From the NCBI RefSeq assembly GCF_014697025.1, contig NZ_JACJRC010000001.1, forward strand, positions 62,001-126,000: 64,000 nt of DNA, in the 5' to 3' direction. Source of the DNA: Alkalinema sp. FACHB-956. GTDB lineage: Bacteria; Cyanobacteriota; Cyanobacteriia; Leptolyngbyales; Leptolyngbyaceae. Positions 1 to 64,000 of this stretch are shown here, one piece after another (within the stretch, counting starts at the first letter, position 1; every line of letters starts with the position of its first letter). The notes under the pieces are model-generated. The model was not told where the DNA came from. It was given only the letters and a program-made list of their open reading frames with translations, and did not search any database. A program made the translations under genes and the position numbers.

Positions 1-1866
1 AATCTGCCCGATCGCCGCTTGCAGCATCGGCACCTGGCCAAGATTCGCTAGGCTTTGGGCGACTGTGATCTGAAAAGCATCTTCTGCCTGCATGTCCAAA
101 CGCGGTTGCAGCGCTACAGCTTGGGCTGAGAAGGGACTTTTACGATCGATGTGTTGCAACGCAAAATTTGCCAAGGTGATGCGTCCCAGTTGTTGCAGCA
201 AGGGCTGTCTGGGAAGAGCTGTCCCATCTAATTCCGAGGCATGCACCAGTGCAACCAAATCTTTATGGGCTTCGGTGAGTTCAATGTTTTGTGGAATGGA
301 CTGAATTAAACGACTCGCTGTTGCAATGTCTTTTTGGGACAATTTTTGAGCAGCTAACTTCAAGACCCGATCGCGCCATCCTTGGATTTCCTTGAGGGCT
401 GCTTGCCAGACAAAGGTTTTGCGATTGATGGGATCGGTCAGCGCGATCGCCTGCCCCCAAGTCTCCACAGGTTGGCCTTTGACAAACGCTTGGGCTTGTT
501 TGAGGTAATAACCCGCTAGTTTCTCGTCATCAATCTGTTTGCGAATGTCCGATAACCGATTTTGCCACTTGGGATCGTCCACCAAGGTTAGCTTTGCCAG
601 CAAATCCGATGATTCATTCCAGGATTGCTGCTTTAATGCCACCATGATGCGATCGTAGAGTTTTTGACCGCGATTGCGTTCCGTCTGCCAGCGCTGAATG
701 GAGTCTTTCACCTCGCCGTAGAGGGGACTGGATTCTGGAATGGTTTGGGCAATTTGAATCGCCCCATCCAAATCCCCTTGGTTCAGTTTTTCCCGCGCCA
801 AGCTGAGCAAGGCATTAGACCACTGCTCGAGCGATCGTTGTCCTTGGGTATATAGAGGATGATCCGCAGACCAATGTTTCACGAGATTAATCCCGCGCTG
901 AATGTCCTCCGGTTGACCAGATTGGGCAGCGACTTGGGCACAGTACAAGCGTTCGGCATCGACCGACCAAGTGGAAATCTTTTCGCATTCAGGCACCGGA
1001 GGAATGCGGGAGAGCCACCACATGGCCGCTGTCCCACTACCGGCCACCAAGACAAAAACTGTAATAACAGCCACGGCCCATCGGTGTTGCACGATCGTCC
1101 GCGTAGTGTGCCTATAGGCAAGCTGAGCCTGGGTTTTCGTGGCTTGCCCCACCGCAGTACAGCCTCGCTTGAATTGGGTTACGCTCGCTTGGCCCACTCG
1201 TTTGAATTGTTGTTTAGCCTGCTGGCTGAAGGGGCGGCGAGATTGGGGGGGATTGGAGGAAGGGGCCTTCCGCGATCGTTGCTGGGTTTTCCGGAATCTC
1301 CGATTTTTTCCCTTCGTAGAGGGCGTTGATCCCCGATCGAAAAATGCGGGAGAGGCTGCATCCGAACGATCGTCCTCCCGATCGAGATCCTGATCAATGG
1401 CAATATCAATTTCCCTCAAGGCGGGATTGCTAATTTCGTCTTCCCAGGGATCAAAGGCCACTGGTCTCACGGCCTCATTGGCCCAAGGATCGACAAACCC
1501 GGGGGGAAAGGGGAGACGATCCGCCTGTGGCTCTCCACTGATTTCCTGTGTACCGTTTTCCTGTGTACCGTTTTCCCAACGACCACTGATGCCTTCGATC
1601 CTTGACAGAGGCAGCGTATGGGAGAGTTCAGCGGTCGCTGCATCCTCCAGAATCCCTTGGGCTGGCTCTAGTCCAACCTCAGGCTCAAGGGGGGGCGGGA
1701 TGGGCTGTTCAGGCACACGAATCACAGGCTCTGACTCCACCACAAATTCATTGTGAGTCGTGGGGAGTTCTTGAGTCAAACGGTTCCGGGGAAGGACAGA
1801 TTTGCCTTGGGATGGCGGCTTAACAAATGCCTGCAACCAAGACTGTACAAGGGGTTTCCTAACCAT
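1..1866 (-). CDS. Unrecognised single-span membrane protein, 3' end outside window
   Basis: The frame reads without a stop from an ATG at 1866 to the left window edge (622 codons), so the C-terminus is missing. The first ~260 residues look disordered: Pro/Glu-rich stretches, a duplicated five-residue unit (ENGTQ twice, around 1550-1580) and a strongly basic patch of Lys/Arg/Gln just before the membrane. One hydrophobic segment at about residues 262-285 (starting RWAVAVITVFV) is followed by a soluble helical region rich in Gln, Ala, Lys and Trp, with repeat-like helices. This suggests an N-in/C-out topology with a large extracytoplasmic part. I do not recognise the family. It lies head to tail upstream of the Fur-type gene on the same strand, 208 bases apart. 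The reading frame is well supported; the function is unknown. Confidence 0.75.
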   Translation of the reverse strand, partial: MVRKPLVQSWLQAFVKPPSQGKSVLPRNRLTQELPTTHNEFVVESEPVIRVPEQPIPPPLEPEVGLEPAQGILEDAATAELSHTLPLSRIEGISGRWENGTQENGTQEISGEPQADRLPFPPGFVDPWANEAVRPVAFDPWEDEISNPALREIDIAIDQDLDREDDRSDAASPAFFDRGSTPSTKGKNRRFRKTQQRSRKAPSSNPPQSRRPFSQQAKQQFKRVGQASVTQFKRGCTAVGQATKTQAQLAYRHTTRTIVQHRWAVAVITVFVLVAGSGTAAMWWLSRIPPVPECEKISTWSVDAERLYCAQVAAQSGQPEDIQRGINLVKHWSADHPLYTQGQRSLEQWSNALLSLAREKLNQGDLDGAIQIAQTIPESSPLYGEVKDSIQRWQTERNRGQKLYDRIMVALKQQSWNESSDLLAKLTLVDDPKWQNRLSDIRKQIDDEKLAGYYLKQAQAFVKGQPVETWGQAIALTDPINRKTFVWQAALKEIQGWRDRVLKLAAQKLSQKDIATASRLIQSIPQNIELTEAHKDLVALVHASELDGTALPRQPLLQQLGRITLANFALQHIDRKSPFSAQAVALQPRLDMQAEDAFQITVAQSLANLGQVPMLQAAIGQI

Positions 1867-2073
1867 GACGCACTGGCCGAGTCAATGGAGCAACTGTAAG
1901 GTACGCCTATTGAAACACGAATTTCCAAATCTGAACCGCCCCTGAAAGCGAGGATCACAATATTTATCATCCGGATGACTCGTTCTGTTCAGGGGATGGG
2001 GCTCCTTGCAGGCTGTGAGGGGATCGATCGAGGAGATGGAGGCTGTCCTCCCCTGCCATCTACCAAGATGCCG

Positions 2074-2532
2074 TTATTCCCCGATCGGTTCCGAGGAAGC
2101 TTTGCGATAGCCGTAAAAATCAATGCGATATTCGGTAATGTTGACGCCGGTCTGGGCTTCGATCTGTTGAATCAGTTCCGGCGGTAAATCCACATGCACA
2201 TCAATGATTTGCTGGGTATCCAGACAGTTGACGTGACTATGGGCATCACTGATGTTGCCATAGAGACGACCATCGGCCCGCTCAATGCACTCAATTACCC
2301 CTTGCTCGGACAGGGCTTCCAGGTTCTGATACACCGAGGTATGGCCGATCTCCTTGCCTTGGCAGTTGAGGCGATCGTAAATTTCACGGGCAGATAGATG
2401 TTCCTGATCCTGCCACAGGAGTTCTAGGATGTAGCGTCGCTGTCGGCTCAAACGCATTCCCAAGACTTGACAGCGTTCTACAGCGTCCTCTAGAGAACGA
2501 ATTGGTTTCAGTGCTTCCCCGTGAGTTTGCAT
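2074..2532 (-). CDS. furC: Fur-family regulator, FurC/PerR-like
   Basis: A 152-residue Fur-family DNA-binding repressor. The winged-helix part runs from about residue 25 to 90, with an AREIYDRL helix and a recognition helix around GHTSVYQNLEAL (63-74). The dimerisation/metal domain begins near HSHVNC (98-103). The first 30 or so residues (KPIRSLEDAVERC, LGMRLSRQRR) resemble what I recall of cyanobacterial FurC, the peroxide-responsive PerR of Anabaena. Unlike classical Fur and Zur it has no CxxC pair: the four cysteines (21, 57, 82, 103) are isolated, so a structural zinc site of the usual type is absent. The start at 2532 faces an AT-rich spacer. Expected role: metal-dependent control of oxidative-stress genes. 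The family is certain; the FurC subgroup is likely. Confidence 0.85.
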   Translation of the reverse strand: MQTHGEALKPIRSLEDAVERCQVLGMRLSRQRRYILELLWQDQEHLSAREIYDRLNCQGKEIGHTSVYQNLEALSEQGVIECIERADGRLYGNISDAHSHVNCLDTQQIIDVHVDLPPELIQQIEAQTGVNITEYRIDFYGYRKASSEPIGE

Positions 2533-3551
2533 AGATTGTGATTTTTAACCTAAGTGCGGAATAAAAGCAGAAAAGTGAAATAAATCGAGATTAAGGCGGG
2601 TATTGTCAAACGTTTTATTGGTTCAATTTTAGCCAGACAAACGAGAATTTAATGAGACAACCTGACTCGAAATCATGAGGTTTTGAGGAAGTTTTCTAGG
2701 ATTGAGTCACTGGAGCGATCGCTGGATGGATACTGCCCTTGATGCTACTGAATGACTACAGCGCATTAGAGCCTACTGGCCTACGGTTCAATTCTGGTCA
2801 CAGCTACCCTTAGCCAGCCCTGCCCACGGTCAACTCTGCCCACGGCCAGCCTAACCCGTCCGTAGTAGCCAACTAGTAGCCAACTAGTAGCCCAGTGGGC
2901 TAACTGTCCTACCCCTGAGTTCCAGAGTACGCGACTCATTTTGCCCAGTAACTTTGTTCAGACATGCTTTTCATTCTCGAATACTGAGCCAAGCTAAAAA
3001 CTGGCATTGGCTACAAAATCAATTCACTAGAGCAGCAGTTACATTTGAGCCATCAATCTAACTCCTGAGTCATCAATCTAACCCCAGTCACTGTTTTCGT
3101 CTTTTCGCTCATAGGCTGAAGGTGAGCAAGTTGAACTGATCTAGAAACCCTATCAGACGTTGAATAAATGCCTACACCCGTAATGACTGATGCTGGCTTA
3201 CATCTGCACTTATCTGAACATAATCTACCTATGTTCTATCACAAGCTAAGTCAAAGTCGCTACAACTTTGATTTGTCAGCATTCTCCACTTCCCTTGGGG
3301 CTACCCCCTTGGAGTTTGCGCCTTAAGTTCGTTGCTCTAAGTTCGTTACTTTAAGTTCGTCACCTTCAAGTTGTCACTGTGAGATCGATAACTATGCGGA
3401 TTGGGATGACTAATCCTTGTAAACTGCTGAGACATTTTTCTTCAGGACTAGCCAGAATTCACCTCCAGACTGCACACTAGGGGACGGCTTCTCTCAGTCC
3501 ACTTTTCGTGAGTCCACTGCGCGTCAAGCCACTTTTCTTCCCCATGACGAT
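2533..3551. other. 1-kb spacer between furC and MFS gene, with direct repeats
   Basis: No convincing gene. The spacer separates the divergent furC and MFS genes, so it should hold both promoters. Three clusters of short direct repeats are visible: AGTAGCCAACT units near 2865-2895, two copies of a 20-base unit containing CATCAATCTAAC at about 3047-3086, and four variants of AAGTTCGT between 3320 and 3370. The stretch 2560-2660, next to furC, is AT-rich. Confidence 0.5.
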
Positions 3552-4913
3552 ATGCATCCCGTGAGTCAGCAACCTCAATCCACTGGTTTTTCGGCCCTCC
3601 TGCGCGATCGTGCCTTCATGCAGCTTTGGATTGGCCAAATTTGTTCCCAGCTTGCGGACAAGATTTTTCTGACCCTCCAAGTTTCTCTCCTCACAGAAAA
3701 TCTACGGTATCAAGCCTTTGAAATTAACATGGGTTCAATCCAATGGGCTCTGGATCCGAACTCGCGGTTGTTGATTTTGTTTATTGCTTCCACCATTCCG
3801 GCCATTTTGTTTGGCTCGGCGGCGGGAATTTTTGTCGATCGACGGCGCAAGAAATCTGTCCTGTTCCATTGCAATCTCTGGCGGGCCATTATGCTGCTGC
3901 TGCTACCGTTCATTCCCGGTGGCTTTCCGTTGCTAGTGGTGATTGTGTTTGCTGAGTCGGTATTGACCCAGTTCTTTGCCCCAGCGGAACAAAGTGTATT
4001 ACCCTTTTTGGTGGCTCGGGAGAATTTAATCGCGGCTAATTCCCTGTTTGCGACGACGATGATTGGCTCGATCGTGGTGGGGCATGCGGTTGCGTCCCCG
4101 ATTTTCGATCTTGTGGAGTACCTCAGCCGGGGACTTGGGAATCTTCCCTTTGAGTTTGGTAAGGAATTCACAGTAGGGTTGCTGTACCTGGCAGGCGCGA
4201 TTATTTTGGCTCGCTTGCCCATGCGGGAAACCCGCCAACGGGCTGAAGACACCTTGCATCCTTGGCAAGACTTCAAAGCGGGCTTGGCTTATCTACGCAA
4301 GGATCGCCTGGTGAGTAACGCGATCGTGCAGCTGATGATTATCTACTCAGTGTTTGCTTCGTTAACCGTGCTGTCGATCGCCCTGACGAGCAAAATTCAA
4401 ATCAGTCCCGGCCAAAAACTCCAGGCTGACCAATTTGGCTTTTTGATTGCGGCGGCGGGAGTCGGCATGATTTTGGGGGCAACGTTGCTGAACGTCATGG
4501 GCGATCGCTTCCACCACAAACCTCTCCCCCTGATTGGCTTTCTGAGCGTCAGTTTTGCTTTGTTTTGCTTTGCGTTCATCCATCAATTGGCGATCGCGTT
4601 AGTGTTGAGTGCCTTTTTGGGGCTGGGGTCGGTGCTGATCGTAGTCCCCATGCAAACGTTGATTCAGCAGCAAACGCCCGCCTCGATGCGAGGGAAGGTC
4701 TTCGGCTTCCAAAATAACGTGATCAACATCGCCATTTCCCTGCCCCTAGTCCTGACAGAGTTTTTCGTCAAACTGTCTCCTCCCCTAGATCCCACCAATC
4801 CCAATTCTCCTCGTGATCCAGGGTTCGTTTTACTAGGGATTAGCGTGATTGTGGCGGCGATCGGGATTTGGACTTGGCGCAGAAGTCGTCAGGTTTTTCA
4901 AGATGTTCTATGA
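3552..4913 (+). CDS. MFS transporter, exporter type
   Basis: A 453-residue integral membrane protein with about 12 hydrophobic segments. It resembles the MFS group that includes EntS-like exporters and many uncharacterised cyanobacterial efflux proteins. Supporting motifs are the cytoplasmic loop between helices 2 and 3 (GIFVDRRRKK, near residue 95), the AEQSVLPFLV segment near 145, and the repeated loop in the second half (GDRFHHKPL, near 315). The C-terminal tail ends with a basic helix (WTWRRSRQ). The ATG at 3552 is used because it precedes the first amphipathic segment and the hydrophobic core starts at once; an ATG eight bases upstream is in another frame. The substrate cannot be told from sequence. 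The gene stands alone, with long spacers on both sides. Confidence 0.85.
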   Translation: MHPVSQQPQSTGFSALLRDRAFMQLWIGQICSQLADKIFLTLQVSLLTENLRYQAFEINMGSIQWALDPNSRLLILFIASTIPAILFGSAAGIFVDRRRKKSVLFHCNLWRAIMLLLLPFIPGGFPLLVVIVFAESVLTQFFAPAEQSVLPFLVARENLIAANSLFATTMIGSIVVGHAVASPIFDLVEYLSRGLGNLPFEFGKEFTVGLLYLAGAIILARLPMRETRQRAEDTLHPWQDFKAGLAYLRKDRLVSNAIVQLMIIYSVFASLTVLSIALTSKIQISPGQKLQADQFGFLIAAAGVGMILGATLLNVMGDRFHHKPLPLIGFLSVSFALFCFAFIHQLAIALVLSAFLGLGSVLIVVPMQTLIQQQTPASMRGKVFGFQNNVINIAISLPLVLTEFFVKLSPPLDPTNPNSPRDPGFVLLGISVIVAAIGIWTWRRSRQVFQDVL

Positions 4914-5473
4914 CCCAAGATGTCCTGTCAACGATTCCCTAGGCAGGCTGTCCTATGAACTCAGCCATCAGCCAGCGGGATTCTCTGGATAATCCGCTCT
5001 ACTTTACCTCTCCAGGAGGATGAGCTAGGTTGTCCACCCGATTAGCTGCTGGGACTTGTAAAGACAGGTTGTAAAGACAGGTTGTAACGATGTCATCAGG
5101 TGTTGACCAGTCCTAACGGCTGTATCGCTGATAACATAACGCTTCCAGCCAAATCCGTCTAAATTTTTAAGCCTGCTGACCTCGACAGAGAACAAAATCG
5201 CCTCTAGACTTAGGTCTTATAGAATTGCATCAGTCGTTACAGAACTGATTTTTTTAAATTCCAAAAAAAGAAATTTCTTCTGGATCTAGATACTTTGCTT
5301 CAGGTCGATCGATATAGTCGATATAGCTGTCGCTCTATATATTCAGTGTAGCTCCTAGTTCAGCCCTGCGCGATCGGCTCAGCCAGTCCCTCTATTTTGG
5401 GTATCCTGAGGTTAATTCTCTTTTCAGGAAACTTTACTTCCATCCATCTAGACGCTTTTGGTGAGGTTCCCCA
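4914..5473. other. Spacer upstream of ilvB
   Basis: Contains no gene I can support. It includes a 13-base direct duplication (TTGTAAAGACAGG, about 5055-5082), an AT-rich tract with a small palindrome (AGAAATTTCT, near 5269) and a run of ATAT-containing sequence near 5310-5345. The last two make it the likely ilvB promoter and leader region. I see no clear attenuator. Confidence 0.45.
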
Positions 5474-7243
5474 GTGCAATTGCAGCAATCGGTAGCAGTC
5501 CAACGGGTCACAGGTGCTTACGCGCTGCTCGATAGCCTTAAACGCCACGGCGTGAAGCATATTTTTGGCTATCCAGGCGGTGCTATTCTACCCATCTACG
5601 ACGAACTTTATAAATTTGAAGAGCGGGGTGACCTGCGACATATTTTGGTTCGTCATGAGCAGGGGGCTGCTCACGCTGCCGATGGCTATGCGCGGGCGAC
5701 GGGTGAAGTGGGCGTATGCTTTGCGACCTCTGGTCCCGGTGCAACGAATTTGGTAACGGGCATTGCCACGGCCCATATGGATTCCATTCCCTTGGTCGTG
5801 ATCACCGGGCAAGTCCCCCGCCACATGATTGGCACCGACGGCTTCCAGGAAACAGACATCTGGGGCATCACCCTGCCGATCGTCAAGCATTCCTACGTGG
5901 TGCGGGATCCGCGAGAGATGTCACGGGTGGTGGCGGAAGCGTTCCACATTGCCAGCACGGGGCGTCCGGGGCCGGTGTTGGTGGATGTGCCCAAGGATGT
6001 GGGGTTAGAAGTTTTTGATTATGTGCCCGTTGAGCCAGGGAATGTGCGACTAGCGGGGTATAAACCAACGGTGAAGGGCAATCCGCGCCAAATTGGTCAA
6101 GCGTTGAAGCTGATTCGCCAAGCCAATCGTCCTCTGCTGTATGTGGGTGGGGGCGCGATTGTCGCGAGTGCCCAGGATGAAGTGAAGCAGTTGGCGGAAC
6201 GCTTTCAACTCCCTGTGACCACCACCTTGATGGGCATTGGGTCTTTTGATGAGCACCATCCTTTGGCCCTCGGGATGTTGGGGATGCATGGGACTGCCTA
6301 TGCTAACTTTGCGGTGACGGAATGCGATCTGTTGATTGCAGTCGGGGCACGGTTTGACGATCGGGTGACGGGTAAGCTGGATGGCTTTGCGCCCCATGCC
6401 AAGGTGATTCACATCGACATTGATCCGGCGGAAGTGGCCAAAGTGCGCCAGCCCGATGTGCCGATCGTGGGGGATGTCAAAGTCGTGCTCCAGGAGTTAC
6501 TGGAACGCAGCCAAGCGGAAGCCGATCCCCAAAATCCTGGCCAGACCGATGCTTGGCTGGGTCGGATTGCCCGCTGGAAGGAAGATTATCCGCTGCAAGT
6601 TCCCCGCTACCCCGATATGCTGTCGCCCCAGGAGGTGATTGTGGAAGTGGGTCGGCAAGCGCCCCACGCCTACTACACCACGGATGTGGGCCAGCACCAA
6701 ATGTGGTCAGCTCAGTTCCTCAAGAATGGCCCCCGTCGTTGGATTTCCAGTGCAGGGCTGGGGACGATGGGCTTTGGGATGCCAGCGGCCATGGGGGCGA
6801 AGGTGGCGGTGCCCGATGAGCAGGTGATTTGTATTAGTGGTGATGCCAGTATCCAGATGAATATTCAGGAGTTGGGCACACTGATGCAGTACGGCATTGC
6901 GGTGAAGACGGTGATTATCAATAACGGCTGGCAGGGGATGGTGCGGCAGTGGCAGCAAGCATTCCACGGTGAGCGTTATTCTTCTTCTAACATGCAGCCT
7001 TCGATGCCTGATTTCGTCAAGCTTGCCGAAGCCTACGGGGTCAAGGGGATTGTGGTGCATGATCGCAATGATCTGTCCAAAGCCGTGGCGGAAATGTTGG
7101 CCCACGATGGCCCGGTGCTGATGGATGTGCATGTGCGGCGGGATGAGAACTGCTATCCTATGGTGGCTCCTGGCAAGACCAATGCGGACATGCTGGGGTT
7201 ACCGGAGCGGAAGCAGCTTGAGCGGGCGATCGAAGATAGTTAA
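5474..7243 (+). CDS. ilvB: Acetolactate synthase large subunit
   Basis: ThDP-dependent acetohydroxyacid synthase catalytic subunit (589 residues), first common step of valine, leucine and isoleucine synthesis in the cytoplasm. The N-terminal pyrimidine-binding domain shows [14 protein letters not shown] and the catalytic glutamate at about residue 62 ([15 protein letters not shown]). The central FAD-type domain spans roughly 195-330. The C-terminal PP domain has [14 protein letters not shown] and the GDAS...NN metal/ThDP motif starting near 456. The start is GTG at 5474, since homology begins within a few residues ([21 protein letters not shown]) and no in-frame ATG lies between. No small-subunit gene (ilvH) is adjacent. 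A hairpin terminator follows directly. Confidence 0.96.
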
Positions 7244-7285
7244 TCGAATATTGTCCAAGGCTGAGTCGCTAGTAAGGTCAATGAG

Positions 7286-7320
7286 AAAAAGTCTGTTCTC
7301 GTAGTGGGAGCAGGCTTTTT
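7286..7320 (+). terminator. Rho-independent terminator of ilvB
   Basis: A stem with G-U pairs formed by AAAAAGTCTGTTCTC and GGGAGCAGGCTTTTT, with a short GTAGT loop, ending in a T-run 43 bases after the ilvB stop. Stem pairing and the T-run are directly visible. Confidence 0.8.
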
Positions 7321-7328
7321 CCAGTTTC

Positions 7329-7532
7329 ATGGGACTGGAGGTGCGGCAAGATTACCGGGTAATTAATCTCTGGGAAGTGGACGCCGCGATCGTATTTGAG
7401 CAATCCTTGAATGCACTCTTGCTCTTGGTGCCCGTCCTGAAGAATGGCGGCGAAACTCCGGTGGTCCAGCGAGCCTTGAATCAATTGCGCGGGGATAGCT
7501 GCATCCAAAACATTGCGTCAATACGAATCTGA
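7329..7532 (+). pseudogene. Fragment resembling an Rpn/PD-(D/E)XK transposase-like protein
   Basis: A 67-codon open stretch whose first half (QDYRVINLWEVD, then a hydrophobic LLLLVPVL and a Gln/Ala/Leu-rich end) resembles the middle of cyanobacterial Rpn-family proteins (recombination-promoting nuclease/putative transposase), which commonly read YxVIxLWE followed by a hydrophobic block. The nuclease N-terminus (PD...ExK) and the C-terminal region are absent. The fragment sits directly behind the ilvB terminator with no recognisable start signal. I infer a decayed remnant; a chance ORF is possible. Confidence 0.4.
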
Positions 7533-7723
7533 GGAGTCAGAGGCGTTCCAGACTCCTGCCTCAATTAGAATTTGACGTTCTTTCTGTCGTTCTGGGCGGT
7601 TAAACTGCAATAATCTCACGGTTACTCGTCCAATCGGACTCAATGGCGAATGAGTCCCATTTTACCTTGAGAGGTTCGGACTCGGTGCAATCTGCAAGGG
7701 GTCGGTGAATCGGATTCTGGCGC

Positions 7724-7966
7724 TCAAAGCAACCTCGATCGCGCTTCTGGGGTGGAAAGCGCGACCGCTTCATACACCGCCGTCCCCGGTTGCAATCCGG
7801 CGATTAGGGTTTGCGTATCACTGAGGTTGCGATCAATAAAAGCGATCGACGTGATCGGAGAAGATGTCGCGGGTATCGTTAACGGATTCTGAAACGGTGG
7901 ATTGAATGCGATCGAACTGGACAGATGAGCGGAAGATAGGTTCGACAAAGAGGGGGCGGTCAGCAT
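7724..7966 (-). pseudogene. Truncated DUF4347 N-terminus, paralogue of the large downstream protein
   Basis: About 80 codons from an ATG at 7966. The segment ITSIAFIDRNLSDTQTLIAGL and then QPGTAVY closely parallels the start of the DUF4347 domain in the large protein at 9267-12032 ([28 protein letters not shown]). After PGTAVY the similarity stops abruptly and the frame ends 15 codons later. The leader upstream of the ATG shares CTCTATACA with the leader of the intact gene. The likely history is partial duplication followed by truncation or a deletion junction. A different frame continues open for about 50 codons further on (to about 7602) without recognisable similarity. Unlikely to encode a functional protein. 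Confidence 0.6.
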
Positions 7967-8038
7967 AGCGCACAGTCTTCTGTATAGAGTAGAGTTTGAC
8001 AATTTCAGTTTGCTAAAAACAGAAGGAAATCTAGGGAT

Positions 8039-9025
8039 TTAACGAATCACCGTGACATTCGGATCGAGGTCATCCGCCACACGGAGAACCTTATCTAAAC
8101 CTCGTCGATCGTTCAGCATGACGGTTCGGAGAAAGAGTCCGCTCCAATGGGCGATCGTCTGGGTTGCGATCGCTTGATCTAAAGTCGATCGACTGGGTTC
8201 ACGAACGGGATTATCTTGATTCGTAATGCTGTAGTGATTCGCACCTGCGACTGTAATAAACGCTTTGGGTGGATTCACAATTTGATCGTAAGTCGCTCGA
8301 CTGGCAGACGGTAATACAACGCCATCGAGACTGCCAACAATCAAGCCGATCGGAATGCCAGTATTGTTAATGGGCAAAAATTGCTGGGTCTGCTGATTGC
8401 GATAATTGGTGGCGTAGAAAATTCCGGCTTTGAGTTCCGGGGGGCGAGTATAGGTCCCGGAGCAAATCCCCGGTAAACAAAACTGGGTTTGGGTTGCGCC
8501 GAGTCCTGCGCCGCCGCCAAAGGAATGTCCCATCAATCCGAGTTTAGTGGGATCAACGAGTTTGAAAATGGGTGATTTGGGATTGCGATCTTCAATTCGC
8601 ATTTGGGCGAGGACTTGATGTACCTGTTCCTGTTCGGCAAAAAGACCGGGAAAGAGTTGACCATTGGGTGCGATCAAGGTTCGCTGATTGTTGGGAACGA
8701 CGACGACAAAGCCATAACGGGCGACTTGGGTGGCGAAATTGGAATAATCTGCTTTATCGACCAAGGCTCCCGGTAGCATCAGGACAACAGGCAATTCCGC
8801 CCGATCGCGTTGGTGTTTGGATAATCGAGGGAAGTAGACATCGGCTGGATCGCCATCAGCGGCAATGGTCAGGGCGGCACGATCGATCTTTTTGTAATAC
8901 GTTGGGCGATCGTGCGCGGTCGCACTTGTGTTTCCACTTAAACAGACGATCGGAGTGAGCACGATCGCACTGAGCACGGCGGTTTGAAGGGGCTTTGATG
9001 GATTACAGGGATGAATGAGTTTCAT
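8039..9025 (-). CDS. Secreted alpha/beta hydrolase, chlorophyllase/PAF-acetylhydrolase-like
   Basis: A 328-residue alpha/beta-hydrolase. An N-terminal signal-like segment (about residues 12-35: TAVLSAIVLTPIVCLSG, Ala-rich end) predicts export. The nucleophile elbow GHSFGG puts the catalytic serine near residue 168. Candidate partners are the aspartate of GSLDG (near 232) and the histidine of GANHYS (near 264). VVLMLPGALVDKADY in front resembles the oxyanion region of chlorophyllase-like and platelet-activating-factor acetylhydrolase-like enzymes. The natural substrate (an ester or lipid) is not evident. It lies between the truncated and the intact DUF4347 genes on the same strand, which may be coincidental. 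Good family confidence, low substrate confidence. Confidence 0.82.
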   Translation of the reverse strand: MKLIHPCNPSKPLQTAVLSAIVLTPIVCLSGNTSATAHDRPTYYKKIDRAALTIAADGDPADVYFPRLSKHQRDRAELPVVLMLPGALVDKADYSNFATQVARYGFVVVVPNNQRTLIAPNGQLFPGLFAEQEQVHQVLAQMRIEDRNPKSPIFKLVDPTKLGLMGHSFGGGAGLGATQTQFCLPGICSGTYTRPPELKAGIFYATNYRNQQTQQFLPINNTGIPIGLIVGSLDGVVLPSASRATYDQIVNPPKAFITVAGANHYSITNQDNPVREPSRSTLDQAIATQTIAHWSGLFLRTVMLNDRRGLDKVLRVADDLDPNVTVIR

Positions 9026-9266
9026 GCTAAATCTCCTATCGTGAAGACTCCAATGATTGATATCAACATTTAACTGAGTGTTGCTTGCTTAAATTCTATG
9101 ATGTTCAGGAAAATTAGTCGTGTCTACTCTTGCGATTTTGAACCGGATCATCTTGCGCAATGTGACGAAATTGATTGGAGGAGATGCCGATTTTATGTCC
9201 AAACAACACGATCGCCCACTTCGATCGGAGATTCTCCAAATCCAGTTGAGCGATCGTCTGCCCGAG

Positions 9267-12032
9267 TTAGACCGTGACGAAATCGGTGGAGTCAAGCTGG
9301 TTGACGGTGATGTTGTCTAACACCGCTAACGTTTCATCCGTGGCCGCGATCTTAATTCGGGTGCGGGTTCCATCCCGTTGGAAGGTGAGTTGGTTAAAGG
9401 TGAGGCCGCCCGTTAACCGGAAGCGATCGGTCCCATTTTGGAAATCGGTAATGCGCTGGTTACCGCCGGAAGCGAGGACAAAGGTATCGGCTCCCAGTCC
9501 ACCGGTGAGGGTGTTGTTGCCCGTGCCGCCATCGAGGACATCATCCCCGTTCCCCCCAGACAATTCATCGTTGCCTGCGCCGCCAAATAGGGTGTCATTG
9601 CCGTTGTTGCCATTGAGGCGATCGTTCCCAGCGGTGCCATTCAGGCTATCTCTGCCATTGCCGCCGTTTTGGGTTTTGCCGACGACGATCGTAAAGGTCT
9701 GGGTGAAGGTGTTTTGTCCCCCGTTATCGGTGCCGCCGCTATCGCGTAGGGTGACGGTGACGATGGCGGTGCGGTTGGTAAGGTTGGGGCTGAGGTTGGG
9801 ATTGGGGGTGTAGGTGAGGGTACCGTTGGGGGAGATCGTCGGTTGGACGCTGAACAGCGCATTGTTGTTATTGGTCACGGTGAAGCTGAGGGTTTGCCCC
9901 GACTCGTTGGCAGGGCCAGCGGAGAGATTGGTTGCCCAATTGGTTATAGTTTGTGCCCCAGCATTTTGGTTGACGGTGAGATCCGATCCTTTGGTAAAGG
10001 AAGGCGCATCATTAACAGCGGTGACATTGAGGGTAACGGTGGCAATGTTCGTCGAGTTGACGGTGCCGTCATTGGTGCGATAGGTGAAGCTATCGCTGCC
10101 ATTGAAGTTGGCGTTGGGCGTGTAGGTGAAGGAGCCATCGGTATTGAGGGTGAGAGTGCCGTTGCTGGGACTGCTGACCAGGATGGCAGTGAGGGTATTG
10201 TTGTCGGCATCGGTGTCATTGCTCAGCACCCCGTTTGCTGCTGTCACCGTCAAGGGCGTGTCTTCGTTGGTGGTGAAGCTGTCGTTGGTGGCGACGGGCG
10301 GTTTATTGGGGACGTCTTTGTACAGCTTCGCGATCCTGCCAGAGTTATCTACTCCAGTGAGGATGAGGTCGAGCTTGCCATCGCCCGTGTAATCGCCCCA
10401 GGCGACGGAGCTCAAGTCTACTCCCGGCAGAGCAATGCTGGTGTCTTCCGTCAGACCGCCACTGCCATTGTTTTGGTACAGCTTCGCGATCCGGTTGCCA
10501 AAGATAGATCCAGTGAGGATGAGGTCGAGCTTGCCATCGCCCGTGTAATCGCCCCAGGCGACGGAGCTATTGAATACTCCCGGCAGAGCGATGCTGGTGT
10601 CTTCCGTCAGACCGCCACTGCCATTGTTTTGGTACAGCTTCGCGATCCGGTTGCCAGAGTTATCTACTCCAGTGAGGATGAGGTCGAGCTTGCCATCGCC
10701 CGTGTAATCGCCCCAGGCGACGGAGCCAGCGGCTACTCCCGGCAGCGCAATGCTGGTGTCTTCCGTCAGACCGCCACTGCCATTGTTTTGGTACAGCTTC
10801 GCGATCGGGTTGCCAGAGCTATCTCGTCCAGTGAGGATGAGGTCGAGCTTGTCATCGCCCGTGTAATCGCCCCAGGCGACGGAGCTAAGGTATACTCCCG
10901 GCAGCGCAATGCTGGTGTCTTCCGTCAGACCGCCACTGCCATTGTTTTTGTACAGCTTCGCGATCCGGTTGCGAGAGCTATCGAATCCAGTGAGGATGAG
11001 GTCGAGCTTGCCATCGCCCGTGTAATCGCCCCAGGCGACGGAGCTACTGGATACTCCCGGCAGCGCAATGCTGGTGTCTTCCGTCAGACCGCCACTGCCA
11101 TTGTTTTTGTACAGCTTCGCGATCCGGTTGAAAGAGCTATCAAATCCAGTGAGAATGAGGTCGAGCTTGCCATCGCCCGTGTAATCGCCCCAGGCGACGG
11201 AGCTATCGCGTACTCCCGGCAGAGCAATGCTGGTGTCTTCCGTCAGACCGCCACTGCCATTGTTTTTGTACAGCTTCGCGATCAAGTTGCCAGAGTTATC
11301 GGATCCAGTGAGGATGAGGTCGAGCTTGCCATCGCCCGTGTAATCGCCCCAGGCGACGGAGCTACGGTTTACTCCCGGCAGCGCAATGCTGGTGTCTTCC
11401 GTCAGGGCGAGCAGCCCTTGATACGCTTGCTGGAACCCCGCTAGCAGGGGAGCATCGGTGTCGATGTGACCAGTGCTAAACTCCAGGTCCCAATCGCCCC
11501 CCAGGGCGGCGTTCCCCGTCAGGTCGGTGGATGCCGCTACATCGGCTCCGGTCAGGGTTGCCAGTTGGCTGACGAAACTCTGTCCGGTGGCCTCTGCCGC
11601 CACATCACAGCCATAGAGCAACACATCCGCATCCGCAGCCAGCGAACTCGACCAAGACTGCAACAGCCCTGCATAGTCCAGTAGGTTTGCCATATTCAGA
11701 CGAGTGCTACCCAACTGCAACGCCCCATCACTGCCATGAGAGAACAGCGACACCGCTGCCAGGTTGTCATAGCCCGCTATGACTTGCGTGATCTGACCCA
11801 GTTCATTCCCCGAGGGGTCGAGCACATACACCGCAGTCCCCGGTTTTAACCCGTTGATCAGCGTTTGGGCATCCGACAAGCCCCCATCAATGAACGCCAC
11901 CTCCCGAACCGCACTGCTCGCATAATTCGGCAGGTGCAGCGGATGGTTAGTGCTAGAAGTCAGTCCAAAAGGGGCGATCGCATCGGTTAAAGCGATCGCG
12001 CCGACGCTCGAAGAAACAGTCGATTGAAACAT
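9267..12032 (-). CDS. Large DUF4347 / FG-GAP repeat / cadherin-like / RTX protein
   Basis: A 921-residue protein with four zones. Residues ~40-207: DUF4347 domain ([41 protein letters not shown]). Residues ~210-575: seven FG-GAP/VCBS-type repeats, each with [30 protein letters not shown] and IAKLYxNNGSGG, carrying the DxTGDGxxDL calcium motif. Residues ~575-780: tandem-95/cadherin-like segments ([22 protein letters not shown]). Residues ~780-860: RTX nonapeptide repeats ([12 protein letters not shown], GGxGND) before a C-terminal beta domain. There is no N-terminal signal peptide. RTX repeats near the C-terminus fit type I secretion, with calcium-dependent folding outside the cell. Probable adhesin or surface protein. 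I see no secretion ATPase nearby. Confidence 0.88.
10441..11400 (-). repeat. Seven 156-159-bp tandem repeats encoding FG-GAP units
   Basis: The string GTGTCTTCCG recurs at 10441, 10597, 10756, 10915, 11074, 11233 and 11392, giving periods of 156, 159, 159, 159, 159 and 159 bases. Copies are nearly identical in DNA, differing mainly in a short variable stretch (the residues after LPGV and after LTG). The 156-base unit lacks one codon. Such similarity implies recent expansion or ongoing gene conversion. Confidence 0.95.
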
Positions 12033-12479
12033 AGTTGTATGGAGGTTGTATAGAGCTTGTACGCGAAGCCATTAAGAGTCATCTAGCGGGCCGTAGCCTT
12101 GCTAGACCATCTGAGCTGGGTATAGGGAGAGACGGTTGGGGCATAACCGTGAGCTGAACCGACTCTCATCGAGGGCCAGTCAAGCCGCTTCAGCCCGATC
12201 GGGCTGCTCTCTTAGTGAAAACTTCTCAAAGGAGAGATTATCAATATTGGTGGTATTTTCACGTATACTTTATGAAAAATTTAATGGTTTCCCAAACGCA
12301 ACTTCGTAAATTCCGATGAACACAGTAGATTCCAATAAGCACAGGACTATCGTGAGCTAATGTTTAAAAACTGCAACTGAAGGAACAAAGCTTCCCCTGA
12401 GCAAGCTACCCTGAAACTAGGAGAAACAGCACGACCTATGGGTTTCGGCCATGACCCTAGGCGCAGTCGTGCTTGATAA
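12033..12479. other. Spacer with candidate structured RNA between DUF4347 gene and small + strand gene
   Basis: Several inverted repeats are visible. On the minus strand, which would be the leader of the DUF4347 gene, GAGAGTCGGTT (about 12166-12176) can pair with AACCGTCTCTC (about 12127-12139) with one mismatch, enclosing an alternative ACGGTT/AACCGT stem. AGCCCGATCGGGCT (about 12197-12210) is a perfect 14-base palindrome, and CTAGC/GCTAG brackets 12078-12104. The stretch 12240-12340 is AT-rich. I do not recognise a known riboswitch class. Confidence 0.4.
12429..12472 (+). promoter_or_regulatory. Hairpin just upstream of the 53-aa ORF
   Basis: GCACGAC (12429-12435) pairs perfectly with GTCGTGC (12466-12472). 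Within it CCTATGGGT can pair with ACCCTAGG around a loop starting TTCGG. The base of the stem is only seven bases from the ATG at 12480, so it would occupy the ribosome-binding region. The pairing is seen directly; the regulatory role is inferred. Confidence 0.4.
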
Positions 12480-12641
12480 ATGGATATGAATAACAAGCCC
12501 AATCGGCCCAATTCCCAACAGGAAAATTCCTCAAAGGAATTAATTCCTCGGGAAATCAACGTAGATGCAGGCACACTCATGCTGATTGTCAGCCTCGCGA
12601 TCGCGGTTCCTCTGCTACTTGCTGGAATCTTCTCGCACTAA
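12480..12641 (+). CDS. Small single-span membrane protein, unrecognised
   Basis: A 53-residue ORF. The first ~28 residues are polar (Asn, Gln, Pro, Ser, Glu-rich). Then comes INVDAGTLM and one hydrophobic span (LIVSLAIAVPLLLAGIF, about residues 35-51), ending with Ser-His. The clean polar/hydrophobic division, the compact length typical of small cyanobacterial membrane proteins and the stem-loop immediately upstream support a real gene. A second in-frame ATG lies two codons downstream (12486). No family recognised; it could be a small accessory subunit. It points towards the convergent LivF-like gene. Confidence 0.5.
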   Translation: MDMNNKPNRPNSQQENSSKELIPREINVDAGTLMLIVSLAIAVPLLLAGIFSH

Positions 12642-12702
12642 CCTTCTCGCACTAATTGTGATGGATTTTCTGGTGATGGATTTTCGCAACTCGTTGCTTT
12701 GA

Positions 12703-13428
12703 CTAGTGTGCTTGACCCACCCCTAAATACAGTTCGCCTACCTTGGGATCATTCAACAGGTCAATGCCCCGACCCTCAAAGCGATCGCGTCCCGCCTCCA
12801 AAACGTAGCCCCGATCGGACATTTTCAGCGCTTGCTTAGCATTTTGTTCCACCAGCAAAATCGCCGTCCCCGATCGTTGAATTTCTTGAATTTGTTCAAA
12901 CACCGAAGTCACCATCAACGGAGACAGGGCCGCCGAAGGTTCATCCAGCAGCAACAAACTAGGGCGCAACATCAACGCCTTCGCCATGGCTAGTTGTTGC
13001 CGCTCACCCCCGGAAAGCGTGCCCGCCCGTTGTTTTCGCCGTTCACCCAGCTTCGGAAAGCGATCGTACATTTCCCGCTTCAACGGTTCCAAGGCCACAT
13101 TGCGCACATAGGCCCCCATTTCCAAATTCTCTTCCACCGTCAAAGACCGAAAAACATTGGAAATCTGTGGCACATAGCCCATGCCCTTCGGCACAATTTG
13201 GTCCGGCTTCAACCCCGCGATCGCTTCACCATTGAAAATAATTTGCCCGGTGTGGGGTGTCAGCAATCCAAAAATTGTTTTAGCCAGTGTTGACTTTCCC
13301 GCTCCATTCGGGCCAATGATCGTCACCAACTCCCCTGGGTGAACAATCATATTCACTCCCTGAAGAATATCTAAGTCCTTGATGTAGCCTGCGTGGACAT
13401 TTTCAACAACCAGGATGGGATCGGCCAT
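12703..13428 (-). CDS. ABC transporter ATP-binding protein, LivF-like
   Basis: A 241-residue ABC ATPase of the LivF/UrtE branch (branched-chain amino acid, urea or neutral amino acid uptake). It shows Walker A GPNGAGKST (39-47), a Q-loop in VPQISNVF (~92), signature LSGGERQQ (~143), Walker B LLLLDEPSAAL (~163) and H-loop-equivalent VEQNAKQAL, the last typical of LivF-type proteins in place of a His-switch. I chose the ATG at 13428 because MADPILVVENVHAGY is the usual family start; the frame extends 31 codons upstream without similarity. No permease, LivG partner or binding protein is adjacent, so its partners must lie elsewhere. Confidence 0.88.
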   Translation of the reverse strand: MADPILVVENVHAGYIKDLDILQGVNMIVHPGELVTIIGPNGAGKSTLAKTIFGLLTPHTGQIIFNGEAIAGLKPDQIVPKGMGYVPQISNVFRSLTVEENLEMGAYVRNVALEPLKREMYDRFPKLGERRKQRAGTLSGGERQQLAMAKALMLRPSLLLLDEPSAALSPLMVTSVFEQIQEIQRSGTAILLVEQNAKQALKMSDRGYVLEAGRDRFEGRGIDLLNDPKVGELYLGVGQAH

Positions 13429-13580
13429 GGGACTTGATGCGATGGGGTAAACCAAATGGAATGATAGGTAATCGGTGATCAGTGGCTCAGATTGCGCCGA
13501 TCGACCAAGAGAACCACCCAAACTTTACCCTGAGACGGGGAATTTCGTCCAAGGAGTTTGGGTGATTGAGTTAAGCTAGC

Positions 13581-13814
13581 CTATGCCTTGTGCAGTTGCA
13601 GATCGGGACGTTCTTCCGGCACGATCGCACCTTCCACCGGGCACACTTGCAAGCAAATTCCACAATCGATACAGGTTGAAAAATCAATCCAGTACCAATC
13701 GGTTCCCTTCAAATTTTTGCTAGGGGATTCACCTGGGTGAATGCAAGCAACTGGACAAGCAGAAACGCAATCTGCAACGCCTTCACAGACGTCACTTACG
13801 ATCGAATGGGCCAC
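13581..13814 (-). CDS. Bacterial-type ferredoxin, two Fe-S clusters
   Basis: A 77-residue soluble electron carrier. The first cysteine group is C10, C16, C20-P, C24; the second is C48-IDC-GIC (48, 51, 54) and C58-P. The second group is a complete CxxCxxCxxxCP motif for a [4Fe-4S] cluster. In the first group the wide C10-C16 spacing resembles 7-Fe ferredoxins, where one cluster can be [3Fe-4S]. The central WYWIDFSTC and the tail EERPDLQLHKA are characteristic of a small ferredoxin conserved in cyanobacteria. It stands alone with about 150 bases to each neighbour. Redox partner unknown. Confidence 0.88.
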   Translation of the reverse strand: MAHSIVSDVCEGVADCVSACPVACIHPGESPSKNLKGTDWYWIDFSTCIDCGICLQVCPVEGAIVPEERPDLQLHKA

Positions 13815-13964
13815 AGTGTTCTCTCTTCTAACAGGATTTAAGGATACAGAAATCTAGGGTAACGAGGGTTTTCCTCTAGGACAAGCCTTTGCCTAGGACA
13901 AACTTAGAGACCCACCCGCGATCGCAGTGGAGAATCCTCCCACTCACCGCAGGCGTGTGTGTAG

Positions 13965-15215
13965 TTACAGCGCAGGGGCCAGCCGTTCCTCCACGATCGA
14001 ACCATCCGCTTTAATCCAAGCAATATTGGCAATGCCGCGCCCTTCAGCATAGGTGCGGATCCCGTCCTGCGATCGTCCGCCCAAATCCACTTCTACCCGC
14101 AGCATGTTCTGGGATTGCCGCAGCTTTTGGCTATGGGCAAAGGCGATCGCGTGGGTGCTTTCCTGCCCAGACACCACCAGCCAATCACTCCGGGGCGTTG
14201 TACTGGGAAGCTGACCTGTGGGCAGCAGGGCCTGGTGAAGGCGCTCTAATTCCAGGGAAAAGCCAATCCCTGGGCGAGATTCTCCCTGGGGATGGTAAAC
14301 CCCCAGCAGTTCGTCGTAGCGGCCCCCCTGCCCTAAACTAAACTGTCCCGCTGGGCCATGACTGATTGCTTCGAACACAATGCCAGTGTAGTAGTCAAAG
14401 GTGCGGATCAAACTCAAGTCCAGCACGATCGGGATTACTGTGGTTTGCGCCTCGGTGGATGTCTGCATCGTTGTTTGCAGCAGTTCAATCAACGACTTGA
14501 GATGGTTGACTGCGGCCCATTGGGTTTCATCCAAGGGGAGACGGCTGACTTGTTGAATGACATCCGCTGGTTTGCCCCGCAGTTCCAAGAGAAAGAGCGC
14601 CCGCTCCCGCAAATCATCGGATAACGGCATTTCCTCTAGGGCAATGCGATCGAGGTGGGCAATGGCCCGTCGCACCTTCGATCGAATCGCCTCCGGAAAG
14701 GCCAAGAGCAGCGATCGGGTCAGCCCCGCTTCCCCCAGGACGAGCTGCCACTGTTGTCCGAGCCCCACATTGTCGAGGCTCTCCATCAGCAATAACAGAA
14801 TTTCCGCATCCGCAAGCAGGCCACTGCCCCCCAGCAGTTCCACGCCCGCTTGGTAAAACTCTTGTTGGCCGCTGTGACTGCCTTCCTCCGGTCGCCGAAA
14901 GACGTTGGCATTGTAGTACAGCCGCTGGGGTTGGTTGCCCTCTGCCAGCCGAGTCACCGCCGTCCGCGCGATCGATGCCGTCAGCTCCGGACGCAGGCCC
15001 AATGCCTCATCATCCGCTGTCTGGATCTGCAAGATTTGGCGTTGGGCGATCGCGCCCCCTGCCATCAAAGTATCCAACCGCTCTAGGGTAGATGTAATAA
15101 TCCGGTGGTATCCCCAGCGATGCAAAACCTGCTGAAGCCGATGTTCAATCCAACGCTTTTGCGCAACATCCAGGGGCAATAAATCCCTCGCCCCACTTGG
15201 CGGCTGATAAACCAT
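13965..15215 (-). CDS. hisZ: ATP phosphoribosyltransferase regulatory subunit HisZ
   Basis: A 416-residue class II aminoacyl-tRNA-synthetase paralogue. It starts with PPSGARDLLPLD and has motif-2-like FRRPEEGSHSGQQEFYQAGVELLG (spanning residues ~108-131), a HisRS-like LIRTFDYYTGIVFEA (~275) and LGQGGRYDELLG (~300). Length and the diverged C-terminus favour HisZ, which activates short-form HisG in the first step of histidine synthesis, over a true histidyl-tRNA synthetase. The start codon overlaps the stop of the J-domain gene (TAATG), so translation is probably coupled. hisG is not in the window. Confidence 0.88.
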   Translation of the reverse strand: MVYQPPSGARDLLPLDVAQKRWIEHRLQQVLHRWGYHRIITSTLERLDTLMAGGAIAQRQILQIQTADDEALGLRPELTASIARTAVTRLAEGNQPQRLYYNANVFRRPEEGSHSGQQEFYQAGVELLGGSGLLADAEILLLLMESLDNVGLGQQWQLVLGEAGLTRSLLLAFPEAIRSKVRRAIAHLDRIALEEMPLSDDLRERALFLLELRGKPADVIQQVSRLPLDETQWAAVNHLKSLIELLQTTMQTSTEAQTTVIPIVLDLSLIRTFDYYTGIVFEAISHGPAGQFSLGQGGRYDELLGVYHPQGESRPGIGFSLELERLHQALLPTGQLPSTTPRSDWLVVSGQESTHAIAFAHSQKLRQSQNMLRVEVDLGGRSQDGIRTYAEGRGIANIAWIKADGSIVEERLAPAL

Positions 15216-16243
15216 TACTTCTTCTTCCCAAATAGCCCTCCAAATAATCCACCGGATTTTCCATCGGATTTTCCGTTCGCCTTACCACCGGACTTCCCAG
15301 GGGTTGGCTTGTCCGCCGTAGACTTTCCGGCTGCACCATTGGTAGGGGTCGTTTTTGCAGCCATTTGCTGAAGACGCTGTTTCCCCACCAGAGCCATTTC
15401 TTCCTCTGGGTTAAATTCCAACGCCTTATCAAAGCTGATGCGAGCCATCGTAGCTTGTTTTTGTTCCAAATAAACCATCCCCATCAAACTGTGGAACCGA
15501 CTATTTTTGGGCTCGATTTTGAGGGCGTCTCGCAGCTCTAAAATAGCCTGGGCGTAGTTCTGCCTTCTAAAAGCGAGCTCTGCCCGGTTGTAGTAGGGCT
15601 CGGCGAGGGATTGGCGTGGGATATGGGCAAAGGGGGTTTTGCTCTTATCACCGAGGGTTGGGTTGGTGGTGGCTGGACTACCCGATGAATTCCCTGAGGT
15701 CGTTGCTGATGTAGATTTCGCACCCGCAGGACTTTGGGTAGCAATATTCAGCCCTTCTCCTTCGGTGCGCATTAAGTAAACTAGGTTGAGTTCACTCAGT
15801 TGGGCAGTTAACTCAATGACTTGATCCATTTGATCATATTGACGGTGGGATAGTTCTTGCACCGCCGATCGGTAGGCATGATCCAAGTTGCTTGCAGTCA
15901 TGAGATCCTGCGCCATCGCAGCTAAGCTGCTGGGATCGATCGTTTGCCGTGCTGCGGCTTTCCCCTTGAGCTTGAGCAAGAGAACATATTCTGTTCTGTT
16001 TTTATCCTGAGAGAGTTGTTCCCACGCAGGATTGACCAGCTTAGACAATAATTGTTCTGCTAGTTGCTTATCGGTGGCGCTTGCCGCTGCCGCACTGTCC
16101 GGATGCAAGCGTCGGGCAATTTTGAGATAGCTCTTACGAATCTCCTTGGGATCTGCGTTGATGGGCAGCCCTAAGGTAGCGTAGTAATCGGCGAAATCCG
16201 CTAGGAACAGCCCCCGTTGAATTTGAAACACCATGCGTCTCAA
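15215..16243 (-). CDS. J-domain protein with C-terminal TPR repeats
   Basis: A 342-residue protein with a J domain near its N-terminus (FADYYATLGLPINADPKEIR, about residues 17-36, and the HPD triad at 47-49). A helical and low-complexity Ser/Thr/Pro linker (~165-205) is followed by about two TPR units (YYNRAELAFRRQNYAQAI, FHSLMGMVYLEQKQATMA; ~213-295) and a Gly/Lys/Ser-rich tail ending GGLFGGLFGKKK. The HPD triad means it can stimulate an Hsp70/DnaK ATPase; the TPRs likely bind a client or DnaK. The ATG at 16243 is used; the fourth codon is also ATG. It overlaps hisZ by one base, an arrangement that fits an operon but gives no obvious functional link. Confidence 0.85.
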   Translation of the reverse strand: MRRMVFQIQRGLFLADFADYYATLGLPINADPKEIRKSYLKIARRLHPDSAAAASATDKQLAEQLLSKLVNPAWEQLSQDKNRTEYVLLLKLKGKAAARQTIDPSSLAAMAQDLMTASNLDHAYRSAVQELSHRQYDQMDQVIELTAQLSELNLVYLMRTEGEGLNIATQSPAGAKSTSATTSGNSSGSPATTNPTLGDKSKTPFAHIPRQSLAEPYYNRAELAFRRQNYAQAILELRDALKIEPKNSRFHSLMGMVYLEQKQATMARISFDKALEFNPEEEMALVGKQRLQQMAAKTTPTNGAAGKSTADKPTPGKSGGKANGKSDGKSGGLFGGLFGKKK

Positions 16244-16397
16244 CCTGCCTAGGATGTCATTTTGTTTAGTGTAGTGTAGTCAGCGAATGGATGGGGGGTG
16301 ATGCCTAAAATCCGGCTCCCAGTGACGCTTGCTAAGGAGGGAAGTCCAAGGTGCAAGGCGTCAAAAATCCAAGAGCAAGACAGCCAGAGGTGAAGCA

Positions 16398-17207
16398 TCA
16401 GGCCCATGCAGCTAGTGGCTTGACTTGCTGAAGTTCTTCCGCGATCGCAGAATGCAGCTTGCCATTAGTTGCCAAAATCCGACCCGATCGCAATTGAAAA
16501 TCGGAACCATCGTAGGCTGTGACGCGGCCTCCCGCTTCTTCCACCAGAACGATGCCCGCCACCATATCCCACGGGGACAGCCCCCGTTCCCAAAATCCAT
16601 CTAAACGACCGGCAGCAACGTAGGCCAAATCAAGGGCTGCTGCCCCATCCCGCCGCACCCCCTGGGTCTTGTGGGTAAAGTGGCAAAATTCGGCGTAGTT
16701 ATTGTCTGCGGTTTGATGGCGATCGTAGGCAAAACCGGTTACGAGTAAACTTTTGCTCAGTTCTGCGGTAGATGAAACCTGAATAGGCCGACGGTTCAGC
16801 GTTGCACCCTGACCTTTGGCGGCCCGATAGAGTTCCTGGTGGATGGGGTTATAGACCACGCCTACCTGGGGAATCCCCTGAATCATTAAGCCAATGGAGA
16901 CGGCTACACAGGGATATTGGTGGGCATAGTTGGTCGTGCCATCCAGGGGATCGATCGCCCAGAGGAACTCATCATCTAGGGTGCCCACTTGCCCGGTCTC
17001 TTCCGCCAAAATGGAATGATTGGGAAGATGACGATGCAACACGGTGAGAACGGCTTTTTCCGCAGCCCGATCGGCCTCCGTGACCAGATCACCGGGGCGG
17101 CCTTTTTCTTGGATATCCTGTAGGTTGCCCCAATACTTTTGCAGTTCAGCACCGGCTGCCAGTGCAGCCTCTGTGGCAATGTCAAGAAAAACTTCGAGTT
17201 GGGACAT
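16398..17207 (-). CDS. Inositol monophosphatase family protein
   Basis: A 269-residue Mg-dependent phosphatase of the IMPase/SuhB/FIG superfamily. Metal-binding residues are visible: EE at 69-70 (ILAEETG), DPLDGTTN with D86 and D89, and the C-terminal WDMVAGIVLVEEAGG (aspartate near 212). The substrate could be myo-inositol-1-phosphate, histidinol phosphate or another sugar phosphate. The nearby hisZ makes a histidinol-phosphatase role worth considering, but motif reading cannot separate these. It lies between FdC2 ferredoxin (73-base gap) and the J-domain gene (154-base gap) on the same strand. Confidence 0.88.
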   Translation of the reverse strand: MSQLEVFLDIATEAALAAGAELQKYWGNLQDIQEKGRPGDLVTEADRAAEKAVLTVLHRHLPNHSILAEETGQVGTLDDEFLWAIDPLDGTTNYAHQYPCVAVSIGLMIQGIPQVGVVYNPIHQELYRAAKGQGATLNRRPIQVSSTAELSKSLLVTGFAYDRHQTADNNYAEFCHFTHKTQGVRRDGAAALDLAYVAAGRLDGFWERGLSPWDMVAGIVLVEEAGGRVTAYDGSDFQLRSGRILATNGKLHSAIAEELQQVKPLAAWA

Positions 17208-17280
17208 GGGTCGTTGCTGATAAAACAGATCTGATCTGGATGACAGGGTGGGGGAATAAATTTGGCAGGATACCGTTTGC

Positions 17281-17649
17281 TTAATCTTCGTCTAACGGCA
17301 GACCAAACCGAACCCGCCCCTTGCCAAAATACCGACCAAATTGCAATTCGTATACCTCATCCTCATCCTGGGTTTCAACTTCCAGATCCGATCGCGCATA
17401 GCTCACACACAGTAAGGCATAGCCCTGTTTCTGCAGGTCGAGGGAGAGCCCCATGGCTTCGGGCTGTTCGAGGGATCCAGAGAGGACACGCACTGCGCAG
17501 GCGGTACAGGCTCCATTGCGACAGGAAAAGGGCAGATCGGCCCCTTGGTTTTCGGAACAGTGCAGGATGTAGCGATCGTCGGGCACTTGGATTTCGTAGG
17601 AAGTGCCCTTTTGCCGGTTGTGGATGCGCACCTTGTACAGTTGACTCAT
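17281..17649 (-). CDS. [2Fe-2S] ferredoxin with C-terminal extension, FdC2-type
   Basis: A 122-residue plant-type ferredoxin. The [2Fe-2S] cysteines are C43, C48, C51 (FSCRNGACTAC) and C81 (YALLC), the canonical spacing. It extends ~25 residues beyond ordinary photosynthetic ferredoxins (ETQDEDEVYELQFGRYF and a short tail). The RYIL segment at 26-29 and that tail match what I know of plant and cyanobacterial FdC2 proteins. FdC2 is conserved in oxygenic phototrophs and lost or reduced in some variegated plant mutants. Likely a low-abundance electron carrier with a dedicated partner, not the main PSI acceptor. Confidence 0.86.
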   Translation of the reverse strand: MSQLYKVRIHNRQKGTSYEIQVPDDRYILHCSENQGADLPFSCRNGACTACAVRVLSGSLEQPEAMGLSLDLQKQGYALLCVSYARSDLEVETQDEDEVYELQFGRYFGKGRVRFGLPLDED

Positions 17650-17755
17650 AAAAAATAGGAGGGGGAACAGAAGTTTTTTAATTTCTCTTTTCAGTATGCG
17701 GCAATCTCTGCTACTATTAGATCTCGTTGGGGCAAATTGCCTGACAGAACAATTT

Positions 17756-17842
17756 GGAGAGATGGCCGAGCGGTTGAAGGCGCAGCACTGGAAATGCTGT
17801 TTGGGCGTAAGTTCAACGAGGGTTCGAATCCCTCTCTCTCCG
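17756..17842 (+). tRNA. tRNA-Ser(GGA)
   Basis: An 87-base class II tRNA. The acceptor stem GGAGAGA pairs with TCTCTCC, discriminator G. The D arm is GGCCGAGCGG, and the anticodon loop CTGGAAA with anticodon GGA is flanked by a pairing AGCA/TGCT stem. A long variable arm and the T-arm GGTTCGAATCC follow. CCA is not encoded. Confidence 0.96.
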
Positions 17843-18061
17843 TCAGTTACGACAACTTAAAGTCAGTTACGGCAACTTAAGTCGGCGAGCGTTTCGAATT
17901 AGCAAGTGTTTCGAAAGCATCTCGATCTGCGCGAACGTCCCCTTTGCATATCTTGAATTATTCCTGGGTCATGTATGGAAGTTCCACCGTTTGCTTCCAT
18001 GGTTCTCAAGGGAGTGTTCGGTATGGCTGCATGCAAAGCACAAATGATCTGATGGCTCGTT

Positions 18062-18541
18062 ATGATTGCTAATTTGGATATATCTCTTTGGCCGCGATCG
18101 TTTTTCTCGATCACTGTCCTACTGGGGCTGATGGTTGCCCCGGGCCTGCTCCTGGGAATGGGGGAATCCGCCAAGGCTAGTAACTTAGCGGATCCGATTA
18201 TTTATGATTATTTCAAGACCAAGTACAGCGTTCACCTCATGGATACCCGTGGGGCCTGCGGCTACTATATGGATCCGGAAGATGTTTACGAACGCGGGAA
18301 TGAACGGGTCACCACAATTACAGTGACAGCAGGCCGATCGGGGGGCACGGGCTGTCAAGGAGTCCGAAAGTTCATGCCCTTGCAAGTGAATTGTAAACAA
18401 TTGACTGGGCAAGTTTGGGAACTTCAGGGGGCTGGCAGAACTGCACAGTGGGATCGTCAGTCCATTAGCCGTGAAGCTGTGGAAAAAGTCTGTGAGGTGG
18501 CGAATGTGAAGTCATTGCCATCGCCTCGATCAGGCCGATAA
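18062..18541 (+). CDS. Small secreted protein, unrecognised
   Basis: A 159-residue ORF with a clear signal peptide: a basic/hydrophobic start, the core ITVLLGLMVAPGLLLGMG, and a likely signal peptidase site after AKA near residue 41. The mature part has four cysteines (GACGYY, GTGCQG, VNCKQ, EKVCEV), which could form two disulfides, and a central region rich in Thr/Val (VTTITVTAG). No family recognised. Its last 12 bases overlap the 3' end of the convergent cyclase-domain gene. The signal peptide and cysteine pattern argue that it is real. Confidence 0.65.
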   Translation: MIANLDISLWPRSFFSITVLLGLMVAPGLLLGMGESAKASNLADPIIYDYFKTKYSVHLMDTRGACGYYMDPEDVYERGNERVTTITVTAGRSGGTGCQGVRKFMPLQVNCKQLTGQVWELQGAGRTAQWDRQSISREAVEKVCEVANVKSLPSPRSGR

Positions 18542-19225
18542 GCTCAATCCCTCGAACTGATACTGGTAGGCCACCATTTGGATGCCAGAAATGCCCAGAT
18601 GAAATTCAGCCCAGCGATGATCCGGGGTTTGGAGTTGTTGATAGGCTGCCTCGGTAATCATGAGTTCCCCCCCTTCGGCGGTATCTTCCCCTAATTTGGA
18701 GGCCAGGTTGACCTCGTCTCCAAAAAAGTCTTTGTGGACAGGATCCTCAATGACGAAAATGGATCCATAACCAATCCCGATCGCTACATTTAGCCCTTCT
18801 GCCTGCACTGCTTGTAAGGTGTTGAAGGCGGCAGTGATGGCTAAATCCACAGTCGGAAAGATGGCAAAAATATTGTCGGCTTCCGATTTGATAATGTCTC
18901 CCCCTTGGGTTTGCAACTGGGGAATGGCGATCGCATTCATATGCTGAATCATCGACAACGCGGGTAGAATTCCCTTCGTGTTCGCTGTCTTGGAAAAGCC
19001 TGACATATCCAGAATCATGATGGCCTGGGTTTGGCCAAAGGTCGCCCACAAAGTTTGTTCAACCACCGATCGCGTTTCTACGTTTGCAGTACGCCATTGA
19101 TGGATCAGGTGATAAAACGTGGCTTGCGTATTTTGCAGCGATGAATCATGGGCAGCCACTAGGGGTACCGTTTGGAAATCAATGGCAGGATTCATAGGAT
19201 TTTCAGGATAGAACGCTGGCAGCAT
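18530..19225 (-). CDS. Class III adenylate/guanylate cyclase domain protein
   Basis: A 231-residue protein consisting mainly of one class III cyclase catalytic domain (about 65-205). The metal-binding aspartates D73 (MILDMSGFS) and D117 (KSEADNIFAIF) are kept. K113 and D170, at the positions that select adenine, are present, as is N173 (GDEVNLASKL). The transition-state arginine four residues after that asparagine is replaced by lysine (K177). No sensor or receiver domain or membrane span is attached, and the first ~60 residues are helical. It may make cAMP at reduced rate or act as a nucleotide-binding regulator. Confidence 0.82.
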   Translation of the reverse strand: MLPAFYPENPMNPAIDFQTVPLVAAHDSSLQNTQATFYHLIHQWRTANVETRSVVEQTLWATFGQTQAIMILDMSGFSKTANTKGILPALSMIQHMNAIAIPQLQTQGGDIIKSEADNIFAIFPTVDLAITAAFNTLQAVQAEGLNVAIGIGYGSIFVIEDPVHKDFFGDEVNLASKLGEDTAEGGELMITEAAYQQLQTPDHRWAEFHLGISGIQMVAYQYQFEGLSLSA

Positions 19226-19366
19226 AGGTGATTGGCCAACCAGATGATCACCAATCTATATAGAACACTCAGCAGAAAAATTCCTCCAGCTTGGGTCAAA
19301 GATTTTACTTATTGGGTAAAAATTTATTGGGTAAAAATTTCCCTTAGAGTACCCAAGCCTGGTTGA

Positions 19367-20644
19367 TTACAACCCATTCCCTGCGATCGGCAGAAAGATC
19401 CGGAGTCCATAGAACGTTCCCGCGCCTAAGGCCAGTGCAATCGGAATCGTTGCGACCCAACTGAGCCCGATCGACCGTAGGGTGGTTAATTGAATCGATC
19501 GCCAATTTTGCACCCAGCCAATCCCCACCACAGCCCCGACTAACGCATGGGACGTAGACACCGGCAAGCCCAGCCGGGAGGCGAACAAAATCGTCATCGC
19601 TGTTGCTAGTTCTGCACAGAAGCCCCCACTGGGCTGTAGGGGAATGATGCCTTCACCGATCGTAGAAATGACCTTTTTGCCCCAGACTGCCAGCCCCGCC
19701 ACAATTCCTAAGCCACCCCAAGCCAGTACCCACAACGGAATATCTAAATCTGCGAGAGGGACTTGGTGGGTTTGGTGAATGGTCAAAATGGCTGCAAAGG
19801 GTGCGATCGCATTGCCGACATCGTTGGAACCGTGGGCAAAGGCGACGCAACAGGCACTCAGTAATTGAAATCGGGCAAAAACGGTTTCTAACTGGAACTG
19901 ACGGAATCCGAAGTTGGCGGTGGGACTGATTTCTCCCCCTACGGATCTGATTCCGCCCAATAAAGATAAAGTGAGGACGATCGCGGCTAGACTCCCAATT
20001 CCTAGGGCGATCGTGTGAGTCGGTAAAGGGATCCAACGCAGACTCGGTGTAGCAACGATGGGGGGCAATACCAGTACCCCAAAGGTTCCCGTCAACAGAA
20101 CCGAGAGCCAGGGGATCCATTCCTGAAGAGACTGGTCAGGACTAGAACGGTCGAAAATTCCCAAATGCAGCAGGCGGTAGAGTAGAGCTGCGATGCATCC
20201 ACTGATCAGCGGTGTCGCTATCCAACTCAGGGAAATCGTTCCGATCGAGGCCCAGTTGACCGCTGGAAAGCCCCAAGCCATCCAGCCCATCCCTGCGATC
20301 GCCCCTACGGTGGCATGGGATGAGGAGACGGGTAATCCTAAAAAAGTGGCTAGGTTGAGCCACAAGCTAGCGCTAATGAGGACAGCCACCATCCCCCAGA
20401 GCAATAAATCCGGGCGATCGAGAAATAGGTTGGGATTGACAACCCCAGTCGCTAGCTTTTTAGAAACCCCTTGACCAAACAGGACTGCCCCAACAAATTC
20501 CAAAATTCCCGCGATGATGAGCGCCTGCCGTAGGGTAATTGCTTTAGATCCCACGGAAGTGCCCATGGAATTGGCAACATCATTGGCTCCTAAGTTCCAT
20601 GCGAGATAAAACGCTAAAACACTACTGAAAATTAGGATCCACAC
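19367..20644 (-). CDS. PiT-family inorganic phosphate transporter
   Basis: A 425-residue membrane protein with the duplicated PiT signature: GANDVANSMGTSVGSKA near residue 19 and GSNDVGNAIAPFAAI near 270. Each is followed by a paired LPVSSSHATVGA / LPVSTSHALVGAVVG segment. About 10-11 spans are expected. The family moves phosphate (often as a metal-phosphate complex) with cations, at low affinity. There is no PhoU-like gene next to it. It is transcribed leftwards, downstream of ndhS and the HAS-barrel-like gene with a 140-base spacer containing a tandem repeat, so it probably has its own promoter. Confidence 0.93.
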   Translation of the reverse strand: MWILIFSSVLAFYLAWNLGANDVANSMGTSVGSKAITLRQALIIAGILEFVGAVLFGQGVSKKLATGVVNPNLFLDRPDLLLWGMVAVLISASLWLNLATFLGLPVSSSHATVGAIAGMGWMAWGFPAVNWASIGTISLSWIATPLISGCIAALLYRLLHLGIFDRSSPDQSLQEWIPWLSVLLTGTFGVLVLPPIVATPSLRWIPLPTHTIALGIGSLAAIVLTLSLLGGIRSVGGEISPTANFGFRQFQLETVFARFQLLSACCVAFAHGSNDVGNAIAPFAAILTIHQTHQVPLADLDIPLWVLAWGGLGIVAGLAVWGKKVISTIGEGIIPLQPSGGFCAELATAMTILFASRLGLPVSTSHALVGAVVGIGWVQNWRSIQLTTLRSIGLSWVATIPIALALGAGTFYGLRIFLPIAGNGL

Positions 20645-20722
20645 AGTAAACAGGGGGTTAGGACAGGAAATCAGGCTCCATCTGCTGAGGGGCTAGAAGC
20701 TGAGAGGAGAGAAGCGATAGGC

Positions 20723-20761
20723 GTATTAGCCAGTTGTATTAGCCAGTTGTATTAGCCAGTT
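20723..20761. repeat. Three 13-bp tandem repeats
   Basis: GTATTAGCCAGTT occurs three times in direct succession between the HAS-barrel-like gene and the PiT transporter gene, in the likely promoter region of the latter. Confidence 0.9.
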
Positions 20762-20784
20762 GGTTGAGTCCTTCGCTAATTAAC

Positions 20785-21432
20785 TTAGTCAACGTAAATT
20801 TGACTTAGGATGACCCGGAGGCGATCGTAGTCATCCTTGAGCAAGATACTGAGGGTTCGTCCTGCCTGCACTAACCAGGCGCGATCGGCTTTGCGCAATT
20901 GATAAATTTCTCTCAAGGTTGAGGCAACGAGGGAATCCACCGGAGCCCCCGCTAGCTGCAACAGTGTCCGCAAAAAGTCTAACTGCTCTGTAAAGGCAAT
21001 GACTTCCTCCACCGTACAACTGTGCACAGCTTGGTGAATTTGGGGGGGACGGGGTGGCAAGTGATGGTAAATGGCCGAGCCTTTACGAGCGGGCTGGAAC
21101 CCCGCGATCGCGGCCCGAAATTCTGTTTTCAGCATGGCAAAGATTTGCGGCTGCTGTTCCCGGAGTTCCGCCAGTGATAATCCCAAGGCCCGGGCCCGGT
21201 GCACGGAGTCGATCGGGCTCGTCGTCGCATGGTAAACCACGGCGTAAATCGTATTCCCCGACTCTTCGTCCCTGGACTTGACCCAACTGCCAAAGGGAGG
21301 CATGGCTGGAAACCCAAGTTCATCGGGTTCCAAACACTGGGCTAGAAATTCGGTCGTGGCAGTCTCGATCACCTCCGCAAAATGGTGGGGCGATCGAGGA
21401 CTGGCATCAAACTGAGGGAGGGGCAGCCGCAT
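20785..21432 (-). CDS. HAS-barrel-like conserved cyanobacterial protein
   Basis: A 215-residue soluble protein. The N-terminal part (about 10-110) contains a beta-rich stretch, FGSWVKSRDEESGNTIYAVV, with the small-barrel look of the HAS (HerA-ATP synthase) domain, followed by a helical half (HSCTVEEVIAFTEQLDFLRTLL, REIYQLRKADRAWLVQAGR). Similar stand-alone proteins occur across cyanobacteria without an assigned role. It begins 37 bases after the ndhS stop on the same strand, so the two are probably co-transcribed. The domain call is moderate; the function is unknown. Confidence 0.65.
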   Translation of the reverse strand: MRLPLPQFDASPRSPHHFAEVIETATTEFLAQCLEPDELGFPAMPPFGSWVKSRDEESGNTIYAVVYHATTSPIDSVHRARALGLSLAELREQQPQIFAMLKTEFRAAIAGFQPARKGSAIYHHLPPRPPQIHQAVHSCTVEEVIAFTEQLDFLRTLLQLAGAPVDSLVASTLREIYQLRKADRAWLVQAGRTLSILLKDDYDRLRVILSQIYVD

Positions 21433-21469
21433 TTAACCTAACTTCCCGATTGAAACTTGCCGATTGAAC

Positions 21470-21664
21470 CTACTTGCCTTTTTTCTTGCCGCCCATTTCT
21501 ACCGGTTCTAGTTCGGATAAGCGGAAGGTAATGATTTTGTCCCAGTTCCCCCCTTCAAATAGCACGGCTACTTTGCCGTCGGTGACACGCTGCACAAGAC
21601 CTTGAAACCCATAGTAGGTATCATCCATATTGGTTACACGAACCACAGAACCCGGAAAAATCAT
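21470..21664 (-). CDS. ndhS: NAD(P)H dehydrogenase-like complex subunit S
   Basis: A 64-residue protein matching Ndh[11 protein letters not shown], a central [23 protein letters not shown] and [14 protein letters not shown], then a Lys/Gly-rich tail. NdhS is the SH3-like (CRR31-type) peripheral subunit that sits near the ferredoxin-binding site of the thylakoid NDH-1 complex used in cyclic electron flow and respiration. Length agrees with the cyanobacterial form, which lacks the plant transit extension. Other ndh genes are not in the window, as is usual for this scattered subunit. Confidence 0.85.
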
Positions 21665-21741
21665 AGGGCTGATTCATCAGTACTTCAGACTTCAGTTTAC
21701 CGGGAATCCTGGCTTTTCGCGTGTCTTGTCCCTAAAACAAA

Positions 21742-21768
21742 CGAGGAAATTCCAGTGAAATTTCCTCG
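21742..21768 (-). terminator. Rho-independent terminator downstream of rodA
   Basis: A perfect 10-base stem (CGAGGAAATT with AATTTCCTCG) around a 7-base loop. On the minus strand it is followed by TTTGTTTT. It lies 51 bases beyond the rodA stop and ends the mrp-rodA unit. Confidence 0.82.
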
Positions 21769-21818
21769 GCGATCGATAGACGAATCCTGAAGCCTTCCTG
21801 CCAAATTGCGCGTCCGGG

Positions 21819-23126
21819 TTAGAATCGCGTGCGTTGCCGATGATTAGCTACCGAAGAGACAACTCCTACAGCCAGGAAATTCATCAATAGAGCCGCGTTG
21901 CCATAACTTAAGAAAGGCAAGGGAATGCCCGTTACCGGCGATAGGTTAATTGTCATGCCAATGTTGACAAACGTTTGGAAGACCCACATGGAAAAGATGC
22001 CAACTGCAATCAGTGAACCAAAGTCATCCTTAGCATTTTGGGCAATGATCAACAAGCGGTAGCAAATCAGCAAAAAGGTCGCCAGGACTGCAATACAGCC
22101 AATAAAGCCCAGCTCTTCCCCGATCGCGGTAAAAATAAAGTCCGTATGTTGCTCTGGAATAAAGTTCAACTGAGTTTGCGTGCCTTTATACAAGCCTCGA
22201 CCCCAGAGTTCGCCCGCCCCGATCGCAATTCTGGATTGGATCAGGTGATATCCACTGCCCAGGGGATCGGCTTCGGGATGCATAAACGCTGTCAAGCGAT
22301 CCTTTTGATAGTCTCGTAGCACATTCTCCCAGAGGAAACGAAACAAGCCCCCAGAAATGAGATTGGCGACGATCGCCGTGAGGGTGCCCCAGCGTTTCCA
22401 AGGCAGACTGCGAAAGGCAATCACGCCCATGACGAAAACCCAAATCAACCAAATTCCGATGCCAAACGGTTCTAAGGCAGGCTGGATATTTTTCAAGACA
22501 TTGGGAGCGGAACCCAAGATAATCGCAGAAAAGGCTGGAGACAACATCAAAATCAACCAGCCTGGATTGGCATTGCCCCAGTAGAGCATCCCTAGCGTAA
22601 TCGAGCCAAACACGAGGGAGGTGCCTAAGTTGGGCTCCAAAAAAATCAACAACCACGGCACCGCCACCACCCCCAACACCCGGAGCATGGCAGGCAAGGT
22701 GGATGCAGGCTGCTCATGTAGCAGGGATGCAATGGTAATAATGACCCCGAGCTTGGCAAACTCAGAGGGTTGCAGGTAGAAGGGGCCGATGGGAATCCAG
22801 CGTTGGGCTCCGAGCCCTTCAGTTCCGAAAAACATCACCGCCAGCAGACCCAACACCGTGATTCCGTAGACCAACCAGCGCCATTGGAGCAAGACTTCAT
22901 AGCGAGTCCGTGCAATTAGAAGGGCCAGAAAGATACCCACGCCACCGGTGATCCAATGGCGACTCCAGTCTGTGATAGCTTGCTTATGTTCCACACTGTA
23001 GATCATGATGCCACCTAGCACCATGAGTCCTACGGTGCCTGCAAACAGCCACCAATCCATGCCTTCCCATGGCTGGATCCACGATCGCCAACGAATCTTG
23101 AACAGACTTTTTTGAAACATGGGCAA
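21819..23126 (-). CDS. rodA: Rod-shape peptidoglycan polymerase RodA
   Basis: A 435-residue SEDS-family glycosyltransferase with about ten membrane spans. It shows the SEDS features: FYLQPSEFAKLGVI (~140), a large extracytoplasmic loop with WENVLRDYQKDRLTAFMHPEADPLGSG (spanning ~265-292), GRGLYKGTQTQLNFIPEQHTDFIF (~305-328) and the C-terminal PVTGIPLPFLSYGNAAL. RodA polymerises lipid II glycan during elongation with a class B PBP partner. The longer central region and the Trp-rich N-terminus (IRWRSWIQPWEGMDWW) are common in cyanobacterial members. It follows mrp by 18 bases, so the two are likely co-transcribed although functionally unrelated. Confidence 0.93.
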   Translation of the reverse strand: MPMFQKSLFKIRWRSWIQPWEGMDWWLFAGTVGLMVLGGIMIYSVEHKQAITDWSRHWITGGVGIFLALLIARTRYEVLLQWRWLVYGITVLGLLAVMFFGTEGLGAQRWIPIGPFYLQPSEFAKLGVIITIASLLHEQPASTLPAMLRVLGVVAVPWLLIFLEPNLGTSLVFGSITLGMLYWGNANPGWLILMLSPAFSAIILGSAPNVLKNIQPALEPFGIGIWLIWVFVMGVIAFRSLPWKRWGTLTAIVANLISGGLFRFLWENVLRDYQKDRLTAFMHPEADPLGSGYHLIQSRIAIGAGELWGRGLYKGTQTQLNFIPEQHTDFIFTAIGEELGFIGCIAVLATFLLICYRLLIIAQNAKDDFGSLIAVGIFSMWVFQTFVNIGMTINLSPVTGIPLPFLSYGNAALLMNFLAVGVVSSVANHRQRTRF

Positions 23127-23144
23127 TCTGGCTCCTTCGAGTCT

Positions 23145-24215
23145 CTAGACAAGTGCAGCAACGGAAACCTTGGCTGCAACGGTTTGGGCAATTTCCTGGA
23201 GGGCTTTGGCGGAGGCTGAGCTGGGTTCAGCCAAGACGATCGGCAATCCACGATCGCCCCCTTCCCGCAAAGGAATCTCGATCGGCACACATCCTAATAA
23301 CGGCACCTCCAATTCCTTCGCCGCTTTTTTCCCGCCATCCGAACCAAAAATGTCATATTGGCGATCGGGTAAATCAGGTGGCACAAAATAACTCATGTTT
23401 TCAACCAGCCCCAGCACCGGAACGCCCAATTGCTGGAACATCTTGAGTCCACGACGGGCATCAATTAAAGACACCGTTTGGGGTGTGGTCACAATCACAA
23501 CGCCCGCCATGGGAACTCGTTGTGCCATCGTCAGCTGCGCATCCCCCGTGCCCGGCGGCATATCTACGATGAGATAATCTAGCTCTCCCCATTCCACCTG
23601 GTAGAGAAAATTCCGTACCATACTGTCAATCATGGGCCCCCGCCAAATGACAGGCTGATCGGGATCAATCAAAAATCCCATGGAGACTAATTTGACCCCA
23701 TGGTTAAAGGCTGGCTCAATGACTTCACCGGCTTCCCCTTGGCGCACCATGACCTTGGCGTCGGCCAACCCCAGCATGGTGGGAGCATTGGGGCCATAGA
23801 TATCAGCATCAATCAGACCGACCTTAGACCCAGCTTGGGCCAGGGCAACGGCTAAATTCACCGCAACGGTACTCTTGCCCACTCCCCCTTTGCCACTGGA
23901 AACCGCAATGATATTTTTGACTCCAGGAACGTCCGATCGGCCCGGAGCGCTCTTTTGCTTAGGTGTTTCTGCGGTGACTTCCACCTCCACGGTTTCCACG
24001 CCCGGTAGCGTCCGCACCGCTTTTTCGCAGTCCTCCACAATAAATTGACGTAGGGGACAGGAGGGTGTGGTCAAAACGAGGGTGAAGCGAACTTGACCTC
24101 CCGTCACCTGAACATTGCGGATCATGTTCAGTTCCACCAAGCTTTTGCGCAGCTCTGGATCTTGAACGGGTTTAAGGACTTCTAAAACGGACTCTACACT
24201 CAGGATCATAACCAA
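23145..24215 (-). CDS. mrp: Mrp/ApbC-type P-loop ATPase, Fe-S cluster carrier
   Basis: A 356-residue protein with an N-terminal MIP18-like (DUF59) domain (~5-80, VLKPVQDPELRKSLVELNM) and a deviant Walker A SGKGGVGKST (107-116). Then come DADIYGPNAPTMLG (~138-151), PPGTGDAQLT (~222) and VTTPQTVSLIDARRG (~243). The family transfers [4Fe-4S] clusters to apoproteins. The expected CxxC pair after ENMSYF is absent (it reads VPPDLPD), which I believe is common in cyanobacteria and implies a different cluster ligand arrangement. The start at 24215 is used; an ATG two codons in is equally possible. It leads a two-gene unit with rodA. Confidence 0.92.
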   Translation of the reverse strand: MVMILSVESVLEVLKPVQDPELRKSLVELNMIRNVQVTGGQVRFTLVLTTPSCPLRQFIVEDCEKAVRTLPGVETVEVEVTAETPKQKSAPGRSDVPGVKNIIAVSSGKGGVGKSTVAVNLAVALAQAGSKVGLIDADIYGPNAPTMLGLADAKVMVRQGEAGEVIEPAFNHGVKLVSMGFLIDPDQPVIWRGPMIDSMVRNFLYQVEWGELDYLIVDMPPGTGDAQLTMAQRVPMAGVVIVTTPQTVSLIDARRGLKMFQQLGVPVLGLVENMSYFVPPDLPDRQYDIFGSDGGKKAAKELEVPLLGCVPIEIPLREGGDRGLPIVLAEPSSASAKALQEIAQTVAAKVSVAALV

Positions 24216-24699
24216 AAATTTAGGTGGGTCGATCGCCCAGCACGAGCGTTACTAAATGTTAAAAATCTGTCTTTCAATCTTACCTGTTGACGAGACCTGC
24301 AAGGTTCTCTTCCCCAATGCAAAGACCCAATGCAAAGGTTAGTTAACCCGGATTCAAACAATTTAACAAAAGCTCAAATCTTTATGGGGTAAGGATTTTA
24401 GGGGCTTTGCTTTAAGGATCCCATTGGTGTGGTCAACGATACACGGTAGTCTATTTTGAGATCGTTACAGACGATCGACCGCTGTCATGAGTGCTCATGC
24501 TAGAACCCTTGCAGCTCGTTGCATAGAATCTCGTTGCACAACTCGTTGCACAGAATAGAGTCATTTAGTCTCGATTCAACCTCATCTTCGTGAAGTGTAG
24601 TTCCTGCGTGAAATGTGACTCATGAAATGGGGTTGCCGGGGAGACATTACTACTCTGTTCCCAGCATAAAAACTATCTATTATCCTGTCGAAGACTCCT
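24216..24699. other. Divergent spacer between mrp and hemF
   Basis: No gene supported. It must hold promoters for both divergent genes. Three variants of CTCGTTGCA occur at about 24512-24560. A TTAACAAAAG-type AT-rich stretch lies near 24360. Immediately before hemF the sequence is AT-rich (AAAAACTATCTATTATCC, 24667-24684). Confidence 0.45.
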
Positions 24700-25752
24700 A
24701 TGACTGCATTCTCTACCCCTCCCAAACCACAAGTTGATAACATGCCACCTTCGGATTCCCGCGAGCGGGTTAGCCAGTGGATGAAGTCTCTGCAAGAGAA
24801 TATTTGCAAGGGATTGGAAGAGGCAGATGGATTAGGTCAGTTCCAGCAGGATAGCTGGGAACGGGCAGAAGGCGGTGGCGGTCGATCGCGGGTGATTCGC
24901 GAAGGCAACGTCTTTGAGCAAGGCGGCGTCAACTTTTCTGAGGTTTGGGGTAAGGACTTGCCGCCCTCCATTTTGGTGCAGCGGCCTGAGGCTCGGGGGC
25001 ATGAGTTCTACGCCACAGGGACTTCCATGGTGCTCCATCCCAGGAACCCCTATATCCCCACGGTTCACCTCAACTATCGTTACTTTGAAGCCGGCCCCGT
25101 TTGGTGGTTTGGTGGTGGGATCGACCTCACTCCCTACTATCCCTTTGAAGAGGATGTCGTGCATTTTCACCAAACGTTGAAAAATGCCTGCGATCAGCAT
25201 CATCCGGAGTATTACAACACCTTTAAACTCTGGTGTGACGAGTATTTCTACCTGAAGCACCGGCAAGAGACCCGAGGGGTGGGTGGAATTTTCTTTGACT
25301 ACCAGGATCCAACGGGTGTGCTCTATCCCATCTCCTATCCGGGTTCCCAGATGGATACCCCAGCAGCTCAGTACAGCAATCAAGTTGGGGCGGTGGAAGG
25401 TCGGACTTGGGAGACGCTATTCTCGTTTGTCCAAGCTTGCGGACAGGCTTTCTTGCCAGCTTATTTGCCCATTGTCGAACGGCGACGCAACACGGAATAC
25501 GGCGATCGGGAACGGCAGTTCCAACTGTATCGTCGAGGTCGCTACGTAGAATTCAACTTGGTTTACGATCGTGGAACGATCTTTGGCTTGCAAACCAATG
25601 GCCGGACGGAATCGATTTTGATGTCCTTACCCCCTCTCGTTCGTTGGGAATATAGCTACAACCCAGAACCCGGCACCCCAGAAGCTCGGCTGTATGAAAC
25701 GTTCTTGAAGCCTCAGGACTGGATCAATTGGCCCCTGTCTAAATCCGTTTAG
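24700..25752 (+). CDS. hemF: Oxygen-dependent coproporphyrinogen III oxidase
   Basis: A 350-residue HemF, which oxidatively decarboxylates coproporphyrinogen III to protoporphyrinogen IX using O2, in the shared heme/chlorophyll pathway. Conserved blocks include [21 protein letters not shown] (starting ~58), [13 protein letters not shown] (~135), [10 protein letters not shown] (~193), [20 protein letters not shown] (~270-290) and the C-terminal [15 protein letters not shown]. Full family length. An N-terminal Pro-rich extension of ~20 residues precedes the first helix; ATGs at 24700 and 24742 are both possible, and I keep the first. A hairpin GGATCACA/TGTGATCC lies about 25-50 bases after the stop. 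Confidence 0.95.
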
Positions 25753-26183
25753 CTGCTAGGGATTGGAAGCCATAGGATCACAGAGCGATGTTGTGTGATC
25801 CCGCTCATAGTTGCTTCTTGGGTTCACCTAAAGCTACACTCAGTCATCGCTTAATGAGACAGCTTGGGCTCTCCTCAGGCTGTTTCAATCTTCTAAAGAG
25901 TGACCGATCAAACTACCCACTGAATTAGCTTGCTGACTCAATCATTTGGCTAGAGTGTAGCTTTTAAGTCTAGCTTGTAGCTGAAGCTCTGCTAGCTGAA
26001 ATAAGGGCTGTAAAATTCAGTAATGCTCACTGTCAGGGCAGTTGAGATTGTTGAGCTACCTAGCTGATAGAAGAATCTAGGTTTTCTGTTTAGGTGTAGC
26101 ATTTTTTGGGCATAACTGAGTTATACCAGTGTCATCAATCTCAGGGGAAAGCAGTGATTGACGTAGATCAGAGGTCAATACAC
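25753..26183. other. Spacer between hemF and the STAS gene
   Basis: No gene supported. Contains an 8-base-stem hairpin at 25775-25801 (GGATCACA...TGTGATCC) without a T-run, a second inverted repeat GAGACAGC...GCTGTTTC (about 25856-25888), and several TAGCT-rich repeats around 25960-26000 that can pair with each other. A weak transcription end for hemF and a promoter for the STAS gene are likely. Confidence 0.4.
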
Positions 26184-26540
26184 ATGGAGCAAAGAGTTCA
26201 TACAACCCGTGACGGGAATAGCGTGATTGTCCTGACACCGGTCGGTCGCCTGGACATTACGACTGCATGGCAATTTCGTTTAACGCTGCAAGAATGTATT
26301 TCTAAGCAGAGTCATCACGTTGTTGTCAATCTCGGACAAGTCAATTTTATTGATAGCTCCGGCCTAACGTCCTTGGTCGCAGGGATGCGGGATGCAGACA
26401 AGGTTCGGGGTAGTTTCAGAATTTGTAATGTCCATCCGGAAGCCCGATTGGTTTTCGAAGTGACCATGATGGACTCAGTGTTTGAAATTTTCGAGACTGA
26501 AGAAGAAGCTCTAGAGGGCGTCCCGAGGGGGGTTGCTTAA
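26184..26540 (+). CDS. STAS-domain anti-sigma factor antagonist-like protein
   Basis: A 118-residue single STAS domain. The phosphorylation motif is IDSSGLTSLVAG with the candidate phosphoserine at S58, preceded by the typical VIVLTPVGRLDITTAWQFR strand/helix. Such proteins bind and release switch kinases or anti-sigma factors according to phosphorylation. I chose the ATG at 26184 because it follows a GAGGT ribosome-binding site eight bases away and matches family length; the frame stays open 26 codons upstream without similarity. No kinase or phosphatase partner is adjacent. Its target here is unknown. Confidence 0.88.
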   Translation: MEQRVHTTRDGNSVIVLTPVGRLDITTAWQFRLTLQECISKQSHHVVVNLGQVNFIDSSGLTSLVAGMRDADKVRGSFRICNVHPEARLVFEVTMMDSVFEIFETEEEALEGVPRGVA

Positions 26541-26655
26541 CCAATCAACTCAACGATCGTGGCGCTTGGGACGACAAGTTCGGGTAATGGGTTTTAGCCA
26601 TCAAAGTGCCTGAATCCTCAAGGGTTTGGGGTTAACTGATGACCTGTTCAAATCT

Positions 26656-27312
26656 TCAAGCGCGTTTTTGAAACTGGTAAGGGCCCATAAGTGCGCCCCA
26701 AATTGGTTCTCCAGTCTCTGGAGAAATTCCTTTGTCATAACTGTAAAACCAAGATTCACTGACCCAGAACCCTAGGGCAACTTGGCCTATTTTTCGTTCT
26801 CCTCTCTCTGGGTAGGAAAATTGACAACAGGAGCCTTCTGGGGCGATCGCAGCATAGCCCAGTTGATCTACCCCAACGGCATTTGTCCTCCGTTGGGGGG
26901 TCACCTCTAAGAGGCATCCCGGTAATTGCTCAATATCGGCTTCGGTTATGCTTTGCAGTTTGGCTGGATCCTGGCCTGCTTCTTTGAATTGACTGGGATC
27001 TTTGAATCCATAGTATTGCACTTGAAGGGGATAATACTGTTCGGGACTGGGCTCGCCATGGGTGCCATTAGGCGCTTCACAGGCGGATACCTGGATTCGG
27101 AGAAGACGTTGGCGATAGGGAGAGTCAAGCTGAAGGGCGTTGGCCTGTTCCGCAAAGATAGTCATGCTGTCTTCGCTAAAGAGGGGGGTGAGACGGTGCC
27201 AGAGACGAAGATTGACGTACCAGATGGGTTCGTCGATCGCTTGGCTGCGGTTGTCAAACTCACCCAGGAGATATTGGGCTAGTTTCTGTAACTCAGGTAG
27301 GAGACTCGCCAT
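26656..27312 (-). CDS. CpcT/CpeT-family chromophore lyase
   Basis: A 218-residue protein of the CpcT/CpeT family (T-type phycobilin lyases), which attach bilins to a cysteine of phycobiliprotein beta subunits (for example Cys-153 of CpcB) or act as chaperones. Features seen: start MASLLPELQKLAQYLLGEFDNR, then PIWYVNLRLWHRLTPLF, RIQVSACEAPNG, LPGCLLEVTP and a C-terminal WFYSYDKGISPETGEPIWGALMGPYQF (written here as a pattern spanning ~191-214). The Trp/Tyr-rich beta-barrel style agrees with the family. No phycobilisome structural genes are adjacent. Confidence 0.88.
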   Translation of the reverse strand: MASLLPELQKLAQYLLGEFDNRSQAIDEPIWYVNLRLWHRLTPLFSEDSMTIFAEQANALQLDSPYRQRLLRIQVSACEAPNGTHGEPSPEQYYPLQVQYYGFKDPSQFKEAGQDPAKLQSITEADIEQLPGCLLEVTPQRRTNAVGVDQLGYAAIAPEGSCCQFSYPERGERKIGQVALGFWVSESWFYSYDKGISPETGEPIWGALMGPYQFQKRA

Positions 27313-27507
27313 AAACTCGTTAGAGTAGTCAACGTTGGAACAAGAGCACCGATCGCTATTTTAAGGACATCCTGCTTCACTGCATAGACTTGAACTGATA
27401 GGGATGGATGCCTTAGCACTCATCTGAGGTATTCCAAATGGTTTGCCTGAAGGCGTGTGGCGGTTTGAGCCTTGTTATAGCTCAATGAAGATTGTGAATA
27501 TTTAACG

Positions 27508-28002
27508 GTGACCTATTCAAATTTTTCTCCATCGATCGAACACCCGGAGTATCTGAAGCATCGCCGCTGGATGTTACGAGCCTTAGACCTGGCAGAAGCG
27601 GCGGGGGCAGCGGGAGATGTCCCGGTGGGAGCCGTGGTGGTCGATCGGGCGGGGCAAGTGTTAGCGGAAGCGAGTAATCGCAGGGAGCGGGATCAAGACC
27701 CGACTGCCCATGCGGAAATTTTAGCGTTACGGCAAGCGGGGTTAGTGCGTCGTAATTGGCATCTCAATGACTGTACGCTCTATGTCACCCTGGAACCTTG
27801 TCCGATGTGTGCGGGCGCGATCGGGCTAGCGCGACTGGGGCAGTTGGTCTATGGAGCGGATGACTTAAAAGCCGGTGCGGTGCGCAGTGTTCTGAATATT
27901 CCCGATGGGCCAGCTTCCAATCATCGGCTCAAGGTTGTGAGTGGAATTTTGGAGCAGGCTTGCCGAGAGCAACTGCAAACTTGGTTCAGTCACCATCGTT
28001 GA
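27508..28002 (+). CDS. tadA: tRNA(adenine34) deaminase TadA
   Basis: A 164-residue zinc-dependent deaminase that converts A34 to inosine in tRNA-Arg(ACG). Zinc and catalytic residues are in PTAHAEIL (H68, E70) and LEPCPMCAGAI (C98, C101). The substrate-loop segment RRNWHLNDCTLYVT sits between them. The start is GTG at 27508, which puts ~20 residues before the first conserved helix (RWMLRALDLAE); no ATG is available there. The next gene begins 65 bases downstream on the same strand, suggesting co-transcription with the methyltransferase. Confidence 0.93.
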   Translation: MTYSNFSPSIEHPEYLKHRRWMLRALDLAEAAGAAGDVPVGAVVVDRAGQVLAEASNRRERDQDPTAHAEILALRQAGLVRRNWHLNDCTLYVTLEPCPMCAGAIGLARLGQLVYGADDLKAGAVRSVLNIPDGPASNHRLKVVSGILEQACREQLQTWFSHHR

Positions 28003-28066
28003 ACGGAGTCGGTTAACATAACTTTATACTGGCCTGTTGTTTACGCTCTTGGTGGATCCTAAAGTT

Positions 28067-28714
28067 ATGCTGCTCCGACCTGAACAACGAACGAAACTGG
28101 ATGCCTCCGACGATCGTTTGTTTTACGACTATCCGCGATTTGTGACCCATGTTGATGAAGGATTTATCCAGCAATTGACAGAGCTGTATCGCGATCGCTT
28201 GCAGCCGGGAATGCGGATCTTGGATCTGATGAGTAGCTGGGTGTCCCATTTGCCGGAAGAGATGGAATTTGCCTATGTGGAAGGCCATGGATTGAACCCA
28301 GAAGAGTTGCAAAAAAATCCTCGGTTCAACCATTTTTTTGTGCAAAATCTCAACGTTGATCTGCAACTTCCGCTGACAGATCAATCGTTCGATGCGGTAT
28401 TATGCACGGTCTCGGTGCAGTATTTGCAATATCCCGAAGCAATTTTTACTGAGATTTATCGTGTTCTCAAACCGAATGGATTGTGTATTGTGAGTTTCTC
28501 CAACCGCATGTTTTATCAAAAGGCGATCGCGGCTTGGCGAGATGGGTCTGAGACCGATCGGGTAGAGCTGGTAAAGTCCTATTTTGCCGCCGTTCCCCGG
28601 TTTAGTACACCGGAAGTCATTACCCGTCGATCGCAGGCTCCAGCAATTCTACAAATGATGGGTTTTGCGAGTGGTGATCCATTCTATGCTGTAATTGCTA
28701 AACGGATGCTGTAG
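28067..28714 (+). CDS. Class I SAM-dependent methyltransferase
   Basis: A 215-residue methyltransferase. SAM-binding motif I is diverged: MRILDLMSSWVSHLPEEM (from about 55) in place of the usual GxGxG. It is followed by AYVEGHGLNPEELQ, FDAVLCTVSVQYL (motif IV, ~115) and LKPNGLCIVSFSNRMF (~138). The pattern LDLMSSWVSHLP and SVQYL...P is shared by a group of cyanobacterial and algal/plant plastid proteins of unknown substrate. I chose the ATG at 28067; the frame begins 30 bases earlier at TTG and a GTG lies at 28052. Substrate unknown. Confidence 0.82.
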   Translation: MLLRPEQRTKLDASDDRLFYDYPRFVTHVDEGFIQQLTELYRDRLQPGMRILDLMSSWVSHLPEEMEFAYVEGHGLNPEELQKNPRFNHFFVQNLNVDLQLPLTDQSFDAVLCTVSVQYLQYPEAIFTEIYRVLKPNGLCIVSFSNRMFYQKAIAAWRDGSETDRVELVKSYFAAVPRFSTPEVITRRSQAPAILQMMGFASGDPFYAVIAKRML

Positions 28715-28977
28715 ATTGATATTTCTATAATTACTTTGGTAGATACATTAGTAGCAAACACATCGGTAGTAAACATACTAGTAATGTGTTTTGTGATTCA
28801 AGGGTAAATTCACGAATTTTATAGAATGCGTTTTATAGAGTGTATTGGCTTGCAATTTTTAATGGCAATAAATTGATACTCGGTTTGCCAAAGTTGACTA
28901 TTTTAGATTCTGTAATCTTTGTGGAAATCGATTATGAATCTCCATGAATTAGTGATGGGTCTACTTTGATAGAGCAT

Positions 28978-30255
28978 CTAATTTGGAGAAGAATCAGTAA
29001 TGATCTTTTCAGGTTTCAGAAGCAGATTAGCAAGAATAATGCCTAGAATAGCTAAAAACGCCATCGGATAGAACACATAGTTGTAGGTTCCCAAAATGTC
29101 TCGAATGCGGCCTGTGACTAACGTCCCAATCAAAGCACCTACGCCGTAGGCTGTGAAGACTAGACCATAGTTTTGAGCATACTGTTCGGGATTAAAGAAG
29201 CGTAACGTAATGGTTGGAGCCATTGCTAACCACCCACCAAGACAAAACCAAAACAGGCAAAAGGCCGTGAGATAGGTGACAACCTGTCCCGCTTGAGCCT
29301 TCATCATTAAGATGCATGCGATTAGAGTAAGAATGTAGGACAAAATGGCCACGTAGTGAGGCTTGAAGCGATCGCAGAGCCAACCAAAGAGCGGACGGCT
29401 GATCCCGTTAAACAGCGCAAATAAAGAGACACTACTCGCAGCTACCGTTGGATTGATAGCAATGATTTCGCCTCCGACTGGACTGGAAATTCCAATCGCA
29501 CTTAAGCCGACTAAGGTTCCGATCGCGTAGCAAAGCCATAGCCCATAAAATGATCGACTTTTTAGCAAGTTTCTAGGGTAGGTTGGAGGCGAGATTGTGG
29601 GAGCTGCTGCGATAGTTTGCTGAGGATGCCACCCCTGAGGAGGCAACTTCATCGTCATAGCGATCGCTAAAATAATCACTGTGAAAGTGATCCCAAGAAC
29701 CCGTAGGGTAGGACGAACCGAGTAGGCTGCAATTAATTGGTGGACTATTGGAGCTGTGATTAGGGGAGAAAGTCCAAACCCAACAATCGTCAACCCTACC
29801 GCTAATCCTTTTTGATCAGGAAACCATCGGGAAATGACAAAGATAGGGACGCCATAAACAATACCGATGCCGGTGCCAGCAATCACGCCGTAGGTAAGGA
29901 TGAGAAGGCCGATCTGGTTTGCAAAGCTTGAAAGAATATACCCCAAGCCTACGACCATGCCTCCGATCGCGATCGTCAGGCGAGACCCCAGACGAGGAAT
30001 GTAAAAGCCTGTGATTGGCATTAGCGCAGCATAGAAAACTAATACGAAGGTATAGGGTAACAAACTTTCAGTTGCACTAATGCCGAGCTCATTTTCTAAA
30101 GGAATTCTAAAAATACTCCAGGAATATACACTTCCTAGACAGAGTAAAATAATCATCCCCAGGGGAATCAACAACCATCTGCCTTGATTTGCTGGGTATC
30201 CCAAGACTGTTATGTTGCGCTCATGATGCGTAGTTGTGCTCATAACCTTGCTCAA
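28978..30255 (-). CDS. OFA-type MFS transporter
   Basis: A 425-residue, 12-span MFS protein of the oxalate/formate antiporter (OFA) group. Features: a loop-1 region SVYSWSIFRIPLENELG, IPRLGSRLTIAIGGMVVG at the helix 2-3 loop (~95), GVIAGTGIGIVYGVPIFVISRWFPDQKGLAVG (motif between helices 4 and 5, spanning ~135-168) and a second-half loop GWLCDRFKPHYVA (~290). OFA members carry small monocarboxylates or dicarboxylates. The substrate here is not evident. The start at 30255 is used; an ATG five codons in is an alternative. It is convergent with the methyltransferase, across a 263-base AT-rich spacer. Confidence 0.86.
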   Translation of the reverse strand: MSKVMSTTTHHERNITVLGYPANQGRWLLIPLGMIILLCLGSVYSWSIFRIPLENELGISATESLLPYTFVLVFYAALMPITGFYIPRLGSRLTIAIGGMVVGLGYILSSFANQIGLLILTYGVIAGTGIGIVYGVPIFVISRWFPDQKGLAVGLTIVGFGLSPLITAPIVHQLIAAYSVRPTLRVLGITFTVIILAIAMTMKLPPQGWHPQQTIAAAPTISPPTYPRNLLKSRSFYGLWLCYAIGTLVGLSAIGISSPVGGEIIAINPTVAASSVSLFALFNGISRPLFGWLCDRFKPHYVAILSYILTLIACILMMKAQAGQVVTYLTAFCLFWFCLGGWLAMAPTITLRFFNPEQYAQNYGLVFTAYGVGALIGTLVTGRIRDILGTYNYVFYPMAFLAILGIILANLLLKPEKIITDSSPN

Positions 30256-30576
30256 GAATCGAGAACTGAAGCAACTATGTAGGTGTGAGCGGCAAAGCTG
30301 CCGATGGTGATTTTTCTATGGTAATTTATATACTGTACTCAATTTTCACCGCTGAATTTGTATCCCAATAGCCAGAATACTCAGGCTTGATGAGGTGGGT
30401 TATGGCTGCAAAATGCTGCTGAATCAGGTTGGCCAGTGGCAATAAAAAATCGGGATCCTTTTATCCAGGGAATCCCGATCGGGCTAGCTACACAACTGTT
30501 ATAAGGCTGACTCAGGCTGCTACCCAGCCATCTGCTGACGGAGCAACCGGTGACTCCCCATTATTGTTACTGAACA
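30256..30576. other. Spacer between OFA transporter and polysaccharide locus
   Basis: Holds the OFA transporter promoter (minus strand, left part) and the terminator of the minus-strand glycosyltransferase unit (right part, listed separately). No gene supported. Confidence 0.5.
30443..30479 (-). terminator. Rho-independent terminator of the minus-strand glycosyltransferase unit
   Basis: A perfect 8-base stem ATCGGGAT (30449-30456) with ATCCCGAT (30472-30479). Read on the minus strand it runs straight into TTTTTTATT. It lies about 100 bases after the end of the glycosyltransferase gene at 30577. Confidence 0.82.
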
Positions 30577-31455
30577 TCATGTCACTGGCATGTCAGCAGT
30601 ATGGCGGTTGGATGGGGCTAGTTTTGCATCAGAATTCGTTGCGTCACGATTCGTTACATCAATTGCCTTCAACGTAAGCACAATATCCGTGTCGGGATTG
30701 CAACTTGCTTCAATCAGACGAGCCGACAAAATCAGTTCTGCTAACACTCGCTGAAACGCATAGAACCAGCCCCGCCAACCATCGAAAATCCCTTGTCGTA
30801 GAATCAAACAGTAGATCAACACAACCACAGGTGCCAGGAATTTTTTCTGGCGTAGTCGATCTCCAAAGCTCAGTTGATCGGGGGTTGCCGTGAGTAACTT
30901 TTTCACCTCCAAAATGGCGTAGCGATCCTGGGCCCAAAGCCAGCGCCCAAAGGCTTTGCGATCGTCATGGTAAATCACCGACTTCACCGCGCTGGCTTCT
31001 CCCTGCACCGCTAGTAACTGCGTGTGGCCATCGTTAATATACGTGGCCTTAGACTTGCGGAAGAGGGCTTCCCGAGGCGGCAGTAAGGTTCCCCGCAGCG
31101 GCTTGCCAAAGACGCAATATTTGAACGGGATAAAGTAACTGTCTACGCTCGATCGGGCTGATAACCCTTGCATTTCCGTAACCAATTCTTTGCTCAAGCG
31201 ATAGTCCGCATCCAAGGACAGAACCCATTCCGTTTCCACCTGGGCTAAGCCATAGTTCCACTGTTGGGCATGGGTATCAAAGGTACGGGAAAACACGTCA
31301 ACTTTAGGATACCGCGCCAAAATTTCCAGCGTTTCATCGGTACTGTGGCTGTCCACCACGACAATGCGATCGGCCCAGGCCAAACTTTGTAGCGTCCGCT
31401 CAATATTGGGAGCCTCGTTGTAGGTCAGAATAACCGGCGTGATAGAGTTTAGCAT
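30577..31455 (-). CDS. Glycosyltransferase family 2
   Basis: A 292-residue GT-A transferase, resembling the WaaE/KdtX-like branch of GT2. The nucleotide-sugar fold starts at once (TPVILTYNEAPNIERTLQSL), with VVVDSHSTDETLEI (~33), then LSLDADYRLSKEL containing the DxD-type motif (~79) and TYINDGHTQLL. A hydrophobic C-terminal segment (LAPVVVLIYCLILRQG, ~205-220) suggests membrane association. Expected to add a sugar from a nucleotide donor on the cytoplasmic face. Its start lies 56 bases inside the upstream glycosyltransferase gene, indicating translational coupling, and it is the last gene before the terminator. Confidence 0.9.
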   Translation of the reverse strand: MLNSITPVILTYNEAPNIERTLQSLAWADRIVVVDSHSTDETLEILARYPKVDVFSRTFDTHAQQWNYGLAQVETEWVLSLDADYRLSKELVTEMQGLSARSSVDSYFIPFKYCVFGKPLRGTLLPPREALFRKSKATYINDGHTQLLAVQGEASAVKSVIYHDDRKAFGRWLWAQDRYAILEVKKLLTATPDQLSFGDRLRQKKFLAPVVVLIYCLILRQGIFDGWRGWFYAFQRVLAELILSARLIEASCNPDTDIVLTLKAIDVTNRDATNSDAKLAPSNRHTADMPVT

Positions 31456-32671
31456 CGTAGAAAAGAATGGATTGATAATGTTGAACTAACTGTTTTGCAA
31501 TTTGGGGCCAGGAGAACTGCGATCGCACTGCAAGTTCTGCTCGAATTCCCATGGCTTCCCGAGTAGCTGGATCTTGCAAGGCCGATCGCAGACCAGCGGC
31601 CACCGCATCGGGGGTTTGCTCCGTTACCCAACCCAGGTTATGCTCCTGCACCAACGTTGCCAAGGCCACTCCCGGCGTAATCAGTACGGGCAATCGATTG
31701 GCCAATGCTTCCAGCACGGCAATACCAAAGTTTTCGGAATGGGAGGGTAAGACAAATAAATCCGCCCCTTGCAACAGCCGCTGTTTGGTGGTGCCCTTAG
31801 CAAAGCCCAGCCAATGGGTACGATCGGTCAAGCCCGCTGCCTCAATTTCCGCCGCCAGTTGCGCTTCATACTCCGCCGCCCCACTCCCCGCCATCACAAA
31901 CTGGAAGGGTAGATCTCGCAATTGCTGTAAGGCGGGAATGAGCGCATCAAACCCCTTTTTGGGATGGAGCCGAGAGAGAAAGAGGACGATCGGTTGATCG
32001 GCTGGGAGATTCAACTGTTGGCGTAACTCCTGCTTGGCTTGGGCGTTGACCGCTGGCATGTCCAACCCGTGGGGTACCACAAAACTGGGGGTGTTTAACC
32101 CAACGGCTTGGGCTTCCTGCTGTTCTTGCAGCGCGGTGAAATGCAGCGATCGGGCTCCTTGTAAATTGGCCATTTCAATGATTTTCAAATAGGCCCGTTT
32201 TTTTGCGGCTCCCTGTTGCAGCGACCAGGTACAGAGTTGTCCCAGGGGCCGCACAATGTAGGGAACATTTTTTGCCCGTGCGATCGCCATTGCAATGGTT
32301 GATGGATAGGAAAAAATGGCGTGGATGTGAACCAAGTCATAATCCGTAATGGAATGCCACAGCCAACGGGTAAGTGCCGAGGAAAAGGTGAATTCCCGAA
32401 CGGCTGAAAGAGCGGGAGCAAACTTGGGGAATGCTTGCAGGGGAACCGTCTTGTATGCGGCATCGGAAGAATCAGCGGTAGAACTGGGGTAGACGGGATA
32501 GTCAATCCATTGGTGTAAGGGAAGGGGCAGTAAATCATCGCCGCTGTCGTTGGTTGTGACGATCGCGGCATCAATCCCCTGTTGACGCAGGGCATACACC
32601 ATTTCCAACACAGCTTGACTGGGGCCACCCCGCACAGGTGAAACGGAGGGAATGACGTGAAGAATTTTCAT
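31400..32671 (-). CDS. Glycosyltransferase family 4 (GT-B)
   Basis: A 423-residue retaining GT-B enzyme. The acceptor domain begins MKILHVIPSVSPVRGGPSQAV, with YDLVHIHAIFSYPST (~110). The donor domain shows PIVLFLSRLHPKKGFDALIPAL (spanning ~232-253) and the GT4 signature LPSHSENFGIAVLEALANRLPV (~311-332), including the E-x7-E pair that binds nucleotide-sugar. The N-terminus resembles glycosyltransferases of hormogonium-type polysaccharide loci in filamentous cyanobacteria, a comparison from memory. It overlaps the next gene by 56 bases. Confidence 0.9.
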   Translation of the reverse strand: MKILHVIPSVSPVRGGPSQAVLEMVYALRQQGIDAAIVTTNDSGDDLLPLPLHQWIDYPVYPSSTADSSDAAYKTVPLQAFPKFAPALSAVREFTFSSALTRWLWHSITDYDLVHIHAIFSYPSTIAMAIARAKNVPYIVRPLGQLCTWSLQQGAAKKRAYLKIIEMANLQGARSLHFTALQEQQEAQAVGLNTPSFVVPHGLDMPAVNAQAKQELRQQLNLPADQPIVLFLSRLHPKKGFDALIPALQQLRDLPFQFVMAGSGAAEYEAQLAAEIEAAGLTDRTHWLGFAKGTTKQRLLQGADLFVLPSHSENFGIAVLEALANRLPVLITPGVALATLVQEHNLGWVTEQTPDAVAAGLRSALQDPATREAMGIRAELAVRSQFSWPQIAKQLVQHYQSILFYDAKLYHAGYSDLQRGSQY

Positions 32672-32763
32672 AGAAATGCATTAGGTCATTGGCAGGAAAA
32701 CGGTTTAAACATTGGGAAATGGGCACAGGACTGTATTGTGCTAGAAACACTAAGAAAAAGACG

Positions 32764-33969
32764 CTAAGAAAAACTATTACTGGGAATCAATAACGGCTGG
32801 AGGAGCGGGGAATCGGCCATCAGGGTAGACAACCGTTGTTGGAATCCCAGCGGGCCAAAGGTTTGTACCACCGCTTCCCGCAGGGCAGGGGGCTGATACA
32901 GAAGGGGATTGGGATATTGCTGTTGCAGAATTTGCGTCAGGGTGGTGGCAATTTCCGCGACATCATCGGGATTCACGATCGCGCCTAAGCGACCTCGATC
33001 CAGCGCATCGATCGCGCCATCCTGGCCCCCTACAACGGGTTTTCCCGATGCCATGGCTTCTAGGTAGACAATGCCAAATCCCTCCAGCTTGCTGGGCATG
33101 GCAAACACATCACAGAGATTGTAATAGGCGGGGAGTTCCTCATCGGGAATGAATCCCGCCAAGGTGACACAATCCTGGAGGTTTTGGGCGCGAATCAGTT
33201 TTTCTAACCGTTGGCGATCGTTGCCACCACCGACAATCAGATAATGCACATCCGGAATCGCTGAGCGAATCTGGGGTAACGCGGCCAAAATCTGATCGTA
33301 ACTGTGGAAGGATTCCCCGGCTGCCAAACGGTTGACCGTCAAAATCACCGGCTGGTCCCGCCGCAGGCCGTGGTGTTCTAACAGAGCAGCCGGTTTCTCC
33401 GCCACTTGAAATCGCTCTGCCCCGAAGGTATTGGGCAAAACATGAATGCGATCGGGGTCAATTTCCAATCCTGCCAACATACGATCGCGGGTGTAGTGGC
33501 TAACGGCAAGAATACGATCGGCGTTAGTCAAGGCTTGGCGCACCTGGGGACGATCGATTTCCCAGGCTTCAAATCCATGGGCCATCGTCCAATAGGGGAC
33601 TCCTGCAAGTTGTTTGAGGCGATGGGCAGCCACCGTGAAATTCAGATGGGTCGTCAGCACTAAATTAGGCCGCTGCCACAGGCCCATGCTGACAATTTGG
33701 GCGGCAAAGGTAGGCGTTCTCAACCGAATGGGAATCTGTCCCTGGCCCCAGAACTTTGTCTGAGGTAAATAGCGATCGCGCTGGCTAGCAGGATCGCGAT
33801 CGTGCATGGAGAAAACATCGTACTGAATCTGAGGATAGAGCGCTTGCAGATTTTGTAGGAGAAATTGGGAGAAGACTTGGATACCCCCTTTAAAGTCGAA
33901 GAGACCGGGTGTCCAAAAGTGCAAGCAAGGAGCAACGGATGTTTGGCCTATACCGACGGTTGATTGCAT
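32764..33969 (-). CDS. Glycosyltransferase family 4 (GT-B)
   Basis: A 401-residue GT4-like transferase. N-terminal acceptor domain: HFWTPGLFDFKGGIQVFSQFLL, with PNLVLTTHLNFT (~100) and a MAHGFEAWE segment. Donor domain: PVILTVNRLAAGESFHSYDQIL (~208-229), YLIVGGGNDRQRLEKL and FAMPSKLEGFGIVYLEAMASGKPV (spanning ~285-308) carrying the E-x7-E pair. The donor and acceptor sugars cannot be inferred. It sits between the priming transferase gene (117-base gap) and the next GT4 gene (92-base gap), all on the minus strand. Confidence 0.9.
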   Translation of the reverse strand: MQSTVGIGQTSVAPCLHFWTPGLFDFKGGIQVFSQFLLQNLQALYPQIQYDVFSMHDRDPASQRDRYLPQTKFWGQGQIPIRLRTPTFAAQIVSMGLWQRPNLVLTTHLNFTVAAHRLKQLAGVPYWTMAHGFEAWEIDRPQVRQALTNADRILAVSHYTRDRMLAGLEIDPDRIHVLPNTFGAERFQVAEKPAALLEHHGLRRDQPVILTVNRLAAGESFHSYDQILAALPQIRSAIPDVHYLIVGGGNDRQRLEKLIRAQNLQDCVTLAGFIPDEELPAYYNLCDVFAMPSKLEGFGIVYLEAMASGKPVVGGQDGAIDALDRGRLGAIVNPDDVAEIATTLTQILQQQYPNPLLYQPPALREAVVQTFGPLGFQQRLSTLMADSPLLQPLLIPSNSFS

Positions 33970-34086
33970 AGCGTTAATGGGATGAACAATTCACACAATG
34001 AGGGGAAAAGTAAGGCTGAGAATTAAGAAGCTTGAGCTAGCAAGGGCGTAGGGAAGGTGGGAGAGTGGGAGAGTGAGAAGGAACGG

Positions 34087-35121
34087 TTAGCCTTGGGGGA
34101 GTTGGGTAATTTGAGGTTTGATGGTGATTTGGGTGATCAGTAAGATAAACACGAGCAGGAATACATTGCTCCAGGCGACGTAATTGATATTGAGGAGAAT
34201 GCCGCTTAAGCCTGCCCAACCCATGAGGCCATAAATGCTTAACACTGCGCTAGTCTGAGATAGACCCGCTTGGAGTAAGCGGTGGTGAATGTGGCGACGA
34301 TCGGGGAAGAAGGGGGATTTGCCTTCCCGCAGACGGCTCACAATTACAAAGGTCATGTCCAAAATGGGTACTGCCAGAATTACATAGGGCAACATGGCAA
34401 GGGTAAAGTTGGCATGGTTTTGGACTGTCAGGATTGCAATACCACCCAGCATGGAGCCGAGGAAATAGGAACCACTGTCGCCCATGTAAAGTTGTGCGGG
34501 TTTGAAGTTGTACCGGAGAAAGCCGATCGTGGCTCCTGCAACGGCTAGGGAAATCATAGCAATATCAGAATTGCCTAGCTTCCAATTTACCAATGCAAAC
34601 ATGACTGCCGCGATCGCGCTGACGCCGGAAGCTAAACCATCCAAGCCATCCAGCCAATTGATTGCATTTGTGACCCCCGCTAACCAGAGAAAGGTAATCG
34701 GTAGGCTGAAGAGTCCTAGGTCGATCGTGCCAATGCCTGGGATAGGAAGGACATCCAGACGCAATCCAAAATACCAGGTAATGGCAGTAATCACCGCTTG
34801 CAGACCCAAGCGCAGAATCGGTGACAAACTCCAGCGATCGTCGGCCAAGCCGATCGCAAAAAATCCCACGCTGCCCAGGAGCATTGCCATAAATGCAGGG
34901 TTACTCGTGGGCAGGGCAACGCCTGCGACCATCATCCCCAGTAATCCTAGAAACGTCGCAGCACAGATCGCTAATCCGCCCATGCGCACCATGGGTTGCT
35001 GGTGAATTTTACGGGAATCGGGTTGATCCAAAAAGCCCCAGGAAGCCCCGAGGATTTTGGCAAGGGGTGTTAAACATAAGCCCCCTAACAGAGTGCTAGC
35101 AAAGGTTAACAGTAGGGTCAT
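34087..35121 (-). CDS. WecA/MraY-family undecaprenyl-phosphate sugar-1-phosphate transferase
   Basis: A 344-residue polyprenyl-phosphate transferase with about ten membrane spans. It loads a (probably N-acetyl) hexosamine-1-phosphate onto undecaprenyl phosphate and so begins glycan assembly. Diagnostic motifs: PDSRKIHQQPMVRMGG (~34-49), the GLADDRW aspartates D94/D95, TNAINWLDGLDGLASG (D158, D161), LYMGDSGSYFLG (~211) and the cytoplasmic RRHIHHRLLQ loop, all typical of WecA/TagO. It lies at the head of the minus-strand glycosyltransferase unit, downstream of a terminator that isolates it from the PCP gene, so it should have its own promoter in 35122-35297. Confidence 0.92.
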   Translation of the reverse strand: MTLLLTFASTLLGGLCLTPLAKILGASWGFLDQPDSRKIHQQPMVRMGGLAICAATFLGLLGMMVAGVALPTSNPAFMAMLLGSVGFFAIGLADDRWSLSPILRLGLQAVITAITWYFGLRLDVLPIPGIGTIDLGLFSLPITFLWLAGVTNAINWLDGLDGLASGVSAIAAVMFALVNWKLGNSDIAMISLAVAGATIGFLRYNFKPAQLYMGDSGSYFLGSMLGGIAILTVQNHANFTLAMLPYVILAVPILDMTFVIVSRLREGKSPFFPDRRHIHHRLLQAGLSQTSAVLSIYGLMGWAGLSGILLNINYVAWSNVFLLVFILLITQITIKPQITQLPQG

Positions 35122-35297
35122 AAAAATAACTGGTGTAGGTCTGAGCTATATTCAGCATCGCAACCCCGGACTGTTGATGATATATATATTGCTGTTTGAG
35201 ATGGATAACGATGTATAACTTGATGTTGTGGGTTGTATCTGTTTTGAGATTGCTCCAATGCGAACCCCTTAAAACTGAGCCATTCCAGCACGGCTAT

Positions 35298-35326
35298 AAA
35301 AAAAGCTTCTGTTGATGCAGAAGCTT
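35298..35326 (-). terminator. Rho-independent terminator of the OPX-PCP unit
   Basis: A perfect 9-base stem AAGCTTCTG/CAGAAGCTT (35303-35311 with 35318-35326) with a 6-base loop. On the minus strand it is followed by seven T. It lies 61 bases after the PCP/BY-kinase stop. Confidence 0.9.
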
Positions 35327-35386
35327 GCTTGCAGTATTGATTTAGGCTGGGGGCGATCGAGATGAAATCCCACATCGCTCCCAGGA

Positions 35387-37828
35387 TTATGCGTAAAGAT
35401 CGACGGAATAGTTAGTTGCACAGTTGGCGACAACCCCGAGGATGGGAATCCGGGCACCATTGAGGCGATCGATCGTCGTGGCCAGCGCATCGGCAGTGCC
35501 CCGCTTCCCTAACCGTGTGATTAAGACTAGACCACTAGTATTGGCCGCCAGCAATTTCACATCTGCCAGTCCCATCAACGGCGGCATGTCATAAATCACG
35601 AGATCAAAACTCTGGTGAAAACGCGGCATTAAATCCTGCATTTTTGCAGAGGCTAACAGTCGGGTGGGGTCAGGGGGTGGCTCGCCTGCACCAATGACAA
35701 ATAAGCTGGATTCCCAAGAGAGTCGCTGAATCACTTGAGTCACGGTGGCTTTACCCATGAGACAGTCACTGAGCCCTGGCCCGCTCGGTAAGCCCAGTAA
35801 GGATTGAATCTGGGTACTGCCCCGCCGAAAATGGGCATCGACTAACAAAACTCGCTTCCCTAACGCTGCTGCTGCTTGGGCTAAGTGCACTGCGATCGTG
35901 GTTCGTCCTTCGGTGGGTAGGGCGGAACTGATCACCAGCCCGTTCTCTAAGCGACCTTCGCCCAATTGCTGCATGGCGCAGTACAGGGTACGGAAGGCTT
36001 CCATAAATCCGTAAGCATCATATTCCCGTAGCCAGTAATTGTTATTGGGATCAGCCAGCGCTAACTCGGATGCTGCCGTTTCTGCTTTGGTTGCTTCCTC
36101 CAGATCTAAATTAAGTTCCACGAGGGGCAGCGCTTTGCGATCACTGGGCAAGGAACTGGGTGCTCCGGCTCCATTGAGGATTGTGGTACTATCTCGATCG
36201 CCATTCTGTACAGCCAAGTCATCTTGGGCAGCACCCGCTTCCTGGCCATTTGCCTTGCGATTGAGTAAATCCCGCATACGGTTTTTCAGATTGGTGGAAG
36301 CTTCGTTGAGCGATTGGCTATCCACCGTATCTGGCATGCGCAAATCCACAATGTGCATGCCAGGAATGCCATCTTTGAGATCGGGATGCAGCGGAATAAT
36401 GCCTAAAATTGGGAGCTTCACCTTGCGCTTCATTGCATCCACGGTATAGTACGTGTTTTCCAATTTTTCGATCAGGAAGGCAACCCCAATCCCAATGAAA
36501 ATACCAATCACAGCCCCACTCATCATCCCTTTAATGGGGTTGGCACCAGGCTTCAGTTTGAGATTTTTCGGTTCAGAAATCAGTTGCCAAGGCACATCAT
36601 TTTTGGCAGCTTGTACCTGGAGGCTTTCCTGGGTTTGCAGAAATCGCGTTAAGCTATCGGTCGCGATCGTCAAGTCTCGTTGAGTTTCGCTAAACTGACG
36701 CGACAAAATAGGTAACTGGCTATATTTGGCATTGAGGAAGTTGAGAACTTGATTGATCGTTTGCTGTTTAACGATCGCAATTTGTAGATCATTTTCTGCC
36801 ACTGCCAACTGTTCCCCCACGGACTGTTCGGCTTCCTTGAGCATGACGGGCACAAGGTTTTCTGCCTGTCGTTGGAGGAGCTGAATATTGGGAGAGTTGG
36901 GGCCAAACCGTGCCGATTCAATGGCAATTTGTTGTTCGAGGAGTTGATATTTTTGCAGCAGCGCTTGATAACGACCGGATTGGCTGAGGGCGATCGTTTT
37001 ACCTAGTTTTTCCTGAAGAATCTTGCGTCGTGTTTCTAGGCCCATAATTTCAACTTGTTTTTCTTGCCGCTGCTGCGTCCAAGTTGCAATTTGACCACTT
37101 AAGGTGCTGGAGTAATCTTTGATTTCAACAAAGTTATGGGTTTGTCGTAGGACTTCCAATTGCTTTTGTAAGTCATTAACCCGGTTTTGAATTTTAGGCA
37201 ATTGTTCATTAACAAACTTCAACCCTTGTTTGAGTTGAGCCTGTTGATCTTCACGACTATATTCCAAATACCCCCGTGCTAACCGTTGCAGTAACAAAAG
37301 TGCTTTGTCAGGGTTGGAATCACTATAGCTGACTTCGATAATTTTTGTTTCGCCCAGCCGTACGATCGCGACTTTCTGAGAAACTACATCATAGGTTGTT
37401 CCGGGATAGCGATCGTTGACATCCTTCAAGATTTCCCCCATCAGTTTGGGGCTGTAGAGGACTTCAATTTGGGTAGAGTAGTCAAACTCCTTATTGGAAG
37501 GAGCCGATTTACTCTCGGTTAGCTGATCGTTGATATCTGGGCGTTGGCTCACGGGTTCCACCAACAACCGAAAACTCCCCTGAAACTCTGGGACACTGCG
37601 AGCATTTTTTAAACCCGATAGCCCCGCCATGGCGATCGCACAAATACCAATGACGATCGCTTTACGGCGTAGCATTCCCACAATTTGAGGCAGGCTCCAA
37701 GTGGCTTCTCCAGCCTGATCGGTGTCGCTACTAGGAGCAGCAGGCCCGATCGGATTACTCTGTTGGTTTAGTTTCTGCAACAGATCGTTAACGGTGGGTT
37801 TGGTAGAAGGCTGACGGGACATAGTCAT
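35387..37828 (-). CDS. Wzc-like polysaccharide co-polymerase / BY-kinase-type ATPase
   Basis: An 813-residue fusion. The N-terminal Wzz domain (~45-130) starts with a membrane span (IVIGICAIAMAGLSG, ~54-68). Long coiled-coil segments run ~190-420, a second span lies near ~445-465 (GMMSGAVIGIFIGIGVAFL), and a C-terminal CpsD/CapB-type ATPase follows (~615-805). Walker A' (VLLVDAHFRRGS, ~657-668) and a Walker-B-like LVIYDMPPL are present. The Walker A motif reads PTEGRTT: the invariant lysine is arginine at about residue 642 (codon CGA at 35903-35905). The C-terminus (NYSVDLYA) has only two tyrosines, not a Tyr cluster. It probably controls chain length and export with the OPX protein; kinase activity is doubtful. 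Confidence 0.92.
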   Translation of the reverse strand: MTMSRQPSTKPTVNDLLQKLNQQSNPIGPAAPSSDTDQAGEATWSLPQIVGMLRRKAIVIGICAIAMAGLSGLKNARSVPEFQGSFRLLVEPVSQRPDINDQLTESKSAPSNKEFDYSTQIEVLYSPKLMGEILKDVNDRYPGTTYDVVSQKVAIVRLGETKIIEVSYSDSNPDKALLLLQRLARGYLEYSREDQQAQLKQGLKFVNEQLPKIQNRVNDLQKQLEVLRQTHNFVEIKDYSSTLSGQIATWTQQRQEKQVEIMGLETRRKILQEKLGKTIALSQSGRYQALLQKYQLLEQQIAIESARFGPNSPNIQLLQRQAENLVPVMLKEAEQSVGEQLAVAENDLQIAIVKQQTINQVLNFLNAKYSQLPILSRQFSETQRDLTIATDSLTRFLQTQESLQVQAAKNDVPWQLISEPKNLKLKPGANPIKGMMSGAVIGIFIGIGVAFLIEKLENTYYTVDAMKRKVKLPILGIIPLHPDLKDGIPGMHIVDLRMPDTVDSQSLNEASTNLKNRMRDLLNRKANGQEAGAAQDDLAVQNGDRDSTTILNGAGAPSSLPSDRKALPLVELNLDLEEATKAETAASELALADPNNNYWLREYDAYGFMEAFRTLYCAMQQLGEGRLENGLVISSALPTEGRTTIAVHLAQAAAALGKRVLLVDAHFRRGSTQIQSLLGLPSGPGLSDCLMGKATVTQVIQRLSWESSLFVIGAGEPPPDPTRLLASAKMQDLMPRFHQSFDLVIYDMPPLMGLADVKLLAANTSGLVLITRLGKRGTADALATTIDRLNGARIPILGVVANCATNYSVDLYA

Positions 37829-37858
37829 AAGATGCGGCTTACGTTACAGCGGTTTTTA

Positions 37859-37923
37859 AGTAGCAGGTTTGAGTAGCAGGTTTGAGTAGCAGGTTTGAGT
37901 AACAGGTTCGAGTAGCAGGTTCG
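37859..37923. repeat. Five 13-bp tandem repeats between OPX and PCP genes
   Basis: The unit AGTAGCAGGTTTG recurs five times (the last copies vary by one or two bases). The array fills most of the 113-base gap between the OPX stop and the PCP start. Confidence 0.92.
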
Positions 37924-37941
37924 AGTGGAAGAAGAGGGACT

Positions 37942-39417
37942 CTATTTCCCAGGGAATTGTCTAAAGACGCCAAAGAGGGAGAAGATGCTATTGATAGGTG
38001 TGAGAATATTCCCGATCGTGTCCGTAATCTTGGCACCCAAGGAGCGATCGACCAGAATCACATCACGACTTTGCAATATAGGATTGGAATCGGAATTAAT
38101 GGGTTTATCCAAATTGATTGCGATCTTGCGGCGGGCAACGGTGCCATTGGGATTCAGCCGAATCAGTTCCACCGTCTTCTTCTTGGCCCGTGGCCCAAAG
38201 CCCCCTGCCAACATAATCGCTTCATTCAGTGAAGTCCCTGTAGGAATCGTTTGAACCCCTGGAGCCAACACTTCACCCAGCAAATTCACCTTGATTTCTC
38301 CCGGAGAAACGTTGGCGCGACCGACTTGGAGAGCCACTTCTGACGGAATTTCGGTAGCGGTATGCAAAATCACGGTATCGCCATCCCGAATAGCAATATC
38401 TTGGCTGAGATCGCCATTCGTTAGGAGATCCCACAGACTGCTGTTAATAATTTCCGCCGTGCCATCCCGCAGGGGTCGCCGGATCTCGATTTGTTGTAAA
38501 TTCGTTTGTTGTGTAATGCCGCCTGCCTCTTCAATAATTTGCGTCAGTTTGGGCAGTTCTCCATTTTTCGGTGTGACGACATAGGCTCCAGGCCGATTGA
38601 CTTCGCCCAGAATCGCTACATGGACATTACTCATTTCCGAGAGCAACACCATAATCACAGGCTTGACTAATACCTGGGCATCCGCGTACAGTTTGCTAAT
38701 GGTTGTAGCCGCTTCGGATTCAGTCATGCCCTCCACATCCACCGCCCCAATCACAGGCAGCATAATTGTGCCATCCACCATCAGTTGATAGGCTCCTGTA
38801 AATTCCGGCACGTTGTAAATGACAACATTAATGCGATCGCCGGGAGCCAATGTATACTGCACAGGCCGATTGGGTTGTGGGATCCCTCGATCGGGTACAG
38901 CCCAGTTGCGATCGGGTCTGGGGATGCCTGTCTCTGGAATGGCGTTAGGGTTAGCGTTAAGGTTGGCGTTAGGGTTGGCGTTAGGGTTGGTGTTAGGAAT
39001 TACGTTGGGAGTTATGAATGGAGTCGGATTAGATGGAGTCGGATTAGGAATTGCATTTGGAATTGTGTTAGGAGTATTTGGTGAAGATGAATTAAATACT
39101 GGATTCGTTGGTTGAGGATTTAAAGAATTGGGATTGAGGTTGTTAAAAGTTGAATTTGAATTCGGAATGCTGGCTCCATTGCGAGCGTTAGGGGTAGAAC
39201 GACCTGGAAGGATGGTAGGGGGCAATGGTGTGGTAATCGGCTTCAGGGGGTTGGGCGTGACTGGGGGAATGGTAGGGGGTAAGGGGGTTGCGATCGAGGC
39301 CGTTGTTGAAGTTGTTGAATTAGTCGTTTGAGCCAAGACAACCGCAGACAGACCACCGTGAGCGATCCAGAGGAGGGAGAGTAAGCTTGCAGAGGAGATC
39401 TGGGTTAGTCGGGACAT
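37942..39417 (-). CDS. Wza-like outer-membrane polysaccharide export protein (OPX)
   Basis: A 491-residue exported protein with a signal peptide (about residues 1-30, SLLSLLWIAHGGLSAVVLA). A ~140-residue Pro/Asn/Thr-rich low-complexity stretch follows, containing repeated PNAN and PNAI units, and then the Poly_export domain (YTLAPGDRINVVIYNVPEFTG, from ~187) and at least two SLBB-type segments (VAILGEVNRPGAYVV ~268; VNLLGEVLAPGVQTIPTG ~378). It should form or gate the periplasmic/outer-membrane channel. The mature N-terminus shows no lipobox, unlike E. coli Wza. First gene of the OPX-PCP unit, divergent from the Wzm gene. Confidence 0.92.
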   Translation of the reverse strand: MSRLTQISSASLLSLLWIAHGGLSAVVLAQTTNSTTSTTASIATPLPPTIPPVTPNPLKPITTPLPPTILPGRSTPNARNGASIPNSNSTFNNLNPNSLNPQPTNPVFNSSSPNTPNTIPNAIPNPTPSNPTPFITPNVIPNTNPNANPNANLNANPNAIPETGIPRPDRNWAVPDRGIPQPNRPVQYTLAPGDRINVVIYNVPEFTGAYQLMVDGTIMLPVIGAVDVEGMTESEAATTISKLYADAQVLVKPVIMVLLSEMSNVHVAILGEVNRPGAYVVTPKNGELPKLTQIIEEAGGITQQTNLQQIEIRRPLRDGTAEIINSSLWDLLTNGDLSQDIAIRDGDTVILHTATEIPSEVALQVGRANVSPGEIKVNLLGEVLAPGVQTIPTGTSLNEAIMLAGGFGPRAKKKTVELIRLNPNGTVARRKIAINLDKPINSDSNPILQSRDVILVDRSLGAKITDTIGNILTPINSIFSLFGVFRQFPGK

Positions 39418-39740
39418 GGGTGTGGGAGGAGTGGGGAGTGGGGAATGGAGGGGTGGGCGTGGGCGTGGGGTAAAGATAGATGATTAGATTTAGGGTGTGA
39501 GATTTAGGGTGTGAGATTTAGGGTGTGAGATTTAGGGTGTGAGATTTAGGGGGAGTGGGGAACGATCGTGGTTCCTAGGGTTACTATTCCCGCCTCCTGC
39601 GCCAACTCCGCACAACTTGGGGAAGTTATACATGGCCTGAAACGCATACAAAATCTTGAACAAAATCGTGGACTCGATCGGGAGCAATCGCCTTTCTAGA
39701 GTGGGATTAGCCAACAACAACTCTATGGTTGAATCGACTC
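39418..39740. other. Divergent promoter region between OPX and Wzm genes
   Basis: Separates the two arms of the polysaccharide locus and must carry both promoters. Its left half is G-rich on the plus strand and holds a 14-base tandem array (listed separately). I see no other clear motif. Confidence 0.5.
39487..39551. repeat. 4.6 copies of a 14-bp tandem repeat
   Basis: GATTTAGGGTGTGA is repeated exactly four times plus nine bases, in the divergent regulatory region of the locus. Confidence 0.95.
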
Positions 39741-40568
39741 ATGACGTATCCCAAGGAACTGGTGATTGAATCAGGCCGTGCCCAACGCCAATACTGGCGT
39801 GACCTCTGGCGCTACCGTGAACTTTTTTACTTCCTCGCTTGGCGGGATTTGCTGGTGCGCTATAAACAAACCGCGATCGGGATTGCCTGGGCTTTGCTGC
39901 GCCCCTTCCTGACGATGGTGGTTTTCACTGTGGTTTTCGGTAGCTTGGCAAAACTTCCAGATAATGGTGTGCCCTATCCCATTCTCGTATTTTCCGCGAT
40001 GCTGCCCTGGCAGTTTTTTGCTAACTCCCTGTCGGAATGTAGTAATAGTCTTATTACGAATGCCAATCTAATTTCCAAAGTCTATTTTCCCCGTCTAATT
40101 GTGCCGACCTCGGCAATTATTGTGAGTTTTGTAGATTTCATGATTTCGGCCATTATTTTGCTGGGGCTGATGGCTTGGTATAACTTTGTGCCCAGTTGGC
40201 GAATCTTGTTATTGCCGGGATTTATCGCGATCGCCTTTGCTGCCTCCATGGGAGCAGGTCTCTGGTTAGCCGCGCTGAATGTGAAATATCGCGATTTCCG
40301 CTATGTGGTTCCCTTTATTATTCAATTTGGTTTGTACATTTCACCCGTGGGCTTTAGCAGCACGATCGTCCCGGAAGCTTGGCGCTGGTTGTATTCCCTC
40401 AATCCCATGGTTGGGGTGATCGATGGGTTTCGCTGGGCGATTTTGGGCGGTCAGTCGGAACTGTATGTCCCAGGGTTGCTTTGTTCGATCGGCCTCGTGA
40501 CGTTCCTGTTGATTGGTGGAATCCGTTATTTCCGTGCCTATGAGCGCTCCTTTGCCGATGTGATTTAA
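39741..40568 (+). CDS. ABC-2 type polysaccharide export permease (Wzm-like)
   Basis: A 275-residue membrane protein with six spans and the ABC-2 pattern: amphipathic N-terminal helix (RDLWRYRELFYFLAWRDLLVRYKQ), AIGIAWALLRPFLTMVVFTVVFG (spanning ~45-67), AMLPWQFFANSLSECSNSL, and a C-terminal FQFGLYISPVGFS-like segment before the last spans. It forms the channel moving an undecaprenyl-linked glycan across the plasma membrane. The ATG at 39741 is preferred to a TTG four codons earlier. The Wzt gene follows, separated by a fold-back repeat. Confidence 0.92.
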   Translation: MTYPKELVIESGRAQRQYWRDLWRYRELFYFLAWRDLLVRYKQTAIGIAWALLRPFLTMVVFTVVFGSLAKLPDNGVPYPILVFSAMLPWQFFANSLSECSNSLITNANLISKVYFPRLIVPTSAIIVSFVDFMISAIILLGLMAWYNFVPSWRILLLPGFIAIAFAASMGAGLWLAALNVKYRDFRYVVPFIIQFGLYISPVGFSSTIVPEAWRWLYSLNPMVGVIDGFRWAILGGQSELYVPGLLCSIGLVTFLLIGGIRYFRAYERSFADVI

Positions 40569-40569
40569 A

Positions 40570-40675
40570 GAGATCCCCCCTAACCCCCCTTAAAAAAGGG
40601 GGAACTGGAAAAAAGAAATTCAAAGTCCCCCTTTTTCTTGGTGTAGCCTCTCCGAAGTAGATAGGGGGATGTAGA
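40570..40675. repeat. Fold-back repeat copy 1
   Basis: Begins GATCCCCCCTAACCCCCCTT and has AAAAAAGGGGG and AAAGTCCCCCTTTTT blocks, ending GATAGGGGGATG. The same CCCCCTTA/AAGGGGG family occurs four more times in this locus. It starts directly after the Wzm stop codon, in front of the Wzt gene. Its right half is altered compared with the others. Confidence 0.8.
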
Positions 40676-40732
40676 GGGAGCTCCTCCAATAACTTCTAAT
40701 TCCCTTCAGCCGTTTATCTCTCCGAAATTACA

Positions 40733-42016
40733 ATGTCTAATTCCGTTATTCAAGTTGATCACCTGAGCAAACGCTACACGCTCCGCCACCAAAACACTGA
40801 GCGCTATCAGTCCCTGCGTGATACCCTCGTGCGCCAAACCAAACAACTGGGACGGCGAATTCTAGCCCCTGGCCGATCGATGGCTAAACCTTACCAGGAA
40901 GACTTTTGGGCGCTGCGAGATCTGTCATTTGATATTAAACAGGGCGATCGGGTCGGTATCATTGGTCGCAATGGTGCAGGTAAATCAACCTTGCTGAAGC
41001 TGCTGAGCCGCATTACCGAACCCACTTCAGGTCGGATTCGTTTGCGGGGTCGGGTGGCAAGCCTCTTGGAAGTCGGGACGGGTTTTCATCCGGAACTGAC
41101 TGGGCGGGAAAATATTTTCCTGAATGGGGCCATCCTGGGCATGAGCAAAGCAGAAATTCAACAAAAGTTTGATGAAATTGTCGCCTTTGCTGAAGTTGAA
41201 CGCTTTCTTGATACACCCGTGAAACGTTACTCGTCCGGGATGTATGTGCGATTGGCCTTTGCGGTGGCAGCCCACCTGGAACCGGAAATTCTAATCGTGG
41301 ATGAAGTGCTGGCGGTGGGCGATGCCCAGTTCCAAAATAAATGCCTAGGCAAAATGCAAGATGTTGCCCATAGTGGTCGTACAGTCTTGTTTGTCAGCCA
41401 CAATATGGCCGCCATTCGCCAGTTGTGTGATTCGGCGATTATGTTGCAGCGGGGAGAACTGATCTTTTCGGGGAGCGCTGAAGAAGGCGTTAAACATTAC
41501 CTCAACAGCGCAGCGACGACGGGTAATGCGATTGGGATGGTGAGTTCCTACGGAATCGCTTTAACGGATGCGGCGTTGGAAGATGGAGATGCCTATCCCA
41601 CCCGATCGCCCATCTTCGATCGTGACCATAGCCTCCGACTTCAGCTCCAGGCCCACAGTCCGCTGAGCGATTGTGCGGTAGTGGTGCAGATCCATGACGA
41701 CCTCGGTACCTTGGTGTCGAGCCTGTGTACCGTCGAAGAAGGCATTGCACCCTTTGCGCTTAAAAATGAGGTGAGTATTCGGTTTGACCTGGGGCGGATG
41801 ACACTATTTCCAGGCTCCTACCGCGTCAGCGTTTTCTTGTATCGATCGAATGATCCCATCACCTATCTCGCTGCAGAAGATGTTCTGAAATTTGAAGTTC
41901 AGCCCTCGATTATTCAAGATGCCATGTGGTCCTATCGCAGTGACCATGGCATTACCCGCTTAGCCCAAGGTTGCGCCCTGCTCAGCCATCAACCTTCCCT
42001 AGCGACCCGAGGTTAG
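40733..42016 (+). CDS. Polysaccharide ABC transporter ATPase with C-terminal domain (Wzt-like)
   Basis: A 427-residue protein. N-terminal ABC ATPase (~1-245): Walker A GRNGAGKST (~80), the Wzt-type VASLLEVGTGFHPELTGREN (~105-124), signature YSSGMYVRLAFAVA (~165) and Walker B ILIVDEVLAVGD (~187). The C-terminal ~150 residues (from DAYPTRSPIFDRDHS) form a beta-rich domain like the Wzt carbohydrate-binding domain that recognises the capped end of the finished polymer (FDLGRMTLFPGSYRVSVFL). This implies export of a complete chain with a terminal modification, as in Wzm/Wzt O-antigen systems. A terminal capping enzyme is not obvious nearby. Confidence 0.93.
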   Translation: MSNSVIQVDHLSKRYTLRHQNTERYQSLRDTLVRQTKQLGRRILAPGRSMAKPYQEDFWALRDLSFDIKQGDRVGIIGRNGAGKSTLLKLLSRITEPTSGRIRLRGRVASLLEVGTGFHPELTGRENIFLNGAILGMSKAEIQQKFDEIVAFAEVERFLDTPVKRYSSGMYVRLAFAVAAHLEPEILIVDEVLAVGDAQFQNKCLGKMQDVAHSGRTVLFVSHNMAAIRQLCDSAIMLQRGELIFSGSAEEGVKHYLNSAATTGNAIGMVSSYGIALTDAALEDGDAYPTRSPIFDRDHSLRLQLQAHSPLSDCAVVVQIHDDLGTLVSSLCTVEEGIAPFALKNEVSIRFDLGRMTLFPGSYRVSVFLYRSNDPITYLAAEDVLKFEVQPSIIQDAMWSYRSDHGITRLAQGCALLSHQPSLATRG

Positions 42017-42020
42017 ACCC

Positions 42021-43289
42021 ATGAAAATTGCGCCTATGAAAATTGCGCCTATGAAAATTGCATTTGTCAGCTACGAATATCCACCGGATACGGCGATCGG
42101 GGGAATTGCCACCTATGTGCGGCAAGCAGCGAAAATGTTGGCCCAGCGCGGGCATCATGTGGAAGTCTTTGCGGCGAGTCCCTCCCGTTCCGGCTGTGAA
42201 ACTAGCCCTGGCCTGAAAATCCATCGGATTCAACCGCGCGATCGGGCCAGTTTTGCCCAGGAAATTGCACCGATTTTTGCGGAGCGTCATCGATTGGTCC
42301 AGTTTGATGTACTGGAAGGGCCGGACTGTGGGGCAGATGCAGCTGCTATCGTGGCCCAATTTCCCACCTTGCCGCTGGTGATCAAACTCCATACCCCCAG
42401 TTATATTTTGCAAAGGGTGGGCCATACCCCCTTGCAGGGCGCGGCGAAACTGCGATTTATTCTGGGTGCGCTGCGCCGGGGGCAGTGGCCCAAACTACCG
42501 CCAGACCAGCCGCTGTACGATCGCCAGTCCGATCCCGAATATCGCCACGCCTTACAAGCCCAAACCATTGCAGCCCCCTCCGCAGCGATCGGTCAGCAAG
42601 TCCAACAGGATTGGCAACTCGATCAATCAATTATCGATCTCGTGCCCTATCCCTACATTCCCACGCCAGCCCTCCTGGACATTCCCCTGGATACGCAAAC
42701 CCAGCGAGTGACCTTTATTGGCCGGTTGGAAATTCGCAAAGGCATTCTAGATTTGATGCGGGCGATTCCCCAAGTGCTCCAGCAATACCCTGCCGCCAAA
42801 TTCTGCTTTGTGGGACCTGCTTGGCCTTCGCCCGTCCACCAGTTGAATATGCAGGAATACATTTGTCGAAAACTGCATCGCCATCGCCATGCCATGGAAT
42901 TCACGGGCGCTGTACCCTTGGATCACATTCCCAAATATCTAGCCCAAACGGATATCTGCGTTTTCCCCAGTATTTGGGAAAGTTTTGGTTTGGTTTGCCT
43001 GGAAGCGATGGCCGCAGGACGGGGCGTGGTAGGCAGTAGTTCCGGGGGCATGGTGGAATTGCTAGATGGGGGCAATGCCGGATTGCTGACGCCGCCCAAG
43101 CATCCTGAACTATTGGCAAAATCGATTCTCCAACTGTTGCAAAACCCTGATCTCCGACAGCAGTATGGCGAGATCGCCCGTGATCGCGTTCTGAGTCAAT
43201 ATAGCTTGGATTATATCGGCCAAATTCAAGAAGCGAGCTATCGATCGACCATCGATCGTCAAGCCAGTCGTGAAATCGTTAGGTTGTAA
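42021..43289 (+). CDS. Glycosyltransferase family 4 (GT-B) with triplicated start
   Basis: A GT4 enzyme (422 residues from the first ATG). The N-terminus reads MKIAP-MKIAP-MKIA: a 15-base unit is present in three nearly identical copies (42021-42065), giving three ATGs in frame, of which the third (42051) gives the normal family start MKIAFVSYEYPPDTAIGGI. Donor domain: VTFIGRLEIRKGILDLMRAI (~233-252), FPSIWESFGLVCLEAMAAG (~318-336, E-x7-E) and GNAGLLTPPKHPE. It begins four bases after the Wzt stop, so coupled translation is likely. Sugar specificity unknown. Confidence 0.9.
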   Translation: MKIAPMKIAPMKIAFVSYEYPPDTAIGGIATYVRQAAKMLAQRGHHVEVFAASPSRSGCETSPGLKIHRIQPRDRASFAQEIAPIFAERHRLVQFDVLEGPDCGADAAAIVAQFPTLPLVIKLHTPSYILQRVGHTPLQGAAKLRFILGALRRGQWPKLPPDQPLYDRQSDPEYRHALQAQTIAAPSAAIGQQVQQDWQLDQSIIDLVPYPYIPTPALLDIPLDTQTQRVTFIGRLEIRKGILDLMRAIPQVLQQYPAAKFCFVGPAWPSPVHQLNMQEYICRKLHRHRHAMEFTGAVPLDHIPKYLAQTDICVFPSIWESFGLVCLEAMAAGRGVVGSSSGGMVELLDGGNAGLLTPPKHPELLAKSILQLLQNPDLRQQYGEIARDRVLSQYSLDYIGQIQEASYRSTIDRQASREIVRL

Positions 43290-43323
43290 GCACTCCCATT
43301 CTATTTCTTTATTCACTGGATTT

Positions 43324-44262
43324 ATGAAACCAATCATCAGTGTGATTGTTTGCACCCATAATCCGCGTGCCGACTATCTCCAACAAACGCTCAATGCCCT
43401 TGCTTGCCAATCGCTCCCTTTTTCCGTGTGGGAACTTTTGCTGATTGATAATGCCAGTCGGGAACCCTTGGAAGCGACGTGGAGCCTCCAGTGGCACTCC
43501 CAGGGCCGGATCATTCGTGAGGATAAAATTGGCTTGACGGCGGCTAGATTACGCGGTTTTGAAGAGGCTCAAGGCGAAATTCTCGTCTTTGTTGATGATG
43601 ATAATGTTCTCAACGAGCATTACCTAGCAGAAGTTCAACGCAGTTTTCAACAACATCCCAGCCTAGGCGCGATCGGGGGCAAGTCCATCCCACAATTTGA
43701 GTCCTCGCCGGAACCGTGGATGGCTGAGTTTTACACCGTATTAGCCCTGCGTGACTTTGGCTCTCAACGCTTAATCAGCCCGATTTACAGCCCCGAGGAC
43801 AAAATCGAATATCCCAGTTTTGCCCCCGCAGGCATTGGCCTCTCGATTCGGCGCATTGCCTTTGGGCAGTATGTCGATCGAGCCCAGAAGGATGCTGCGC
43901 GTTTGGCCTTAGGACGCACGGGCAAGCAACTCACCTCCGGGGAAGATAACGATATTGTGCTGACGGTGTTGGAAAACGGTTGGCAACTGGGATATTTTCC
44001 AGCGCTGGAAGTGACCCACTTAATTTCCGCCAATCGCTTAGAGCGGGATTACCTCGCCCGCCTCAACCAAGCCGCCATGCGATCGTGGGTGCAGGTGCTG
44101 GGAATGCACAACCTTAAACTCTGGGAACCGATCGCTCCTTGGACGGTCTTCCCCCGCAAAGCCAAAGCCTTCATCGCCTACAAAGCCTGGAAAGATGCCG
44201 CCGCCTACGTCCGTTGGCGTGGAGCCTGCGGCCTATACGAAGCCCTAGCTGGAATGGCTTAA
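43324..44262 (+). CDS. Glycosyltransferase family 2
   Basis: A 312-residue GT-A transferase starting MKPIISVIVCTHNPRADYL, with LLLIDNASREPLE (~39), ILVFVDDDNVLNEHYL carrying the DxD metal motif (~88), an IGGKSIPQFES segment and the base-like GEDNDIVLTVLENGW (~202). I prefer the ATG at 43324, since the 18 codons of open frame before it overlap the preceding gene and lack similarity. The C-terminus has one weakly hydrophobic helix. It follows the previous GT by 34 bases and probably belongs to the same transcript. Confidence 0.9.
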   Translation: MKPIISVIVCTHNPRADYLQQTLNALACQSLPFSVWELLLIDNASREPLEATWSLQWHSQGRIIREDKIGLTAARLRGFEEAQGEILVFVDDDNVLNEHYLAEVQRSFQQHPSLGAIGGKSIPQFESSPEPWMAEFYTVLALRDFGSQRLISPIYSPEDKIEYPSFAPAGIGLSIRRIAFGQYVDRAQKDAARLALGRTGKQLTSGEDNDIVLTVLENGWQLGYFPALEVTHLISANRLERDYLARLNQAAMRSWVQVLGMHNLKLWEPIAPWTVFPRKAKAFIAYKAWKDAAAYVRWRGACGLYEALAGMA

Positions 44263-44304
44263 CTCCACTCTCCCACTCTCCCACCCTCCCACTCTCTTTT
44301 CCCT

Positions 44305-45273
44305 ATGTCTGTCCTTCAACCCCTCTCCACCTTCGCCAAGGCGCTGCATTTAGGCCAATTGCTCTATCAAACCTACCATCGCCCTAAGGGAATTTTGCAA
44401 AAAACCTTAAAGCGAGGTGTGTTGAATGAATTGGGCGATCGCACGGCGCAACGGCAAATGGAAGCCGCAGCGGAAAGCTTACCCAGCTTAACGCCCAGCG
44501 ACAATCCCGCCAAAATTTACTTTCTGAGTGGCGATCGCTTTTGGTATCAAACCTGTTTCTGCGCCTATTCCATGATTGCCCAGGCGGGTGTTTACTATCG
44601 CCCCGTGATTTACGACGATGGCACCCTGGATCAAACCTGTAGCGATAAAATTCGTCGCATTTTTCCCGATGCTGAGATTATAACTGCGCAATCTGTTGAA
44701 GAAACGTTAGATCAGCATTTACCTGCCAACACGTTTCCCACCCTGCGATCGCGGCGTTTGGAGTATTTCAACCTCCGCAAACTGACCGATATTCATGTCA
44801 ATTCCCACGGCTGGAAACTCGTGTTGGATTCCGATATGCTGTTCTTCCGTCCGCCCCATTTCCTGATCGAATGGTTGAGGAATCCTAACCATTCCTGTTA
44901 CATGCTGGATGTGGATAATGCCTACGGTTATTCCGATGCATTAATGACCCAATTGGCCGGTGCACCGATTCCTGATCGAATCAATGTTGGCATTTGTGGC
45001 CTCAATAGTGATGCGATCGATTGGCATGAGTTGGAATATTGGTGCAAAACCATGATCGATCGGGAAGGCACCCACTATTACCAGGAACAAGCCCTGTCTG
45101 CCATGCTGATGGCGCGGGATACCAGTTGGGTCGCGCCCCGGCAGGATTATTTGCTCATGCCCGATCGTCAGGAAGCAGAAAACCCCCAAGCTGTGATGCA
45201 CCACTATGTTGCTGACTCTAAACCCTGGTATTTCCGCTACGGTTGGCAGCATATTGCAGCATGTACTAGCTAG
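44305..45273 (+). CDS. Putative GT-A glycosyltransferase, GT8-like
   Basis: A 322-residue protein. After an ~85-residue helical N-terminus it shows IYFLSGDRFWYQTCFCAYSM, VIYDDGTLDQTCSDKI, a LRKLTDIHVNSHGWKLVLDSDMLFFRPP segment whose DSD (~186) fits the metal-binding DxD of GT8-like enzymes, and a late INVGICGLNSDAIDW plus EQALSAMLM. This order (N-terminal donor strand, DxD, Asn-containing acceptor loop, EQ) is typical of GT8/related families. The spacer in front carries short CCCACTCT repeats. The general call is good; the exact family is uncertain. Confidence 0.72.
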   Translation: MSVLQPLSTFAKALHLGQLLYQTYHRPKGILQKTLKRGVLNELGDRTAQRQMEAAAESLPSLTPSDNPAKIYFLSGDRFWYQTCFCAYSMIAQAGVYYRPVIYDDGTLDQTCSDKIRRIFPDAEIITAQSVEETLDQHLPANTFPTLRSRRLEYFNLRKLTDIHVNSHGWKLVLDSDMLFFRPPHFLIEWLRNPNHSCYMLDVDNAYGYSDALMTQLAGAPIPDRINVGICGLNSDAIDWHELEYWCKTMIDREGTHYYQEQALSAMLMARDTSWVAPRQDYLLMPDRQEAENPQAVMHHYVADSKPWYFRYGWQHIAACTS

Positions 45274-45350
45274 CATTGTAGCTAACATCACCTAAAATAT
45301 TCGCTCAATTTCAACCCAGCATTCTCCTTTTACCCCTTAACCGTTGAACT

Positions 45351-46157
45351 ATGCACCCTTCTAACAAAATCATTCAAGGTTTCTGGATTGGCCCCAAGTT
45401 GTCTTTGATGGAGCAATTGTCGATTCGATCGTTTCTGGCCCAAGGTCATGAATACCACTTATACGCCTACGATGCCATCGACGGTGTACCCAAGGGCACA
45501 ACGATTCAGGATGCCAATGAAATTTTGCCCTCCGATCGCATTTTCACCTACCAACATGGCGAGGAAAAGGGCAGTTATTCTGGCTTTGCTGACCTATTTC
45601 GCAGCCATTTGCTGGCAAAAAAAGGTGGCTGGTGGGCGGATTTAGATGTCATCTGCCTCAAACCCTTTGATTTTGCTGAGGAGTATGTGATCGCCTCCAG
45701 CTATGAAGGCAAATGGGGTAATCCTGCCATTAACTGCGTGATGAAAATGCCGCCCAACAGCGTTCTGGCGAATTATCTCTGTGAGCAAAGCGATGCCCGC
45801 GATCCCAATTCTCTCCGCTTTGCGGAAACTGGGCCGCTGCTGCTCCAGGATGCATTACGCAAATTGCAATTGGAAAACGCGATCGTCGATCACGAGATTT
45901 TCTGCCCCATTTCCTGGCGGACGGTGCAAAAGCGCATTGCCTACGCTCAGCCCTGTGCTTGGCCCTTGCGGGCGGGGATTCGCGTTAAGGAATTCGCCCG
46001 ATCGATCCTCAAGCCCCACGTAACGCGCGATCGGGTCAGACCCAATTCCTACGCGGTACACCTGTGGAGCGAAATGTGGCGACGCAACCAGTTGGATAAG
46101 AATGGCGTATTTCATGACAACTGTTTGTATGAAAAGCTGAAACAACAGTATCTCTAA
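45351..46157 (+). CDS. Capsular/OCH1-like glycosyltransferase with DXD motif
   Basis: A 268-residue enzyme of the glycosyltransferase sugar-binding-region-containing-DXD type (GT32-like). N-terminal IIQGFWIGPKLSLMEQLSIRSF is the usual start, and SGFADLFRSHLLAKKGGWWADLDVICLKPF spans ~80-109, with the DLD as metal/nucleotide-sugar ligand. A late CPISWRTVQ and AVHLWSEMWRR (~236-246) matches the conserved histidine-containing C-terminal block. Soluble, cytoplasmic. It is followed by a fold-back repeat before the next GT gene. Confidence 0.82.
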   Translation: MHPSNKIIQGFWIGPKLSLMEQLSIRSFLAQGHEYHLYAYDAIDGVPKGTTIQDANEILPSDRIFTYQHGEEKGSYSGFADLFRSHLLAKKGGWWADLDVICLKPFDFAEEYVIASSYEGKWGNPAINCVMKMPPNSVLANYLCEQSDARDPNSLRFAETGPLLLQDALRKLQLENAIVDHEIFCPISWRTVQKRIAYAQPCAWPLRAGIRVKEFARSILKPHVTRDRVRPNSYAVHLWSEMWRRNQLDKNGVFHDNCLYEKLKQQYL

Positions 46158-46343
46158 TACCCAATTGATTAATCACTGCGACAAATCTGATCCCCCCTAC
46201 CCCCTATCTCCTATGGAAAGGCTACGCCAAGAAAAAAGGGAAACCGTAATAAAGGGGAAACGGGAAAAAGGAAATTCAAAGTCCCCCTTATTAAGGGGGA
46301 TTTAGGGGGATCGTGATGCATTGCAATTACCAATTGATTGGGT
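46158..46343. repeat. Fold-back repeat copy 2, long form
   Basis: About 186 bases. Outer ends TACCCAATTGATT and ATTGATTGGGT are imperfectly inverted. Inside are CTGATCCCCCCTA and the shared AAAGTCCCCCTTATTAAGGGGG/ATTTAGGGGGATCG block (about 46278-46312), with an inserted or altered centre around 46210-46260. It resembles copy 4. Confidence 0.75.
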
Positions 46344-46405
46344 CGATTCTCTTGCATAACACAGCACCATTCCCTGTTCAGCCCCTTAGCGATGCGCCCT
46401 AGCCT

Positions 46406-47476
46406 ATGCAACCTTTAGTCTCTATCCTGATTCCTGCCTACAATGCTGAGGATTGGATCGCCAAAACCCTTCAGTCAGTCCTGAAGCAAACTTGGCTCAA
46501 CATTGAAGTCATTGTTGTTGATGACGGTTCTTCGGACAATACCTTCAACATTGCAAAACAATTTGAAAGCACGATCGTCAAAGTTTACAGTCAACCCAAC
46601 CGAGGGGCGGCGGCGGCTCGAAACTATGCCCTCCGGCAAGCCCAGGGCGAGTTTATTCAGTTCTTGGATGCCGATGATCTCTTGGCGATCGACAAGATTG
46701 AGCAACAAATGCAGCTTTTGCTGTCCACCGTTGCACCGGGCGAGGCTCCCACCTGTATTGCTTCTGGGCCTTGGGCGCGGTTCTATCTCAGTGCGGAAGA
46801 GGCGGAATTCATTCCCCAACCCCTCTGGCGGGATTTTGCGCCGATCGATTGGCTGGTCTGCGCTTGGGAAGGGCACTGGATGATGCATCCGGCGGCTTGG
46901 TTGGTACCAAGGGCGATCGCGGAGGCGGCAGGCCCCTGGGATGAGGCGTTGTCGTTAAATGATGATGGTGAATATTTTGCCCGCGTGATTTTGGCAAGTT
47001 CAGAAGTCAAATTCTGCGCCACCGCAAAAAGCTACTATCGATCGGGGATTTCCGGTAGTTTAAGCGATCGTAAATCCGATGCTGCCTATCGATCGGCCTA
47101 CCGCGCGATCGCCGCTGGCAACACTTGGCTGTTGGCGGCAGAAACCAGTCCCCGCACCCGCAAAGTCTGCGCCACCCAATTCCAGCGGTTTATCTACGAA
47201 ACCTATCCTGCGGTTCCGGAGTTGCGGCAACAGGCAGCGCAATGGGTTCGGCAACTGGGAGGATCGGATTTAAAACCTACCGGTGGGCCGCTGTTCCAGA
47301 AATTATCTAAATTCTTAGGATGGCGTTTTGCTAAACAGATCCAGCAATGGATTTATCAACAGGGTTACCGTCGCTGGCAGATTCAACGGAAGAGTCAAGC
47401 CGTAATTACAAACGCGAGTACCGCAGTCAATACGAGTACAACGGCAGCGGAGGCTTTGGCATGGCGCGAATCTTAA
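46406..47476 (+). CDS. Glycosyltransferase family 2
   Basis: A 356-residue GT2 enzyme. It begins MQPLVSILIPAYNAEDWIAK, with VIVVDDGSSDNTFNIAK (~34), NRGAAAARNYALRQAQGEFIQFLDADDLL (spanning ~67-95, DxD at 90-92), the acceptor-side WMMHPAAWLVPRAIAE (~157) and LNDDGEYFARVIL (~185). The C-terminal ~110 residues are helical and basic. Its last 16 bases overlap the start of the next GT gene (ATG at 47461), a sign of coupled translation. Confidence 0.92.
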   Translation: MQPLVSILIPAYNAEDWIAKTLQSVLKQTWLNIEVIVVDDGSSDNTFNIAKQFESTIVKVYSQPNRGAAAARNYALRQAQGEFIQFLDADDLLAIDKIEQQMQLLLSTVAPGEAPTCIASGPWARFYLSAEEAEFIPQPLWRDFAPIDWLVCAWEGHWMMHPAAWLVPRAIAEAAGPWDEALSLNDDGEYFARVILASSEVKFCATAKSYYRSGISGSLSDRKSDAAYRSAYRAIAAGNTWLLAAETSPRTRKVCATQFQRFIYETYPAVPELRQQAAQWVRQLGGSDLKPTGGPLFQKLSKFLGWRFAKQIQQWIYQQGYRRWQIQRKSQAVITNASTAVNTSTTAAEALAWRES

Positions 47477-48777
47477 TTTTAATCGGTGGCCATCTCTGCA
47501 CGGCTCCCCGTCCCCAAAAGGAAGCAGCGGCTTTGGCGGCGGCAGGTCACGAGGTTCTGGTTGCTGGGATTTGGTTTGATCCAAAATTGTGCGATCGCGA
47601 TCGGGAATTGATGGCAAACCAGTCTTGGAAATTTCAACCGATTTTGGATTTTCGGGGACTGACGATCGGTCAAAAACTACAGCGATTGGGCATTCGTCTA
47701 CAAGCAAAAGTTGCCCGATCGCTCTACCAGAAGTTCCAAATGACCCTACCTGCGCTGTTGGGCTATGGGGCTCCAGCGATGCTGCGCTTTGCGAAAACCT
47801 ATTGGGCGGATTTAACGATCGTCCATTCGGAAGCGGGCCTGTGGGTGGGACAGCAGTTACAACAACAGGGCTATACCGTTGGCGTTGACTTTGAAGATTG
47901 GTTTTCTGAAGACTTACTGCCTTCTGCTAAGGCACAACGCCCGATCGCTTGGATTCAGTCGTTAGAAGCCAGTCTCGCCCGTAACTGCCAGTATTGTTTA
48001 ACCCCTTCCCAGGCAATGGCCCAGGCAATGGCAAATGCCTATCAAAGTCCAACACCAACGGCAATCTATAATGCATTCTCCAGCCTGTTTCCAGCCGCGT
48101 ATAAAAATTTGACTGCTCGCAATTCGCAGATTTCTAGTTCTGAGCAGCAGGCCCACGATCGCCAGGATTTTGCAACGCCTTCCTTGCATTGGTTTTCCCA
48201 AACGATCGGGCCTGGTCGTGGACTGGAAACTCTGCTAGCTGCCCTGCCTAAGGTACAAGCCCCGATTCAAATTCACCTGCGGGGCAACTGTCCAGCAGTG
48301 TATCGCGATTGGTTAATGGCACAGGTTCCCGAGGGCTGGCACGATCGCCTATTTATTCACGAGACGGTGGCTAATTCAGCGTTACCATGGCGCATTGCTG
48401 AGCACGACATTGGTCTTGCGTTGGAAACGACCACGATTCCCAGCCGCGATCTGACTGTAACGAACAAACTGTTTCAGTATCTCCAGGCGGGATTGGCGGT
48501 GATTGCCACGGATACCGCAGGGCAACGGGAAGTCCTCCAAGCCCATCCCCAGGCGGGACAGTTGATTCCCAGTGATGACCCGATCGCCCTAGCGCAGGCC
48601 ATCAACACCTGGGCTCAGCAACCGGAGCAACTCGCGATCGCGAAGCAGGCGGCTATCCAGGCAGGACGTGCGATCGACTGGGAAACGCAGATTCCACAAT
48701 TGTTACATCGGGTGGAACTGGCCCTACGCCCCGCGCACACTCAGTTACCGCCAACACCCTCTTCCATCTTGGTGTAA
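47461..48777 (+). CDS. Glycosyltransferase, GT-B (family 4-like)
   Basis: A 438-residue GT-B enzyme from the ATG at 47461 (MARILILIGGHLCTAPRPQKE); the frame is open 38 codons further upstream but only inside the preceding gene. The acceptor domain has DLTIVHSEAGLWVG and VGVDFEDWFSEDLLP (~140). The donor domain has LHWFSQTIGPGRGLETLLAAL (~243) and IPSRDLTVTNKLFQYLQAGLAVI (~339-361), a shortened form of the E-x7-E region in which NKLFQYL replaces the usual EGFGL pattern. It belongs to a diverged GT4 branch. Donor and acceptor unknown. Confidence 0.83.
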   Translation: MARILILIGGHLCTAPRPQKEAAALAAAGHEVLVAGIWFDPKLCDRDRELMANQSWKFQPILDFRGLTIGQKLQRLGIRLQAKVARSLYQKFQMTLPALLGYGAPAMLRFAKTYWADLTIVHSEAGLWVGQQLQQQGYTVGVDFEDWFSEDLLPSAKAQRPIAWIQSLEASLARNCQYCLTPSQAMAQAMANAYQSPTPTAIYNAFSSLFPAAYKNLTARNSQISSSEQQAHDRQDFATPSLHWFSQTIGPGRGLETLLAALPKVQAPIQIHLRGNCPAVYRDWLMAQVPEGWHDRLFIHETVANSALPWRIAEHDIGLALETTTIPSRDLTVTNKLFQYLQAGLAVIATDTAGQREVLQAHPQAGQLIPSDDPIALAQAINTWAQQPEQLAIAKQAAIQAGRAIDWETQIPQLLHRVELALRPAHTQLPPTPSSILV

Positions 48778-48779
48778 TC

Positions 48780-48862
48780 GATCCCCCCCTAGCCCCCCCT
48801 TAAAAAAGGGGGGAACCGGAAAACTCAAAGTCCCCCTTATTAAGGGGGATTTAGGGGGATCG
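48780..48862. repeat. Fold-back repeat copy 3
   Basis: GATCCCCCCCTAGCCCCCC, AAAAAAGGGGGGAACCGG, then AAAGTCCCCCTTATTAAGGGG and GATTTAGGGGGATCGG. The two halves are complementary, so the transcript can form a long hairpin. Near its right end the sequence TTGATTTGGTAT (48881-48892) matches the outer end of copy 4. Confidence 0.85.
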
Positions 48863-48924
48863 GATCTCTGCAAGCACCCGTTGATTTGGTATTCAATTCA
48901 TTCTCCTAATTGAGGTTGTATTCA

Positions 48925-49980
48925 ATGCGAATTCTACTCACCGCTGACCCTGAATTACCCGTTCCTCCGACCCTCTACGGTGGCATCGAGCGCATTATTG
49001 ATTTCGTGGCACGGGGATTAAAGGAACGTGGCCATACCGTGGGTTTGGTGGCCCATCGCGATTCAATTTGCCCCGTCGATCGCCTGTTCCCCTGGCCCGG
49101 ATTACAATCCCAATCGCTGTCAGATACGGTGATGAATACGACAACGCTTTGGCGATCGGTGCAGCAATTCCAGCCGGATATTTTGCATAGCTTTTCGCGA
49201 TTGCAATATCTTCTGCCCCTGTTGCCGCAATCGTTGCCCAAAGTTATGTCCTACCAGCGGCAACCCACGCCTAAAACCGTTGGCATGGCTGCGAAATTAG
49301 GCGGCAATAACCTCTCCTTTACAGGCTGTAGCGAACATATTTGTCGGCAAGGTCGCCTAGCGGGAGGCACTTGGACGAGTGTTCACAATGGCATTGAACT
49401 AGAACGCTATCAGTTTCAAGCCCACGTCAGCAACGATGCGCCGCTGGTCTTTTTGAGCCGATTGGAACAAATTAAAGGCGTGCACAACGCGATCGCGGTG
49501 GCCAAGGCAACGGGACGGCGGTTATTAATCGCTGGAAACCGTGTCTCCAGTCCCGAAGGAGAAGCCTACTGGCAAACGGAAATTGCACCCTATTTGGATA
49601 AAGACGGCATTGAATACGTTGGCCCCGTGAACGATGTCCAGAAAAACGAACTGCTGGGTCAAGCAGCGGCGATGATTGTCCCGATCGAATGGGATGAACC
49701 CTTTGGCATTGTCTTTGCAGAAGCGCTGGCCTGTGGAACCCCCGTGATTTCCAGCCCACGTGGGGCCTTGCCGGAAATTGTTCGACCGGGTGTTGATGGG
49801 TTCCTGGTGAAGTCGATCGATGAAGCGATCGCAGCGGTGCGGCAACTGGAGACAATAGATCGTCAAAATTGCCGAGAACGGGCAGAAACACATTTTGCTG
49901 CCAACGTGATTGTCGATCACTACGAAGCCCTCTACCGTCGCCTGTGCGCCAAGGGCCAAGCCACTCCAGCCCTGTGCTAA
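48925..49980 (+). CDS. Glycosyltransferase family 4 (GT-B)
   Basis: A 351-residue GT4 enzyme. Start at the ATG at 48925, preceded by TGAGG as ribosome-binding site; the frame begins 15 bases earlier at TTG. Features: MRILLTADPELPVPPTLYGGIERI, a SVHNGIELERYQF linker, the donor domain PLVFLSRLEQIKGVHNAIAVA (~172-192) and VPIEWDEPFGIVFAEALACGTPV (~250-272) with E-x7-E. The ERI after the GG loop and the short length place it in the class of GT4 enzymes common in exopolysaccharide loci. Confidence 0.92.
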   Translation: MRILLTADPELPVPPTLYGGIERIIDFVARGLKERGHTVGLVAHRDSICPVDRLFPWPGLQSQSLSDTVMNTTTLWRSVQQFQPDILHSFSRLQYLLPLLPQSLPKVMSYQRQPTPKTVGMAAKLGGNNLSFTGCSEHICRQGRLAGGTWTSVHNGIELERYQFQAHVSNDAPLVFLSRLEQIKGVHNAIAVAKATGRRLLIAGNRVSSPEGEAYWQTEIAPYLDKDGIEYVGPVNDVQKNELLGQAAAMIVPIEWDEPFGIVFAEALACGTPVISSPRGALPEIVRPGVDGFLVKSIDEAIAAVRQLETIDRQNCRERAETHFAANVIVDHYEALYRRLCAKGQATPALC

Positions 49981-50176
49981 ACCCCGATCGTTGCTTCTAA
50001 TCACAGTTTTTCTACCTCATCTCCTGAGTCAGTGTATGCCCCCAAATCTACGGATTCTGGGGGATTTTGTCTTGCTTGGGGGGGGGAATTGCATCTTGGA
50101 CATCTGCCTATACACGATCGCAAACGTCCGGCGGCCTATCGTTGAGTAGAGCAATACACCCCAAGTCATACCAACA
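49981..50176. other. Spacer between two GT4 genes, left part
   Basis: About 200 bases without a supported gene. Near 50040-50060 TCTACGGATTCTGGGGG is followed by a G-run (GGGGGGG). A direct duplication AAGTCATACCAA sits immediately before the fold-back element (about 50163-50189). Confidence 0.4.
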
Positions 50177-50331
50177 AGTCATACCAAATTGATTGGTCAA
50201 TGCTACAAATCTGATCCCCCCTAACCCCCCTTAAAAAAGGGGGAACTGGAAAGAAGAGATTCAAAGTCCCCCTTATTAAGGGGGATTTAGGGGGATCGTT
50301 TATTGCAATCACAAGTTGATTTGGTATGACT
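50177..50331. repeat. Fold-back repeat copy 4, MITE-like with 13-bp terminal inverted repeats
   Basis: A 155-base element bounded by AGTCATACCAAAT (50177-50189) and its exact inverse ATTTGGTATGACT (50319-50331). Inside are GATCCCCCCTAACCCCCCTT, AAAAAAGGGGGAACTGG, AAAGTCCCCCTTATTAAGGGG and GATTTAGGGGGATCG. No transposase is encoded. The perfect terminal inverted repeats suggest a non-autonomous mobile element (MITE). Confidence 0.85.
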
Positions 50332-50351
50332 CCCCGTTCTCCGTAGGTTCT

Positions 50352-51734
50352 ATGCAAGTCTCCAACTCTCTCCCACGCTCCCAACCCTCCGCCCGATCGC
50401 GCCGTCGCGTTCTGATTGTTAGCCCCCATTTTCCGCCGATTAATGCCCCCGATCACCAACGCATTCGAGTCGCATTGCCCTACTTGCAGGAATTCGGTTG
50501 GGACGCGCAAATCTTGGCGGTCAAACCCCACCATGTGCCCCATCCCCAGGATGCCAAACTGGCCGAGGCACTGCCCCAGGATTTACCGATCGTCTATTCC
50601 GATGCCCTCTCCACGCGCTACACCAAACTGGTGGGATTGGGCAATGTTGGCTGGCGTTGTTTACCGGAAATGCAAAAAATCGGCGATCGTTTGCTGTCTA
50701 CCCAGCAATTTGATCTCGTTTTCTTTTCCACGACGATTTTCCCAGTTATGTTGCTGGGTAAGCGCTGGTGGCAGAAGTTTGGTGTGCCCTATGTTTTAGA
50801 CTTTCAAGATCCCTGGCTCAGTGATTACCATACTGACTCCAACTCCGGTCGCAAACGCCATTCCCGGCCCCCCGGCGGTTGGCTGAAGTATGGCATAACG
50901 CAATTCCTAGCTCGCTGGGCCGAACCCCAGGCTATGGAAGCAGTACGACATATTATTAGCGTTTCTCCCAGCTATCCCAATACGTTACGGCAGCGCTATC
51001 CCCACCTACACCCGGAGCAGTTTACAGTCCTTCCCTTTGGGGCTCCCGAAGCAGACTTTACAGCATTGCCCAATCTGAATATTAAACAAACCATTTTCGA
51101 TTCCCAGGATGGCAAACGCCATTGGGTCTACGTAGGACGTGGGGGCGAAGATATGGCAACGGCGCTCCGTATTTTATTTGAAGGCATTCAAACCGCCCGT
51201 TGGCGCAATCCAGAACTGTGGCGAAATATTCATCTCCATTTCGTCGGCACCAGTTACGCGCCAGCCCATTTAGCGGTTAAAACGATCGAAACCATTGCCC
51301 AATCCTACGGGCTAGGAGATTTGGTCACCGAGCACACAGGCCGCATTCCCTATTTCGAGGCGCAACAACTCTTAGTCGATAGCGATGCCATTCTCATGAT
51401 TGGTTCCGACGACCCCAGCTACACCGCCTCCAAACTCTACCCCTGCATCCTCGCGCAAAAGCCCATTCTTGCGGTATTCCACGAAAACAGTTCCGTCGTG
51501 GATATTCTGCAAAATTGCCGTGCGGGTAAAACGATTACTTTCAACACTGATCGAACTAACCCCGCTCCTAATCCCACCGCAGAATCCATACAATCCATTC
51601 TCAACAGCTTCGCCCAGCAGCAAGTTGAACTCAACACCAACTGGGACGCCTTTCAGCCCTACAGCGGCAAAGCCATGACCCAGCAAATGTGCCAAGTCTT
51701 CGATCGCTGCCTCACCCAAACCCCCACCCCATAA
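50352..51734 (+). CDS. Glycosyltransferase, GT-B, large-loop type
   Basis: A 460-residue GT-B-like protein. From the ATG at 50352 (in-frame TTG 36 bases earlier, inside the fold-back element) it has a basic N-terminus, then RRVLIVSPHFPPINAPDHQRIRVALPYL (~17-44), VPYVLDFQDPWLSDYH (~150) followed by a Gly/Pro/Arg linker, and a donor domain with KRHWVYVGRGGEDMATALRIL (~255) and YTASKLYPCILAQKPILAVF (~358-377), where K-LY-x4-Q replaces the classic E-x7-E. This is a recognised variant of GT4 in which the second glutamate is lost. Probable glycosyltransferase of unknown specificity. Confidence 0.82.
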   Translation: MQVSNSLPRSQPSARSRRRVLIVSPHFPPINAPDHQRIRVALPYLQEFGWDAQILAVKPHHVPHPQDAKLAEALPQDLPIVYSDALSTRYTKLVGLGNVGWRCLPEMQKIGDRLLSTQQFDLVFFSTTIFPVMLLGKRWWQKFGVPYVLDFQDPWLSDYHTDSNSGRKRHSRPPGGWLKYGITQFLARWAEPQAMEAVRHIISVSPSYPNTLRQRYPHLHPEQFTVLPFGAPEADFTALPNLNIKQTIFDSQDGKRHWVYVGRGGEDMATALRILFEGIQTARWRNPELWRNIHLHFVGTSYAPAHLAVKTIETIAQSYGLGDLVTEHTGRIPYFEAQQLLVDSDAILMIGSDDPSYTASKLYPCILAQKPILAVFHENSSVVDILQNCRAGKTITFNTDRTNPAPNPTAESIQSILNSFAQQQVELNTNWDAFQPYSGKAMTQQMCQVFDRCLTQTPTP

Positions 51735-51772
51735 CCCTCCTACCCTTCCACCCTTCCACCCTCCTACCCGCC

Positions 51773-53344
51773 ATGAGCGCATCCCCCCCAGCTAAAAACC
51801 AGATGAAAACCGTCTTCTGGTTTGGCATTGCCGCCCTATTTTTTAGCAACCGCAAAGCGTTACTCCATGCCGCTCCCATGACCTCGATCGGGGCGATTAT
51901 GATCGGCATTGCCTGCATGTTTCCCATGTATTTGTGGTGTGCAGGGCGGGTGAAAGGAATGCCAATCTTTCCGTTCTTCACCCTGACGTATCTGTGGACA
52001 TTCTGTCTACCGTTATTAAGTGAAAATCCCAACGTACTGAAATACCCTCCCACAGCCCATCTCTATGCCAGTTTCACAACGGTTACTTTTCTGTTATCTG
52101 GAACGCTAATTTGGTGGCAATTTGTTAGATCTCCTAAACCTGTCCAAAGTGCATTTCTAGCATTGAAAACTAAGCCCGCTGAAAATTTCTTTTTTTGGAC
52201 ATTGGGAGCTGCATTATTATTTAACATGTACTTTCTCGCTCGATGGTTTTCAGTGCCAGAAAGTCTTTTTACGCTGGTGCGGGGGATCGTTATCGGGTTA
52301 AGTACCCTGGGGATTTTTGTATTAGCCTACCGATGTGGAGGGGGATATCTTTCTAAGTTCAAATCTCGGTTACTCTTTTTCCTATTAGCTGGCATTATTT
52401 TAACCAGTGCGGCAACCCTCATTTTGAAAACAGCACTGACACTGTTTTTGATGTCGGTCATCGCTTACGTGATTGGAGGCCGCAAATTACCCGTTTTGCC
52501 TTTGGTGATTGGGTTGATTTGTTTATTGCCATTGCACTATGGGAAACACCCCATGCGCCATAAATACTGGGAAGGGCCGACTAAATTAGTCCAGCCATGG
52601 GAGTATCCCGCTTGGTTCCAAGAATGGGCTAGTTTTTCCCAAAAAACACTGGCTGAAAAGCCCCAGCGATGGGATCCCCCTAAGGAAAAAAAGGAATCCT
52701 TCGTTGAACGATCGAGCGTCATTCACATGCTAATGATGGCCCAGGATAAGATTCCTCGACTCTATCCAACAATGAATGGTGCAACCTATGGCATTATTCC
52801 GCAGTTAATGCTACCGCGATTTCTGAATCCCAATAAAATCAGAAGTCATGAGGGGACGCACATGTTGAATGTCCACGTTAAACGGCAAACCTATCAACAA
52901 ACGTTTAAAACGGTGATTGCCTGGGGATTATTGCCGGAAGCCTATGCAAACTTTGGCTTTATGGGTGCGTTTATTGTGGGTGGAAGCTTAGGAGCCTTCT
53001 ATGGCTTCGTCACCATGCAAGGGGTGGAAGCTCCGACATTTTCGTTCCGAACACTGTTTTGCATCTTGGTGATTAGTTTTGCGTTGGCGTCTACGGAGTG
53101 GACAGCGGGGGTGTATGCCGCAACGCTTCAGCAGTCTTCGATGCCGTTGATTGGGATGCGGTTGGTGTTTATGCGCCGCTTCCGAAAGATGCGCCAGAAA
53201 AAAGTCGCGCCTGCTCTAGCGGGCTTGAGTCAGCAGGATATGGCTTGGTTACGGTCCGATCCCGAATTGCTGCAACAACTGATCGATGAATTGGAACAGC
53301 GATCGGCTCCCCCAATCTCCCCACAACTGAAACCACAGACTTGA
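51773..53344 (+). CDS. Multi-span membrane protein, Wzy/O-antigen-polymerase-like
   Basis: A 523-residue protein from the ATG at 51773, with roughly ten hydrophobic spans and one long hydrophilic loop of ~120 residues (about 285-400: KYWEGPTKLVQPWEYPAWFQEW, RSSVIHMLMMAQDKIPRLYP, LMLPRFLNPNKIRSHEGTHM). This layout, many spans with one big periplasmic loop holding Arg/His/Lys residues, is that of Wzy and oligosaccharide-repeat-unit polymerases, which vary too much for motif assignment. The C-terminal ~50 residues are cytoplasmic and basic, then acidic (RSDPELLQQLIDELEQR). Position within the GT cluster supports a polymerase or related role. Function inferred from topology only. Confidence 0.7.
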   Translation: MSASPPAKNQMKTVFWFGIAALFFSNRKALLHAAPMTSIGAIMIGIACMFPMYLWCAGRVKGMPIFPFFTLTYLWTFCLPLLSENPNVLKYPPTAHLYASFTTVTFLLSGTLIWWQFVRSPKPVQSAFLALKTKPAENFFFWTLGAALLFNMYFLARWFSVPESLFTLVRGIVIGLSTLGIFVLAYRCGGGYLSKFKSRLLFFLLAGIILTSAATLILKTALTLFLMSVIAYVIGGRKLPVLPLVIGLICLLPLHYGKHPMRHKYWEGPTKLVQPWEYPAWFQEWASFSQKTLAEKPQRWDPPKEKKESFVERSSVIHMLMMAQDKIPRLYPTMNGATYGIIPQLMLPRFLNPNKIRSHEGTHMLNVHVKRQTYQQTFKTVIAWGLLPEAYANFGFMGAFIVGGSLGAFYGFVTMQGVEAPTFSFRTLFCILVISFALASTEWTAGVYAATLQQSSMPLIGMRLVFMRRFRKMRQKKVAPALAGLSQQDMAWLRSDPELLQQLIDELEQRSAPPISPQLKPQT

Positions 53345-53369
53345 TTCATCGACGATCGCTGAAGTTTCG

Positions 53370-53452
53370 ATCCCCCTAAATCCCCCTTAATAAGGGGGAC
53401 TTTCAAAGAGTTTGCCTCAATTCCCCCCTTAATAAGGGGGGCTAGGGGGGAT
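53370..53452. repeat. Fold-back repeat copy 5
   Basis: GATCCCCCTAAATCCCCCTT, AATAAGGGGGACTTTC, then TTCCCCCCTTAATAAGGGGGG and CTAGGGGGGATC. The two arms are reversed compared with copies 3 and 4 (the AATAAGGGGG block comes first), so this copy is in inverted orientation. Confidence 0.85.
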
Positions 53453-53541
53453 CAAATTTGTTGCATCGAAGAATAACCTCTGCATCAAGGATTTCAGCAA
53501 TCCTCTTTCAACAAATTGACTACCCCAATCAGGTTACTCCT

Positions 53542-54705
53542 ATGAAAAAATTAGCGATCGTACTCTCCCATCCTATTCAGTACTATGCTCCCTGGTTTCG
53601 CCATCTCCATGCCGATCCTGAACTTCAACTGAAAGTATTTTATCTTTGGAATTTTGGTGTTTCGCAAGTCATCGATCGGGGCTTTGGTCAAAAGATTCAA
53701 TGGGATATTCCACTCCTGGAAGGCTATGATTATGAATTCGTAGCCAATACGAGTTCCAATCCCGGCACCCACCACATTCGGGGCTTGCAAAATCCCACCC
53801 TGATTCCCCAAATTCGTGCCTACGAACCGGATACGGTTTTGTTGATGAATTATAACTATGCCAGCCTCTATCATTTCCTATGGCATTGGCAGGATTGCCC
53901 AATTCTCTTCCGAGGCGATTCCCACCGTCTTATCCCAGAACGGGGAATTAAAGCTTGGTTACGGCAACAGTGGATCACGCAAGTCTACCAACACTTCGAT
54001 CGTATTCTCTACGTCGGTAAAGCCAACTATCACTATTTCCGCACCCACGGTGTCGCAGCAGAAAAACTCTTCTTCTCACCCCATACAATCGAAAACGATC
54101 GCTTCATGGCCCAAGCGGATCTCGCCCACGACCAGGCTAGGCAGTGGAAGCAGGAACTTGGCATTCCGGCACACCATAAAGTAATTCTCTTCGCCGGGAA
54201 GTTCATTCCTAAAAAACGTCCGATCGATTTAGTTAACGCCTTTGCGCAAGCGAATCTACCGGATACCTCGTTATTACTAGTTGGGGCAGGTGCGTTGGAA
54301 TCGGATTTACGAACCCTGGCCGCCCAGCATTCCCAGATTTATTTCGCACCGTTCCAAAACCAAAGTTTCATGCCCCGCACCTACGCGATCGCGGATGTCT
54401 TTGTCCTGCCCAGCTACGGCAATTCAGAAACCTGGGGCCTCGCGGTGAACGAAGCCATGTGTTTAGGGAAACCGATCATTGTTAGCGATCATGTCGGCTG
54501 TGCGGAGGATTTGGTGCGCCCTGGTCACAACGGCTTAATTTTCCCTGCTGGAAATGTAGAAGCGCTAGCCCAGTGCCTCCAGCAAATGTTAGCCAGTCCA
54601 GCGACGCTAGCCATTTACGGGGAAGCCAGCCGCCAACTGATTCAGAACTATAGCTATGCCCAAGCCAGCCAAGGGCTGAAACAAGCCATGGGGATTGTGG
54701 GCTAA
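53542..54705 (+). CDS. Glycosyltransferase family 4 (GT-B)
   Basis: A 387-residue GT4 enzyme from the ATG at 53542 (MKKLAIVLSHPIQYYAPWFRHL). Acceptor domain: TVLLMNYNYASLYHFLWHWQDCPILFRGDSHRL (spanning ~98-131). Donor domain: KVILFAGKFIPKKRPIDLVNAF (~211), FMPRTYAIADVFVLPSYGNSETWGLAVNEAMCLGKPI (spanning ~276-312) with E-x7-E, and a final SYAQASQGLKQAM helix. The HPIQYYAPWF start is typical of a GT4 subset in cyanobacterial and proteobacterial polysaccharide loci. It closes the plus-strand arm; the next gene begins 74 bases later but belongs to a different class. Confidence 0.92.
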   Translation: MKKLAIVLSHPIQYYAPWFRHLHADPELQLKVFYLWNFGVSQVIDRGFGQKIQWDIPLLEGYDYEFVANTSSNPGTHHIRGLQNPTLIPQIRAYEPDTVLLMNYNYASLYHFLWHWQDCPILFRGDSHRLIPERGIKAWLRQQWITQVYQHFDRILYVGKANYHYFRTHGVAAEKLFFSPHTIENDRFMAQADLAHDQARQWKQELGIPAHHKVILFAGKFIPKKRPIDLVNAFAQANLPDTSLLLVGAGALESDLRTLAAQHSQIYFAPFQNQSFMPRTYAIADVFVLPSYGNSETWGLAVNEAMCLGKPIIVSDHVGCAEDLVRPGHNGLIFPAGNVEALAQCLQQMLASPATLAIYGEASRQLIQNYSYAQASQGLKQAMGIVG

Positions 54706-54779
54706 ATTCCCCAGAAAGCTACCCACCGTCGCCATAATCGAGTATCATCGGCACTGATTTAAAATCGCCAGTGGGTACC

Positions 54780-56063
54780 GTGGCACAGGTCATTCTCGAA
54801 AACATTTATAAAACTTACCCGAAGGGTCGGGGGGCCGGGGAACCGGGTAGTCAGCCCGTCTCCGTCCTGCGATCGATTAACCTCACCATTCGCGATGGGG
54901 AATTTATGGTGTTGGTGGGGCCATCGGGTTGCGGGAAGAGTACCTTGCTGCGCTTGATTGCGGGTCTAGAAGAAATTACCGGGGGCAACATTTACGTGGG
55001 CGATCGCCTCGTGAACCAACTTCCCCCCAAGGAACGGGACATTGCCATGGTGTTCCAGAGCTACGCCCTCTATCCCCACATGACCGTTTACGACAACCTG
55101 GCCTTTGGACTGCGGCGATCGACCGCCCCTGCTGAAACTACCTCCACCTCCCGGTTGCCCCAATGGTTGGAAACCCTCGCCGTGGAAACTAGCCGCAAAC
55201 TGCCGAAGGGATTGCGTTACGTCCCCGATCGGGAACAGCAGATCGATCGGCGGGTGCGGGACGTGGCACAGTCACTGCAAATCGAAGGCTTACTGAATCG
55301 CTTGCCCAAACAGCTTTCCGGCGGCCAAAAGCAGCGGGTTGCCCTGGGGCGGGCCATGGCACGGGATCCCCAGGTGTTTCTGATGGACGAACCCCTGTCT
55401 AACCTGGATGCTAAGCTGCGGGCCGAAACCCGATCGCAAATCGTCAAACTGCAACGGCAACTCGGCACCACAACGATTTACGTCACCCACGACCAGACCG
55501 AAGCCATGACCATGGGCGATCGGATTGCGGTCTTAAACGCAGGGCAGATCCAGCAAATCGCCACCCCGCTGGAACTCTACAATCGCCCCGTCAATCGCTT
55601 TGTCGCCGAATTCATTGGTTCGCCCCCGATGAATTTTATTCCCGTCCAAGTCAAAGCGCCGCTGCTAATCATCCATCCCGACTTTCGTATCACGCTACCG
55701 GAATCCTGGGCCAATGTCCTGAGTCGCTACGATGGCCAAACCCTCACCTTGGGCATTCGTCCGGAGCACCTCAGCTACAGCGTGCCTGCGCCGAAAAATT
55801 TACCCGTCACCGTAGAACTGGTGGAAGCCCTGGGCAGCGAGACTTATATCACCGCCAATCTAACGGGCATCACCGCCAATCTAGCGGGGCAATCCTTGGT
55901 CGCAGGGGCTGGCCACAGCAGCGAGCAGACTAGCAATCCCACGATCGCTGCTCGCATTGAGGCGGATAAACCCGTGGGGATCGGTGAAAAAATTTGGCTG
56001 GCCATTAATCCAGACAAGATTCATTTGTTTAATCCAGAAACCGGATTGGCGATCGACCCCTAA
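54780..56063 (+). CDS. Sugar ABC transporter ATPase, MalK/UgpC-like, with internal insertion
   Basis: A 427-residue CUT1-type ATPase: Walker A GPSGCGKST (~47), Q-loop MVFQSYALYPHM (~91), signature LSGGQKQRVALGRAMARDP (~178-196), Walker B VFLMDEPLSNLDAKL (~199), H-switch YVTHDQTEAMTMGDR and a C-terminal TOBE/regulatory domain. About 55 extra residues (TAPAETTSTS to RYVPDREQQ) sit between the Q-loop and the signature, in the helical subdomain. A 21-base duplication gives ITANLTG-ITANLAG near the C-terminus. The GTG at 54780 (MAQVILENIYKTYP) is preferred; another GTG lies three codons upstream. No permease or binding protein is nearby, as is usual for shared MsmK-type ATPases. Confidence 0.9.
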   Translation: MAQVILENIYKTYPKGRGAGEPGSQPVSVLRSINLTIRDGEFMVLVGPSGCGKSTLLRLIAGLEEITGGNIYVGDRLVNQLPPKERDIAMVFQSYALYPHMTVYDNLAFGLRRSTAPAETTSTSRLPQWLETLAVETSRKLPKGLRYVPDREQQIDRRVRDVAQSLQIEGLLNRLPKQLSGGQKQRVALGRAMARDPQVFLMDEPLSNLDAKLRAETRSQIVKLQRQLGTTTIYVTHDQTEAMTMGDRIAVLNAGQIQQIATPLELYNRPVNRFVAEFIGSPPMNFIPVQVKAPLLIIHPDFRITLPESWANVLSRYDGQTLTLGIRPEHLSYSVPAPKNLPVTVELVEALGSETYITANLTGITANLAGQSLVAGAGHSSEQTSNPTIAARIEADKPVGIGEKIWLAINPDKIHLFNPETGLAIDP

Positions 56064-56076
56064 TTCACTTCCAGTC

Positions 56077-56130
56077 AACCTAGTCAGTCCAGTTAACCTA
56101 GTCAGTCCAGTTAACCTAGTCACTTCCAGT
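56077..56130. repeat. 18-bp tandem repeat downstream of the MalK-like gene
   Basis: AACCTAGTCAGTCCAGTT at 56077-56094 and again at 56095-56112, followed by a partial, altered third copy. Confidence 0.88.
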
Positions 56131-56264
56131 CACCCTGGTTAGGAACTTGCTGCAACGGCTTCCGGGATAAAGTTCATCTCTGCTTTATCCAATCCAACTG
56201 GATCAAACATGAAAATTTTCTAAGGGGGATGGGAAATTCCACAGTCAGTCGCTAACTTAGAGAA

Positions 56265-57689
56265 ATGAGGTCATCTCCACCGCCCCCCCTACAGTCTTCC
56301 CCCCGCAGCGTTGTGATCAAAACCCAGACGCTGCGTCCGTTTATCTGGCTGGGCTTGCTGCTTCTGGCTGGACTGACTCGGCCTGTGCTGTTGTCCCAGG
56401 CCGTGCCCATGGTGCAGCTTTCAGCCCAGACTACCCAACCCCAAGCCCTCGCAGGTGCCCGATCTCAGCAACGCCAACAGCAGGAACGCCAAGTCCGTCC
56501 GGATAATTACGACCTGGCCCGTTATCCCGTTGACGATCGCAACGCCAAGCATTGGAAAAATCTGCTGTGGACAACGGCGATCGTTGAACCGAAGCAGCCC
56601 TTTGTGGCCCAAGCCATGGAGAGGATTTTGGCCATGACTCGCCAGCCCAACCTGTCCAATGCCCAGATGCGCACGATCGATATGGCGTTGCAGGTGGGGA
56701 CGCAACTCTATGCCGCCGATCCCCGCACCTACAGTAACCTCACCGGCCAATTGCGGGCCACGATCGAACAAAGTAAAGATCCCCAATGGGTGGCCATGGC
56801 GATCGCGGCTCTAGCCAATGGTAATCGAACGACTAAAACTAATCTGTCTACCCAAGAGATTCAACAACTGAGCCAACGGATTCAGCAACGCTTCCCCAAT
56901 TGGCAAACTCAACCCTATCTCTATACCACCCTGCAAGACATTGCAACAGCGTTCAATCCACCCGCAGCCCCACCCCTCAAGGATTTGCTCCAGTGGCAGG
57001 CCCAACCGGGGGAAATGCAAGCCTACGTGTTGTGCAATGTCGATCGCCATGCCTTGTGTCGCATGGTTCTGAAGGACGATCGGGGTCAGTGGGTGCGGGA
57101 AAAAGGCCAACTGTGGTCGGTGCCCTTGCTGTTGCGATCGGTGCATGGCCTCAGTTGGAATTTTGTGCGAGGCAATACCCCCCAAGGGCTGTATCGCATC
57201 GATAGCACCACGCCGCAACCCGATGATCTATTTTTTCGGGCCTATGGGCAGTTTTCCCTGGTCAATCTTTTTGTCCCCTTTGAAGCAGGAACCACTGCCA
57301 TGGCTGGCTTTAGCGGCTCTCCGGCTGACTACCAAGCGCTATTCCCCCCCAGTTGGCAGAACCATTGGGGTTTGCAGCAGAGCTACTGGGCTGGCAAGCT
57401 CGGTCGATCGCTGTTTCGCATTCACGGCACCGGAGACGCCCCCGACTTTTTCAGCGGCAAGCAGCGTAATCCAGCTAGCGCCAACTGGAATCCCACGATC
57501 GGCTGTCTCTCAGCCCTAGAACTCTACAGCGAGACGGGGAAACTGTTGCAAGCCGACATGCCCCAAATCCTCGAAAAACTCCAATCTGCCTCCAGTGACA
57601 GTTTACAAGGCTACCTCGTGGTGGTGGATCTGGCCCAAACACCAGGTACCGCGATCGAGCTGGAAGATATTGTGGCAGCAATCAATTAG
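56265..57689 (+). CDS. Exported protein with divergent L,D-transpeptidase-like C-terminal region
   Basis: A 474-residue protein with a basic N-terminus and one hydrophobic segment (FIWLGLLLLAGLTRPVLLSQA, ~26-46), so exported or anchored. A helical region (~75-240) is followed by a segment with LYRID (PQGLYRIDS, ~308) and FRIHGTGDAP (~386) then NPTIGCLSAL (~410). The His-Gly followed ~24 residues later by Gly-Cys, after a PxGLYxI strand, looks like a YkuD L,D-transpeptidase core in diverged form, where HG-x(n)-S-x-GC is expected. The catalytic cysteine would be that of IGCLS. Alternatively an unrelated cysteine/histidine protein. Fold call tentative. Confidence 0.55.
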   Translation: MRSSPPPPLQSSPRSVVIKTQTLRPFIWLGLLLLAGLTRPVLLSQAVPMVQLSAQTTQPQALAGARSQQRQQQERQVRPDNYDLARYPVDDRNAKHWKNLLWTTAIVEPKQPFVAQAMERILAMTRQPNLSNAQMRTIDMALQVGTQLYAADPRTYSNLTGQLRATIEQSKDPQWVAMAIAALANGNRTTKTNLSTQEIQQLSQRIQQRFPNWQTQPYLYTTLQDIATAFNPPAAPPLKDLLQWQAQPGEMQAYVLCNVDRHALCRMVLKDDRGQWVREKGQLWSVPLLLRSVHGLSWNFVRGNTPQGLYRIDSTTPQPDDLFFRAYGQFSLVNLFVPFEAGTTAMAGFSGSPADYQALFPPSWQNHWGLQQSYWAGKLGRSLFRIHGTGDAPDFFSGKQRNPASANWNPTIGCLSALELYSETGKLLQADMPQILEKLQSASSDSLQGYLVVVDLAQTPGTAIELEDIVAAIN

Positions 57690-57713
57690 ATCCCTCCCGA
57701 TCTCTTCACCCCT

Positions 57714-59183
57714 CTACCCTTCTGGATCAACGCTCGTTTCTTCCTCAGGTTCAATGCGGTGGACACGGACATAATCCAGACGCGGCCCTTCGGTGGACAT
57801 GACCGTTAATTCACAGTTGCCATACTGGAGCGTTTCGCCCTCCATGGGAATGCGTTGCCATTGGTAGAGCAAAAATCCACCCAGGGTACGGTAATCACCG
57901 GCAACGGGCAAGTCGATATTCAAGACATCGTTGACTTCTTCCAAAGCTAATTGCGCTTGCACAATAAACGTGTTGCTATCAATGCGTTGGATGGAAAGCA
58001 CCGTATCCATCTCAATTTCCGGGGTTTCGCCGATCAGTTGCGCCACCACGTTCTGAATCGTCACCAAACCCGCCGTACTGCCGAATTCATCCACCACAAT
58101 CACCAAGTGATGGCGCGATCGCTGCATGAGGGATAGTAATTCGTCTAGAGGCGTATATTCCGGTACATAGCGAGCCGGACGGATCCAAGGTTGAATGGAG
58201 CTATCCAGGGTGAGGGTTCCCTGGACTAACGGTTCCGCCAATTCCTTCAGGTGGATCACACCGCACACATCATCCACCGAGTCCCCAATCACGGGGTAAC
58301 GGGAATGGTGCGATCGGGCCACTTCATCCAACAAATCCCGCACCGTGGCTTCAACGAGAATACTAATCATACTGGTGCGCCGGATCATAATTTCCCCCGC
58401 ACTCACCTCCCCAAATTCAAAGGCATTGGCCAGCAATTCCCGTTCATCGGCTTCCAAGCCCATGGATTCACTGGGCGTGGCAATCATCAGTTGCAGTTCC
58501 TCGGAGGTGATTTGGTTGTAGCCTTCCTGGCCTGTATAACGGATCCCCACCAAGCGCAGCAGGAACTTGGTGGATTGGTTCAAGACCCAAATGAACGGAT
58601 TAAACACCTGGGCGATCGCGAGACTCAGGGGAGCCAGAAACCGGGAAATTTCCTCGGAATACAGCAGTGCCAGGGATTTGGGACACAATTCCCCCAGCAC
58701 AATTTGCAGATAGGCAATCAGGAGAAAGGCGAGGGGAATGGAAAACGATCGGGTTGCCACATCCAGCCAAGCCTCCGGGAGGGGTAACTGGGCCAACCCC
58801 TGCCGTACCAAGCCCGCCATGGTGCCTTCCCCAATCCAACCCAGCGCCAAACTCGATAGGGTAATTCCCATCTGGGTGGTGGAAAGGAGGCGATCGATGC
58901 TGCGCTGGAGTTCCTGCACCGTTCTGGCCTGCACATCCCCCGCATCCACGAGTTGGCTAATCCGGGAACGCCGGACGGAAACGATGGAAAACTCCGCTGT
59001 GACGAAAAAAGCATTAATGATGATGAGCAGCGCGATCGAGAGCAATTTCCAGGGAACTGTGGCAGGATCCACGCCGGTTTCAGAAGCCATGATCTCCGAT
59101 CGCTCATTGAGCATTAATAACTGGGAAGCCGCGAATTGGGAGATCTCAAACTGGGAGATCGCAAACAATGCCAGGGTCACCAT
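57714..59183 (-). CDS. CorC/HlyC-CNNM family membrane protein (DUF21, CBS pair)
   Basis: A 489-residue protein with a DUF21/CNNM transmembrane domain (three to four spans, ~45-225: IIINAFFVTAEFSIVSVRRSRI, SSLALGWIGEG, IVLGELCPKSLAL), two CBS domains (IMIRRTSMISILVEAT ~262; ARYVPEYTPLDELLSLM ~331, VIVVDEFGSTAGLVTIQNVV ~354-373) and a C-terminal CorC_HlyC domain (NTFIVQAQLALEEVND ~402, TLGGFLLYQW). Members transport or sense Mg2+/other divalent ions, or affect envelope functions. The N-terminus has an odd EISQF/AASQF repeat before the first span; ATGs at codons 24 and 32 are plausible real starts. Convergent with the L,D-transpeptidase-like gene. Confidence 0.88.
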   Translation of the reverse strand: MVTLALFAISQFEISQFAASQLLMLNERSEIMASETGVDPATVPWKLLSIALLIIINAFFVTAEFSIVSVRRSRISQLVDAGDVQARTVQELQRSIDRLLSTTQMGITLSSLALGWIGEGTMAGLVRQGLAQLPLPEAWLDVATRSFSIPLAFLLIAYLQIVLGELCPKSLALLYSEEISRFLAPLSLAIAQVFNPFIWVLNQSTKFLLRLVGIRYTGQEGYNQITSEELQLMIATPSESMGLEADERELLANAFEFGEVSAGEIMIRRTSMISILVEATVRDLLDEVARSHHSRYPVIGDSVDDVCGVIHLKELAEPLVQGTLTLDSSIQPWIRPARYVPEYTPLDELLSLMQRSRHHLVIVVDEFGSTAGLVTIQNVVAQLIGETPEIEMDTVLSIQRIDSNTFIVQAQLALEEVNDVLNIDLPVAGDYRTLGGFLLYQWQRIPMEGETLQYGNCELTVMSTEGPRLDYVRVHRIEPEEETSVDPEG

Positions 59184-59217
59184 AGCTTGACTTAGGGCAA
59201 TAAAGACCCCATCCCCC

Positions 59218-59877
59218 CTACTTGACCGGAATGCCTGAGACTTCTAACTGTACCTGCTGAGCAGGATAGTCAGAGAGTTGCAGGGACACCGTGTCTGCAT
59301 TGTCCAACAGGCTACTAGAAATTTTCAGGGTGCCCGTATACCGCTCACTTTTCGGCGCTAATTCCGCAGGCAATCCTGCCGTTTCTCCATTCAGAATTCG
59401 GCCCTGGTTATCCGTAATCGTCAAAAAGCTGTAGAGGAACTTAACCGGTTGGTTGGCATCGTTTTGGATCGCCACATCTAGGACAACGGTATCTTCCTGC
59501 CGCCGCATTCCAGTCACTTCCATCTTGATGCCTTTACTCTGGCCTTTGTAAGGAAACTTGGCCGAATTGATTGGTTTTTCGGGCTCCTCTTGCATCGGGC
59601 TAGGCTGGCTCTCGGCCTTGCTATTGCCCTTGCCGCCGTCCGTCCGTTCCTTCACTTCTTTGATAATGTCATCTTCCCGCAGCAAAGCCATCCCTTCCAC
59701 GGAACCATTGGGGGTGGGCCGATTGTTATTCTTACTGTTGGGCCGACTGTCGGGTTGGGTGATGCCCTTGAGTGCTTCGTACCCCAACGAAAACCCCAAA
59801 TTGGCACTGGCAAATCCTGCGCCAATCATCAGAAACAAGAGGAGGAAGGTGAAGGTTGCAGTAGAGTTGAGTTTCAT
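59218..59877 (-). CDS. Exported protein with Ig-like (DUF4352-type) C-terminal domain
   Basis: A 219-residue protein from the ATG at 59877 (MKLNSTATFTFLLLFLMIGAG); the frame extends 11 codons upstream. It has a signal anchor (~8-30), then a charged, disordered region rich in Lys/Glu/Ser/Pro (~45-105) and a beta-sandwich-like domain (~110-219): TVVLDVAIQNDANQPVKFLYSFLTITDNQGRIL, SERYTGTLKIS and TVSLQLSDYP. That pattern of a paired strand around NDANQPVKF resembles DUF4352/Ig-like lipoprotein domains. No lipobox. Function unknown. It lies 34 bases upstream of the CorC-like gene on the same strand and is probably co-transcribed. Confidence 0.65.
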   Translation of the reverse strand: MKLNSTATFTFLLLFLMIGAGFASANLGFSLGYEALKGITQPDSRPNSKNNNRPTPNGSVEGMALLREDDIIKEVKERTDGGKGNSKAESQPSPMQEEPEKPINSAKFPYKGQSKGIKMEVTGMRRQEDTVVLDVAIQNDANQPVKFLYSFLTITDNQGRILNGETAGLPAELAPKSERYTGTLKISSSLLDNADTVSLQLSDYPAQQVQLEVSGIPVK

Positions 59878-60130
59878 AGGGGTTTGTTCGCGGGCCAAGC
59901 ACGACTGCATTGTAAGGTCAGATAGTCAGTTATAGCCGATTTTTCAAGCTAAGATAAAATCGATTTAGCCAAACTTTTTAGCCAAACGTTGAGTTAACTG
60001 TTGAGTCAAAAATTTGGCTGCCATTTTGGGAAGTCTGCGCTAGGATAGTTCCCACGATGTTACGTCGTTACGTCCTAGGTTGGGATCGGACTGCGGCTCT
60101 GCCAAGGTTCCTTTCTAAATGGGCGGTTCT

Positions 60131-60203
60131 CCAGGGTTGGCCGAGCGGTATAGGCAGCGAACTCATAATTCGCCTTAGGCGGGTTCAACTCCTGCACCCT
60201 GGA
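60131..60203 (+). tRNA. tRNA-Ile(CAU), lysidine-type
   Basis: A 73-base tRNA: acceptor CCAGGGT with ACCCTGG, discriminator A; anticodon stem GCGAA/TTCGC around CTCATAA (anticodon CAT); T arm GCGGGTTCAACTCCTGC. The anticodon stem lacks the three G-C pairs of initiator tRNA. The CTCATAA loop, AAC/ATT flanks and T arm match chloroplast trnI-CAU, so the CAU is probably modified to lysidine-AU and reads AUA. Elongator tRNA-Met is the main alternative. Confidence 0.8.
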
Positions 60204-60220
60204 CTAGTTGATTATTGATT

Positions 60221-60273
60221 TGCGTTACTGAGTAGTTCTATGCGTTACTGAGTAGTTCTATGCGTTACTGACT
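60221..60273. repeat. 20-bp tandem repeat, 2.6 copies
   Basis: TGCGTTACTGAGTAGTTCTA at 60221-60240 and 60241-60260, then 13 bases of a third copy; just downstream of tRNA-Ile. Confidence 0.92.
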
Positions 60274-60325
60274 AGGTGATTAGGCACTAGAAGGGGCGAC
60301 TAGATTACAGTGGTTGCCCGGTCTC

Positions 60326-61036
60326 TTAGTGTCCTAGGTTCCGGCTTTTGAGGATAAACTCCGCGATCGCAAGGTCAACGGGGGTCGTAACTTTTAAATT
60401 GGTTTCCTCCCCGGCCACAATCTTGACGGGCAAGTTGCATCGTTCAAAGAGGGCGGCATCATCGGTTACTTCCCAACCCTGGGCGACGCCTTCATCGTGG
60501 CATTTGCGGAGCAGTGGTACGGAGAATCCTTGGGGGGTTTGGGCGGCCCAGAGGTTCGATCGATCGGGCGTATCCTGGATCAGCAATTCGCTATCGACAA
60601 CTTTAATCGTGTCCTTGACGGGAATCCCTGCGATCAGCCCATCACAGGTTTGCAGAGCCGCCGCACAGCGATCGAACAAATCCGGGGTGGCCAAACAGCG
60701 GGCACCATCGTGGATCAAGACGGTGGGGGCATCGGTGGGCAGGGCTTGCAGCCCGTTATAGACGGATTCCTGGCGGGTGGATCCTCCTTGGATCAACTGC
60801 ACAGGTTTGGTGAGGTTGAGATCGGTGAGGATGGTGGTGAAATCGTCGAAGTCGATCGGTTGGCCAATGATGCCGATCCACTCGATGGTTTGGGCGGCGG
60901 CGGCGGCTTGTAATGTCCAAGCCAGGATCGGTTGACCTAGTAAGGGGAGAAGCAGCTTATTGCGATCGCTGCCCATCCGTTTACCCGATCCAGCGGCTGG
61001 AATTAATAAATGCACGGCCACGCCTCCCCTGCCCAT
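60326..61036 (-). CDS. ispD: 2-C-methyl-D-erythritol 4-phosphate cytidylyltransferase
   Basis: A 236-residue IspD, third step of the MEP isoprenoid pathway (CTP + MEP to CDP-ME), cytoplasmic, feeding carotenoid, chlorophyll phytol and quinone synthesis. It has the nucleotide-binding [10 protein letters not shown] (~13), [15 protein letters not shown], a [13 protein letters not shown] motif (~85), [10 protein letters not shown] (~105), KDTIKVV (~145), [13 protein letters not shown] (~159) and the C-terminal TDDAALFER. The start is taken at 61036; a GTG six codons in ([11 protein letters not shown]) is an alternative that gives a family-typical start. tRNA-Ile lies 120 bases beyond its stop. 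Confidence 0.93.
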
Positions 61037-61276
61037 TCAATGAATGTTTTCGTCTCACAATCCTAGCGGAGAACGGTCGCAATGTCTTCGGCTCTTGGGG
61101 TTGCGTGGTTGGTTCCATCGATCCAGCCTGCGCCTAGGATTGCGCCTAGAGAATTACGCATAGAATGTAGATCAAGGCAAATCAATCCAGGCAAATCAAT
61201 CGAGATGCAATGCAAGATTTATTTGCAATAAACGATGGATTTCGCGGACTCTTCAAGAATCTTCAGGTAACTTTCC

Positions 61277-62161
61277 ATGGCTGAACTTTACACGGTAGGC
61301 CCAACCCTCGATACGTTCATTCAGTTGATTCAATCCTTTGAGCAAACCCAGCCAGGACGATCGACCTACGAAATTGCTAATCGCTTACGGGGGCGTACCA
61401 AGGCGGCTTACACAACCCGGAGTTGGACGATCGCGACGGGGTTTTCCCAACGATTAATTGATAATGCGTTGGATGGGACGGTTCCACTAGCCGGAGAAAT
61501 GACGGATTTTGGACATTTCATCGCTGCCCTAGCCGATCAAATCCAACAACCTGGGCTTCAGGTGGCTGACTTAACTGCTTGGACGGCGGATCATACCTCT
61601 TGGGCTGGCGATATTGGTTCTGCGATCGCAACCTATCGTAAACAATCGGCGCAGTTTGCATCGGTGCAAGCAATTCTCGATCGCTATGCTTCCGATAGTG
61701 ATCAAGCTGCCAATGTTGCAGCCTATGTGGTCGGCTTAGAACTCAATCGCAATCCCCAATTGAGCCTCTCCCAAGCAATTCAGCAGTATCAAAACCTGCC
61801 CTATCGTGATCATATTGCGCAATTTCTACGATCGCGCTTTGCAATTAATCTCGTTAATGACGCGATCGAAAATCCTGAAATACTAGAAGCAGAAATTCGT
61901 AAAGCTGTTTATACCTATCTACAACTTTCACCGGAATCGGGAATTTTGCAATGGGTAAAAGGCTTATTGAAAGGTAAACCCAAATTCCCTGAGCCCCAAA
62001 ATATGGATTGGGCTAGTGCAGATTTGCTGGCAGGTTCAGCCCATTTAATGCGGTATTTAGTGCAGAAAGGTAAGTTACAATCGCTAACGTTTCATCCCTA
62101 TCAATTTCCTAACCTACCTAACTTGGGGAAATTACCAGATACACTAACGATTACGGCGTAA
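61277..62161 (+). CDS. Unrecognised 294-aa protein
   Basis: A soluble, Gln/Leu/Ala-rich protein with no obvious signal peptide. N-terminus MAELYTVGPTLDTFIQLIQSF, then RSTYEIANRLRGRTKAAYTTRSWTIATGFS (spanning ~28-57), a helical middle (LTAWTADHTSWAGDIGSAIA ~110, AYVVGLELNRNPQLSLSQAI ~148) and a short helical C-terminal part ending in a Pro/Leu-rich tail. The first half, with TSWAGDIGSAI, is reminiscent of enzymes but I cannot place it. It is convergent with the DsbA-like gene and followed by a strong inverted repeat. Full-length, no frameshift seen. Function unknown. Confidence 0.6.
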   Translation: MAELYTVGPTLDTFIQLIQSFEQTQPGRSTYEIANRLRGRTKAAYTTRSWTIATGFSQRLIDNALDGTVPLAGEMTDFGHFIAALADQIQQPGLQVADLTAWTADHTSWAGDIGSAIATYRKQSAQFASVQAILDRYASDSDQAANVAAYVVGLELNRNPQLSLSQAIQQYQNLPYRDHIAQFLRSRFAINLVNDAIENPEILEAEIRKAVYTYLQLSPESGILQWVKGLLKGKPKFPEPQNMDWASADLLAGSAHLMRYLVQKGKLQSLTFHPYQFPNLPNLGKLPDTLTITA

Positions 62162-62183
62162 GCAATAATAAACAACCAACACA

Positions 62184-62227
62184 AAACCTGTACGATCCCC
62201 TTTTTGAGGGGCTAGTCGTACAGGTTT
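62184..62227. terminator. Strong inverted repeat between convergent genes
   Basis: AAACCTGTACGA (62184-62195) pairs perfectly with TCGTACAGGTTT (62216-62227), with an inner CCCC/GGGG stem around TTTTTGA. It lies 23 bases after the stop of the 294-aa gene and could act in either direction. No long T-run follows, so factor-independent efficiency is uncertain. Confidence 0.65.
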
Positions 62228-62234
62228 CGGTGCA

Positions 62235-62298
62235 ATTGATTGTGTAGGAAAATGATTGCGCAGGAAATTGATTGCGCAAGAAATTGATTGCGCAGAAA
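62235..62298. repeat. Four 16-bp tandem repeats
   Basis: Four variants of ATTGATTGCGCAGGAA in direct succession between the inverted repeat and the 3' end of the DsbA-like gene. Confidence 0.9.
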
Positions 62299-62322
62299 AA
62301 TGTGCAGACAATCGATCGTGCT

Positions 62323-63126
62323 TTATGGGGCTTTAGCCAAAACCAATTGCTCTAAGTTCGGTAACGGAACCGCACCCGAGAGCGTTTCCCCATTGATGAA
62401 AAAGAACGGAGTTCCTTGAATTCCCAGTGTGTCAGCCATTTGTTGATCTTGATCAAGCACTTTGGCAAACTCTGGAGAATTCCGGTGCTGATTGAACTGA
62501 GTGAGATCGAGCCCTAACTGTTGAGCAAGCTCAAGGTAGAGTTTTTCACCCAGTTCACTTTGACGTTCAAACAACAGATCGTGATATTGCCAAAACTTCC
62601 CCTGCTGCTGAGCAGCCCAAGCGGCTTTTGCGGCGGCGATCGCTTCTGGATGAATCGAAGTTAAAGGATAGTGTTTATACACTAAGGTCACTTGCCCTTG
62701 ATGTTGCTCCATAAACTGCTTCAGGATTTTATGCGCTTCCGCACAGTATGGGCACTGAAAATCTGCAAATTCGATTAACAACCGTTTCTGATTGGGTGCC
62801 CCTTTGGTTGGAGAGTGACCAATTACATTTGCAGGATTTTTCTGGATTTCCTGCTGGAATTGTTGTTTGACTGCCTCCTGTTTTTGTTGTTTTTGTTGTT
62901 CTTCAACCTGTAGTGCTTCTCGAATGATGCTGGGATTGCGACGAATGATATTCAAAACCTGCTGTTCTAAGCCAGGATTGATGGCTCGATCGTTATTGCT
63001 GGGGGTGGCAAGGGTGCTGGATTGGGTCTGAAAGATCCCCACAATGAGCGCAATACCGATCGCGACGATTCCCAAACGAGGGATTGTCCGATTCAACCAA
63101 CGACGTAGGGTGTATAGCATTGTCAT
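62323..63126 (-). CDS. Membrane-anchored DsbA-family thiol:disulfide oxidoreductase
   Basis: A 267-residue protein with an N-terminal membrane anchor (~17-32, PRLGIVAIGIALIVGIF), a charged Gln/Lys-rich linker (~65-100) and a DsbA/DsbG-type thioredoxin fold: LLIEFADFQCPYCAEAHKIL with active-site C125-PY-C128, LVYKHYPLTSIHPEAIAAAKAAW (spanning ~150-172), a helical insertion and the cis-proline block GIQGTPFFFING (~240). Probable periplasmic or lumenal role in disulfide formation or isomerisation, as in cyanobacterial DsbA-like proteins and vitamin-K reductase partners. The start ATG at 63126 is the last of three ATGs created by a tandem repeat; a second ATG lies two codons in. Confidence 0.9.
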   Translation of the reverse strand: MTMLYTLRRWLNRTIPRLGIVAIGIALIVGIFQTQSSTLATPSNNDRAINPGLEQQVLNIIRRNPSIIREALQVEEQQKQQKQEAVKQQFQQEIQKNPANVIGHSPTKGAPNQKRLLIEFADFQCPYCAEAHKILKQFMEQHQGQVTLVYKHYPLTSIHPEAIAAAKAAWAAQQQGKFWQYHDLLFERQSELGEKLYLELAQQLGLDLTQFNQHRNSPEFAKVLDQDQQMADTLGIQGTPFFFINGETLSGAVPLPNLEQLVLAKAP

Positions 63127-63190
63127 GAGTCAGGATTACTAAAGGTCATGAGTCAGGATTACTAAAGGTCATGAGTCAGGATTGCTAAGG
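63123..63190 (-). repeat. Three 23-bp tandem repeats spanning the DsbA-like start, creating chained micro-ORFs
   Basis: Two perfect 23-base units (63123-63145, 63146-63168) and a 22-base third (63169-63190). Read on the minus strand, each of the two complete units carries an ATG that opens an 8-codon frame ending TGA within the next unit's ATGA (63146-63172 and 63123-63149). The last TGA overlaps the DsbA-like start (ATGA at 63126-63123). Confidence 0.85.
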
Positions 63191-63254
63191 CATCGAGCAG
63201 AAAACTAGATGCCATTGCAAACAAGATGCGAACGAGACTATGACGCGATCGGGG

Positions 63255-64000
63255 CTATTTCGGGGCATCACACACCCGTCTGCCATAGGCACTGATCACT
63301 TGGGAAATTCCCGTTGGGTCAAAGCCAGCCATTGCCCGCAGCATTTCCTCTTCATTGTTAGCATTGGCAACTTTATTCATCCGCATCGCAAAACTAATGC
63401 CCTCTGCGGTATTCTCAATGGCCTTAAATTCCTTAGTCGCTTTCACCGCAGTCCAAGAGGTCTTCAGTGTATTCACCATCTTGGCAACTTTTCCTGCCCC
63501 TTGAGCCGAGTTCACCGCCGCAGAGGCTCCCCCTGACGAACCCAAGGAGGCAATATTGGCGGCCAAACTGAGGGTGCTCATGACCTGATTGGCTGTGACT
63601 TCAGCACAAAACTTGGCACTGGAAGCACAGCCCGCCCCACAAGCAACATATCCAGTGGGACATTGCCCCCAACAGACAGGGCCGATCCCTTCATAGTTCG
63701 TACGGCAAGCAGAGTAACAGAGTCCTGCATCCCCTTGCAGGTTAGGCTTACACACCAAGGGCTTGGGATCCCCAATAATGACTTTTTTGGCACAGGATAA
63801 ATCAATCCCAGGATTCAATCCCAGGGCTGAACAATCGGGTTGATTGGGGCGGCAGATATTGCTCCCAAACGCGCTGTAACCCGTTCTGCATTTGGGGTAA
63901 ATAATGGCTCCATTTTGCTCACAGCCTTGGGGATTTTCCGCAGCGCAACGCGCCCGTGCTCCATCCAAGCTGAAGGCTTTGTCTCCAAACTTCCAGGGAT
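63255..64000 (-). CDS. Cysteine-rich protein, N-terminus outside window
   Basis: The frame is open to the right edge (248 codons visible, reading PWKFGDKAFSLDGARARC at the edge), so the true start is upstream of the window. About 20 cysteines lie in the first half in a repeating pattern: GLCYSACRTNYEGIGPVCWGQCPTG, YVACGAGC, and earlier CRTGYSAFGSNICRP. The second half is helical, Ala/Ser/Asn-rich, with few cysteines (VMSTLSLAANIASLGSSGGAS, NTLKTSWTAVKATKEFKAI) until the final VCDAPK. CRxxYxGxGPVCW-type repeats are, to my knowledge, seen mainly in uncharacterised extracellular proteins of protists, fungi and some bacteria. Export is likely but not visible. Function unknown. Confidence 0.65.
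   Translation of the reverse strand, partial: PWKFGDKAFSLDGARARCAAENPQGCEQNGAIIYPKCRTGYSAFGSNICRPNQPDCSALGLNPGIDLSCAKKVIIGDPKPLVCKPNLQGDAGLCYSACRTNYEGIGPVCWGQCPTGYVACGAGCASSAKFCAEVTANQVMSTLSLAANIASLGSSGGASAAVNSAQGAGKVAKMVNTLKTSWTAVKATKEFKAIENTAEGISFAMRMNKVANANNEEEMLRAMAGFDPTGISQVISAYGRRVCDAPK

Follow-up and report, generated by a model that had tools for sequence, protein, structure and literature searches.

The window, by which we mean the whole 64,000-nucleotide stretch of Alkalinema sp. FACHB-956 DNA that was analysed, contains a locus in which genes for a WecA-like transferase, a Wzc-like protein and Wza lie together, with Wzm and Wzt genes running divergently and followed by glycosyltransferases (Table 1). 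Pfam placed Wzz at residues 46-136 and AAA_31 at residues 641-771 of the 813-aa Wzc-like protein, and phmmer matched it to Wzc, Etk, and CapB chains. A full-length model (mean pLDDT 77.7, pTM 0.48) has long helices between the two predicted transmembrane (TM) helices, and its best Foldseek matches were Wzc chains (E 1.1e-27, with a whole-chain TM of 0.28 and an rmsd of 57.8). By prediction, then, the protein has a PCP-2a layout: two TM helices flank a periplasmic domain, and a cytoplasmic BY-kinase-like domain is fused to them in the same chain. PADLOC also matched residues 205-304 to Cas12d (E 5.3e-4); this stretch is helical, and the match was put down to chance.

Table 1. Features of the export locus and of the Wzc-like protein (window positions; residues are those of the 813-aa protein)
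Feature	Position	Strand	Basis
WecA-like initiating glycosyltransferase (Glycos_transf_4)	34087..35121	-	Pfam
Wzc-like polysaccharide co-polymerase with a putative fused BY-pseudokinase domain, 813 aa	35387..37828	-	ORF, Pfam, phmmer, Foldseek
Short tail, 11 residues after N802, with Y807 and Y812	35390..35422	-	Alignment
Kinase-like domain, residues 603-805	35414..36022	-	AlphaFold2 model, VIA matches
Asp747, Walker B aspartate, kept here; gone in 8/17 of the clade	35588..35590	-	Alignment
Insertion of two residues (670-671) following the Walker A' motif	35816..35821	-	17/17 clade vs 0/42 Lys
His666, at the position of Wzc D564 (second Walker A' Asp)	35831..35833	-	Alignment, codon
Asp664, first Walker A' aspartate (Wzc D562), kept	35837..35839	-	Alignment
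Arg642, in place of the Walker A lysine (Wzc K540)	35903..35905	-	Sequence, phmmer, alignment
Predicted TM helix 2, residues 431-457	36458..36538	-	Helix in model and hydropathy peak
Predicted TM helix 1, residues 57-76	37601..37660	-	Helix in model and hydropathy peak
Wza-type outer-membrane polysaccharide export protein	37942..39417	-	Pfam Poly_export and SLBB
Wzm-type ABC-2 membrane subunit	39729..40568	+	Pfam ABC2_membrane, neighbour conservation
Wzt-type ATPase with Wzt_C domain	40733..42016	+	Pfam ABC_tran and Wzt_C
Two glycosyltransferases	42021..44262	+	More glycosyltransferase ORFs as far as 54705

Loss of catalytic residues in a clade of Wzc-like proteins

The original prediction held that the Walker A lysine of the Wzc-like protein is replaced by arginine, and the substitution is real: the plus-strand TCG reads CGA on the minus strand and encodes residue 642, which phmmer pairs with position 540 of Wzc (the PDB chain aligned is the K540M mutant). 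It also described the Walker A' aspartate as intact. That is true of the first aspartate, but the second, D564 of Wzc, which is named as an active-site residue (PMC11986026), is a histidine, so that the D562-x-D564 of Wzc is matched by D664-A-H666. Judged by the alignment, the site is more degraded than had been stated. T643 and T644, which follow the Walker A site, are retained together with D664 and D747; set against Wzc and CapB, the window protein thus has the Walker B aspartate and lacks the Walker A lysine and the DxD motif.

Relatives were gathered among relatives of the window genome and then with a four-domain profile over 388 cyanobacterial genomes; these genomes sample the class, so the clade described here is at least as large as the count given. 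The alignment of homologues at residue 642 that had been proposed as a check was run on 59 proteins and found the lysine missing in all 17 members of one clade. The idea that homologues might all carry arginine did not hold, as the clade has 10 Arg, 4 Ala, and 3 Ser at this position; since the residue varies in this way, arginine is unnecessary as a replacement for lysine. The second Walker A' aspartate is likewise gone in 17 of 17 (11 His, 6 Gln), and the Walker B aspartate in 8 (9 Asp, 5 Thr, 2 Ala, and 1 Val overall). The other 42 aligned proteins all have the Walker A lysine and the Walker B aspartate, and at the second Walker A' position 39 have Asp, 2 Asn, and 1 Glu. Forty additional matches outside the clade, without exception, have the lysine. 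These lysine-bearing comparators are the best matches of the clade-built profile and of the window protein, and hence near homologues rather than a random sample of cyanobacterial Wzc.

Fifteen genomes scored above 300 bits with the profile, followed by G109 (250.4), G187 (235.1), and then a lysine-bearing protein (234.5); because the score of G187 is close to that of the best lysine-bearing protein, G109 and G187 are counted as members on their residues and on the tree. With the motif columns removed, a branch with an SH-aLRT value of 100 separated the 17 proteins from the others, in a tree made by a quick search with SH-aLRT as its sole support measure and with unsure places for the long branches L015 and L016. 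The same tree requires a single change of the Lys/non-Lys label, and support for placing G109 and G187 inside the clade is weak (53). Proteins duplicated by domain sequence and frames shorter than 400 aa had been taken out beforehand, and two incomplete frames (L040 and L079) were excluded from the alignment. The member from G007 (L050) is a 674-aa C-terminal portion at the end of a contig; its N-terminal portion seems to lie on another contig (L047). Families f24 (36 genomes) and f13 (63 genomes), examined at a cut-off of 1e-66, yielded no additional member lacking the lysine.

A search of named genomes with the single window protein as the query found no relative. With the clade alignment as the query, a pattern-based search gave 58 loci; of the 57 that can be read at the site, 47 have Lys and 10 do not (7 Arg, 2 Ser, and 1 Ala). 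The 10 are contigs already counted within the 17 and add no independent members, but they put names to carriers, among them Elainella saxicola E1, Alkalinema sp. RU_4_3, Nodosilinea nodulosa PCC 7104, Phormidium sp. FACHB-1136, Phormidesmis priestleyi Ana, and Lyngbya confervoides BDU141951. One further locus, L184 from Leptolyngbyaceae cyanobacterium CRU_2_3, is truncated ahead of the site and carries the clade tail; it is probably a further member and was kept outside the count.

On these alignments, loss of the lysine is a feature of the whole clade and not a quirk of one genome. The original interpretation, an ATP-binding but kinase-dead chain-length regulator or else a variant P-loop, is borne out in part. 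The residue losses give good support to a kinase-dead domain, and a variant P-loop is disfavored, since Ala or Ser occupies the position in 7 of the 17. ATP binding may persist, by analogy with CapA1B2(K55M), whose crystal still holds ADP-Mg (PMC3795738). The label of chain-length regulator is a fair one to draw from the family, although a Wzy-type role of this kind becomes less certain with a Wzm/Wzt ABC exporter nearby. We also considered whether an R642-D747 salt bridge might lock the clade domain in an open state, as a counterpart of K540 and the Walker B D642 described for Wzc in PMC8517177; this was not adopted, because one member (G010) has Arg at 642 and Ala at 747.

Fold, constraint, and tail of the kinase-like domain

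The kinase-like domain was modeled by AlphaFold2 with a mean pLDDT of 88.6, and VIA aligned the model with CapA2B2 (Z 27.0, rmsd 2.0 over 199 residues) and with Wzc (Z 25.8, rmsd 2.5 over 202 residues), a match that is expected and is silent on activity because lysine-bearing homologues stood in the model's alignment. The alignments used for structure contained 55 of the 58 loci (A3) and 39 of the 58 (A5), with the window protein added to each. The BY-kinase fold is thus retained by prediction, and a domain that keeps this fold and has lost catalytic residues, as judged by alignment and predicted model, answers to the description of a BY pseudokinase.

The clade has a signature of its own. Between residues 600 and 813, positions 642, 666, 672, 682, and 713 are shared by 90% or more of the 42 lysine-bearing homologues and by under 50% of the clade, and inserted columns 670, 671, and 780 hold letters in 17 of 17 clade proteins and gaps in 42 of 42 others. 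H648, W705, E706, R723, M752, and Y807 are among the residues present in 16 or all 17 of the clade proteins yet in fewer than 35% of the lysine-bearing ones. Among six close members, dN/dS for the kinase-like domain ranges from 0.063 to 0.150 over 15 pairs, and in 13 of these it is below that of the periplasmic and TM part; these sequence comparisons indicate purifying selection on the domain within the six, which is evidence against decay. Five of six lysine-bearing pairs gave lower values (0.007 to 0.046, under the whole clade range; the sixth gave 0.201), so that the domain looks less constrained in the clade than in ordinary Wzc, and constraint may be relaxed.

The C terminus had been said to contain only two tyrosines, and this is correct: a short tail with Y807 and Y812 takes the place of the tyrosine cluster of BY-kinases. 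Tails in the clade have 11 to 14 residues after N802 and 1 to 3 tyrosines, with the motif Y-x-V-D-[LFY]-Y in 15 of 17; Y807 is present in all 17 and Y812 in 15. A short tail is by itself undiagnostic, because the 42 lysine-bearing proteins have tails of 5 to 278 residues with 0 to 9 tyrosines, and 5 of them have no tail tyrosine. We speculate that the conserved short tail might be a binding peptide instead of a phosphorylation substrate.

Linkage to genes for an ABC-type exporter

The clade gene has a Wza gene next to it in the window, in G109 and G187, and in 13 of the 14 other core members, the G040 stretch being the one that lacks it. When the window's own Wzm and Wzt were used as queries on the fetched stretches, Wzm/Wzt genes were found within the stretch for 14 of the 17 clade members, compared with 4 of 20 lysine-bearing comparators, one of these having Wzt only. 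Fisher's test gives a p of 2.3e-4 for this difference, to be read with the clade as one lineage whose events are non-independent; the linkage may therefore be a single event. The 14 linked members span four family codes, and in all 14 Wzm/Wzt lie on the strand opposite to the Wzc-like gene; G010 has an 813-aa frame separating Wzm from Wza. Three members depart from this pattern: the contig of G007 shows no Wzm/Wzt over the 5.9 kb upstream, G109 has Wzm on the same contig at a distance of about 27 kb, and G187 has Wzm on another contig. The named loci, an overlapping set with flanks of at most 6 kb and some short contigs, gave Wzm/Wzt beside 7 of 10 non-Lys genes versus 2 of 47 Lys genes. The record of Nodosilinea nodulosa PCC 7104 (L165), for instance, has Wza, Wzm, and Wzt together with its clade gene. 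The window genome holds one close copy of the window Wzm, along with two others that are 25 to 30% identical.

A scan for Wzx and Wzy found neither near the clade genes. It also found no Wzx, and one Wzy-like match (L106), near the 20 lysine-bearing comparators, and the matches at L014 are the query genes themselves, which leaves the Wzx part of the scan with no independent positive control. The scan is thus uninformative, and we dropped the absence of Wzx/Wzy as an argument for ABC-type export. Polysaccharide clusters of the ABC transporter type are mentioned for cyanobacteria in PMC8205485.

The window genome also has four other Wzc-like genes that encode the lysine; they lie on other contigs, with 0 of 4 near Wzm/Wzt, and their products are 33 to 42% identical to the window protein over the domain. 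It had been allowed that a separate active BY-kinase gene might explain function, and while four candidates exist, none is fully canonical. The paralogue on C37 has Glu at the second Walker A' aspartate and the tail YTSYY, that on C23 has Asn there and DSPHL, and that on C3 has Glu at the first Walker A' aspartate; the one on C7, alone of the four, combines the lysine, both Walker A' aspartates, and the Walker B aspartate, with one tail tyrosine.

A putative pseudokinase co-polymerase and its alternatives

The protein was compared with several known systems. It resembles Wzc of E. coli and Sll0923 of Synechocystis, both of them active PCP-2a BY-kinases, the latter with measured ATPase and autokinase activity (PMC6562117). 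The likeness lies in the pair of predicted TM helices, the coiled coils of the periplasmic part, the BY-kinase fold at the C terminus, and the adjacent Wza gene; it differs from both in the loss, throughout the clade, of the lysine, the second Walker A' aspartate, and the tyrosine cluster. According to PMC12004946, EcpK of Myxococcus xanthus and HfsB of Caulobacter are BY pseudokinases that serve the PCP-2 partners EpsV and HfsA without phosphorylation. Like these, as that source describes them, the clade domain has a BY-kinase fold with neither the catalytic residues nor a Tyr-rich tail, is tied to a co-polymerase, and has a proposed scaffold role. Unlike those stand-alone proteins of Wzx/Wzy systems, it is fused into a single 813-aa chain and is mostly found near an ABC exporter, and it retains some of the motifs, of which EcpK is described as having none. 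Fused variants are listed in the same source after Cuthbertson et al. (S. meliloti SMc01795, Brucella ceti BCETI_6000729, Mesorhizobium Mlr8439, and Vibrio vulnificus VV1_2305), and Rhizobium PssP2 is reported to lack Walker A, A', and B and the Y-cluster (PMC4182512). These too combine a co-polymerase and an inactive kinase-like domain in one polypeptide; they come from other phyla, the comparison with them is by description only, and the descriptions state no ABC linkage. Finally, KpsE, a PCP-3, shares with the clade protein an association with ABC-type export, but it has the first TM helix only, and the clade protein has the cytoplasmic kinase-like domain that PCP-3 proteins lack; among PCPs, a kinase domain is ascribed to PCP-2 only, and PCP-3 proteins go with ABC-dependent capsule export (PMC12220298).

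The reading that we favor, and consider reasonably probable on the residues and gene order described, is that the clade encodes a fused BY-pseudokinase PCP-2a co-polymerase that does not phosphorylate tyrosine and probably works with ABC-type export. Its main rival, which we regard as unlikely, is a pseudokinase PCP-2 that serves a Wzx/Wzy pathway encoded elsewhere, as EcpK and HfsB do, with Wzm/Wzt being an O-antigen exporter whose linkage is incidental. Wzx and Wzy_C homologues do occur on other contigs of the window genome, and the lysine-bearing paralogue on C23 has Wzx and a Wzy_C match below the cut-off as neighbors; in addition, the pseudokinase PCP-2 systems of PMC12004946 belong to the Wzx/Wzy type, and Wzm/Wzt have been proposed as the O-antigen exporter of a cyanobacterium, S. 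elongatus (PMC4390846). An incidental linkage sits poorly with 14 of 17 members in four family codes, always with Wzm/Wzt on the opposite strand.

Less probable still are mixed oligomers, in which a lysine-bearing Wzc paralogue would phosphorylate the two conserved tail tyrosines of the pseudokinase in trans. The retention of Y807 and Y812 and the presence of four such paralogues and of one match to an LMW tyrosine phosphatase (on C3) would suit this arrangement, but the paralogues are divergent, lie on other contigs, and include only the one on C7 with an intact set of motifs, and a tail of 11 to 14 residues would be doubtfully able to reach a neighbor's site. That arginine simply takes over from lysine, leaving a variant P-loop enzyme that is active or hydrolyses ATP, we consider very improbable: the window protein does keep T643, T644, D664, and D747, whereas across the clade the second Walker A' aspartate is always gone, Ala or Ser often stands for Arg, and the Walker B aspartate is lost in nearly half. 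We found nothing in favor of a sequencing error or a decaying gene, the least credible of the alternatives. No lysine codon can be reached from CGA with fewer than two base changes, and relatives have Arg, Ala, or Ser, so that a one-base read error is no explanation; the lysine is also absent from 16 other genomes, the frame is open for 813 aa, and dN/dS in the six close members is well under 1.

If the clade protein is a pseudokinase co-polymerase of this kind, its domain would no longer phosphorylate tyrosine and would act instead as a structural ring or docking module in a periplasm-spanning Wzc-Wza complex, to which polymer would be handed over by the Wzm/Wzt ABC transporter instead of Wzx/Wzy. 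The cycle of phosphorylation and dephosphorylation that times Wzy polymerisation would be dispensable under ABC-type export. The Wzm/Wzt linkage suggests the same relaxation as in the kinase-less PCP-3 proteins, the step from linkage to function being one that we infer. More tentatively, a PCP-2a lineage may have given up tyrosine phosphorylation on committing itself to ABC export, with the kinase fold surviving as a passive ring and the tyrosine tail becoming a short conserved docking peptide (Y-x-V-D-[LFY]-Y); in function it may then stand, as a natural intermediate, partway from Wzc (PCP-2) to KpsE (PCP-3).

Pseudokinase co-polymerases, fused ones included, are already known; this clade and its ABC linkage seem to be new, and among the matches listed from the open-access literature, judged by title and abstract opening, we found no earlier report of either for cyanobacterial Wzc. 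The statement in PMC4594306 that canonical Walker A and B motifs are present "in many cases" leaves room for proteins without them.

A protein annotated by homology as a "tyrosine autokinase" in this clade is, on its sequence, probably no kinase. The function of Wzc is taught as dependent on cycles of tyrosine phosphorylation. The clade would set apart what the domain does structurally from what it does as a kinase, since it appears to have the fold without the chemistry, beside an ABC exporter, and it may thereby offer a natural test of which step in polysaccharide export needs phosphorylation.

Clade membership and gene context

The clade of cyanobacterial Wzc-like proteins without the Walker A lysine probably has an additional member, judged from sequence, in Leptolyngbyaceae cyanobacterium CRU_2_3 (locus L184); this fragment, which ends at the contig end, before Walker A, is 64% identical to the window domain and carries the clade tail. 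No Wza gene was found in the DNA fetched around the clade gene of genome G040 (L049), the sole such case among the core clade members. In genome G007 (L050 / L046), the linker that joins TM2 to the kinase-like domain contains multiple near-identical copies of a GKIKTKFEEALEQQA-like segment.

Unmatched ORFs of the polysaccharide cluster

ORFs within or bordering the polysaccharide cluster for which no Pfam family scored above the cut-off
Window positions	Length (aa)
44305-45273	322
51689-53344	551
56265-57689	474

Lysine-bearing homologues and paralogues

The tails of five lysine-bearing Wzc homologues (L023, L028, L029, L045, and L109) have no tyrosine past the column of window residue N802; these proteins retain the kinase motifs but lack the usual substrate. 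Within the window genome, none of the four lysine-bearing paralogues (L013, L014, L015, and L016) combines the lysine, DxD, the Walker B aspartate, and a multityrosine tail, and on this sequence evidence the genome may therefore be without a fully canonical BY-kinase of the Wzc family.
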